A DNA stretch of 33,468 nucleotides, taken from NCBI GenBank assembly GCA_025054575.1, contig JANWZN010000016.1:1-33468 (forward strand), given 5' to 3'. A model generated the notes under the pieces. The model was not told the origin of the DNA, made no database searches, and was given only the letters and a program-made list of their open reading frames with translations. Of this stretch, positions 1-33,468 are shown one piece after another. The translations under genes and the position numbers were made by a program. The stretch's first letter is position 1. Each line of letters begins with the position of its first letter. Origin of the DNA: Geminicoccaceae bacterium (GTDB lineage Bacteria > Pseudomonadota > Alphaproteobacteria > Geminicoccales > Geminicoccaceae).

Positions 1-846
1 GAGAATGGCGGCGCGAAGTGCCGCCTCGGGACAGGCGCGGGCGGCGCTGCCGAGCTCCCAAGCGGCGCCGTCGTGGGCACCGGGTCGCTCGGGCATGAGA
101 TGGCAGAAAACCACTGGAACGCCGAGGTCGGAGGTCGCATCCCAGGCGGCGAGCAGCATGCCCGCCGCGCGCAGGCGGCCGATCAGCGCCCGGGTCGACG
201 GCTCCCGCACGCTTTCGAGGTCGATCCGGCTCGCGGCCTTGGCGAACGGGTCGCGCAGCCGCCAGAGGGTCACGGCGTCGCGCTCGACGAGCTCGAAGAG
301 GGCATGGAGCGCTGCTCGCCCCGGCGTGCGGCCGCTCGCGAGCCCGCTCGAGCTCAAGGTGAAGCAACCGCGTCCGGGTTCGGCCTCGCGGGTGCTGTCG
401 AGCTCGACGAGCTCGGCTGGCACCATGAGCTCCTCGCCGGTCGCGAGATCGCGGCCGGGAAGCCAGGGGATCGGCAGCTCGGGCCGGAGCCGACTGCCCC
501 GCGGAGGCGCGAGCCGGGCGAGATCGAGAAACAGCCGATCGCCGGCGACGGCGCGGGGCGCCGCGCGCAGCTCGGGCAAGCCCGGAACCTCGGCGTGCCA
601 GGTCTCGATGCTCTCCATCGCGGCACCAACGAACGCAGCGGCCCGTTCGAGGCCCTTCCCCTGGCTCACCGCGAGAGCACGGGCGTTCGGCCGGACCGCG
701 ACCGCTACCGGAATGCCGAGACGATCGAGGCCGGTGACGTCGGCGATCCGGGTGATGCCGAACAGGCCGAGCCGCGGGCGCAACCAGCGCCACAGCGTCT
801 CGGGCGGACCCGCCGGCAGAACGGGCCCAGCGGGAAGCCAGGGCAA
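1..846 (-). CDS. YcaO-domain peptide-modifying enzyme, partial (C-terminal part beyond the left edge)
   Basis: YcaO enzymes use ATP to activate backbone amides of ribosomal peptides, making azolines, amidines or thioamides. About 282 codons are visible. Near the N-terminus is ITRIADVTGLDRLGIPV, then VRPNARALAVSQGKG and the helix AAMESIE (nucleotide and Mg2+ side of the fold), and later SSGLASGRTPGRAALHALF followed by ELVERDA. This order is characteristic of stand-alone YcaO proteins, including those paired with TfuA. The reading frame is open from the stop of the upstream precursor-like gene; the only usable start in the short leader is TTG at 846, just after a hairpin, with no clear Shine-Dalgarno, so the start is uncertain and translation may be coupled. 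The neighbour with tandem GKQRFA repeats is the obvious substrate candidate. Family assignment is firm; the chemistry is not determined by the sequence seen. Confidence 0.9.
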   Translation of the reverse strand, partial: MPWLPAGPVLPAGPPETLWRWLRPRLGLFGITRIADVTGLDRLGIPVAVAVRPNARALAVSQGKGLERAAAFVGAAMESIETWHAEVPGLPELRAAPRAVAGDRLFLDLARLAPPRGSRLRPELPIPWLPGRDLATGEELMVPAELVELDSTREAEPGRGCFTLSSSGLASGRTPGRAALHALFELVERDAVTLWRLRDPFAKAASRIDLESVREPSTRALIGRLRAAGMLLAAWDATSDLGVPVVFCHLMPERPGAHDGAAWELGSAARACPEAALRAAIL

Positions 847-865
847 GGCGGGCGACGCGCGAGGA

Positions 866-889
866 GCGCCCCGGCCGAGACCGGGGCGC
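866..889 (-). terminator. Intercistronic hairpin between precursor-like gene and YcaO
   Basis: A perfect 9-bp inverted repeat (gcgccccgg / ccggggcgc) with a 6-base loop lies 9 bases after the precursor stop and 19 bases before the proposed YcaO TTG. No T-tract follows, so it is more likely an attenuator or an mRNA-stabilising or processing element than a full terminator. Such an element would let the peptide be made in excess over its enzyme. Confidence 0.5.
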
Positions 890-897
890 CCTACGGT

Positions 898-1296
898 TCA
901 AAGACCGGGTTCGGCCGCGAAGCGCTGTTTGCCCGCCGAGGGCGCGGCCGGCTCCAGCGCGTCGGCGAACGCGGCGGCGAAGCGCTGCTTGCCACCGGCG
1001 GGCGCCTCGGGCTCGACTGCTTCCAAGAGGCCCGGCGCGAAGCGCTGCTTGCCGCCGGTGGGTGCCTCGGGATCGATCTCGGTGACGACGATCCGATCGC
1101 TCAGGATCGCGTTCTTGAGACCGTGCACCGCCGCGACACGATCGAGCGCCTCGATCACGCCGTCGCCCGCAGCACTGCCGCGCTGTTGGTCGTCGGGCAG
1201 GCGGTAGCGCTGAACGAGATCGGCCAGGGGGACGAAGAAGAGGGTGTCGTCCCGGCCGCGGAGGAGGAGGCCGGGGCTGTTGTCGGTGTGGGTCAT
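898..1296 (-). CDS. Candidate multi-core RiPP precursor with three 20-residue GKQRFA repeats
   Basis: The protein has 132 residues and matches no family I recognise. Residues 1-73 form a leader-like part with LLLRGRDDTLFFVPLADL near the N-terminus and an amphipathic stretch at about 46-73. Residues 74-132 contain three tandem copies of a unit of the form E/D-P-x-A-P-x-(G/A)-G-K-Q-R-F-A, with GKQRFA at 82-87, 102-107 and 122-127, exactly 20 residues apart. The last copy ends the protein. The core has no Cys and only one Thr and one Ser, at the variable x position. ATG at 1296 has GGAG seven bases upstream. The gene directly precedes a YcaO gene, the typical position of a substrate peptide. Seen: the repeats, their period and the neighbour. 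Inferred: that it is a modified and cleaved precursor. It could instead be a repeat-bearing partner protein. Confidence 0.72.
   Translation of the reverse strand: MTHTDNSPGLLLRGRDDTLFFVPLADLVQRYRLPDDQQRGSAAGDGVIEALDRVAAVHGLKNAILSDRIVVTEIDPEAPTGGKQRFAPGLLEAVEPEAPAGGKQRFAAAFADALEPAAPSAGKQRFAAEPGL
917..1053 (-). repeat. Three 60-base tandem repeats encoding the GKQRFA units
   Basis: A 17-base block (gcgaagcgctgYttgcc on the plus strand) recurs at 917-933, 977-993 and 1037-1053, so the period is exactly 60 bases. The copies diverge mostly between the blocks. Conservation of the block and of frame points to selection on the encoded peptide. Confidence 0.85.
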
Positions 1297-1330
1297 GCGG
1301 ATGCTCCGAGTCGGACCGGGAACGCCCGAG

Positions 1331-1342
1331 CGGGCGCGCCCG
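1331..1342. promoter_or_regulatory. 12-bp perfect palindrome in the leader of the precursor-like gene
   Basis: CGGGCGCGCCCG lies between the proposed -10 box and the precursor ATG. An overlapping short hairpin (CGCCCG-AG-CGGGCG, 1323-1336) is also present. It could be an operator, an RNA structure or a weak terminator for bpt; in so GC-rich a genome it may also be chance. Confidence 0.3.
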
Positions 1343-1364
1343 TCGCTCGATACTCGTTTTCAGG

Positions 1365-1370
1365 ATTATA
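1365..1370 (-). promoter_or_regulatory. Perfect -10 box (TATAAT) upstream of the precursor-like gene
   Basis: On the minus strand an exact TATAAT lies just beyond the bpt stop codon and about 68 bases before the precursor ATG. It sits in one of the few AT-rich patches of this GC-rich window. No good -35 is seen at 17 bases. It would give the precursor-YcaO pair its own transcript. Confidence 0.5.
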
Positions 1371-1384
1371 TGCAAGAGCATGGG

Positions 1385-2119
1385 CTATAAGTCCTCGCAC
1401 CCGAGGACGTCCCGCCGCACCCAGCGCCCGCCCTCGAGCACCTGCAGGGGCCGGAAGCGTCGCTTGTAGGCCATCTTGCGGCAGTCGGCGATCCAATAGC
1501 CGAGATAAACGAAGGGCAGTCCGAGCTCGCGGGCACGCTCGACGTGCCAGAGAATGATGAACGTTCCGAGCGAGCGCTCCGGCTCGTCCGGCTCGAAAAA
1601 TTTGTAGACGCCGGAAAGGCCGGTGGCGGTGTAGTCGGTGAGGCTCGCGCCGACCAACCTCCCGTCCTCGTCCCTCAGCTCGACGAGCTTGGTCGACGGG
1701 CCGACTTCTTCGACCATGTCGACATAGTCGCGCCAGCCCATCTCGGCCATGCCGCCGTCGCCGTGGCGGCTCGTGATGTAGCGGCGGAACAGGAAGAACT
1801 GCTCGTCGGTGGCCCGCGCCGGTCGCTCGCTCGCCCGCAGGTCGCGGTTCCGCTTGAGCACCTTGCGAAAGCTGCGGCCCGGCCGGAAGGCCGCGACTTC
1901 GATCCTGGTCGGCACGCAGGCCCGGCAGCCCGGACAGGAGGGTCGATAGAGGAAGCGCTGGCTGCGGCGGAAGCCGGCTTCGGTCAGACGATCGAGCAAC
2001 TCTTGATCCGAAGCGGGATCGAGCAGGGTCACGAGCCGCCGCTCGAGCCGCCCGGGCCGATAGGGGCAAGGCGAGAGGTCGGTAGCGTAGAACCTTCGGC
2101 TCGGTGTCGATCCTTCCAA
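1385..2119 (-). CDS. bpt: Aspartate/glutamate leucyltransferase (Bpt-type aminoacyl-tRNA-protein transferase)
   Basis: Bpt moves leucine from Leu-tRNA to N-terminal Asp or Glu, making an N-degron for ClpS/ClpAP. Family landmarks are FYATDLSPCPYRPGR near the N-terminus, the Cys pair region RPSCPGCRACVPTRI, YITSRHGDGGMAEM, and the acyltransferase core YKFFEPDEPERSLGTF followed by YLGYWIADCRKMAYK. TTG at 2119 leaves about eight residues before FYAT, the usual family length (244 aa); an alternative in-frame TTG at 2161 would add 14 residues. Neither has a strong Shine-Dalgarno. The gene follows a two-helix membrane protein gene closely and is probably transcribed with it. The related arginyltransferase activity (Ate) cannot be excluded from sequence alone. 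Confidence 0.9.
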   Translation of the reverse strand: MEGSTPSRRFYATDLSPCPYRPGRLERRLVTLLDPASDQELLDRLTEAGFRRSQRFLYRPSCPGCRACVPTRIEVAAFRPGRSFRKVLKRNRDLRASERPARATDEQFFLFRRYITSRHGDGGMAEMGWRDYVDMVEEVGPSTKLVELRDEDGRLVGASLTDYTATGLSGVYKFFEPDEPERSLGTFIILWHVERARELGLPFVYLGYWIADCRKMAYKRRFRPLQVLEGGRWVRRDVLGCEDL

Positions 2120-2174
2120 GCGTCCGTTCCGTCCCTTCGTAGCGAATGGCGGATGCGCCAAAGACGAGACCGCG

Positions 2175-2399
2175 TCAATGGCCGTTCGAGCGCCCGTTCC
2201 CGACCCCGGTCACGATCCGACGCGCGAGCGCGATCGTTCGCTCGATCAGCAGGAGGGGCGGGACGAAGACAGCGAGCCAGGCGAACGCCGCCTCGACCAA
2301 CAGGCCCGAGGTGCGGTCGGCCCTATCCGCCCAGCCGAGGTAGAGCAGCGCGACGAACCCCGCCGAGGCGAGAAGATAGGCGAAAGCCAGGCTTCGCAT
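2175..2399 (-). CDS. Small two-helix membrane protein, unknown function
   Basis: This 74-residue protein has two hydrophobic segments, at about 3-22 (LAFAYLLASAGFVALLYLG) and 35-55, and ends in a short basic and polar tail. ATG at 2399 is preceded by GGAGTAGAG. The gene ends some 55 bases before the preferred bpt start, on the same strand. I do not recognise the family. The signal-anchor-like hydrophobic pattern and good ribosome-binding site support a real gene. Confidence 0.6.
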   Translation of the reverse strand: MRSLAFAYLLASAGFVALLYLGWADRADRTSGLLVEAAFAWLAVFVPPLLLIERTIALARRIVTGVGNGRSNGH

Positions 2400-2412
2400 C
2401 CTCTACTCCAGA

Positions 2413-2441
2413 TTGACAACCGATGATAGGATGCTTATCCT
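2413..2441 (+). promoter_or_regulatory. Sigma-70-type promoter TTGACA-N17-TATCCT
   Basis: A consensus -35 (TTGACA, 2413-2418) is separated by 17 bases from TATCCT (2436-2441). The start of transcription would be near 2448, shortly before the Shine-Dalgarno GGAGGA at 2455-2460 and the ATG at 2466. Confidence 0.7.
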
Positions 2442-2465
2442 TCAATCGCTCACCGGAGGAAACCG

Positions 2466-2762
2466 ATGCTCGACCGTGCGATCGAGCGCGCCGCAGCGCT
2501 GCTGCGGCGCCTGGCGAAGTACTGGCCGCGCGAGCTCGTCCTGCGTTCGACCGGCGAGCCGGTCGCGATCCTCCACCTCGAGGACGGCGTCACCGGCCGC
2601 TGGTGCGTCGTCGAGCGACCGACCGGCGCGCTCCTAAGAGTCCGACCGGAGGCGCTCGACAGCCGCCCGGTGCTGATCCCGGAAGCGCTGTTGCTCTACT
2701 CGGCGCTCGCGCTGGCGGCCGTGGTGGCCGTCCTCGCAGCGCTCGCCGCCCCTCGAGGGTAG
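2466..2762 (+). CDS. Small protein with C-terminal membrane anchor, unknown function
   Basis: The product has 98 residues. The first 70 are soluble and basic-to-mixed, with a beta-rich look (ELVLRSTGEPVAILHLEDG, WCVVERPTGALLRV). The last 25 form one hydrophobic helix (LLLYSALALAAVVAVLAAL), so it is probably tail-anchored. ATG at 2466 has GGAGGA upstream and the best promoter in the window. It is divergent from the bpt operon. I know no matching family. Confidence 0.62.
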   Translation: MLDRAIERAAALLRRLAKYWPRELVLRSTGEPVAILHLEDGVTGRWCVVERPTGALLRVRPEALDSRPVLIPEALLLYSALALAAVVAVLAALAAPRG

Positions 2763-2785
2763 GCGGGCGGGCGCGGGTGCCGAGC

Positions 2786-3010
2786 TCAGCCCAAGACCGA
2801 CCGGAAGAGCCGGACCGACCACTCCAGCAAGCCGTGCTGCTCGATCAGCCGTTGGATGGCGAGCGCACCCGTCGCACCGAGGCAGGCGGCAGCGGCGAGA
2901 CCGAGGGGCCCGGCGCCGGCGCGACGTGCACCGATCCTCGGCGCAGCCGGCTCCTCGACGAGCCGGGCACCACCGATGTTGACCTCGAAGCGCTCGACAG
3001 GGCGGATCAT
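2786..3010 (-). CDS. Small protein with one hydrophobic segment, unknown function
   Basis: ATG at 3010 (MIRPVERFEVN) is preceded by GGAGAAGGA and gives 74 residues; an in-frame start 42 bases further upstream is less likely. The N-terminal third is polar. About residues 28-47 are Gly/Ala-rich and hydrophobic (GPLGLAAAACLGATGALAI), and the C-terminus is amphipathic. It converges with the gene at 2466-2762. Two CtrA-like motifs lie 61 to 126 bases upstream. No family is recognised. Confidence 0.5.
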   Translation of the reverse strand: MIRPVERFEVNIGGARLVEEPAAPRIGARRAGAGPLGLAAAACLGATGALAIQRLIEQHGLLEWSVRLFRSVLG

Positions 3011-3070
3011 GGTCCTTCTCCGGTCGACGGTTCCCACGCCCGAGAGAACCACGCCGGCTGGGAGCGAGGG

Positions 3071-3136
3071 TTAAGAAACCGTGAAGAGCCCGCGAGCGCC
3101 GCCCTCCGCTGCGCGCCCCCGTTAACGAACCGTCAA
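3071..3136 (-). promoter_or_regulatory. Two CtrA-like sites (TTAA-N7-TGAA and TTAA-N7-TCAA)
   Basis: Near-copies of a 16-base motif occur at 3070-3085 (GTTAAGAAACCGTGAA) and 3121-3136 (GTTAACGAACCGTCAA), identical at 13 of 16 positions and 51 bases apart. Each is one base off the alphaproteobacterial CtrA consensus TTAA-N7-TTAA. They lie upstream of the small gene starting at 3010 and just downstream of parE. Regulation by CtrA is inference. Confidence 0.35.
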
Positions 3137-3146
3137 CGCCGTCGGC

Positions 3147-5135
3147 TCAGACGTCGAGGTCGGCGACCTGCAGCGCCCGCTCCTGGATGAAAGCGAGACG
3201 GAGCTCGGGCTTCTTGCCCATCAGTCGCTCGACCAGGTCGGCTGGCGAACGCCCCTCGACGTCCTCGAGGCGCACCAGCAGGAGCTGACGCCGACGCGGG
3301 TCCATGGTCGTCTCCTTGAGCTGCTGGGGATTCATTTCCCCGAGCCCTTTGAAGCGGCCGATCTCGACGTTCTTTTTGCCCTTGAAGAGGGTCGCCAGAA
3401 GCCGGTCGCGGTCGCGCTCGTCGCGCGCATAGGCCACCTGCCCTCCTGCCGACAAACGGTAGAGCGGAGGCTGCGCCAAGAAGACACGGCCCTGTTCGAT
3501 CAACGGCCGCATCTCGCGAAAAAAGAAGGTGAGCAACAGCGCCGCGATGTGAGCTCCATCGACGTCGGCATCTGTCATCACGATGATTTTCTCGTAGCGC
3601 AGATCCTCGAGACGCAGATGCCGGCCCGTGCCGCACCCCAACGCAATCACAAGGTCCTGGAGCTCTTTGTTGGCGGCGAGCCGGTCCCCGGTCGCCGAGG
3701 CCACGTTCAAGATCTTGCCGCGGAGCGGCAAGATCGCCTGGGTCTCGCGGTCGCGCGCCTGCTTGGCCGAGCCGCCGGCCGAATCGCCCTCGACGATGAA
3801 GAGTTCGGTGCCCTCCCGGCTCTCGCGGGCGCAATCGGCGAGCTTGCCCGGCAACCTGAGCTTCCGCGTCGCGGTCTTGCGGCCGATCTCGTCCCGCGCT
3901 CTGCGGCGGGCGAGCCGCTCTTCCGCACGCGCCACGAGCGCGTCCAGAAGGCGCGCCGCATCTGCGGGATGCGCACCGAGCCAGAGCTCGAACCGGTCCT
4001 TGAGCGCCGCCTCGACGAGCCGTGCCGCCTCCGGACTGACGAGCCGTTCCTTGGTCTGGCCCTGGAACTGGGGCTCGCGAAGGAAGAGCGAGAGCAGCAC
4101 CGCCGCACCGCCGATCACGTCTTCGGCGGTCAGCAATTGCGCCTTCTTGTTGCCGAGCCGCTCGCCGTGGGCGCGCAGACCTTTGAGCAACGCGAGCCGG
4201 AGCCCGGCCTCGTGGGTGCCGCCTTGCGGTGTCGGGATCGTGTTGCAATAGAACCCGGCATAGCCCTCTTCGTCGGCCGGCCAGCCGATCGCCCACTCGA
4301 GACGACCGCCGCCCTCGAGCTCGGCCTCGCCCGCGAACGGCTCGTCGACGAGCCGGCCTCGGCCCTGCAACAAGCTGTCGAGAAAATCGCCGAGACCCTT
4401 CGGGAAATGGAACGTTTCCTCCGCGGGCACGTCGGCCGCTTCGCCGAGCAGAGCCGGATCGCACCGCCAGCGTATCTCGACGCCGCGGAACAAATACGCT
4501 TTCGAGCGCGCCATGCGGTAAAGCAGCTGCGGCCGAAAGCGCACGCTGTCGGGGAAGATCGTCCGATCGGGGACGAAACTCACCATCGTTCCGCGCCGGT
4601 TCGGCGCCGCGCCGATCCGTTCGAGCGGGCCCAGCGGCACGCCGCGGCGGTAGCGCTGCCGCCAGAGCGTGCGGTCGCGCGCGACCTCCACCTCGAGCTC
4701 CTCGGCGAGCGCGTTGACGACCGACACCCCGACCCCGTGCAGCCCGCCGGATGTCGCATAGGCCTTGCCGGAAAACTTGCCCCCCGAGTGCAAGGTCGTG
4801 AGGATCACCTCGAGCGCGCTCTTCTCCGGGAACTTGGGGTGCGGGTCGATCGGGATCCCGCGACCGTTGTCGCGGACCGCGACCCTGTCCCCGGGCCCGA
4901 GCTCGAGCTCGATCCGGGTGGCGAAGCCGGCCACCGCCTCGTCCATCGCGTTGTCCAACAGCTCGGCCACGAGATGGTGGAGCGCCCGCTCGTCGGTCCC
5001 GCCGACATACATTCCGGGCCGCCGACGGACCGGTTCGAGCCCCTCCAGGACCTCGATGTCTTCCGCGGTGTAGCTCTCCTTGGCCGAGCCCGCACCGGGG
5101 CGGGCCGAAGAAGGGCCGTCGAGCAGGTCCGCCAT
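3147..5135 (-). CDS. parE: DNA topoisomerase IV subunit B (ParE)
   Basis: ParE is the ATPase subunit of topoisomerase IV, which unlinks daughter chromosomes together with ParC. The protein has 662 residues. The GHKL ATPase domain has DNAMDEA at 61-67, the D89-N90-G-R-G box and the glycine-rich SGGLHGVGVS at 129-138. The TOPRIM domain has EGDSAGG at 449-455 and the Mg2+ site DADVDG at 522-527, and QLKETTMD lies nearer the C-terminus. The length suits alphaproteobacterial ParE rather than the longer GyrB. ATG at 5135 has GGAG seven bases upstream and fits the family start; the same frame stays open upstream without homology. The gene is divergent from the ThDP enzyme gene. Confidence 0.96.
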   Translation of the reverse strand: MADLLDGPSSARPGAGSAKESYTAEDIEVLEGLEPVRRRPGMYVGGTDERALHHLVAELLDNAMDEAVAGFATRIELELGPGDRVAVRDNGRGIPIDPHPKFPEKSALEVILTTLHSGGKFSGKAYATSGGLHGVGVSVVNALAEELEVEVARDRTLWRQRYRRGVPLGPLERIGAAPNRRGTMVSFVPDRTIFPDSVRFRPQLLYRMARSKAYLFRGVEIRWRCDPALLGEAADVPAEETFHFPKGLGDFLDSLLQGRGRLVDEPFAGEAELEGGGRLEWAIGWPADEEGYAGFYCNTIPTPQGGTHEAGLRLALLKGLRAHGERLGNKKAQLLTAEDVIGGAAVLLSLFLREPQFQGQTKERLVSPEAARLVEAALKDRFELWLGAHPADAARLLDALVARAEERLARRRARDEIGRKTATRKLRLPGKLADCARESREGTELFIVEGDSAGGSAKQARDRETQAILPLRGKILNVASATGDRLAANKELQDLVIALGCGTGRHLRLEDLRYEKIIVMTDADVDGAHIAALLLTFFFREMRPLIEQGRVFLAQPPLYRLSAGGQVAYARDERDRDRLLATLFKGKKNVEIGRFKGLGEMNPQQLKETTMDPRRRQLLLVRLEDVEGRSPADLVERLMGKKPELRLAFIQERALQVADLDV

Positions 5136-5271
5136 GCGATACTCCGAACGAGGCGAGCCGCTCGCCCGGCTTGACCGGGTGTCGGCTGCCGCCCACCATC
5201 CTGCCGCGTCGTCTAACGTCCGAGGCGATCCGAGACCAGGCCGACGCGCCGCCCGCGAGCCGGGAGGAAGG

Positions 5272-6975
5272 ATGGTCGAGCCGCGACCCGAGACCGCAGC
5301 GGAAGCCCTCCTGCTCCGCCTCGCCGACCACGGCATCACGCATCTTCTGGCCAACGCCGGCACCGATTTCGCACCCTTGATCGAAGGTCTGGTCCGGCTG
5401 CGCGCCACGGGCGCGAACGTGCCGGAGGCCCTGCCGATCGCACACGAAACCTGTGCCGTCGCAATGGCGCACGGGTACTGGCTGGCGAGCGGTCGACCGC
5501 TCGCCGTCGGGCTGCACACCAATGTCGGGCTCGCCAACGCCGTGATGGGCCTCATCAACGGCGCCACGGACGAGATTCCGATGCTCGTGCTCTCGGGTCG
5601 CACGCCGATCCTGGAGCGCGGCCGGCTCGGAGCGCGCGACCTCCCGATCCACTGGGGGCAGGAGATGCGCGATCAGGCCGGGATGGTTCGCGAGCTCGTC
5701 AAATGGGACTACGAGCTGCGCTTCCCCGAGCAAATCAGCGACCTCGTCGATCGCGCGCTCGCGATCGCGCAGACCGACCCGATGGGCCCGGTCTATTTGA
5801 GCCTACCGCGCGAAGTTCTCTGTGCGCGCATCGATCGACCACTGCCGCGCGAGCCGGTCCAGCGCCCCGCGACGGCCTGCCAGCCCACGGGTTCGGCGAT
5901 CGCAGAGGTGGCCGACATCCTGGCCCACGCCGAGCGCCCGCTCGTGGTGGCACAGCGCAGCGGTCGTGAGGCGGCCGGGATGGCTGCGCTCGTGCGGCTC
6001 GCCGAAGCGCTCGCCGCTCCCGTGGTCGAGCACTGGCCGGTGCGGATCTCGTTCCCGGCGAGCCATCCCCTCCACGCCGGCTTCGATCCGCACCCGCTCG
6101 TCGCCGAGGCCGACGCGATCCTGGTGGTCGACGCGCTCGTGCCGTGGCTGCCTCAGCGCGCGAGCCCGCGGCCGGGCTGTACGATCGTGGCGCTGGGGCC
6201 GGATCCCCTCTTCAAACGCACCCCCGTCTGGGGCTTTCCAGTTCAACGCGCACTCGCGGGCGATCCGACCGCGACCATGGACGCCCTCGCCACCGCGGTC
6301 GAGGCACGGACTCGGGGCGAGCGCGAAAGTCGCGCCGCGCGCCGCGACGCCGTCGCTCGCCGGCTCGGCGGCTGGCGCGAGGCGGCGCGTGCCCGTGCAC
6401 GCGAGGGCATCGGCGCGCCGATGACGGCCGCTTGGGCGAGCGTCTGCATCGCCGAGGCGATCGGGGAAGAGGGGGTCGTCTTCACCGAACTCGGGCTCGA
6501 TCCGGCCGTCGTCCAGCGCGATCGACCCGGGAGTTGGTTCGGCCACGCGATGGCGGGCGGGCTGGGCTGGGCCGTGCCGGCGGCCCTCGGCGCGCAGCTC
6601 GCCGATCGCACTCGGCTCGTGATCGCGGCCGTGGGCGACGGCTCCTACCTCTTCGCCAACCCGGTCGCCTGCCACCAGATCGCCGCTGCCAACGATCTCC
6701 CCGTGCTCACGATCGTGCTCGACAACGGGATGTGGAACGCGGTCCGCCGGTCGACGCTCGCCGTCTACCCGGACGGTCATGCCGGCCGCGCCAATCGCAT
6801 GCCGTTGACCTCGCTCGAGCCGCGACCGGATTTCGCCGCGATCTGCGCGGCTTGCGGCGGCTTCGGTCGCCGTGTCCGAGACGGCCGCGAGCTGCCCGCG
6901 GCGCTCGCCGAGGCATTGCGGGTGGTCCGCACCGAACGACGGCAGGCGCTCCTGCAACTCGAGGTTCGGCCGTGA
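5272..6975 (+). CDS. Thiamine-diphosphate-dependent enzyme (acetolactate synthase / benzoylformate decarboxylase-like)
   Basis: The 567-residue protein has the three-domain layout of the pyruvate oxidase/decarboxylase superfamily. The N-terminal pyrimidine-binding domain carries the catalytic Glu59 in AHETCAVAMAHGYW. The middle domain contains LVVAQRSGREAAGM. The C-terminal domain carries the ThDP motif GDGS (455-458) ending in DNG (484-486). Annotated relatives are often called thiamine pyrophosphate-requiring protein; the substrate is unknown and it need not be a true acetolactate synthase. ATG at 5272 follows GGGAGGAAG. The stop overlaps the GTG of the thioesterase gene, so the two are translationally coupled, perhaps serving the same acyl or 2-oxoacid pathway (inference). 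Confidence 0.88.
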   Translation: MVEPRPETAAEALLLRLADHGITHLLANAGTDFAPLIEGLVRLRATGANVPEALPIAHETCAVAMAHGYWLASGRPLAVGLHTNVGLANAVMGLINGATDEIPMLVLSGRTPILERGRLGARDLPIHWGQEMRDQAGMVRELVKWDYELRFPEQISDLVDRALAIAQTDPMGPVYLSLPREVLCARIDRPLPREPVQRPATACQPTGSAIAEVADILAHAERPLVVAQRSGREAAGMAALVRLAEALAAPVVEHWPVRISFPASHPLHAGFDPHPLVAEADAILVVDALVPWLPQRASPRPGCTIVALGPDPLFKRTPVWGFPVQRALAGDPTATMDALATAVEARTRGERESRAARRDAVARRLGGWREAARARAREGIGAPMTAAWASVCIAEAIGEEGVVFTELGLDPAVVQRDRPGSWFGHAMAGGLGWAVPAALGAQLADRTRLVIAAVGDGSYLFANPVACHQIAAANDLPVLTIVLDNGMWNAVRRSTLAVYPDGHAGRANRMPLTSLEPRPDFAAICAACGGFGRRVRDGRELPAALAEALRVVRTERRQALLQLEVRP

Positions 6976-7370
6976 ACGAGATCGAGCCGCCCTCGCGCGC
7001 CGGCCGCATCCCGGCGGTTCGAACCCTCGCGATGCCGGCCGACACCAACCCCTCCGGCGACATCTTCGGCGGCTGGCTCCTGGCCCAGATGGACATCGCT
7101 GCCGGCACGGTCGCCCACGAGCGAGCGCGCGGCCGGGTCGTCACCGTCGCGCTCGACGCGATGTCGTTCCATGCACCGGTGTTCGTAGGCGATCTGGTGA
7201 GCTGCTACGCCGAGGTCGTACGAATCGGCCGCACCTCCCTCTCGCTCCATGTCGAAGCGTGGGCCAAGCGCAGCCGCACCGGGGAAGAGGTCAAGGTCAC
7301 CGAAGGTCGGTTCACCCTGGTCGCGGTCGACGAGGACCGCCGGCCCCGCCCCGTGCCACCCGAGAGCTGA
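6972..7370 (+). CDS. Hotdog-fold acyl-CoA thioesterase (YciA-like)
   Basis: The 132-residue protein has the family signature DTNPSGDIFGGWLLAQMD, in which the N-x-x-G-x-x-F-G-G segment starts the hotdog helix and Asp is a probable catalytic residue. VVTVALDAMSFHAPVFVGD and the strand LSLHVEAWAKR follow. Such enzymes cleave acyl-CoA in the cytoplasm as trimers or hexamers. The GTG start overlaps the TGA of the ThDP enzyme (GTGA). Confidence 0.9.
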   Translation: MNEIEPPSRAGRIPAVRTLAMPADTNPSGDIFGGWLLAQMDIAAGTVAHERARGRVVTVALDAMSFHAPVFVGDLVSCYAEVVRIGRTSLSLHVEAWAKRSRTGEEVKVTEGRFTLVAVDEDRRPRPVPPES

Positions 7371-7417
7371 GCGGCCGCACCGGGCGACCGGCCGCTCCGG
7401 CCCGGAACCCTGCCGGG
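7371..7417 (+). terminator. Tandem hairpins downstream of the thioesterase gene
   Basis: Two inverted repeats follow the stop: GCGGCCG/CGGCCGC (7371-7377 with 7389-7395) and CCCGG/CCGGG (7401-7405 with 7413-7417). No T-run follows, so termination here is only a possibility. Confidence 0.3.
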
Positions 7418-7553
7418 TTAAAAAGCGTTCAGATAGGGTACCGGGGTGTCGGCTCGCGCCGAGAGGGACAGCCGCGCCATACATTCTCGCGGTAATTGGA
7501 GCGAGCGGGCCGGCTCGGTCCGCACGCCCAGCGAGTGCAACAGGGGAATGCAC

Positions 7554-7811
7554 ATGGAGCAGCAGCAGGACGAGGGGGCACGTCGGAACTCGCGACGGTC
7601 CTTCCTCGAGCGTGCCGGCGTGGCCGCGCTCGCGGCACCACCGGTCGCCTCGGTGATCCTCACCGCCTCGAGCAAGCCGGCCGAGGCGGGCGGCCGCTAC
7701 GGCGGCGGTCCGGGCGGGGGGCCCGGTGGGGGTCCGGGCAGCGGAGGCACCGGCGGTAGCAGTGGCGGCGGCGGCAGAGGCAAGAAGGGCAAGAAGGGCA
7801 GGCGGCGCTGA
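7554..7811 (+). CDS. Small Gly-rich protein with RR-type export leader; candidate substrate of the adjacent fusion enzyme
   Basis: From ATG at 7554 (GGGGA six bases upstream) the product has 85 residues. It starts with a polar segment and SRRSFLERAG, which resembles a Tat twin-arginine motif, then a hydrophobic stretch VAALAAPPVASVILTASS and a possible cleavage site AEA-GG. The mature part is almost only Gly, Pro and Ser, with GGGP repeats (GGGPGGGPGGGP), and ends in a basic tail (GKKGKKGRRR). In-frame starts at 7446 and 7548 are less likely. A terminator hairpin separates it from a modification-like gene, echoing the precursor-YcaO layout. Function unknown: secreted peptide, cell-surface peptide or RiPP precursor are all possible. 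Confidence 0.62.
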   Translation: MEQQQDEGARRNSRRSFLERAGVAALAAPPVASVILTASSKPAEAGGRYGGGPGGGPGGGPGSGGTGGSSGGGGRGKKGKKGRRR

Positions 7812-7820
7812 GCCAGCTTC

Positions 7821-7850
7821 GGGGCGCCGGTGGAGCCGGCGCCCCTTTTC
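7821..7850 (+). terminator. Strong intrinsic terminator/attenuator
   Basis: A perfect 10-bp GC stem (ggggcgccgg / ccggcgcccc, 7821-7830 with 7836-7845) with a 5-base loop is followed by TTTTC. It lies 10 bases after the small Gly-rich gene and 26 bases before the next start on the same strand. It would stop most transcripts after the small gene and allow partial readthrough. Confidence 0.8.
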
Positions 7851-7875
7851 CTCGCTGAGCCAACCGGGACCGATC

Positions 7876-10200
7876 ATGACCACGGCCAGCCGCTCGCTCC
7901 TGGAGCTCGTTCGCGCCCCCGAGGCTGCGACTGTTCGAGTCGACGGGGAGATCCTTCGTGCCGCCGCGCGGCATCGCCTGGAACCCCTGTTGCTCGCGCG
8001 TGTATCGGCGGCGCGGCCGGAGCTGCTCGACGCTCGGCTGCGCGCGGAGGCCGCGGTGCGTCTCGACGCGCTGCGAGCGAACGGCCGGCGCTTGCTCGCG
8101 GAGACCGCCGCCCTCACCCGAGCCTTGGACGAGCACGGCATCCCGGCCTTTTCGATCAAGGGACCCGCGCTCGCTCTCTTCCTCTGGGGCGATCCCGCGG
8201 TGCGGACGAGCCGCGACATCGACCTGTTGGTGCCCGAGGCAGCGGCCGAGGAAGCCGTCGAAGTCTTGGCGCAGCTGGGCTTTGTTCGAGAGCCGCTGTC
8301 CGACGGTGTCGCCCGCCAAATCCACCTCGTAAAGCCGACGCGGGGCCTCGTGGTGGATCTCCATTGGAACGTGACGGGGGCCGAGATGCCGTTCCGGCTT
8401 CCGGTGGCCGAACTCTGGCCCGACCGCCGGCTGGTCTCCTCGCCCGTGGGCGAGGTGGCGCTCCTGCCCACACCCTGGCTCGTGCTGGCGAGTGCCGTCT
8501 ATCTGCTCAAGGAGCTCCCGCGGATCGAGCTCGTCTACCTCACCGATCTCTGGCGGCTGCTCGCGATCGCACCGGCCGGCACGCTGGAGGCTGCAGCCGA
8601 GCTCGCCCGCGCGACCGGCACACGGCGGATCCTCGCCTTGGCCCTGGCGCTCGGCCGCGAGCTCCTGGACGGGCCGGCGCCGCCCCGCGAGCTCGCTTCC
8701 GCGGCTTGGCTCGCGCGCAAGCTGCCCCGGGTGCTGGCGGCCGCCGACGCGGCGGAGCATGCGACCAAGGTGAAATACACCCACCGCGCCCGCGAATTCT
8801 TGGCGCATCTGGGCCTGCGCGAGCGCCTGACCGACCGGATCACCACCCTGGCGGCGATCGTTCCCTTCTTGCTGCGCCCCGACGGGGAGGATCATCGCGC
8901 GGCCCCCGAGCATCCCTGGCGCGCAAGAGTAGCGCGCATCCCGAGCGTATTCGCCGCCCTCGCCGACGGCGCGCGCCCGCCACGCCCCATCACCTCGAAC
9001 TCGCTCCCGCGACCGGGCGAGGAGGTGAGCTTTCATCCGTTGGACGAAGCTGGTCTGCTGCTCGATGCCCGGCGCGGCGAACTCGTGGCGTTGTCGCCCG
9101 CCGGTGCTTTCCTGTGGTGTGCGCTCGAGGAAGGCATCGGGCGCGCCGAGACGGTCGCCCGGTTGGCGGCTGCGCGCCGCATTCGACCCGACGAGGCCGG
9201 AGCCGAGCTGGACGCTTGGCTCGCCGACCTCGCCGCGCGCGATCTCTTGGCGCCCCGCAGAACGGGATCCGCTCGAGCGCACCCGGCTTCCTCGCCGGCC
9301 CGCGCGCAGCCGGCTACGCCCGTGCGCGCGGGCCCCGTGCGGATCCGGCTGCGCCTGTTCGATACGGTCGTGGATCTCGGCATGCCCGGTGCGGCGCTCG
9401 CGCGTCGGGTTTTTCCGGCGCTCGAACATCTTCGTTGCAATGCCGATCCCACCCTCGTCGTCGAGTTGGTCCGGGCGACCGACGGCTTCGAACTCGTGGC
9501 CGAGGACCGCGTCGTCGAGCGCTGTCGCGAGGTCCGAGCGGTGCCGCCCATGGTCAAGGGCGGGCTCGTCCAGCTGGCGGCGAACCGGACGCGTTTCGGT
9601 CTCTGGATCCATGCCGCCATGCTCCGGGCGGGCGGCGAGGCGCTCCTGCTGCCCGCGGCACCGGGCAGCGGCAAGACCTGTCTTTCGGCCGGCCTCGCCC
9701 GCGCCGGGCTCGCCTATCACAGCGACGAGATCACGCTGCTCGAGCCGAAAACGCTCGCCGCGCGCGGCTTGCCGGTGGCGCTCACGGTCAAGCGCGACGC
9801 CTGGCCGTTGATCGCGAAGCGCTATCCCGAGCTCCTCCATCAACCGGTCCACGAACGGGTCGACGGGCGTATCGTCCGCTATCTGCCGCCACCGATCCGG
9901 CCGGGCGATCCCGCTCTCGACCGAGCATGGCCCGTGCGCTGGATCGTCCTGCCAAGCTATCGAGGGGGGGCGAAGACCCGCCTCGAGCCGGTCGGCCGGG
10001 TCGAGGCGCTCCGCGCGCTGCTCGACGAGTGCCTGGCGCTTCGCCTGCCGCTCGACCCGCCGACCGTCGACCGCCTGGTCGATTGGATCGGCGGTATCGA
10101 GTGCCGCCGTTTGGTGTTCGGCGATCTCGACGAGGCGGTCCGACTCGTTCGGGCCCTGACCTCGTCCGAAACGCCCGACTTGGACCAAAAGGCCGCCTAG
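7876..10200 (+). CDS. Three-domain fusion: NTP_transf_5 nucleotidyltransferase, PqqD-like domain, HPr-kinase-like domain
   Basis: The 774-residue protein reads as three parts. Residues 1-330 match the NTP_transf_5 family: KGPALALFLWGDPAVRTSRD then IDLLV (metal-binding D114 and D116), with VDLHW at 160-164 giving a third acidic residue. Residues 378-460 look like PqqD, the RiPP-recognition fold (VSFHPLDEAGLLLDARRGEL, then LSPAGAFLWCAL). Residues 487-770 resemble HPr kinase, with Walker A GSGKT at 597-601 and YHSDEITLL at 614-622. In some lasso-peptide clusters separate nucleotidyltransferase and HPr-kinase-like proteins modify the peptide; here they are one chain, and no lasso cyclase or protease gene is visible. 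ATG at 7876 is chosen because homology begins there; its ribosome-binding site is weak. The gene shares its stop bases with the convergent glutamine synthetase-like gene. The substrate is unknown; the upstream Gly-rich protein is the natural candidate. Confidence 0.85.
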   Translation: MTTASRSLLELVRAPEAATVRVDGEILRAAARHRLEPLLLARVSAARPELLDARLRAEAAVRLDALRANGRRLLAETAALTRALDEHGIPAFSIKGPALALFLWGDPAVRTSRDIDLLVPEAAAEEAVEVLAQLGFVREPLSDGVARQIHLVKPTRGLVVDLHWNVTGAEMPFRLPVAELWPDRRLVSSPVGEVALLPTPWLVLASAVYLLKELPRIELVYLTDLWRLLAIAPAGTLEAAAELARATGTRRILALALALGRELLDGPAPPRELASAAWLARKLPRVLAAADAAEHATKVKYTHRAREFLAHLGLRERLTDRITTLAAIVPFLLRPDGEDHRAAPEHPWRARVARIPSVFAALADGARPPRPITSNSLPRPGEEVSFHPLDEAGLLLDARRGELVALSPAGAFLWCALEEGIGRAETVARLAAARRIRPDEAGAELDAWLADLAARDLLAPRRTGSARAHPASSPARAQPATPVRAGPVRIRLRLFDTVVDLGMPGAALARRVFPALEHLRCNADPTLVVELVRATDGFELVAEDRVVERCREVRAVPPMVKGGLVQLAANRTRFGLWIHAAMLRAGGEALLLPAAPGSGKTCLSAGLARAGLAYHSDEITLLEPKTLAARGLPVALTVKRDAWPLIAKRYPELLHQPVHERVDGRIVRYLPPPIRPGDPALDRAWPVRWIVLPSYRGGAKTRLEPVGRVEALRALLDECLALRLPLDPPTVDRLVDWIGGIECRRLVFGDLDEAVRLVRALTSSETPDLDQKAA

Positions 10201-11606
10201 AGGCCGTAATAGAGCTGGAACTCGACCGGGTGCGGTGCCGTGTCGACGAGGTCGATCTCGCGCCGCTTCAAGTTGATGTAGGCCTGCACCAGATCGACCG
10301 ACATGACCTCGCCGGCGAGCAGGAACTCGTGGTCCGCCTCCAGAGCCGCCAAGGCCTCGTCGAGCGAGCGGGCGACCGTCGGCAGATCCTGAACCTCTTC
10401 GGGCCGAAGGTCGTAGAGATTGCGATCCATCGCATCGCCGGGCTCGAGTTTACGATCGATCCCGTCGAGGCCGGCCATCAAGATCGCGGTGAAAGCGAGG
10501 TAGGGGTTGGCCGAAGGATCCGGGAAGCGGACCTCGATCCGCTTGCGCTCCGGGCGTGCCGCATAGGGGATACGGATCGCGGCCGAGCGATTGTGCGCCG
10601 CATAGGCCAACAGCGTCGGCTCCTCGGCACCGTGGCGTAACCGCTTGTAGCTGTTGGTGGTCGGGTTGGTGAACGCGTTCAGCGCCCGAGCATGCTGAAT
10701 GATACCCGCGATGAAGGACAGGCAAGCGGGCGACAGATCGGCGTAGCCCTGCCCTGCGAAAACCGGGCGGTCGCCGCGCCAGAGCGCTTGATGGATAGCG
10801 AGCCCCGAGCCCGGCTCGTCGGCCAGGGGTCGTGCCATGAACGTCGCAGACTTGCCGTAAGACGCGGCCACCTGGTGACAGACATATTTGAAGATCTGCA
10901 GTCGGTCGGCGGTCTGGACCAGCCCGCCGGCCGCGAAGCTCATCCGGTTCTGGAGCGGTGCCGCGCCGTGGTCGTGTTGAATCCTGCCGATGCCCAAGGT
11001 GCCCAGGATCGCCGCGATCTCCGCGCGAATATCGGCCATGTGATCGGCAGGCGGCAGGGCGAGCTGGACCGCCCCGGGATGCGGGCGATGGCCCGGATTG
11101 CCGGGATGGAAGGCCTGCGCGCCGGCCGTCCGCCCTTCGCTGCCGCCCAGCCTGTACGCGGCGGCCGTGGGCCCGATCTCGATCCGCACGTCGTCGAAGA
11201 GGAAAAAAGCGAGGTCGACACCGACCGTGACCCGCTCGCCGGTCCGTTGCCGCGCGAGCCAAGCCTCCGCGCGCGCCGCCACCGAGCGCGGATCGCGCTC
11301 GTAGCCGGTGCCCGAGGCCGGATCGGCGGCGTCGCACAGGATCACGAGCGTCGGCTGTGCCGCGAACGGATCGAGGAACATCGAGGACAGGTCCGGGCGC
11401 ACCAGGAGATCGGCCTCGCTCACCTCGCGCCAACCCGGCACCCCCGAGCCGTCGATCAGGAGCCCGTGCTCGAGGATCTCGCGATCGACACTCGCCGCGT
11501 CGATCGTCGTGTGACGCCAGCGCCCGATGAGATCGGTGAACCGCAGATCGACCATCTGCAGCTTTTCGGCCCGGATCTTTTCGAGAACAGCCTCGACCTC
11601 GGCCAT
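10197..11606 (-). CDS. Glutamine synthetase type I paralogue with a lost metal site (probable pseudoenzyme)
   Basis: The 469-residue protein aligns along its whole length with GlnA. It keeps IDGSGVPGW, NPTTNSYKRL, NRSAAIRIP, RIEVRFPDP and PHPVEFQLYY, the catalytic flap Glu (E328) and the adenylylation site RNLYDL (Y398). The n1 and n2 metal ligands are mostly gone by comparison with the enterobacterial enzyme: E129 is D131, E131 is A133, E212 is G214, E220 is R221 and H269 is A270; only E357 (E358 here) remains. The glutamate loop NGSG is PGSG. It is therefore unlikely to make glutamine in the usual way; a regulatory or altered ligase role is possible. ATG at 11606 has GAGG upstream. It ends tail to tail with the fusion enzyme, sharing CTAG. 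Confidence 0.9.
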   Translation of the reverse strand: MAEVEAVLEKIRAEKLQMVDLRFTDLIGRWRHTTIDAASVDREILEHGLLIDGSGVPGWREVSEADLLVRPDLSSMFLDPFAAQPTLVILCDAADPASGTGYERDPRSVAARAEAWLARQRTGERVTVGVDLAFFLFDDVRIEIGPTAAAYRLGGSEGRTAGAQAFHPGNPGHRPHPGAVQLALPPADHMADIRAEIAAILGTLGIGRIQHDHGAAPLQNRMSFAAGGLVQTADRLQIFKYVCHQVAASYGKSATFMARPLADEPGSGLAIHQALWRGDRPVFAGQGYADLSPACLSFIAGIIQHARALNAFTNPTTNSYKRLRHGAEEPTLLAYAAHNRSAAIRIPYAARPERKRIEVRFPDPSANPYLAFTAILMAGLDGIDRKLEPGDAMDRNLYDLRPEEVQDLPTVARSLDEALAALEADHEFLLAGEVMSVDLVQAYINLKRREIDLVDTAPHPVEFQLYYGL

Positions 11607-11763
11607 CTCGGCCCCTCGCCAACGATACCGTGGCTGCTCTAGCGCACCTCCGGTACGCCGAGGAGGGGTGGTCCGAACCCGCGTTCAGAACTCGTCAATC
11701 GCTCGTCGTTAAGCCGGGTGCGTGACCGGTGCCGCCCGCGCCGGCCTTCGCGGGAGTCTCCCC

Positions 11764-11991
11764 GTGACGCCGCAGCCGATCGCCTACGTCCACGCACCCT
11801 ACGTGCTCTGTGCGGTGCCGCGCGCCGGCCATTGGGAGGCCCGCGCGCTCCTCGGCGAGTGCACCGTCGCGGACGCGGCCGGCGACACGGCCGAGGCCGC
11901 CCTCGAAGCACTGCGCGCTCGGCTGGCGCTGCTTCAGCGGCCGCCTCGACCGCTCTCGGCCGCTGGCGCCTCGAGCCAAGCGAGGAGTTGA
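11764..11991 (+). CDS. Small hypothetical protein (75 aa)
   Basis: GTG at 11764 has GGGAG seven bases upstream; an in-frame GTG at 11722 lacks one. The product shows two or three short strands (IAYVHAPYVLCAVPR, WEARALLGECTVADA) followed by a helix (DTAEAALEALRARLALL). The order recalls HicB-like small domains, but the match is too weak to name. Its last 58 bases overlap the end of the convergent hydrolase gene. Confidence 0.42.
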   Translation: MTPQPIAYVHAPYVLCAVPRAGHWEARALLGECTVADAAGDTAEAALEALRARLALLQRPPRPLSAAGASSQARS

Positions 11992-12653
11992 GCGGTCACC
12001 GACTCCGGTCGCTCCAGCGTTACCAAATGGCCGCAGCGTGGCAGCACGACGAGGGTCGCCTCGGGGATGGCTGCCGCCATCTCTTCGTGGAGGCCGACCG
12101 GCGTGAGCTGATCCTGACGGCCGCACAGCACGAGGGTCGGGCAGGCGATCTCGGGCAACAGCGCGCTGCTGTCGGGCCGCGCCATGATCGCTTGCTGCTG
12201 ATGGAGGAACGCGTCCTTGCCGACTGCCGCGGCCATCGCCGTCACCAACGGCGCGAGCCTGTCGAGATGGTCGGGATGCACGAACAGCGGAAGGAGCCGC
12301 GGCGCCACCCCCTCGAACTCGCCGCGCTCGGCGAGTGCCATCAGCTCGCGGCGGCGTTGCGCTGCTTCCGCCGTGTCGGCGCGGGCCTGCGTGGCGAGCA
12401 GCGCGAGCTTGATCACCCGCTCGGGCGCCCGTCGCATCACCTCGAAACAGACATAGCCGCCCATCGACAGCCCGGCGAGAGCGAAGCGCGGCGGCGCTTC
12501 GGCCAGCAGCCGGCTCGCCATGGCCGCGAGCGAGGGGTCGAGCCTGGTCTCGGCGATCTGGACGGAGGTCCGTGCCAAGAGGGCAGGGAGTTGCGGCGCG
12601 AACAGGCGTTCGTCGCACAACAGGCCAGGGACCAGGACGAGCGGCGGACTCAC
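11934..12653 (-). CDS. Alpha/beta hydrolase
   Basis: The 239-residue protein has the full alpha/beta hydrolase pattern: LVLVPGLLCDERLF for the oxyanion region, the nucleophile elbow GLSMGGY (S63), the acid CGRQDQLTP, and the catalytic His in RCGHLVTLERP near the C-terminus. The nearest themes are MenH- and esterase-like enzymes; the substrate is unknown. GTG at 12653 overlaps the stop of the isochorismatase-like gene (GTGA) and is preferred to an ATG 24 bases upstream. The pair forms a two-gene operon. Confidence 0.88.
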   Translation of the reverse strand: MSPPLVLVPGLLCDERLFAPQLPALLARTSVQIAETRLDPSLAAMASRLLAEAPPRFALAGLSMGGYVCFEVMRRAPERVIKLALLATQARADTAEAAQRRRELMALAERGEFEGVAPRLLPLFVHPDHLDRLAPLVTAMAAAVGKDAFLHQQQAIMARPDSSALLPEIACPTLVLCGRQDQLTPVGLHEEMAAAIPEATLVVLPRCGHLVTLERPESVTAQLLAWLEAPAAESGRGGR

Positions 12654-13213
12654 GGCGGCAGCCCGTCGCGGATCCATGGCGAGATCGCCTTGAACTCGGG
12701 CGTTCCGGCCCGCTCGAGCCACTCGAACAGAACCATCTCGCAGTCGACCACTTGACAGCCGGCCTCGCGCAATCGCTCGAGTGCGAGGATCCGGCTCTCC
12801 TCGCGCCGCGAGGCCACGGCATCGGCGACGACCGCGACCTCTGCGCCCAGCGCCCGGAAGCCGAGCGCGGTCTGCAGCACGCACACATGCGCCTCCATCC
12901 CGCCGAGCACGAGCGTGCGCCGACCGCTCGCCCGAACCGCCTCGACGATCGCGGGATCCAGCGCGCACGAAAACGAGAGCTTCTCGAGCCGCGGCGCATT
13001 GCCGAGGCTCGCCGCGAGCCCGGGCACGGTCGGACCGAGCCCTTTGGGATATTGCTCGGACGCGATGACCGGCACGGCCAACCGCCGTGCCGCCTCGGCG
13101 AGGAGCCGGCAGCGCCCGATCACCTGCTCGCGCTCGGGCATCGCCGCTGCCAGGCGCTCCTGTACGTCGACCAGCAACAGGAGGCAGTCGTCCCGGCGCA
13201 GCAACTTCGACAT
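12650..13213 (-). CDS. Isochorismatase-family cysteine hydrolase
   Basis: The 187-residue protein has the Asp-Lys-Cys triad of the family: D16 in LLLVDVQERL, K78 in RLEKLSFSC and C111 in GGMEAHVCVLQTAL, plus SEQYPKGLGPT, a signature of the ycaC/nicotinamidase-like branch. Its closest kin are stand-alone hydrolases of unknown substrate, so the name should not be taken as isochorismate cleavage. It is first in an operon with the alpha/beta hydrolase and divergent from the helicase gene. Confidence 0.9.
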   Translation of the reverse strand: MSKLLRRDDCLLLLVDVQERLAAAMPEREQVIGRCRLLAEAARRLAVPVIASEQYPKGLGPTVPGLAASLGNAPRLEKLSFSCALDPAIVEAVRASGRRTLVLGGMEAHVCVLQTALGFRALGAEVAVVADAVASRREESRILALERLREAGCQVVDCEMVLFEWLERAGTPEFKAISPWIRDGLPP

Positions 13214-13353
13214 CGTCCCCTTCTCCGCTGCTGCCGGTCAGACACGACCCCGCCGCCCGTCTCGTCAAGGGCCTCGCCTCGACGTTGACAAGCGCCATCT
13301 GCGGCCTACCTACAGATCGGCACATCAGATCCAGCGTACGGACTCTAACCTCG

Positions 13354-14787
13354 TTGACCGAAACCAGCATTTCCCGCTTCGAGGATCTCGGCTTGCGCCA
13401 GGAGATCCTGAGCGCGGTGGTCGAGGCCGGCTACGTCGAGCCGACCCCCATTCAGGCTCGCGCCATCCCGGCCATTCTCTCGCGCCGCGACGTCATCGGC
13501 ATTGCGCAGACCGGAACCGGCAAGACCGCCTCGTTCGTTTTGCCGATGCTGCAGATCCTGGCTTCGGGCCGCGGTCGGGCACGCATGCCGCGCTCCTTGA
13601 TTCTGTCTCCGACGCGCGAGCTCGCGACCCAGACGGCGCGCAATTTCGAGATCTATGGCAAGAACTTGAGCCTGACCATGGCGCTCTTGATCGGTGGCGT
13701 CGGCATGGGCGATCAAGAGCGCCTCTTGGAGAAGGGCGTCGACGTTCTGATCGCGACCCCGGGCCGGCTCTTGGACTGGTACGAGCGCGGTCGGATCCTT
13801 CTCGGTGGCGTCGAGATCATGGTGATCGACGAGGCGGACCGCATGTTCGACATGGGTTTCCTTCCCGATGTCGAGCGAATCGTCTCCCTGCTGCTGGGAC
13901 GCAAGCAGACGCTGTTGTTTTCGGCGACGATGCCGCCCGAAGTCCGCCGGCTCGCCGATCGTTTTCTGCGCGATCCGATCGAGATCCAGGTTGCGCGCCC
14001 AGCGAGCACCGCTGCCACGGTCGAGGATGTCGTCGTCGCGGTCGATGCCGCGAGCAAGCGCGATGCGCTGGTCGAGCTGATCAGACGACAGGCGATCCCC
14101 AAGGCGATCGTCTTCTGTAATCGCAAACGCGACATCGGACCGGTGATGCGTCATTTGCAGCGCGCCGGCTTCAACGCCCGTGATCTGCACGGTGATCTCG
14201 AGCAGGTTCACCGCCAAGCGACACTCGACCAGTTCACGCGCGGTCAGGTCGATTTCCTGGTCGCGACCGACGTCGCTGCGCGCGGCCTCGACATCTCCGA
14301 TATGCCGGTCGTCATCAACTTCGACGTGCCGATGCACGCAGAGGACTATGTCCACCGCATCGGTCGGACGGGGCGGGCCGGGCGCCAGGGCCGCGCCTTT
14401 ACCTTCGTGACCCCCGAGGATGCCCGCTTCCTGGCCGCGATCGAAAAGCTCACCAAGCGGACCATCCCGCGCTTGGAACTGGCCGGTGTGGCCGCACCGG
14501 CAGGGGCGGCTGAATCGTCCGAAGCCTCTGGCGCGCGCCGCGAGCGCTCTCGTCGAACGGATCGCACTGCAGCACCTCGACCGGCGCGGGCCGAGCGCGG
14601 GCGAACCACGGCCGTGCCGGCCGCTGCCGCATCGCGGCAACCGGAGCCCGCCGCGATGGCTGCCGAACCCACGGCCCGGCGCGCGCGGGAACAACGCGCA
14701 CCGGTCGCAGACGGGCCCGTGGTGGCGTTCGGCGACCACGTGCCCGCCTTCCTGATGCGCGCGCCGACGCTTCGTAAAGTAGCCTGA
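13354..14787 (+). CDS. DEAD-box RNA helicase with basic C-terminal tail
   Basis: All core motifs are present: the Q motif region FEDLG...PTPIQARAIP, motif I AQTGTGKT, Ia PTRELA, Ib TPGRL, II DEAD (VIDEADRMFDMGF), III SAT, IV VFCNRKRD, V ATDVAARGLDI and VI HRIGRTGRAGR. After about residue 375 comes a roughly 100-residue Arg/Ala-rich tail, as in RhlE-type helicases, ending in a distinct segment VVAFGDHVPAFLM that may be a binding motif. TTG at 13354 is the only plausible start that keeps the family N-terminus (TETSISRFEDLG); there is no clear Shine-Dalgarno. The stop overlaps the ATG of the next gene (TGATG). It probably remodels rRNA or mRNA structure. Confidence 0.93.
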   Translation: MTETSISRFEDLGLRQEILSAVVEAGYVEPTPIQARAIPAILSRRDVIGIAQTGTGKTASFVLPMLQILASGRGRARMPRSLILSPTRELATQTARNFEIYGKNLSLTMALLIGGVGMGDQERLLEKGVDVLIATPGRLLDWYERGRILLGGVEIMVIDEADRMFDMGFLPDVERIVSLLLGRKQTLLFSATMPPEVRRLADRFLRDPIEIQVARPASTAATVEDVVVAVDAASKRDALVELIRRQAIPKAIVFCNRKRDIGPVMRHLQRAGFNARDLHGDLEQVHRQATLDQFTRGQVDFLVATDVAARGLDISDMPVVINFDVPMHAEDYVHRIGRTGRAGRQGRAFTFVTPEDARFLAAIEKLTKRTIPRLELAGVAAPAGAAESSEASGARRERSRRTDRTAAPRPARAERGRTTAVPAAAASRQPEPAAMAAEPTARRAREQRAPVADGPVVAFGDHVPAFLMRAPTLRKVA

Positions 14788-15029
14788 TGCAGACGATCTT
14801 CGTGCTCGTCAAATGCGAGCTCGGCCGCGCGTACGAGGTAGCCGACCTCGCAGTCCAGTCGATCGAGGAAGTCTCCGAGGTCTACTCGATCTCGGGTCAG
14901 TACGATCTTCTGATGAAGTTCCATCTCGCGGGCGGAACCGACATCGGTCGATTCGTCACGAGCAAGGTCCAGACGCTGGATGGCGTGAAGGACACCTTCA
15001 CCCTCATCACCTTCAAGGCCTTCAGCTGA
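14787..15029 (+). CDS. Stand-alone RAM domain protein (Lrp/AsnC ligand-binding type, no DNA-binding part)
   Basis: The 80-residue protein is only the C-terminal effector domain of Lrp/AsnC regulators: a beta-alpha-beta-beta-alpha-beta order with IFVLVKCELGRAYEVA, VSEVYSISGQYDLLMKF and KDTFTLITF. It has no helix-turn-helix. Such proteins form multimers and may bind amino acids or pair with full-length regulators. It is translationally coupled to the helicase gene. Confidence 0.88.
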   Translation: MQTIFVLVKCELGRAYEVADLAVQSIEEVSEVYSISGQYDLLMKFHLAGGTDIGRFVTSKVQTLDGVKDTFTLITFKAFS

Positions 15030-15676
15030 GCGAGCCCGACGATCCGCTGCACGCACCACCGCCCACCGAGGTCGAGATCCTCGAGCGTCGGCGAGTGCAC
15101 CAAGGGTTCTACGGCTTCGATCTCATCCGCCTGCGGCATCGCCGCTTCGACGGCGGCTGGACGTCACCCCTGCACCGAGAGCTCCTCGTCCAGCGCGACG
15201 CGGTCGCGGTTTTGCCCTGGGATCCGGACCGCGATTGCGTGCTCCTGGTCGAGCAGTTCCGCGTGGGCGCGCTCGATTCCCCGGATGGCGCTTGGCTGCT
15301 CGAGGCCCCGGCCGGATTGTTGGAAGCCGAGGAGACGCCGGAGCGCTGCGCCCGACGCGAGCTGCTCGAAGAATGTGGGCTCGAGGCCGGCCGGATCGAA
15401 CCAGCGCTCCGCTACCGCTCGAGCCCCGGTGGTACGACCGAGACGGTGCACGTGTTCGTCGCCGAGGCGAGTCTCGACCGCGCCGGCGGCCTGTTCGGAG
15501 CCGCCCACGAGCACGAGGACATTCGCGCTCACGTGTTGTCGAGCGAGGAAGCCTTCGCGCGCGTCCGCGCGGGCCGCATCACCGCGACCACGGGCGTGGT
15601 TCCGCTCTTGTGGCTCGAGCTGCATCGGGACCGTCTGCGCGCGCTGTGGCGGCCGGCCGCGTCGCGAGGTGCTTGA
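15026..15676 (+). CDS. Nudix hydrolase, ADP-ribose pyrophosphatase-like
   Basis: The Nudix box GLLEAEETPERCARRELLEE (continuing CGL) fits G-x5-E-x7-REUxEExGU exactly. The N-terminal part RRRVHQGFYGFDLIRLRHRR, then FDGG and REL, is typical of NudF-type ADP-ribose pyrophosphatases that act as dimers on ADP-ribose. No ATG, GTG or TTG is suitably placed: the frame can begin at CTG 15026, overlapping the stop of the RAM gene, or further upstream inside it; GTG within RRRVHQGF would remove needed residues. The start is therefore uncertain and the gene is probably coupled to its neighbour. Confidence 0.88.
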   Translation: MSEPDDPLHAPPPTEVEILERRRVHQGFYGFDLIRLRHRRFDGGWTSPLHRELLVQRDAVAVLPWDPDRDCVLLVEQFRVGALDSPDGAWLLEAPAGLLEAEETPERCARRELLEECGLEAGRIEPALRYRSSPGGTTETVHVFVAEASLDRAGGLFGAAHEHEDIRAHVLSSEEAFARVRAGRITATTGVVPLLWLELHRDRLRALWRPAASRGA

Positions 15677-15736
15677 AGCCTCGGTTTCTGGACCTTAGCT
15701 CGGAGGTCTCGAGGAAAGCCGCACGGAGTCGCGAGG

Positions 15737-16024
15737 ATGCAGGCACGGATTTACCAGCCCGCCAAGACCGCGGTGTCCTCGGGCCGCCACAAGACGCGGG
15801 AATGGGTGGTCGAGCACGAGCCACGCTCGCCCAGGCTGCCCGATCGGCTGGTAGGCTGGGTCGGTTCCGACGACACCGACCAGCAGGTCCGCCTGTTCTT
15901 CCCGACCAAGGAAGCAGCGATCGCCTATTGCGAGCGCCAGGGCCTGTCCTACACCGTCGACGAGCCGCACCAGCGCATCCTCCGTCCGAAGTCCTACGCC
16001 GAAAATTTCATCCGTCGGGTCTGA
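15737..16024 (+). CDS. ETC complex I subunit, NDUFS4 family
   Basis: The 95-residue protein matches the small accessory complex I subunit of alphaproteobacteria and mitochondria: MQARIYQPAKTAVSSGR, WVVEHEP, GWVGSDDTDQQVRLFFPTK, AIAYCERQG, and the end PKSYAENF. It helps to stabilise the NADH-binding arm. The ATG has a GAGG upstream. It is a useful marker of alphaproteobacterial origin. Confidence 0.93.
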   Translation: MQARIYQPAKTAVSSGRHKTREWVVEHEPRSPRLPDRLVGWVGSDDTDQQVRLFFPTKEAAIAYCERQGLSYTVDEPHQRILRPKSYAENFIRRV

Positions 16025-16042
16025 GCCGATCACGCTCACGCC

Positions 16043-16800
16043 GTGTCGAAGCGAGATCGTCCCGCTGGCCCGCCGGCAGGACCGGGTCACCGTCGAAGAA
16101 CTCGCGGACCGCTACGAGGTCTCCCCCCAGACCATCCGCAGACCGCAACGGACTGTGCGAGCGACGCGCGTTGCGCCGGATCCACGGCGGGGCGCGGCTC
16201 GCTTCGGATGTCGCGAACCTCGGCTACGAAGCGCGGCGGGCCCTCGCAGCGGAGGCCGAGCGCCGGATCGCGGCGCGCGGCGCGGAACTCGTTCCGAACC
16301 GCTCCTCGCTGTTTTCGTCGATCGGCACGACCACCGAGGAGGTCGCCCGCGCCCTGGTCGGCCACGACGATCTCCCGGTCGTCACCAACAACGTCCACGT
16401 GGTCGCGATCCTGCTCCCCGTTCCCGGCATCGAGCTCGCGGTTGCCGGCGGCTCGGTTCACAAGGCGGACGGCGGGATGGTGGGCGAGGCCGCGGTCCAG
16501 CTCGTGTGCCGCTATCGGCTCGATTACGCGGTGATCGAGGCTTCGGCGATCGACCTCGACGGAACCCTCCTCGATTTCGAAGAGCGCGAGGTGGATGTGG
16601 CGCGCGCGGTCGTCGCGCACGCCGGCCGTGTCGTGCTCGTCGCCGACGCGACCGAGTTCGCCCGTTCGGCGCCCTTGAAGATCACCGGGCTCGAGCGCGT
16701 TCGAACCTTCGTGACCGACCGTCCGCCGCCGGCTGCTTCGCTTGCCTTTCGTTCGTGCGAGATCGATGCTCGTGTCGCGCGGGCAGGAGGTACGCGATGA
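16043..16800 (+). pseudogene. glpR: Frameshifted DeoR-family regulator, GlpR-like
   Basis: The sequence encodes a GlpR-type repressor spread over three frames. GTG at 16043 begins VSKR; the helix-turn-helix (SEIVPLARRQ, VTVEELADRYEVSPQTIRR) lies in the next frame from about 16050 to 16140; from 16141 a third frame gives DRNGLCERRALRRIHGGARL and the whole sensor domain (IGTTTEEVARAL, VTNNVHV, SAIDLDGTLLDFEEREVDVA). The second break sits in CGCAGACCGC, where restoring one GA (AGAGAC) re-creates RRD. The sensor end TGA overlaps the glpD ATG, as expected for a local regulator. Either the gene is inactivated, leaving glpD constitutive, or the assembly has two indels. Confidence 0.8.
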
Positions 16801-18332
16801 GGGAACAGCTGTTCGACCTCGCCATCGTCGGAGGCGGGGTCAACGGCTGTGCGATCGCCCGCGATGCGGCTGGACGCGGGCTCTCGGTGCTGCTCGTCGA
16901 GGAAGGCGACCTCGCTCGCGCCACCTCCTCTGCCTCGACAAAATTGCTACACGGGGGTTTGCGCTATCTCGAGTACTACGAGTTCCGCCTCGTCCGCGAA
17001 GCCCTGATCGAACGCGAGGTTTTGTTACGCGCGGCCCCTCATTTCATCTGGCCACTTCGTTTCGTCCTGCCCTGGCGACCTGGCACGCGGGCGCGTTGGC
17101 TCGTGCGCTTCGGCCTGTTTCTCTACGACCATCTCGGCGGTCGCGAGATCCTTCCGGCATGCCGCAGCCTCGATCTGACCCGCGATGTGGCGGGAAGACC
17201 GCTGCAGGCGGACGTTCGCTACGGGTTCGAATATTCGGATTGTTGGGTCGAGGACGCTCGTCTCACGATCATGAACGCGCGCGATGCGGCGGACCGGGGA
17301 GCGCTCGTTCGCCCGCGCACCCGATGCGTCGGCGCGCGGCGCGCCGAAGGTCTCTGGCGCCTGGTCGTAGAAGATCGAACGACCGGAACGCGGACGGAGG
17401 CCGCCGCCCGCATCCTTGTCAACGCTACGGGCCCTTGGGCCGATCGCTTCTTACGCGAGGTGGTCGGCACGAGCCCGCCGGCGCGCGTCCGCCTGGTCCA
17501 GGGCAGCCATCTCGTTACCCGGCGGCTGTTCGACCACGACCGCGCCTATCTCCTCCAGAACCCGGACGGCCGGATCGTCTTCGCGATCCCCTACGAGCAG
17601 GATTTCGCGCTGATCGGCACCACCGATCACGAAATCGCGGGCGATCCCGGGCAGGTCGCGGTTACAGCAGAGGAGCGAGACTATCTTCTCGCGTCGATCA
17701 CCCGATGGTTCCGTCGCCCGCTCGGGCCCGAGGACATCGTCTGGTCCTATGCCGGCGTCCGCCCGCTCTACAACGACGGCGCCTCGGCCGCCCAGGCGGC
17801 GACGCGCGATTACGTGCTCCACCTCGACGCTCCGGTGGGCGCCGCCCCGCTGCTCTCGGTCTTCGGGGGCAAGCTCACGACCGCACGCAAACTCGCCGAG
17901 GCGGCGCTCCTTGAGCTCGCGCCCTTCGTTTCGAGCGCGGTCGGCCCTTGGACAGCTTCGGCCCATCTTCCGGGCGGCGATTTCCCTTGGGACGGCTTCG
18001 CACACCTCGTCGCCGAACTGCGCCGCCGTTATCCGTTCCTGCCCGAGCGGCTGGCCAATAGGCTCGCCCGCTATTACGGCACGCGCGCGGCCCTGCTCCT
18101 CGGCGACGCCAAGCGGCTCGGCGACCTCGGCACCTCCTTCGGCGCCGATCTCTACGAGCGCGAGGTCGAGTGGATGCGGCGAGAGGAGTGGGCGGCTACG
18201 GCGGAGGACGTGCTCTGGCGGCGCAGCAAGCTCGGGCTGCGGGTGAGCGCGGCCGAGATCCGACGCCTCGAGGCCCATCTCGCGGGTGAGCGGCGGAGGC
18301 CGTCGATCGACGCCGCTTCGCCGACTTGCTAA
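16797..18332 (+). CDS. glpD: Aerobic glycerol-3-phosphate dehydrogenase
   Basis: GlpD oxidises glycerol-3-phosphate to dihydroxyacetone phosphate at the inner membrane and passes electrons to quinone. The 511-residue protein has the FAD motif DLAIVGGGVNGCAIARDAAG, then SSASTKLLHGGLRYLE (substrate and flavin contact), INARD-like NARDAADRG, VNATGPWAD, GSHLV and the late SYAGVRPL and GGKLTTAR. The length is standard. ATG at 16797 has AGGAGG upstream and overlaps the stop of the glpR remnant. Together with the convergent ugp-like operon it gives a route from phosphodiesters to glycolysis. Confidence 0.95.
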   Translation: MREQLFDLAIVGGGVNGCAIARDAAGRGLSVLLVEEGDLARATSSASTKLLHGGLRYLEYYEFRLVREALIEREVLLRAAPHFIWPLRFVLPWRPGTRARWLVRFGLFLYDHLGGREILPACRSLDLTRDVAGRPLQADVRYGFEYSDCWVEDARLTIMNARDAADRGALVRPRTRCVGARRAEGLWRLVVEDRTTGTRTEAAARILVNATGPWADRFLREVVGTSPPARVRLVQGSHLVTRRLFDHDRAYLLQNPDGRIVFAIPYEQDFALIGTTDHEIAGDPGQVAVTAEERDYLLASITRWFRRPLGPEDIVWSYAGVRPLYNDGASAAQAATRDYVLHLDAPVGAAPLLSVFGGKLTTARKLAEAALLELAPFVSSAVGPWTASAHLPGGDFPWDGFAHLVAELRRRYPFLPERLANRLARYYGTRAALLLGDAKRLGDLGTSFGADLYEREVEWMRREEWAATAEDVLWRRSKLGLRVSAAEIRRLEAHLAGERRRPSIDAASPTC

Positions 18333-18342
18333 AAAAGAGCGG

Positions 18343-18419
18343 GCGCCCGTAGCTCAGCCGGATAGAGCATCCGCCTTCTAAGCGGAGGGTCGCAGGTTCG
18401 AATCCTGCCGGGCGCGCCA
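18343..18419 (+). tRNA. tRNA-Arg (anticodon UCU)
   Basis: A full cloverleaf is visible: acceptor GCGCCCG with CGGGCGC, D arm GCTC...GAGC, anticodon arm TCCGC-CTTCTAA-GCGGA with anticodon TCT at 18377-18379, T arm GCAGG-TTCGAAT-CCTGC, discriminator G and an encoded CCA at 18417-18419. It reads AGA, a rare codon in a GC-rich genome. Confidence 0.98.
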
Positions 18420-18446
18420 AACCTGGCCGCCCCGACGACATCTTCT

Positions 18447-19286
18447 TCATCCCGGTGCGCGGCAGCGAGCCTCGGACGCGTACGGCACCGCCCAGCGCTC
18501 GACCATCGCTCGCACCGCGGTGACGTCGTCGCCGGCGAGCACGTCGATCAGGCCCTCGGCCAGCATCGGCCCGAGCGTGTGCTCGAGATCGAGGCCGTGG
18601 CGCTTGCGCTCGGCGAGGATCGCGGGGCGCGGGATCGTGACGCGCAGGGCGATACCGGCCTCGTGCAGAGCGAGCGCGTCCTCGGCGCTCAAGACGTCCC
18701 ACTCGATCGAGACCGACGTGGCCTCTGCGCGCCGCGCGACCGCCACGATGTCGACGTGTCGGGCGTGGGTGATGATTTCGGTGCGCAATCCCTCGATGCG
18801 CTCGCGCGCCCGCAGCAACGAGGGGTGATCGAAGGAGATGACGAGCACCTCGGCGATCGCGTCCGCCGCCCGCAGCACATCGTTGAGACGGTCGATCAGC
18901 TCGTCGGCCCGAGCGCGCTCCTTGATCTCGAGCAAGAGACCGATGCCGAGACGCTTCGCCGCCGCGAGCGCCTCCTCGAGCGTGGGAATTCTCGTCCCGG
19001 CGAAGGCTCGTGACATCCAGGCCCCGGCATCGAGCCGGCGCAGGCTCTCGAGATCGTGTGCGCCGACCCACCCTAGACCGTCGTCGCAGCGGCCCAGAAG
19101 CTCGTCGTGGCGCAAAACGATCGCCCCGTCGCGAGCCAGCCGGAGATCGACCTCGCACACCGTGGCCCCGCGCGCAGCGGCCGCTTCGAGTGCCGGAATC
19201 GTGTTCTCGGGCGCCCCGATCGAGTGACCGCGATGCCCGCAGACATGGACGAGACCGCGGCGCGAGGCAAACGGATCGAACGGCAT
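18447..19286 (-). CDS. ugpQ: Glycerophosphodiester phosphodiesterase (UgpQ-like)
   Basis: The enzyme hydrolyses glycerophosphodiesters to glycerol-3-phosphate and an alcohol. The 279-residue protein has the family motif near the N-terminus: GHRG, then APENTIPALEAA, CEVDLRLARDG and VLRHDELLGR (catalytic His, metal-binding Glu and Asp). A TIM-barrel end lies in the region LDLEHTLGPMLAEGLIDVLA. It lacks a signal peptide, so it acts in the cytoplasm. It is the last gene of a seven-gene operon; its ATG overlaps the previous stop (TGATG). Confidence 0.93.
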   Translation of the reverse strand: MPFDPFASRRGLVHVCGHRGHSIGAPENTIPALEAAAARGATVCEVDLRLARDGAIVLRHDELLGRCDDGLGWVGAHDLESLRRLDAGAWMSRAFAGTRIPTLEEALAAAKRLGIGLLLEIKERARADELIDRLNDVLRAADAIAEVLVISFDHPSLLRARERIEGLRTEIITHARHVDIVAVARRAEATSVSIEWDVLSAEDALALHEAGIALRVTIPRPAILAERKRHGLDLEHTLGPMLAEGLIDVLAGDDVTAVRAMVERWAVPYASEARCRAPG

Positions 19287-20359
19287 CAGGCAACGCTCCG
19301 AGGCTCTGGTTCGACCGTAACGGCGAGCAGCTCGTGGTCGGACACGGCCATCCCGCGCGCGTCGACCGCGGGCAGGACCGCCGGATCGCTGCACCGCAGC
19401 CCGCGTGCCAAGAACCAGTCGATCTTGCCCAAGGGTGGCGCCGGCGTGCCGTCGGCTCGGGTCCGCTGCGTGGCGAGACCGGCGACGTTGGCGTCTGTCC
19501 AGCTCCAGCCGCGCCTGGCCGCGAGATCGAAGAGGGGCTCCCATCGCTCGGGTGCCACGAGCCGATCCGGATCCGTTGCGACAGCTGCAACCACGCCCGC
19601 TGTGTCCCGACGACCGGCGAGATCGAAGGTGCTGGTGTTGAGATCGCCGCCGATCAACGCCGGCATACCCGGGGCGTGACGATCGATCGCGTCCAACAGG
19701 ACCCCCATCTCCCGGGCGCGATCGGACGGATCGGTGTGGCTCTCGAAGTGGGTCGAAACCAGGAGGACGGGCCCGGCCGATGTCGCGACCTCGGCCAGCA
19801 ACGCCATCCGACCGCCGACCCGCCGCTCCCCGAACCTCCCGTCGAACCACCGGCCGCTCGTCTCGAGCCTGACGAGTGCCGGCCGCGCGAGCGGCAAGGT
19901 CAAGACGATCGCGTTGCCGTGCAGGCCGTCGCGGTTGCGCTGCCCTGCGCAGCGCGCGCGCTCGCGCTCGTCGCCCAGGTCGAGCTCGACGAACTCGACC
20001 CCGAACAGGAACCCTGCGCCGAGCCCGTGAGCGAGCTCCGCCACGGTATGGCGGTTCCCCGAGCGCGCCATGCCGACATCGACCTCGGCGAGAAGCACCA
20101 CGTCGGCGCCCGCCCGGGCGAGCAGGTCGCGTGCAGTCCCGACCGCCGTCAGCCGCTCGGCGTTCCAGTAGACCACCCGCAGCCGCTTCGGGAGGTCGAG
20201 GCGCGGCGCGGGCGGTGCCGCCATCTCGATCGCGTGGAGGCAGGCGAAGCTCGCGAACGCTTTGGCGAACAGCGCCACATCGCCGGGTCCATCGCGCAGC
20301 CGAGCCCGCTCCACCTCGTTCACCGCCTCGAGCCGGCCTACCACGCGCGTCACGAGCAT
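19286..20359 (-). CDS. Endonuclease/exonuclease/phosphatase-family phosphodiesterase
   Basis: The 357-residue protein has the EEP fold motifs in order: VVYWNAERL, AEVDVGMARSGN (metal-binding Glu), STHFESHTD, GGDLNTSTFD and a final SDHELL. A roughly 50-residue N-terminal extension precedes the domain. ATG at 20359 overlaps the end of the second GDPD gene. The context between two glycerophosphodiester phosphodiesterases suggests a phospho-ester of lipid origin as substrate rather than DNA (inference). Confidence 0.85.
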   Translation of the reverse strand: MLVTRVVGRLEAVNEVERARLRDGPGDVALFAKAFASFACLHAIEMAAPPAPRLDLPKRLRVVYWNAERLTAVGTARDLLARAGADVVLLAEVDVGMARSGNRHTVAELAHGLGAGFLFGVEFVELDLGDERERARCAGQRNRDGLHGNAIVLTLPLARPALVRLETSGRWFDGRFGERRVGGRMALLAEVATSAGPVLLVSTHFESHTDPSDRAREMGVLLDAIDRHAPGMPALIGGDLNTSTFDLAGRRDTAGVVAAVATDPDRLVAPERWEPLFDLAARRGWSWTDANVAGLATQRTRADGTPAPPLGKIDWFLARGLRCSDPAVLPAVDARGMAVSDHELLAVTVEPEPRSVA

Positions 20360-21198
20360 CGAGCCTCGTCCCAGAGCGCAGCCAACGCCAACGGGTCGTT
20401 GCTCGTGATTTGCCTGCATCCGAGGGCGGCTAGGCGCTCGAGTGTCGCGAGAAGGTCCGGTCGATCGGCGTCGATCGTCCAGCTGTCCACGAGAGCACCG
20501 CGCGCCGCCACGAGCCGGGGCAGTTCCACGCCGTGCTCGGCCGCGGCCAGGACCAGATCGGCTCGAAGATAAAAGACGTCCGCGTCGGGCATGGCCGCGA
20601 GCGTGGCCCCGGCCAGGGCACGAAAGCCCGCCGCATCGGACGGCATCGCCTTCTCGTGCCAGTGCAGCGGATCGAAGCCTTTTCGCACGCCAGGCACCGT
20701 GGCGGCGAGGCGCTCGACGAGCGCAGCATCGGTTCCGCCGATCGTGAAGGCGGTCTCGATCCCGCGCAGCGCCTCGCGAAATCGCGCCAGCTTCTCCGGG
20801 TCGAGCGAGCCGAGCGCCTCCTTGACGTCGAGCTGGACCAGCCCCGGCGGCCACGACGCGACGGCCCTCACCGCGTCCGCGATCTCGTCGAGGAACAGCG
20901 GCGGATCGTCGAGGATCGCCCCGTCCTCGCCGCGTTGGCGCAGGGCTTCGAGCTCGACCCGGCTGCGGCTCGCGACCGTGCCCGTACCCGTGGTCTCGCG
21001 GTCGAGCATCGGGTCGTGAAGACATACCCAGTGGCCGTCGGCGGTGGCGCGGATGTCGACCTCGAGCGGTGCTGCCGCGACGAGCCCTTCCCGCAGCGCC
21101 GCCCGCTGGAACGACGGCTCGTCTCGCCGGCGCTTGAGACGGTGCCACTTGAAGCGCAGCGGCGGCCGCGGTGGGACCTTGGACCTGGCGGTGCTCAC
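20350..21198 (-). CDS. Second glycerophosphodiester phosphodiesterase-family protein
   Basis: The 282-residue protein is a divergent GDPD: KWHRLKRRRDEPSF replaces the usual HRG...PEN region, keeping H19 and R20. The metal and catalytic cluster follows as LEVDIRATADGHWVCLHDPM (E46, D48, H61, D62). The C-terminal half ends in the barrel strand LGCRQITSNDP. The start overlaps the ATPase stop (ATGA). Having two GDPDs in one operon suggests different headgroup specificities. Confidence 0.82.
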   Translation of the reverse strand: MSTARSKVPPRPPLRFKWHRLKRRRDEPSFQRAALREGLVAAAPLEVDIRATADGHWVCLHDPMLDRETTGTGTVASRSRVELEALRQRGEDGAILDDPPLFLDEIADAVRAVASWPPGLVQLDVKEALGSLDPEKLARFREALRGIETAFTIGGTDAALVERLAATVPGVRKGFDPLHWHEKAMPSDAAGFRALAGATLAAMPDADVFYLRADLVLAAAEHGVELPRLVAARGALVDSWTIDADRPDLLATLERLAALGCRQITSNDPLALAALWDEARCS

Positions 21199-22259
21199 GA
21201 CGGCACCGGGCCCGGCATCTGGAGCCGCCGTTCATCCGCTGCGTCGAACAGCAGGCTCTCGCTCCAACCCAAGACGACCTGCTCGCCCGCACGGTGGCGC
21301 GGAGCGGCTCCGGGCTCGACGACCCGAAGCGCTCCGACCTCGCTCTCCACGAGCCAGATCCACTCTCGCCCGTGCGGCTCGCCGTCGAGGATGCGGCCGC
21401 GGATCGGTCCTTCGCCGAGCCGGATCGCCTCCGGCCGGATGCCGACGACGACGCGCTGCGGCAACGGGCCGCTGCCGTTCGCAGCGAAGGAGCGTTCGCC
21501 CAGTCTGACGGCACCGTCCTCGGCTGTGCCTTCCACGAGATTGATCGGCGGCGATCCCAAAAAGCTCGCAACGAACAGAGAGGCCGGCCGAGCGTAGAGG
21601 TCGTCGGCCGTGCCGATCTGCTCGATTCGTCCCTTGCTCATGCACACGATCCGATCGGCCATGGTCACCGCCTCGATCTGATCGTGCGTGACCAGCACCG
21701 TGGTGACCCCGAGCTCGCGCTGCAGCCGACGGATCTCGCCGCGCATGGCGAGGCGCAGGCCCGCGTCGAGATTGGAGAGCGGTTCGTCGAGCAACAGGAG
21801 TTGCGGTTCCTTGACCAGGGCCCGGGCGAGCGCGACCCGCTGCTGCTGACCGCCCGAGAGCTGAGCAGGTTTTCGGTCGAGGAGCTCCTCGACCCGCACG
21901 AGGCGGGCGATCGCCTCGACCCGTCGCTTCGACTCGTCGATCGGCACGCGCTTGAGGCGCAACGGAAAGCCGATGTTCTGCGCCACCGTCATATGCGGGT
22001 AGAGCGCATAGGATTGGAACACGATGCCGACATTGCGGTCCTTCGCCTCGATCTCGTTGATCCGGACACCGTCGAACCGGATCTCGCCCGCGCTCGGCGC
22101 ATAGATCCCGGCGAGCAAGAACAGGGTCGTCGATTTGCCACAGCCCGACGGACCGAGGATCGCGAGAAATTCGCCCGAGCGGATCGCGAGATCGACCGGC
22201 TCCAGCGCCACGACCTCGCCGAAGCGTTTCTCGACCTTGTCGAGCTCGACGGTCGCCAA
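21195..22259 (-). CDS. ugpC: ABC transporter ATP-binding protein, UgpC/MalK type
   Basis: The 354-residue ATPase has Walker A GPSGCGKST (36-44), the Q-loop FQSYALYPHMT, signature LSGGQQQR, Walker B LLLLDEPLSNLD and H-loop VTHDQIEA. A C-terminal regulatory OB domain of the MalK/UgpC kind follows (VVVGIRPEAIRLGE). It energises the two permeases encoded upstream. The symbol rests on context (two GDPD genes, glpD nearby), since this branch also serves other sugars. Confidence 0.88.
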   Translation of the reverse strand: MATVELDKVEKRFGEVVALEPVDLAIRSGEFLAILGPSGCGKSTTLFLLAGIYAPSAGEIRFDGVRINEIEAKDRNVGIVFQSYALYPHMTVAQNIGFPLRLKRVPIDESKRRVEAIARLVRVEELLDRKPAQLSGGQQQRVALARALVKEPQLLLLDEPLSNLDAGLRLAMRGEIRRLQRELGVTTVLVTHDQIEAVTMADRIVCMSKGRIEQIGTADDLYARPASLFVASFLGSPPINLVEGTAEDGAVRLGERSFAANGSGPLPQRVVVGIRPEAIRLGEGPIRGRILDGEPHGREWIWLVESEVGALRVVEPGAAPRHRAGEQVVLGWSESLLFDAADERRLQMPGPVPS

Positions 22260-22269
22260 CTCGCGCCCC

Positions 22270-23352
22270 TCAGCCCTTGATGCCGCCGATCGTCATCTGG
22301 GTGAGGTATTTCTGCGTCGCAGTATAGAGCACGATCGAGGGAATAACGTAGAACACGCCGATCGCGGACACCATAGCGTAGTCCGTTCCCATGACGTCTT
22401 CCCGCATCCAGAAGAGATACAAGCTCATCGTCCAGTTCGCTTTTTCGATCAACAGTGTCCTGGTGAAGACGTACTCCTCCCAGCCTCGCAGAAACGCGAA
22501 GACGGCGACCGCGAGGACTCCTACCTTCACTTGCGGCAAAACCACGAGCAGAAAAGCGCGCCGGCGCGAACAGCCGTCCGCCATGGCGCTCATCTCGATC
22601 TCCCAAGGTACCGCGTCGAAGAAGCCCTTCATCACGAAGATCGCGAAGGGCAGCTCGAGCGCGACGATAACGAGGATGACCGAGAGCCGCGTGTCCAACA
22701 AGCCGGCCCAATACACCAGGAGAAATATCGGGATGACCAGAGTCATGGCCGGGAAGGCGTGCAGAACGAGCAGCCCCTGGAGATAGGCCTCGCGCCCACC
22801 GAAGGCGAACCGAGACAGGTAGTATCCGGCGAGCGTCGCTACCGTCACGACCATGACCATCTGGGCGCTCGCAATCAACAGAGAATTGAAAAAGGCGCTC
22901 CACACGCTCGGGAACTTGGTACCGACGCCGGACGCACCTTTGAGCGAATCCGCGATCAGCGGGTTCCACAAGAAGCGCCAATTGTCCAGATGGAGGTGGG
23001 GGCCGGTGACGATGGCGAGCCCGAACAGGGCGATGGCTGCCAGTGCCCATTCCGTTCGCCGTTGACCGCGTCCTTCCGGTAGGGCCAAGCGGATCAGCGA
23101 CCAAGCGAGGAGCGCCGGGAACAGCACCGCGAGCGTGCCCCAGAGGACCGTGGTGGACGCCCCGGTGCGGCCCGAGAGTGCTACGGTGAGAAGCCAGAGA
23201 TAGGGCACGAGGATCGGCAGCGAGCCGAGGAGGAGAAAGGTCCACAGCGTCGCGTCGACCAAAAGGCGGCGGCGGCGGGTGCGGGCGGCCAGATCGGCCC
23301 AAGCCGCGGCCTCGGGCACCACTGTTCCGGAAAGAGGCCGAGCGAGGCTCAC
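22270..23352 (-). CDS. ugpE: ABC transporter permease, MalG/UgpE type
   Basis: From the GTG at 23352, which overlaps the preceding stop (GTGA), the product has 360 residues. It has an extra N-terminal pair of hydrophobic segments before the usual six-helix core, so it is longer than the ordinary 270-290-residue permease. The coupling loop reads SAMADGCSRRRAFLLVVLPQ, the EAA motif that docks on the ATPase. It ends in KYLTQMTIGGIKG, the typical end of sugar permeases of this family. Confidence 0.88.
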   Translation of the reverse strand: MSLARPLSGTVVPEAAAWADLAARTRRRRLLVDATLWTFLLLGSLPILVPYLWLLTVALSGRTGASTTVLWGTLAVLFPALLAWSLIRLALPEGRGQRRTEWALAAIALFGLAIVTGPHLHLDNWRFLWNPLIADSLKGASGVGTKFPSVWSAFFNSLLIASAQMVMVVTVATLAGYYLSRFAFGGREAYLQGLLVLHAFPAMTLVIPIFLLVYWAGLLDTRLSVILVIVALELPFAIFVMKGFFDAVPWEIEMSAMADGCSRRRAFLLVVLPQVKVGVLAVAVFAFLRGWEEYVFTRTLLIEKANWTMSLYLFWMREDVMGTDYAMVSAIGVFYVIPSIVLYTATQKYLTQMTIGGIKG

Positions 23353-24251
23353 GACACCTCGATCCGCGGTCGCTGCAAGAGCGCGCGCATGTCGAAGAAC
23401 CGCCAGAGCACGAGTGCCGCCACGATCCCGGCGGCTACGAGTACCAGCGCCAAGGCGGCGCCGTAGGCGTATTGACCGCTCGTGAAGGCGCGTTGGTACA
23501 CGTAGAGGGCCCATACCGTCGTGTCGTAAAATGGGCCACCATCGGTAATCAGCCAGATGTACTCGAAGCTCACGAGCAAGGACAGTGCTTGATAGAGCGT
23601 GACGAACGAGAGATGCCACCGGATCTGGGGCAAGGTGACATGGCGCACGATCTGCAGGCCGTTGGCTCCGTCGGCACGCGCGGCGTAGAACAGATGCTGC
23701 GGGATCGAGCGGATCGCGCTGGTAAAAATGATCATGCCGAAGGAGGCGCCGATGAAGCCGTTGGCGAGCACGACGACGAGCATCGGAGCGTCGCTCTTGA
23801 GATCGAGCGGTGGCATCCCGATGCCGGCCACGATCTGATTCAAGAGGCCGTACTCCGTCGGTGCCACCACCCAGGTCCACAAAAGCGCATAAACGACCGA
23901 CGGGCTCATCCGGGGCAGCAGCCAGACCGAGCGGAAGAACGCTCCCGCACGGTCCGGCAATGCGGTCGTAGTGAGCGCCAACAGGAGCGCATAGCCGACG
24001 TTGAACAGGGTGAGAGTGCAGACGACATAGACCAGGGTGTTGGTGAGCACCTGGGCGAGACGCCGATCGCCCCCGAAGATGCGCGCGACGTTTTCGGTCG
24101 TCACGCGCGTGACCTCGAGATTGCGGCCCATATCGGTGAAGGCGATCGCGACGTCGACGATCACGGGCAGGACATAGAACAGCATCAGCAGCGCCGTTGC
24201 CGGCCCGAGGAAGACCAATCGGTCCAAGCGCGAGCGTGTAGCGGCGGTCAT
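23349..24251 (-). CDS. ugpA: ABC transporter permease, MalF/UgpA type
   Basis: The 300-residue protein has six predicted membrane helices beginning with FLGPATALLMLFYVLPVIVD. The EAA loop is ARADGANGLQIVRHVTLPQI. ITDGGPFYDTT is a recognised stretch near helix 5 in sugar permeases. It pairs with the downstream permease. A strong hairpin separates it from the binding-protein gene. Confidence 0.9.
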   Translation of the reverse strand: MTAATRSRLDRLVFLGPATALLMLFYVLPVIVDVAIAFTDMGRNLEVTRVTTENVARIFGGDRRLAQVLTNTLVYVVCTLTLFNVGYALLLALTTTALPDRAGAFFRSVWLLPRMSPSVVYALLWTWVVAPTEYGLLNQIVAGIGMPPLDLKSDAPMLVVVLANGFIGASFGMIIFTSAIRSIPQHLFYAARADGANGLQIVRHVTLPQIRWHLSFVTLYQALSLLVSFEYIWLITDGGPFYDTTVWALYVYQRAFTSGQYAYGAALALVLVAAGIVAALVLWRFFDMRALLQRPRIEVS

Positions 24252-24266
24252 CGAGCGCGCTGCCCC

Positions 24267-24294
24267 GTGCGACGGGGGATCCGCCCCGTCGCAC
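24267..24294 (-). terminator. Intercistronic hairpin between binding protein and permease genes
   Basis: A perfect 11-bp inverted repeat (GTGCGACGGGG / CCCCGTCGCAC) with a 6-base loop and no T-tract lies in the 55-base gap. Elements like this in ABC operons protect the upstream message and so raise binding protein over permease. Confidence 0.65.
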
Positions 24295-24306
24295 CGACGG
24301 GACCGT

Positions 24307-25677
24307 TCAGCCGATCACCAGGAACTGGTCTTTGAGCTCCCGACTCGCCTCTTCCTCGAGGAACTCGAGCGCTTGCGGAACGCTGAGCCGGCCGGTCTCG
24401 ACCCCCTGCAGGGCCTTGTAGAGGAGCTGGTTGTAGCGGGCGAAGTCGGGATGGGCCGGCTGGAAGGTCGACCATGGAAGGAGCTTGGTCGCCTCCTGCA
24501 GATACCAGGTGTCACGGTAGGCCGGCATGCTCGCTTGGCCGTTCAAGATCGCCGTGTGCGCCGAGCTCACCGCGTGCTTGGTGTTGTAGTAGGGCAGCGT
24601 GACCTGGGCGACGAACAGGGCCGCGAGGTCGGCATTCGGCGATTTCGGGTTGATCACGTAGACGATCGGGTGCGAGAGATTGGTGGGCTTCCCGCCTCTC
24701 TCCGCAGCGGGCATCAAGATCCAACCGATCTTCTTGAAGTAGCCGTCGCGATCTTTAGGCCAAGTAGCTCCTTTCGCGTCGCCGAGCTGAAACTCGGGCA
24801 GAGTCCACACGCCGTGATGATAGGCGAAAGCCTTTTCTTGCTTGAAGGCGGTCTGGATCTCGTCCCAAGACATCTGCGTGTTGTTGCGCGGCGTCACGCC
24901 GTTCTTGGCATTCCACTCGATCCACGACAGAGCGGCCCCGAGCTCTTTTTTCGGCAGCGCGAGCTTGCCGGTTCCATCGTCGAGGAGCCGCACCCCGAAG
25001 GCGGCGAAGGTCATGATGTAGTCCGGGCCGACGTTCGGCCGATGGAGCAGGCCGAATTGGGCCGCTCCCTTCTGGACCACCTCTTGGGCGAGCTTGGAGA
25101 AGTCCCAGGCGGTGAACTCGCCGCTCGCCACCTTGGCGGGCAGGCTCTCGATGAACGCCTCGTCCTTGCCGATCTTCCTGAGGTGATCTTTGTTGTAGAA
25201 GATCATCCGCGATTCCGAGTCTTGCGGGATCGCGTGGATGCGCCCGCGATATTTGGTCGCCTCCCAGAAGACGGGGATAACGTCCGAGAACGCCCAAGGA
25301 TGGCGGGCCACGAAATCCTCGAGATCCATCGCGTAGCCGGAGCGAGCGAATTCGCCGATCCAGGTGTGCGACGCCACGAACAGATCCGGACAGCGGCCGA
25401 CGGCACAGGCCTTGAGGAGCTCGAGCGCGTCGGCGTCGAAGCCCGCGGCCGGGCTCTCGAACACCTCGACCTTCACGGTCTTGCCGGTTTTCGCCGCTGC
25501 CAGCCAGGCGTTCACTGCATGCGCCGCCTCGACGACGTTGCCGGCGCGCAACGGTCCGGACCGGTCCGCTCGCGCCCACATCTTGAGCACGATCTCCTCG
25601 CCGCGCGCCGCCGGCGCCAAAGCCAGTCCGATCCCGCACAACGCCGTCGCCAGGACCGCCATCATCGGCCGTCGCAT
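24307..25677 (-). CDS. Extracellular solute-binding protein, family 1 (UgpB-like by context)
   Basis: The 456-residue protein has a signal peptide (MRRPMMAVLATALCGIGLAL, cleavage near AARG-EE) and the cluster B binding-protein fold: VLKMWARADRSGP at the start, PDLFVASHTWIGEFARSGY, then YRGRIHAIPQDSESRMIFYN and later AAFGVRLLDDGTG. It binds substrate in the periplasm and presents it to the permeases. Glycerol-3-phosphate or a glycerophosphodiester is inferred from the two GDPD genes and nearby glpD; the sequence alone would also allow an oligosaccharide. ATG at 25677 follows GGGAGGACGAGG. It is first in the operon. Confidence 0.88.
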   Translation of the reverse strand: MRRPMMAVLATALCGIGLALAPAARGEEIVLKMWARADRSGPLRAGNVVEAAHAVNAWLAAAKTGKTVKVEVFESPAAGFDADALELLKACAVGRCPDLFVASHTWIGEFARSGYAMDLEDFVARHPWAFSDVIPVFWEATKYRGRIHAIPQDSESRMIFYNKDHLRKIGKDEAFIESLPAKVASGEFTAWDFSKLAQEVVQKGAAQFGLLHRPNVGPDYIMTFAAFGVRLLDDGTGKLALPKKELGAALSWIEWNAKNGVTPRNNTQMSWDEIQTAFKQEKAFAYHHGVWTLPEFQLGDAKGATWPKDRDGYFKKIGWILMPAAERGGKPTNLSHPIVYVINPKSPNADLAALFVAQVTLPYYNTKHAVSSAHTAILNGQASMPAYRDTWYLQEATKLLPWSTFQPAHPDFARYNQLLYKALQGVETGRLSVPQALEFLEEEASRELKDQFLVIG

Positions 25678-25832
25678 CCTCGTCCTCCCTCCGCTCGGGT
25701 CGCCCGTCGATCTCGACCGCGTTCGAGGTGGCACGAAACCGTGCGCGCTGCGTGACGCCGTGTTGCACGCAGATCGGGCGTGCCCCGCGACGGCTGCAAT
25801 CGCACCGGGACCGACGGGGACCGGTGATCCGG

Positions 25833-27434
25833 TCAATCGCGCGCGAGCAGGAAGAGCTCGAGTTGCCCGTTGTCCCAGAGCCCGCGCCAAACGCCGCGCG
25901 GCTCCAGCCGGCCGAGACCGGAGAGCGTTGCCAGCACCTCGCTCGGACCGCGCCGCTTGTAGAGGAAAAGCCAAGCGCGATCCCGGCCGGCGAGCACGGC
26001 CTCGAGCTCGTGCGGCTCGTAGAGGCTCACGCCACGATCGACGGCGGCGATGGATGGTGCGCCGATCGGCGGTGGTGGACCGGTGACGACCCCGATATCG
26101 GCGGCGGAGAGGCCCTTGCGGGATGCATAGTAGGCGAACGGCCAATGGTAGAAATGCGGTGCGAGGAGGAAGACGTCTCCGGGTCGTGCCTCGGCTGCGA
26201 CCAGCTCGATCGCTTCGGGCCACGCGACTTTCTGCGGTCGTCCATGCCACGCGACGAGATCGGCCGCGGCGATCGCCAGCAACAAGCCCAGGAACCCCAT
26301 GCGGACCCGCGCCGAAGCGATCGTAGCGAGGCCGACACCGGCGAGAACCAGGCCGACCGCGTGCGAAGGCAACAAAACGCGCTCCACCCAGAGCGGCCGA
26401 ACCAGCAGTCCCACCGACCACACCAGCGCCGGCAAACCGACGGCGAACGCTGCCAGCACGAGGGAAACGGGCCCATGGCCCCGCGATCGAACGGCCATGA
26501 CGGCCGCCAGGAGCAAGGGCACCGCCAGCACGACCCCCGCCCAGAGCGCGCCACCGGTCGCGAAGTGCGGTCCGTAGAGCCGCGCAGTTTCGACGATCGC
26601 CCTCGGCAGCGAGGGCTGCCGGATCCATGCGACGTTGACCGCAGTGGCGGCCTGCTCGAGAAGGACCGGCAGCCACGATAAGAAACCCACTGCCACCGGG
26701 GCGTTGGCGGCGAGCCAGGCGACTGCGAAGGAGCGGCTCCGCCCTGCGGGCACCAGCCACCAACCGAACGCGACGATATTGGCGAGGAAGACCAGAAAGA
26801 TCCCGGTGCCGTGGGTGTAGATGGCGATCAGGCCGCCGGCCACGTAGGCAGCTAGCCCCCACCGCTGCGCCTCCAACGGGCCGCGGAAGCCCGTAAAATT
26901 CCGGCCTGGGGCAAATGGTTCCGGATTCGATGCTCGCAAAAACAGCACAAGTCCCGAGATGGCGAGCAACGTTGCGAAGACCAGCACGGCGTAGCCGCGT
27001 GCCTCTTGCGCATAGGCGACCTGGAGCGGCGCGATGGCGACGAGAAGGGCTGCGAACCTGGCGGCTCTCGGACCTGCGACGCATTGCCCGATCGCCCAAC
27101 CGAGCGGCACCGCCGCGATCCCAGCGAGCGCCGCTGGGAGACGGAGCGCTTCCTCCGTGTCGCCGACGACCAGGAGCGCAGCGCGCTCGATCGTGAACCA
27201 GAGCGGCGGGTTGGTCTCGGTACGGGCTGCAGCACCCCAAAGCTCGGCGAACGGCAGATGCGCCCATCGCCACGAGAAAGCCTCGTCAAGCCACAACGGC
27301 TCGGCCCCGAGCCCGATCAACCGCAGCGTCGCTCCGATCAGCACGATCGCGAGGAGCATTGCGGCCTCCGACGCGAGCGCGCCGGGTCGTGCGGAGCGGG
27401 CTGCCGGAGAAGCCGTCTCGACCTCTCCGGTCAT
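25833..27434 (-). CDS. Membrane glycosyltransferase, family 39-like
   Basis: The 533-residue protein has a dozen or so hydrophobic segments and the GT39/GT83 (ArnT-like) signature PLWLDEAFSWRWAHLPF in the first periplasmic loop, where the Asp-Glu pair is catalytic. TNPPLWFTIERAAL and AYAQEARGYAVLVF are further family stretches. It would move a sugar from a polyprenyl phosphate donor to a lipid or protein outside. The ATG overlaps the stop of the GT2-GtrA gene (ATGA), which probably makes the donor. Confidence 0.9.
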   Translation of the reverse strand: MTGEVETASPAARSARPGALASEAAMLLAIVLIGATLRLIGLGAEPLWLDEAFSWRWAHLPFAELWGAAARTETNPPLWFTIERAALLVVGDTEEALRLPAALAGIAAVPLGWAIGQCVAGPRAARFAALLVAIAPLQVAYAQEARGYAVLVFATLLAISGLVLFLRASNPEPFAPGRNFTGFRGPLEAQRWGLAAYVAGGLIAIYTHGTGIFLVFLANIVAFGWWLVPAGRSRSFAVAWLAANAPVAVGFLSWLPVLLEQAATAVNVAWIRQPSLPRAIVETARLYGPHFATGGALWAGVVLAVPLLLAAVMAVRSRGHGPVSLVLAAFAVGLPALVWSVGLLVRPLWVERVLLPSHAVGLVLAGVGLATIASARVRMGFLGLLLAIAAADLVAWHGRPQKVAWPEAIELVAAEARPGDVFLLAPHFYHWPFAYYASRKGLSAADIGVVTGPPPPIGAPSIAAVDRGVSLYEPHELEAVLAGRDRAWLFLYKRRGPSEVLATLSGLGRLEPRGVWRGLWDNGQLELFLLARD

Positions 27435-28579
27435 CGCCCGCTGCGCTCGCCCCAGGTGTAGAAGCCGCTCACCACGTAGTTCCAGACTGCGCCGACCAGG
27501 ATCCCGCCCGCGGCCGCGAGCGGCCAGGCCGTATCGCGGGCGTAGAGCGCGGCTGCGACCCCGACATTGGCGATCGCGCCGAGCCCGCAGACCAGCACGA
27601 AGCTCGCCAGACCGCGCAACCAAGCGAGCCCGCGCAGCCGCCTGTCGGCCCAAGTGAGCTCGTTGTCGAGCGCGAAGTTGAAGACCATCGCGGCGACCGT
27701 GGCGAGCGTTTGGGCGGTCACGAAACTGGTTCCGAGAACCTCGAGCGAGGTCACTAGGAAGGCGAGATGGACCAGCACCCCGGTAGCGCCCACGGCGGCG
27801 AACAGGAGAAAGCGCGCGGGCACGACGCCACCCAGGGCCTTGTCGGCCAGCAGAAGAAGAAACTCGACGGCGACCCGGGCGTCGAGCTTGGAGGAGCCGA
27901 AACGGCGGGATCGGAACCGATAAGGGAGCTCGACCACCCGAAGCGGCACCGGCGCGGAGAGGAGAATGTCCAAAAGAAGCTTGAAACCGATCGCCGACAG
28001 ACGTCGAACCGTGCCTTCGAGGGCTGGCCGACTGATCGCGAAAAAGCCGCTCAGCGGGTCCGACAGTCCCCGCAACCGCGGCAGGCGCTGAACCAGGGCC
28101 GTCCCTAGGCGGCTCAGCAGCCTTCGATCCTCGCTCCAACCGGGCACGACGGAACCGTCGAGGTAGCGGCTCGCGACGACGAGATCGGCATGGCCGGACT
28201 GCAACCGCTCGAGCATCCGGGGCAAGAGCAGCTCGTCGTGCTGAAGGTCAGCGTCGATCACCGCCAAATACGGCGCGCATGTCGCCAACATCCCTTCCAC
28301 ACACGCCGAGGCGAGGCCGCGCCGGCCGACCCGCTGCAGGCAACGGAACCGCGGGTCGTGCCGTGCGAGCTCGCGGGCGAGCTCCGCGGTGCCATCGGGC
28401 GAATCGTCGTCGACGATGACGACCTCGAACGCGACCCCGTCGAGCGCGGCCGAGATCCTCCGGGCGAGTTCCGCGAGGTTCGCCCGCTCGTTGTAGGTCG
28501 GCACGATGACCGCGAGCTCGGGCGCAGCGAGCCGCTCGTAGTCGGATCGTCTCTGCTGCGCCGCGATCACCGTCGCCAC
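27431..28579 (-). CDS. Dolichyl-phosphate mannose synthase-like GT2 fused to GtrA membrane domain
   Basis: The 382-residue protein has two parts. Residues 20-245 are a GT2 domain with VIVPTYNERANL, VDDDSPDGTAELA and DADLQHDE, as in polyprenol-phosphate sugar synthases. Residues 255-380 are a GtrA-like domain with four helices (FLLFAAVGATGVLVHLAFL ... NELTWADRRLRG ... WNYVVSGFYTWG), which may flip the lipid-linked sugar. The start shown is GTG at 28579. It is coupled to the GT39 gene, so synthesis, flipping and transfer would be joined. Confidence 0.92.
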   Translation of the reverse strand: MATVIAAQQRRSDYERLAAPELAVIVPTYNERANLAELARRISAALDGVAFEVVIVDDDSPDGTAELARELARHDPRFRCLQRVGRRGLASACVEGMLATCAPYLAVIDADLQHDELLLPRMLERLQSGHADLVVASRYLDGSVVPGWSEDRRLLSRLGTALVQRLPRLRGLSDPLSGFFAISRPALEGTVRRLSAIGFKLLLDILLSAPVPLRVVELPYRFRSRRFGSSKLDARVAVEFLLLLADKALGGVVPARFLLFAAVGATGVLVHLAFLVTSLEVLGTSFVTAQTLATVAAMVFNFALDNELTWADRRLRGLAWLRGLASFVLVCGLGAIANVGVAAALYARDTAWPLAAAGGILVGAVWNYVVSGFYTWGERSGR

Positions 28580-28772
28580 AGCTGCCGAACTCCGAGCACC
28601 CTACCCCTCCACGGCACGCTGCCGACCACCTCGTTGACGCCCCGAGGTAAAGAAAACTGTCGCCCGATGCGAGCCCGCAAGCGCCATTTGCCGCTACGCG
28701 CGAGCCAGAGGCGGCCTCTCCTCCGCCGCTGGCGCCAGTGCCCCTTGCAACCGGGCCCCGCGCCCGTGCGCT

Positions 28773-28801
28773 TTGACCGCGCCCGGCGCGACGGCTATCC
28801 C
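28773..28801 (+). promoter_or_regulatory. Sigma-70-type promoter TTGACC-N17-TATCCC
   Basis: TTGACC (28773-28778) and TATCCC (28796-28801) are spaced by 17 bases, some 35 bases before the dehydrogenase ATG. The pair resembles the promoter at 2413-2441. Confidence 0.5.
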
Positions 28802-28835
28802 GGACCTGCCGTTGAATGCCGACGCCGGGGGGAGG

Positions 28836-29927
28836 ATGATACAGATCGCGGTTGCGCCGCTCGAGCGGCTGGTCGCCGAGACGTTCCGGCGGGCGGGTTG
28901 TCCCGAGGACGAAGCTTCGAGGATCGCCTACTATCTCGTCAAAGCCAATCTCACGGGCCACGACAGCCACGGCGTGATTCGCGTACCGCGCTACCTCGAG
29001 TGGCTCCAGCAAGGGCGGGTCCACGCCGGTCGCCGAGCCGCGCTCGAGCTCGACGCCCCGTCGATCGCGATCGTGGACGGCCGCCACGGCTTCGGCCAGA
29101 CGATCGGGCCCGAGGCCTGCGCGATCGGCTGCCGCAAGGCCAAAGAAAGTGGCATCGCGCTGGTCGCCATCCGGCGCTCCGGACACCTCGGGCGGATCGG
29201 CGATTTCGCCGAGCTCGCGATCGAGCAGGGTCTCGTCTCGCTGCATTTCGTCAACGCCTACAACTCCGTGTTGGTAGCACCGTTCGGTTCGCGAGAGCGG
29301 CGCTTTTCCACCAACCCGATCTGCATCGGCGTACCGACGGGTGACGACCGGCCGTTCGTGCTCGATTTCGCGACGTCGCTCGTGGCCGAGGGAAAATGCC
29401 TCGTCGCGCACCAGGGCGGAAAGCCCATTCCGAGCGATGCGCTCGTCGGTCCGGACGGCCGGCTCACCGGCGACACCTCCGTCCTCTACGGGCCGTCCGA
29501 CGACGGCGGCTACCCGGATCCTCGCCGAGGCCCCGGCGCGATGCGGGCCTTCGGCGAACACAAGGGCAGCGGCTTGGCACTCGCCTGCGAGCTCCTCGCC
29601 GGCGCCTTGGGTGGCTCCGGCATCAACGCGGACCCGGACGGGCCGTTCCACAACGGCATGCTGTCCTTTTATGTCGATCCCGCCGCCATGGGTCGCAGCG
29701 AGGACGCTTTCCTCGCCGACGTCCGGCGCTTCCTCGCCTGGATCCGCGACGCGGCGCCGATCGATCCCGAGGCCGGCGTGCTGGTCCCCGGCGACAAGGA
29801 ACGGATGACCGCCGCCGAGCGACGCGCGCGGGGCATCCCGCTCTCGCCGGACAGCTGGGGCGCTATTCTCGGTGCGGCGCGCAAGGCCGGTATCGCGCCG
29901 GCGGAGATCGATGCGATCCTCGGCTGA
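28836..29927 (+). CDS. Malate/L-lactate dehydrogenase-family (Ldh_2) oxidoreductase
   Basis: The 363-residue protein belongs to the NAD(P)-dependent Ldh_2 family, which includes ureidoglycolate, malate and sulfolactate dehydrogenases. Landmarks are ANLTGHDSHGVIRVPRYLEW (catalytic His), RRSGHLGRIGDFAELA, FVLDFATSLVAEGKC and GEHKGSGLALACELLAGAL. ATG at 28836 sits directly after a GGGGGGAGG run, unusually close; homology starts at once after it, so an upstream TTG is less likely. The following RraA-like gene is 19 bases away and a two-gene pathway on 2-hydroxy or 2-oxo acids is likely (inference). Confidence 0.9.
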   Translation: MIQIAVAPLERLVAETFRRAGCPEDEASRIAYYLVKANLTGHDSHGVIRVPRYLEWLQQGRVHAGRRAALELDAPSIAIVDGRHGFGQTIGPEACAIGCRKAKESGIALVAIRRSGHLGRIGDFAELAIEQGLVSLHFVNAYNSVLVAPFGSRERRFSTNPICIGVPTGDDRPFVLDFATSLVAEGKCLVAHQGGKPIPSDALVGPDGRLTGDTSVLYGPSDDGGYPDPRRGPGAMRAFGEHKGSGLALACELLAGALGGSGINADPDGPFHNGMLSFYVDPAAMGRSEDAFLADVRRFLAWIRDAAPIDPEAGVLVPGDKERMTAAERRARGIPLSPDSWGAILGAARKAGIAPAEIDAILG

Positions 29928-29946
29928 CTCTTAGGGAAACGAACCG

Positions 29947-30648
29947 ATGGTCCCCACCCCCGATCTCTTGGCCCGCTTGGCCGAGGTGGACACGCCCACG
30001 ATCTGCAACGCGCTCGAGCTCGTCGTGCCCGAGCGCCGCGCCACCGGCTTCACCACCCGCACGTTCGTCGTCGCAGACCCGGCGCTGCGCCCGATCGTCG
30101 GCTTCGCCCGCACCGCGACGGTCCGCGCCCGCACCCCGAGCTCACGCGCGGCGGTGGAAGCCAAGGCGCTTCGGCTCGACTATTACCGCTACGTGGCCGC
30201 GGCACCGGGCGCGCCGACCATCGTCGTGATCCAGGATCTCGACGATCCGCCCGGCTTCGGTGCCTTTTGGGGCGAGGTCAACACGACCGTTCACAAAGCT
30301 CTGGGCTGCCTCGGCTGCATCACGAACGGCTCGATCCGCGACCTCGACCTCTTGGCTCCGGGGTTCCAGCTCCTGGCCGGATCGGTTGGGCCGAGCCACG
30401 CCTGGGTGCATCTCGAGGCCTTCGGCGTCGACGTCGAGGTGCACGGGGCGCGCGTTTGCCACGGTGACCTGGTCCACGCCGATCGCCACGGCGCGGTCGT
30501 GATTCCGTTCGAGGCGGCGGCCCGCCTGCCCGAGGCGATCGCGCTCTGCGGTCGGCGCGAGGCCCCGATCCTGGCCGCGGCGCGGGCCCCGGGCTTTTCG
30601 GTCGAGAAGCTGGCGGCCGCCTGGGCCGAGGCCGAAGACATCCACTGA
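29947..30648 (+). CDS. RraA-family protein (aldolase/regulator-like)
   Basis: The 233-residue protein has the RraA/HMG-aldolase fold signature GCITNGSIRDLDLL (G-x(4,5)-R-D) and ARVCHGDLVHADRHGAVVIP. Relatives are 4-hydroxy-4-methyl-2-oxoglutarate or oxaloacetate lyases; some inhibit RNase E. Next to a dehydrogenase gene, a lyase of 2-oxo acids is more likely than RNase control. Its start has AGGGAAAC upstream. Confidence 0.86.
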   Translation: MVPTPDLLARLAEVDTPTICNALELVVPERRATGFTTRTFVVADPALRPIVGFARTATVRARTPSSRAAVEAKALRLDYYRYVAAAPGAPTIVVIQDLDDPPGFGAFWGEVNTTVHKALGCLGCITNGSIRDLDLLAPGFQLLAGSVGPSHAWVHLEAFGVDVEVHGARVCHGDLVHADRHGAVVIPFEAAARLPEAIALCGRREAPILAAARAPGFSVEKLAAAWAEAEDIH

Positions 30649-30660
30649 CGGGCACCTGGC

Positions 30661-30870
30661 GTGAACGGGCTCGGCCGTTTTTTGGTCGTCCTCGGCATCG
30701 TCCTCGTCGTGCTCGGGCTCGCCATGCCCTGGCTCGGCAAACTCGGACTGGGCCGGCTGCCCGGCGACATTCTCGTCGAGCGCGAAAATTTCACGTTCTA
30801 TTTCCCGATCGCGACCTCGCTCCTGATCAGCCTCGTCCTGTCGCTCCTGCTCTGGTTGCTCGGGCGCTGA
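30661..30870 (+). CDS. DUF2905-family small membrane protein
   Basis: The 69-residue protein has two helices (FLVVLGIVLVVLGLAMPWLG and a C-terminal ISLVLSLLLWLLG) flanking the typical GLGRLPGDILVERENFTFYF. The start is GTG. Its last 44 bases overlap the end of the convergent large gene. Function unknown. Confidence 0.88.
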   Translation: MNGLGRFLVVLGIVLVVLGLAMPWLGKLGLGRLPGDILVERENFTFYFPIATSLLISLVLSLLLWLLGR

Positions 30871-33358
30871 GCCGGGCGCCGACGGCCGGGCCGAGACCCG
30901 CCGACCGCTCGCCGACGAGCCGCGAGAGCGCGACGCCCGTCGCTCCGACGAGGAGGTAACAAATAGCGGCGATCCGCAGCGAGGTCGAAATACCGGCCTC
31001 GATCCCGACGGCGACCGCGATGCCGGCGGCGAGCACGCCGGCCGCGCCGTTGACGGCCCAGAACCAGGGCGTTGGCCGCGCGTCGATCGCTTCGACCAGC
31101 CTCATGCCGGCCGGGAAGGCGAAGCCCATCAGGAAGCCGGGCGGCCCGATCGCGAGCAGACAGAGCGACACGCGAACCGGCAACGTGGCACCTTCGAATG
31201 CCGCCGCGACCGGAGGGAACCAGACGGGCAGCATGAAAAGGACGAGGGCGAGTGCGGCGCTCCAGAGGAGGATGCGTCCCGACGCCTCGAGGCGCAGCCG
31301 TTCGGATGCGAGCGCCCCGAGCCCGGTCGAGAGGATGATCCCGAAGAGCCCGATCGCCAAACCGTAGACCGGGTGACCGAGAAACACCGACAAACGCTGG
31401 AGGAGCCCGATCTCCACCAGCATGAAGCCCAGACCGATGAAGAGGAAGTAGATGGTGCCCAAGGCCGCGAGCGCGGGCTCGGCGCGCCGCAACGTCGGCA
31501 GCGCGGGAGCGATCATCGTGACGAGAACGACGAGCGCGGAGAGGCCGATGATGAGAGCGAGCGTGATCGTGGCCTGCAGATTGCCGCGGATCACGCCGGT
31601 GCCGTGGCTGCGAACCGCCTCGAGCATCGCTGACGGATGGGACATTCTGAGCTGATTGAAGAAAAACGGCCGATCGTCGGTCGCGGGCGAGAGATCGAGC
31701 CGGAAGCCGCGGGCCAGCGCGTGGAGCGATTCGAGATCCGGCGCCGCCACGATCCGCGCCAGCACGGGCGAGGCGGCGGGTCGACCGGGTGCCACCAACA
31801 AGCGAAAGCGGAGCCGGTCGGCGGTCTCTGTCAGGGTCGCAATATCCGCAGCCGACAGCGGCTCGCGGCCGACGATGATCGTCGCGATCCGATCGTGGGC
31901 GGCGAGCACGATGTGGCGCTCGGGCTCCGCTGCACCGCGCGTCAACAGCGCCGCTTTGGCGAGGCTCAAGAGCCGGCCGGTCTCGTTGACGTCGGCGGGA
32001 TCGTACCAGCGCGAGACGGTGAAGATGCCGGAGGCAGTCAGCCGATCGAAAAAGCGGCGCCAGCCCTCGACCGTGTAGAGACCATTCTCGCTCAGCGAAA
32101 AAGCCCCCGCCCCCGTCGCCGCCCAAGTGTCGATCATGCTCATCTGGACGAGGTCGAAGCGCTCGTCGGTCCGCGCGAACCAGCTGCGCGCCTCGTCGAC
32201 CACCAGCCGGACGCCTGGGACTTCCGCGAGCCGGTTGAAGGTACGAAAGTCCCGATCGAGCAGCCTGATGAAGATGGGGTTGATCTCGACACCCGTGATG
32301 TCACGGAAACCGAACGTCCAGGCCGAGACGAGATCGCGCCCGCCGCCAACGCCGATCACCGCAGCACGACCTTCGTTGCGGATCGCGTAGGCTAGATTGA
32401 CGAGATCGTAGCGCAAAAAATCGAGGGTCTGGTCACGGCCCTCGAAGCGGTACATCACGGTTGCGGCTTCACCGTCGATATTGACCCAACGCTGCTCGAT
32501 CCGCGTCTCCGGCATCGCAGGCGATGCGGCCCACATCACCGCAGGCTCCGGTCGCACGGGCCCGCCCTGGGCCAGGATCCGGGAAAACGAGTTCCACGCG
32601 ACCACGTCGTGGTGCTCGAGGTATTCGAGGTGCCCGCGCACGACCGTCGGCACCAGTCCACGAGGATGGAGTGCCGCGTTCGCGAGCCCGGCTGCGCCGA
32701 TCAACAACGCGATCACGGCCGGGTGGGCGAGGAGACGCAGCCGCCCGAGCGGGCCGGGCGGCGGTGCGAGCTCCGAGCCGAGGCGCGCCGACTTGAATAG
32801 CCAGCCGGCCAGGGCTCCCACAGCCGCAACCAGCAGAACGGCGGAGAGGGCGTCGACCCGATCGAGCAGCAGGAGCACGACGAGGCAGCCGGTCGCCGCG
32901 CCGACGAGGTCGACTCCGTAGACCAAGCCGACCGGCCAGGGACTACGGGTGAGCGCCAGGGAGACCGCGACACCGGCGAACAGGTAGGGTGGGGCCAAGA
33001 CGAGAATGAGCTTGAGCCAGACGAGCGAGGTGAGGACCAGGTTGCCCGGGTGGACGAAGACGACACTGGTGACCAACAAGAGGAGCGAGAGAGCGGTCGC
33101 CAGCGCGAAGCCCGCACTCGATCGTACCAGCTGCGGGCCGAGATGCTCGGCTGCAAACCAAGCGCTGCGAAAGTACACCAAGAGGGCACCGGCGGTCATC
33201 CCGAACATCGCCATGCTGATGGCGAAAAAGGCGAGATGGTAGTGGCTGACCACCGAAAGGATCCTGGTCTGCAGGATCTGCAGCATCAGGACAGCCATGC
33301 AGATCAGGAACAGGCCGGCCAGGAAAGGCAGCCGGCCTTCGGAACGATCCCGTCTCAT
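30827..33358 (-). CDS. Large membrane protein with spermidine-synthase-like methyltransferase-fold domain
   Basis: The 843-residue protein has about six or seven helices at the N-terminus, a soluble Rossmann part at roughly 300-580, and a second helix bundle to the end. The soluble part resembles polyamine aminopropyltransferase: AVIGVGGGRDLVSAW, then DITGVEINPIF, with FDLVQMSMIDTW matching the catalytic strand region; a catalytic Asp is plausible but not certain. Membrane-fused spermidine-synthase-like proteins of this kind are common and mostly uncharacterised. ATG at 33358 follows GGAGGCGGGGG. Confidence 0.85.
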   Translation of the reverse strand: MRRDRSEGRLPFLAGLFLICMAVLMLQILQTRILSVVSHYHLAFFAISMAMFGMTAGALLVYFRSAWFAAEHLGPQLVRSSAGFALATALSLLLLVTSVVFVHPGNLVLTSLVWLKLILVLAPPYLFAGVAVSLALTRSPWPVGLVYGVDLVGAATGCLVVLLLLDRVDALSAVLLVAAVGALAGWLFKSARLGSELAPPPGPLGRLRLLAHPAVIALLIGAAGLANAALHPRGLVPTVVRGHLEYLEHHDVVAWNSFSRILAQGGPVRPEPAVMWAASPAMPETRIEQRWVNIDGEAATVMYRFEGRDQTLDFLRYDLVNLAYAIRNEGRAAVIGVGGGRDLVSAWTFGFRDITGVEINPIFIRLLDRDFRTFNRLAEVPGVRLVVDEARSWFARTDERFDLVQMSMIDTWAATGAGAFSLSENGLYTVEGWRRFFDRLTASGIFTVSRWYDPADVNETGRLLSLAKAALLTRGAAEPERHIVLAAHDRIATIIVGREPLSAADIATLTETADRLRFRLLVAPGRPAASPVLARIVAAPDLESLHALARGFRLDLSPATDDRPFFFNQLRMSHPSAMLEAVRSHGTGVIRGNLQATITLALIIGLSALVVLVTMIAPALPTLRRAEPALAALGTIYFLFIGLGFMLVEIGLLQRLSVFLGHPVYGLAIGLFGIILSTGLGALASERLRLEASGRILLWSAALALVLFMLPVWFPPVAAAFEGATLPVRVSLCLLAIGPPGFLMGFAFPAGMRLVEAIDARPTPWFWAVNGAAGVLAAGIAVAVGIEAGISTSLRIAAICYLLVGATGVALSRLVGERSAGLGPAVGARLSARATRAGATGRG

Positions 33359-33468
33359 CTACCCCCGCCTCCCCCGGTCTCGGCCCATCTCGGACCGCTG
33401 CGATCGTTGGGTCGTGCCGCGTGCGCAGAACCGCGACAGGTGCAGTCGTCGCGAGCGCTCGGCGAAAT

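Follow-up and report, generated by a model that had tools for sequence, protein, structure and literature searches.

At the left edge of the stretch of DNA analysed here (hereafter the window; 33,468 nucleotides from a Geminicoccaceae bacterium), a gene of the YcaO superfamily is cut off by the end of the contig and is preceded by a gene encoding a 132-residue protein that ends in copies of the motif GKQRFA. This arrangement raises the question of whether the repeat protein is a substrate of the neighbouring enzyme and, if so, which chemistry would be applied to the repeats and how the modified units would be set free. It is probable, in our judgement, that both genes belong to a three-gene cassette that makes a multi-core RiPP, in which YcaO and TfuA would thioamidate each repeat unit and a C11 protease would cut it out. 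The features of the window that bear on this reading are the following:

1..846, minus strand: ycaO, first 282 codons from a TTG start, truncated by the contig edge (PF02624).
863..891, minus strand: GC-rich hairpin between the precursor stop and the ycaO start (from folding; comparable stems in four of five congeners, not in L014).
898..1296, minus strand: predicted precursor protein of 132 aa, with a leader of ~80 residues and three 20-residue units (open reading frame, eight complete homologous loci, alignment A1).
916..933, minus strand: unit 3 motif GKQRFA, residues 122-127 (from the sequence).
922..981, minus strand: predicted excised peptide 2, FAAAFADALEPAAPSAGKQR, if cleaved after Arg (from the C11 specificity described in PMC4850288 and PMC11296011 and the K/R-free linkers).
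976..993, minus strand: unit 2 motif GKQRFA, residues 102-107 (from the sequence).
982..1041, minus strand: predicted excised peptide 1, FAPGLLEAVEPEAPAGGKQR, if cleaved after Arg (same grounds as for peptide 2).
1036..1053, minus strand: unit 1 motif GKQRFA, residues 82-87 (from the sequence).
1057..1296, minus strand: leader, residues 1-80, with the conserved pattern GLLLR..DD.LFFVPL..L..RYRLPDDQQRG (alignment A1).
1365..1370, minus strand: TATAAT of the original prediction, not conserved in congeners (sequence, promoter scan).
1385..2161, minus strand: arginyl-tRNA-protein transferase family gene, the upstream neighbour of the precursor gene (Pfam/NCBIfam).

Judged by its sequence, the truncated gene certainly encodes a YcaO protein, which matches Pfam PF02624 (E 1.8e-45) over positions 1-224 of 325. 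The edge of the window at ycaO is also the edge of contig C77, and the remainder of the gene was not found in the assembly, genome G000, which contains a single YcaO match. Both genes lie on the minus strand, where 51 nt separate the stop of the precursor gene from the TTG start of ycaO, in agreement with the original prediction that an edge-truncated ycaO directly follows the repeat-protein gene. Moreover, GKQRFA starts at residues 82, 102, and 122 of the repeat protein, so the three units described at an exact period of 20 residues are present as stated; in a shuffle control, a 5-mer occurring at least twice was seen in 344 of 20,000 shuffled versions of the protein, a count that includes any with three copies. 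No Pfam or NCBIfam family reaches its cut-off with the 132-residue protein, and the precursor family was likewise not found in the literature searched; the original prediction, too, knew of no described family with this repeat.

Relatives of the repeat protein were sought in overlapping sets of sequences. Matches were obtained in 8 of 96 genomes, its own included, and in 8 of the 31 genomes of the family in a profile search; a profile search of a class sample of 385 genomes gave three matches, all from the window's genus and one of them its own. A single-sequence search of GTDB r220 contigs gave six loci, and the corresponding search of plasmids gave no relative. The eight genomes of the family set comprise six of the window's genus and two of a second, Geminicoccus-type genus. 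Within the window's genus, the named records consist of metagenome-assembled genomes under the labels Geminicoccaceae, Alphaproteobacteria, or Pseudomonadota; another named record with the cassette is that of Geminicoccus harenae (L022). Loci L017-L021 were treated as repeats of G003, G005, G004, G001, and G002 and left out of all counts.

Across nine proteins, namely that of the window and eight relatives, 22 units were counted by the pattern GKxxF, and the alignment shows no clear unit lacking it. Each protein contains two or three units, a variation in repeat number that the original prediction had proposed looking for. The unit motif of the family is GK[QD][RK]F, and the unit is 20 residues long, or 19 in the Geminicoccus-type genus. 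A further Gly stands ahead of GK in 18 of the 22 units, with Ala instead in unit 3 of each of the four proteins that have three units, while the residue preceding F is basic in all units except unit 3 of L012, where it is Cys (KQCF; thus, 21 of 22). By its YcaO, the three-unit window groups with the two-unit L013 and L014; a single loss of unit 3 would therefore be the most parsimonious course of events within the genus. The structure model of the precursor is poor (mean pLDDT 50.6), with blocks of pLDDT >60 in the leader only; in this model the leader has a little predicted structure and the tail of units has none, the tail being probably disordered.

The relatives also indicate what lies beyond the edge of the contig. 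In all eight complete homologous loci, which represent two genera of one family, the genes are ordered repeat protein, YcaO, and a TfuA::C11 fusion, with the repeat-protein gene directly upstream of the ycaO-tfuA pair. A TfuA and a protease, both of which had been proposed as things to look for to the left of the window, are therefore present there in every complete relative. The fusion protein has ~635-660 residues and combines TfuA at its N-terminus with a C11 (clostripain-type) peptidase domain at its C-terminus; these domains were assigned by Pfam for two loci and by full-length alignment for the other six. The reading frames of ycaO and tfuA share 4 nt in the five congeners measured. The genome of the window lacks the TfuA half as well as the end of YcaO; what remains, at two contig ends, is the start of ycaO and, at the last bases of contig C404, the C11 half. 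A gene for a thiamine-pyrophosphate enzyme lies downstream of the C11 half in C404, and the same gene follows the fusion in five of five congeners; thus, C77 and C404 very probably meet at this point, with ~1.2 kb missing between them, as judged from the lengths in L014.

The surroundings of the cassette differ between the two genera. In the window's genus, the arginyltransferase gene lies upstream in five of five congeners; in the second genus, this gene was not found in the flanks examined (that of L016 covering only 1 kb upstream), and an FMN-type oxidoreductase is located downstream, as typed in L022 and indicated by the same start in L015 and L016. This difference singles out the three genes as the unit, and the arginyl-tRNA-protein transferase gene probably lies outside it.

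Co-distribution points in the same direction. Among the 31 genomes of the family, the repeat protein and the fusion occur in the same eight (in that of the window as the C11 half only) and neither occurs in the other 23, of which 13 contain a TfuA lacking C11 and none the fusion; YcaO is present in 22 of the 31. A match this exact would have a chance of 1.3e-7 if the genomes were independent, although its true weight is much less because they form two genera. These co-occurrence counts, as well as the K/R counts presented below, rest on related genomes of two genera. The in-match stops of G002 and G027 in the fusion search are, by position, the genes' own stop codons. It might be argued that YcaO, TfuA, and C11 act on another substrate and that the repeat protein is an unrelated neighbour, given that many YcaO-TfuA pairs are found in Alphaproteobacteria, where they lie next to other small proteins. 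However, this is very improbable in view of the exact co-distribution and the fixed order in two genera whose surroundings are otherwise different. Moreover, the repeat protein lies beside YcaO in eight of eight complete loci and was not found away from it in the genomes searched, as the original prediction required of a substrate.

The two cassette genera form one clade (FastTree support 0.973) in a tree of 45 loci built from YcaO and TfuA combined, and a single fusion event is enough to account for it. This tree omitted L079, near whose TfuA no YcaO was found, and kept L117 in spite of its YcaO being downstream of TfuA. No match spanning TfuA and C11 was detected outside the family among the 29 matches listed for the class sample of 385 genomes (family members included) or the 30 listed for an overlapping phylum sample of 398, at most three candidates per genome being scored in both searches, and none of the 409 matching plasmid records covers 80% of the fusion.

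Several further observations concern genes at other positions. In G017, TfuA is on C1 (L079) and YcaO on C5 (L156), while most loci seen have them adjacent. G005 carries a single YcaO, in its cassette, and also a stand-alone C11 gene (L080:4849-6465), which was rejected as a part of the system because it lies ~120 kb from the cassette; matches to this separate gene were obtained in four other congeners, with none listed for G000. Participation in phage defence was also considered and set aside, as none of the PADLOC models matches the three proteins.

Regarding the chemistry, the enzymes resemble those that thioamidate a glycine of McrA. The best NCBIfam score of the window YcaO is to the McrA-glycine thioamidation YcaO (120.9 versus 88 for SagD), below the cut-off of that model; for the YcaO of L014, the scores are 172.8 bits with the same model (cut-off 365) and 111.6 with SagD, and the TfuA of L014 scores 181.8 bits to the McrA-glycine partner model, under the equivalog cut-off of 235.2. 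The McrA thioglycine has been described as needing both the YcaO and the TfuA genes (PMC5589413), and PMC13063428 refers to TfuA as a hydrolase that is employed together with a thiocarboxylated carrier. The TfuA partner and the McrA-type score of YcaO thus argue for thioamides rather than water loss, so that, of the two mass shifts anticipated for the product, sulfur-for-oxygen is favoured and water loss is not.

An alternative in which YcaO forms a ring, such as the azolines of linear azol(in)e peptides, would be compatible with the YcaO superfamily and with the Ser or Thr that the alignment shows in some linkers, but is highly unlikely here. Cys, Ser, and Thr are absent from the conserved motif, which speaks against azolines, and also from FAPGLLEAVEPEAPAGGKQR of the window protein; the SagD score is below the McrA-type score, YcaO has a TfuA partner in eight of eight loci, and no E1-like partner of YcaO was found among the immediate downstream genes typed in two loci.

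The second half of the fusion belongs to peptidase family C11. C11 domains were recognized by Pfam PF03415 in two loci (6e-25 and 2.3e-26). A profile of the fusion compared with the PDB retrieves TfuA of M. acetivorans (6xp8, 3.3e-50) and clostripain (9cip, 8.4e-16), both of which are also matched by fold by the structure model of the fusion (mean pLDDT 74.1, pTM 0.58). Nine of nine sequences (eight full ones and the C404 fragment) have the WGHG His as well as the Asp and Cys of the FDAC motif, which by sequence comparison are the counterparts of the dyad and S1 Asp in PmC11 and clostripain. These residues are described as His133, Asp177, and Cys179 in PmC11, whose P1 takes Arg and Lys (PMC4850288), and as His176, Asp229, and Cys231 in the Arg-specific clostripain (PMC11296011). 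Globupain, a C11 relative, is reported to be less strict in its Arg/Lys specificity (PMC12280095) and, therefore, such a specificity of the C11 half cannot be taken for granted.

In the mechanism that we propose, the repeat protein would be the precursor, with a leader of ~80 residues followed by two or three units of 19-20 residues ending in GK[QD][RK]F. In each unit, a backbone amide would be activated by YcaO with ATP and converted to a thioamide with sulfide supplied by TfuA, most likely at the Gly just before the invariant Lys, a site suggested by the analogy with McrA. The C11 domain of the fusion would cleave each motif behind its Lys or Arg, and thioamidated peptides of 20 residues, or 19 in the Geminicoccus-type genus, would be released. 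For cleavage of the window precursor behind Arg, the calculated [M+2H]2+ of FAPGLLEAVEPEAPAGGKQR is 1019.042, or 1027.030 if it bears one thioamide, and that of FAAAFADALEPAAPSAGKQR is 995.013 or 1003.002, respectively; cleavage behind Lys would yield isomers of equal mass that start with QR. Thioamides are described as recognizable by a gain of 15.977 Da, by absorbance near 270 nm, and by the lack of fragmentation at the modified bond (PMC6511847, PMC5589413). The composition of the precursor in the window's genus is consistent with such a cut: Lys and Arg make up 48 of 480 leader residues versus 0 of 179 linker residues, a distribution that would be expected to suit a Lys/Arg protease with the motif as its target. 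In the second genus, however, the linkers contain 3 K/R in 21 residues, so that a cutter of this kind would make extra cuts there, and KQCF in unit 3 of L012 is a misfit to cutting after Arg at that place.

The K/R within the linkers of the second genus would also fit an alternative in which the repeat protein is thioamidated and not cut up, serving in a structural or binding role, while C11 acts only on itself or on the leader. McrA and uL16 are known thioamide targets outside RiPPs (PMC5589413, PMC13063428), and the three-gene unit includes no transporter (exporter) or immunity gene, both of which would fit a protein that stays whole. We nevertheless regard this alternative as unlikely, since closely related species differ in unit number and the fusion was found only with this precursor. 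In addition, the linkers encoded next to the predicted K/R protease contain no Lys or Arg in the window's genus, and the model of the precursor, albeit a poor one, shows no structure in the tail. Returning to excision of the units, it is possible, at somewhat under even chances, that TfuA was fused once, in the ancestor of the two genera, to an Arg/Lys-specific caspase-like protease, bringing thioamide installation and core excision onto one enzyme pair. If so, the thioamide might act as a licence to cut, or as a shield setting where cutting stops. The repeat protein and the two enzymes look like a compact factory for a modified peptide: substrate, modifying pair, and likely protease constitute a three-gene unit that can be expressed whole, and the cassette occurs in a named strain of Geminicoccus harenae.

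Two further elements had also been noted in the window, a hairpin between the genes and a -10 box ahead of the precursor gene. The hairpin stands, with -31.0 and -33.5 kcal/mol in the window (two cuts) and comparable stems in L010, L011, L012, and L013, whereas the intergenic fold of L014 is weaker and different (-18.5 and -19.9 kcal/mol). In the second genus, the two genes are seemingly too close for such a hairpin, and the fold of the 80 nt after the stop lies mostly inside ycaO. A scan for T-run terminators gave none. The hairpin could possibly regulate the ratio of precursor to enzyme. Regarding the -10 box, the TATAAT itself is present, but no sigma-70-like promoter passes the scan and none of the five congeners has the hexamer within 130 nt upstream of the ATG. 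The window and the five congeners share a TTG-type hexamer located 79-84 nt upstream of the start codon, as a loose pattern picked after looking. In L011, L013, and L014, pieces of the CCTAG/CTAGG type were seen by eye around this hexamer, and together they are a possible operator.

The upstream regions of 38 other TfuA loci, 37 of them with a YcaO near, were read by eye and contain precursor candidates of many kinds, with clear tandem units in three (L066, L069, and L070). Repeated cores are thus an occasional theme of the YcaO-TfuA pair, of which the family of the window is one instance, marked out from the others by the protease fusion. Among the same-strand frames listed for 14 loci of the family without the fusion, no such units were seen, and a repetitive GC-rich frame of L064 was set aside in the upstream reading as a likely frame artefact.

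Some of these candidates merit individual description. In L066 (G116), ~0.6-1.0 kb before ycaO, a 138-residue protein has five tandem DDSQRHAANFIGT units and a variant, and is a candidate for a second, unrelated multi-core precursor. Just before ycaO in L069 and L070, candidates of 58-59 residues end in two short copies (SAEIF.. / SADLY..), and their leader, LTRGADGRLYR, resembles that of L066. A conserved candidate of 74-78 residues lies just before ycaO in L061, L062, and L067, with the pattern YYVP..W....VPDD and an invariant QTGEGIGSACYL stretch; the resemblance of these YYVP...VPDD precursors to the leader of the window family is not significant (hhalign probability 3.6%, E 0.012, 21 columns), and a common origin was not retained. 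In L149, one of the 14 family loci without the fusion, the start of a candidate, GLLIRTADGATYFI, recalls the leader of the window family.

The cassette has to be placed among the systems already described. Malit et al. (2021) assigned 70% of TfuA clusters to Proteobacteria, with >1000 TfuA-related clusters in that phylum at a time when the known TfuA-YcaO thioamidated RiPPs were all from Actinobacteria (PMC8120280). A cluster figure of that paper includes a prolyl endopeptidase (S9), while the words C11, clostripain, protease, and Geminicocc are absent from its main text; similarly, clostripain, C11, and TfuA do not occur in the available text of a review of RiPP-maturation proteases (PMC10885120). 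Neither the precursor family nor the TfuA-protease fusion was found in the literature searched, which was mostly without subscription papers and does not prove absence in print, and for Geminicoccaceae together with RiPP this literature yielded only unrelated soil work.

Precursors with several cores each are known in cyanobactins, whose protease differs in type from C11. These pathways lead to azolines and macrocycles, whereas here a C11 cysteine protease is joined to TfuA. As proposed for the cassette, the cyanobactin cores are flanked by conserved cleavage sites (PatA/PatG, PMC4603692), and the PatG protease is described as fused to a dehydrogenase in 18 cyanobactin clusters (PMC4603692). 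A C11 peptidase has been proposed for a proteolytic step of a RiPP in the lanthipeptide clusters bai and cro (PMC13343206), although as a stand-alone gene for a second cut after that of a C39 transporter, and with no YcaO-TfuA named in the part of that source available. With clostripain and PmC11, the cassette protease has in common the His/Cys dyad and an S1 Asp two residues before the Cys, and their acidic pocket takes Arg in clostripain and Arg/Lys in PmC11 (PMC11296011, PMC4850288); however, both are unfused to TfuA and clostripain is secreted. As for the modifying pair, the YcaO-TfuA system for the McrA thioglycine of methanogens (PMC5589413) gives the best NCBIfam scores for both cassette enzymes and has a glycine target, as proposed here, but its substrate is a large enzyme subunit, and the cassette enzymes score under the equivalog cut-offs.

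The closest parallel is found in the thiovarsolins of Streptomyces varsoviensis (varA, varY, and varT; PMC6511847), in which YcaO and TfuA are likewise encoded beside a precursor with imperfect repeats, numbering from none to five across the family described in that work. The thioamide of thiovarsolins lies between the Pro and Arg of an APR core (PMC6511847). In contrast to the APR/GPR of thiovarsolins (PMC6511847), the motif of the window family is GK[QD][RK]F, and neither APR nor GPR occurs in the nine repeat proteins. Furthermore, the var cluster is described as being without a specific protease, with endogenous peptidases suggested instead (PMC6511847), whereas the protease of the cassette is fused to TfuA, and the cassette occurs in Alphaproteobacteria and thiovarsolins in Actinobacteria. 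Thus, the part of the original prediction that read the locus as a multi-core YcaO precursor is supported, while the proposal of a candidate new RiPP system has to be narrowed: since repeated cores with YcaO-TfuA were already described in thiovarsolins (PMC6511847), the cassette of the Geminicoccaceae represents a new variant rather than a new kind.
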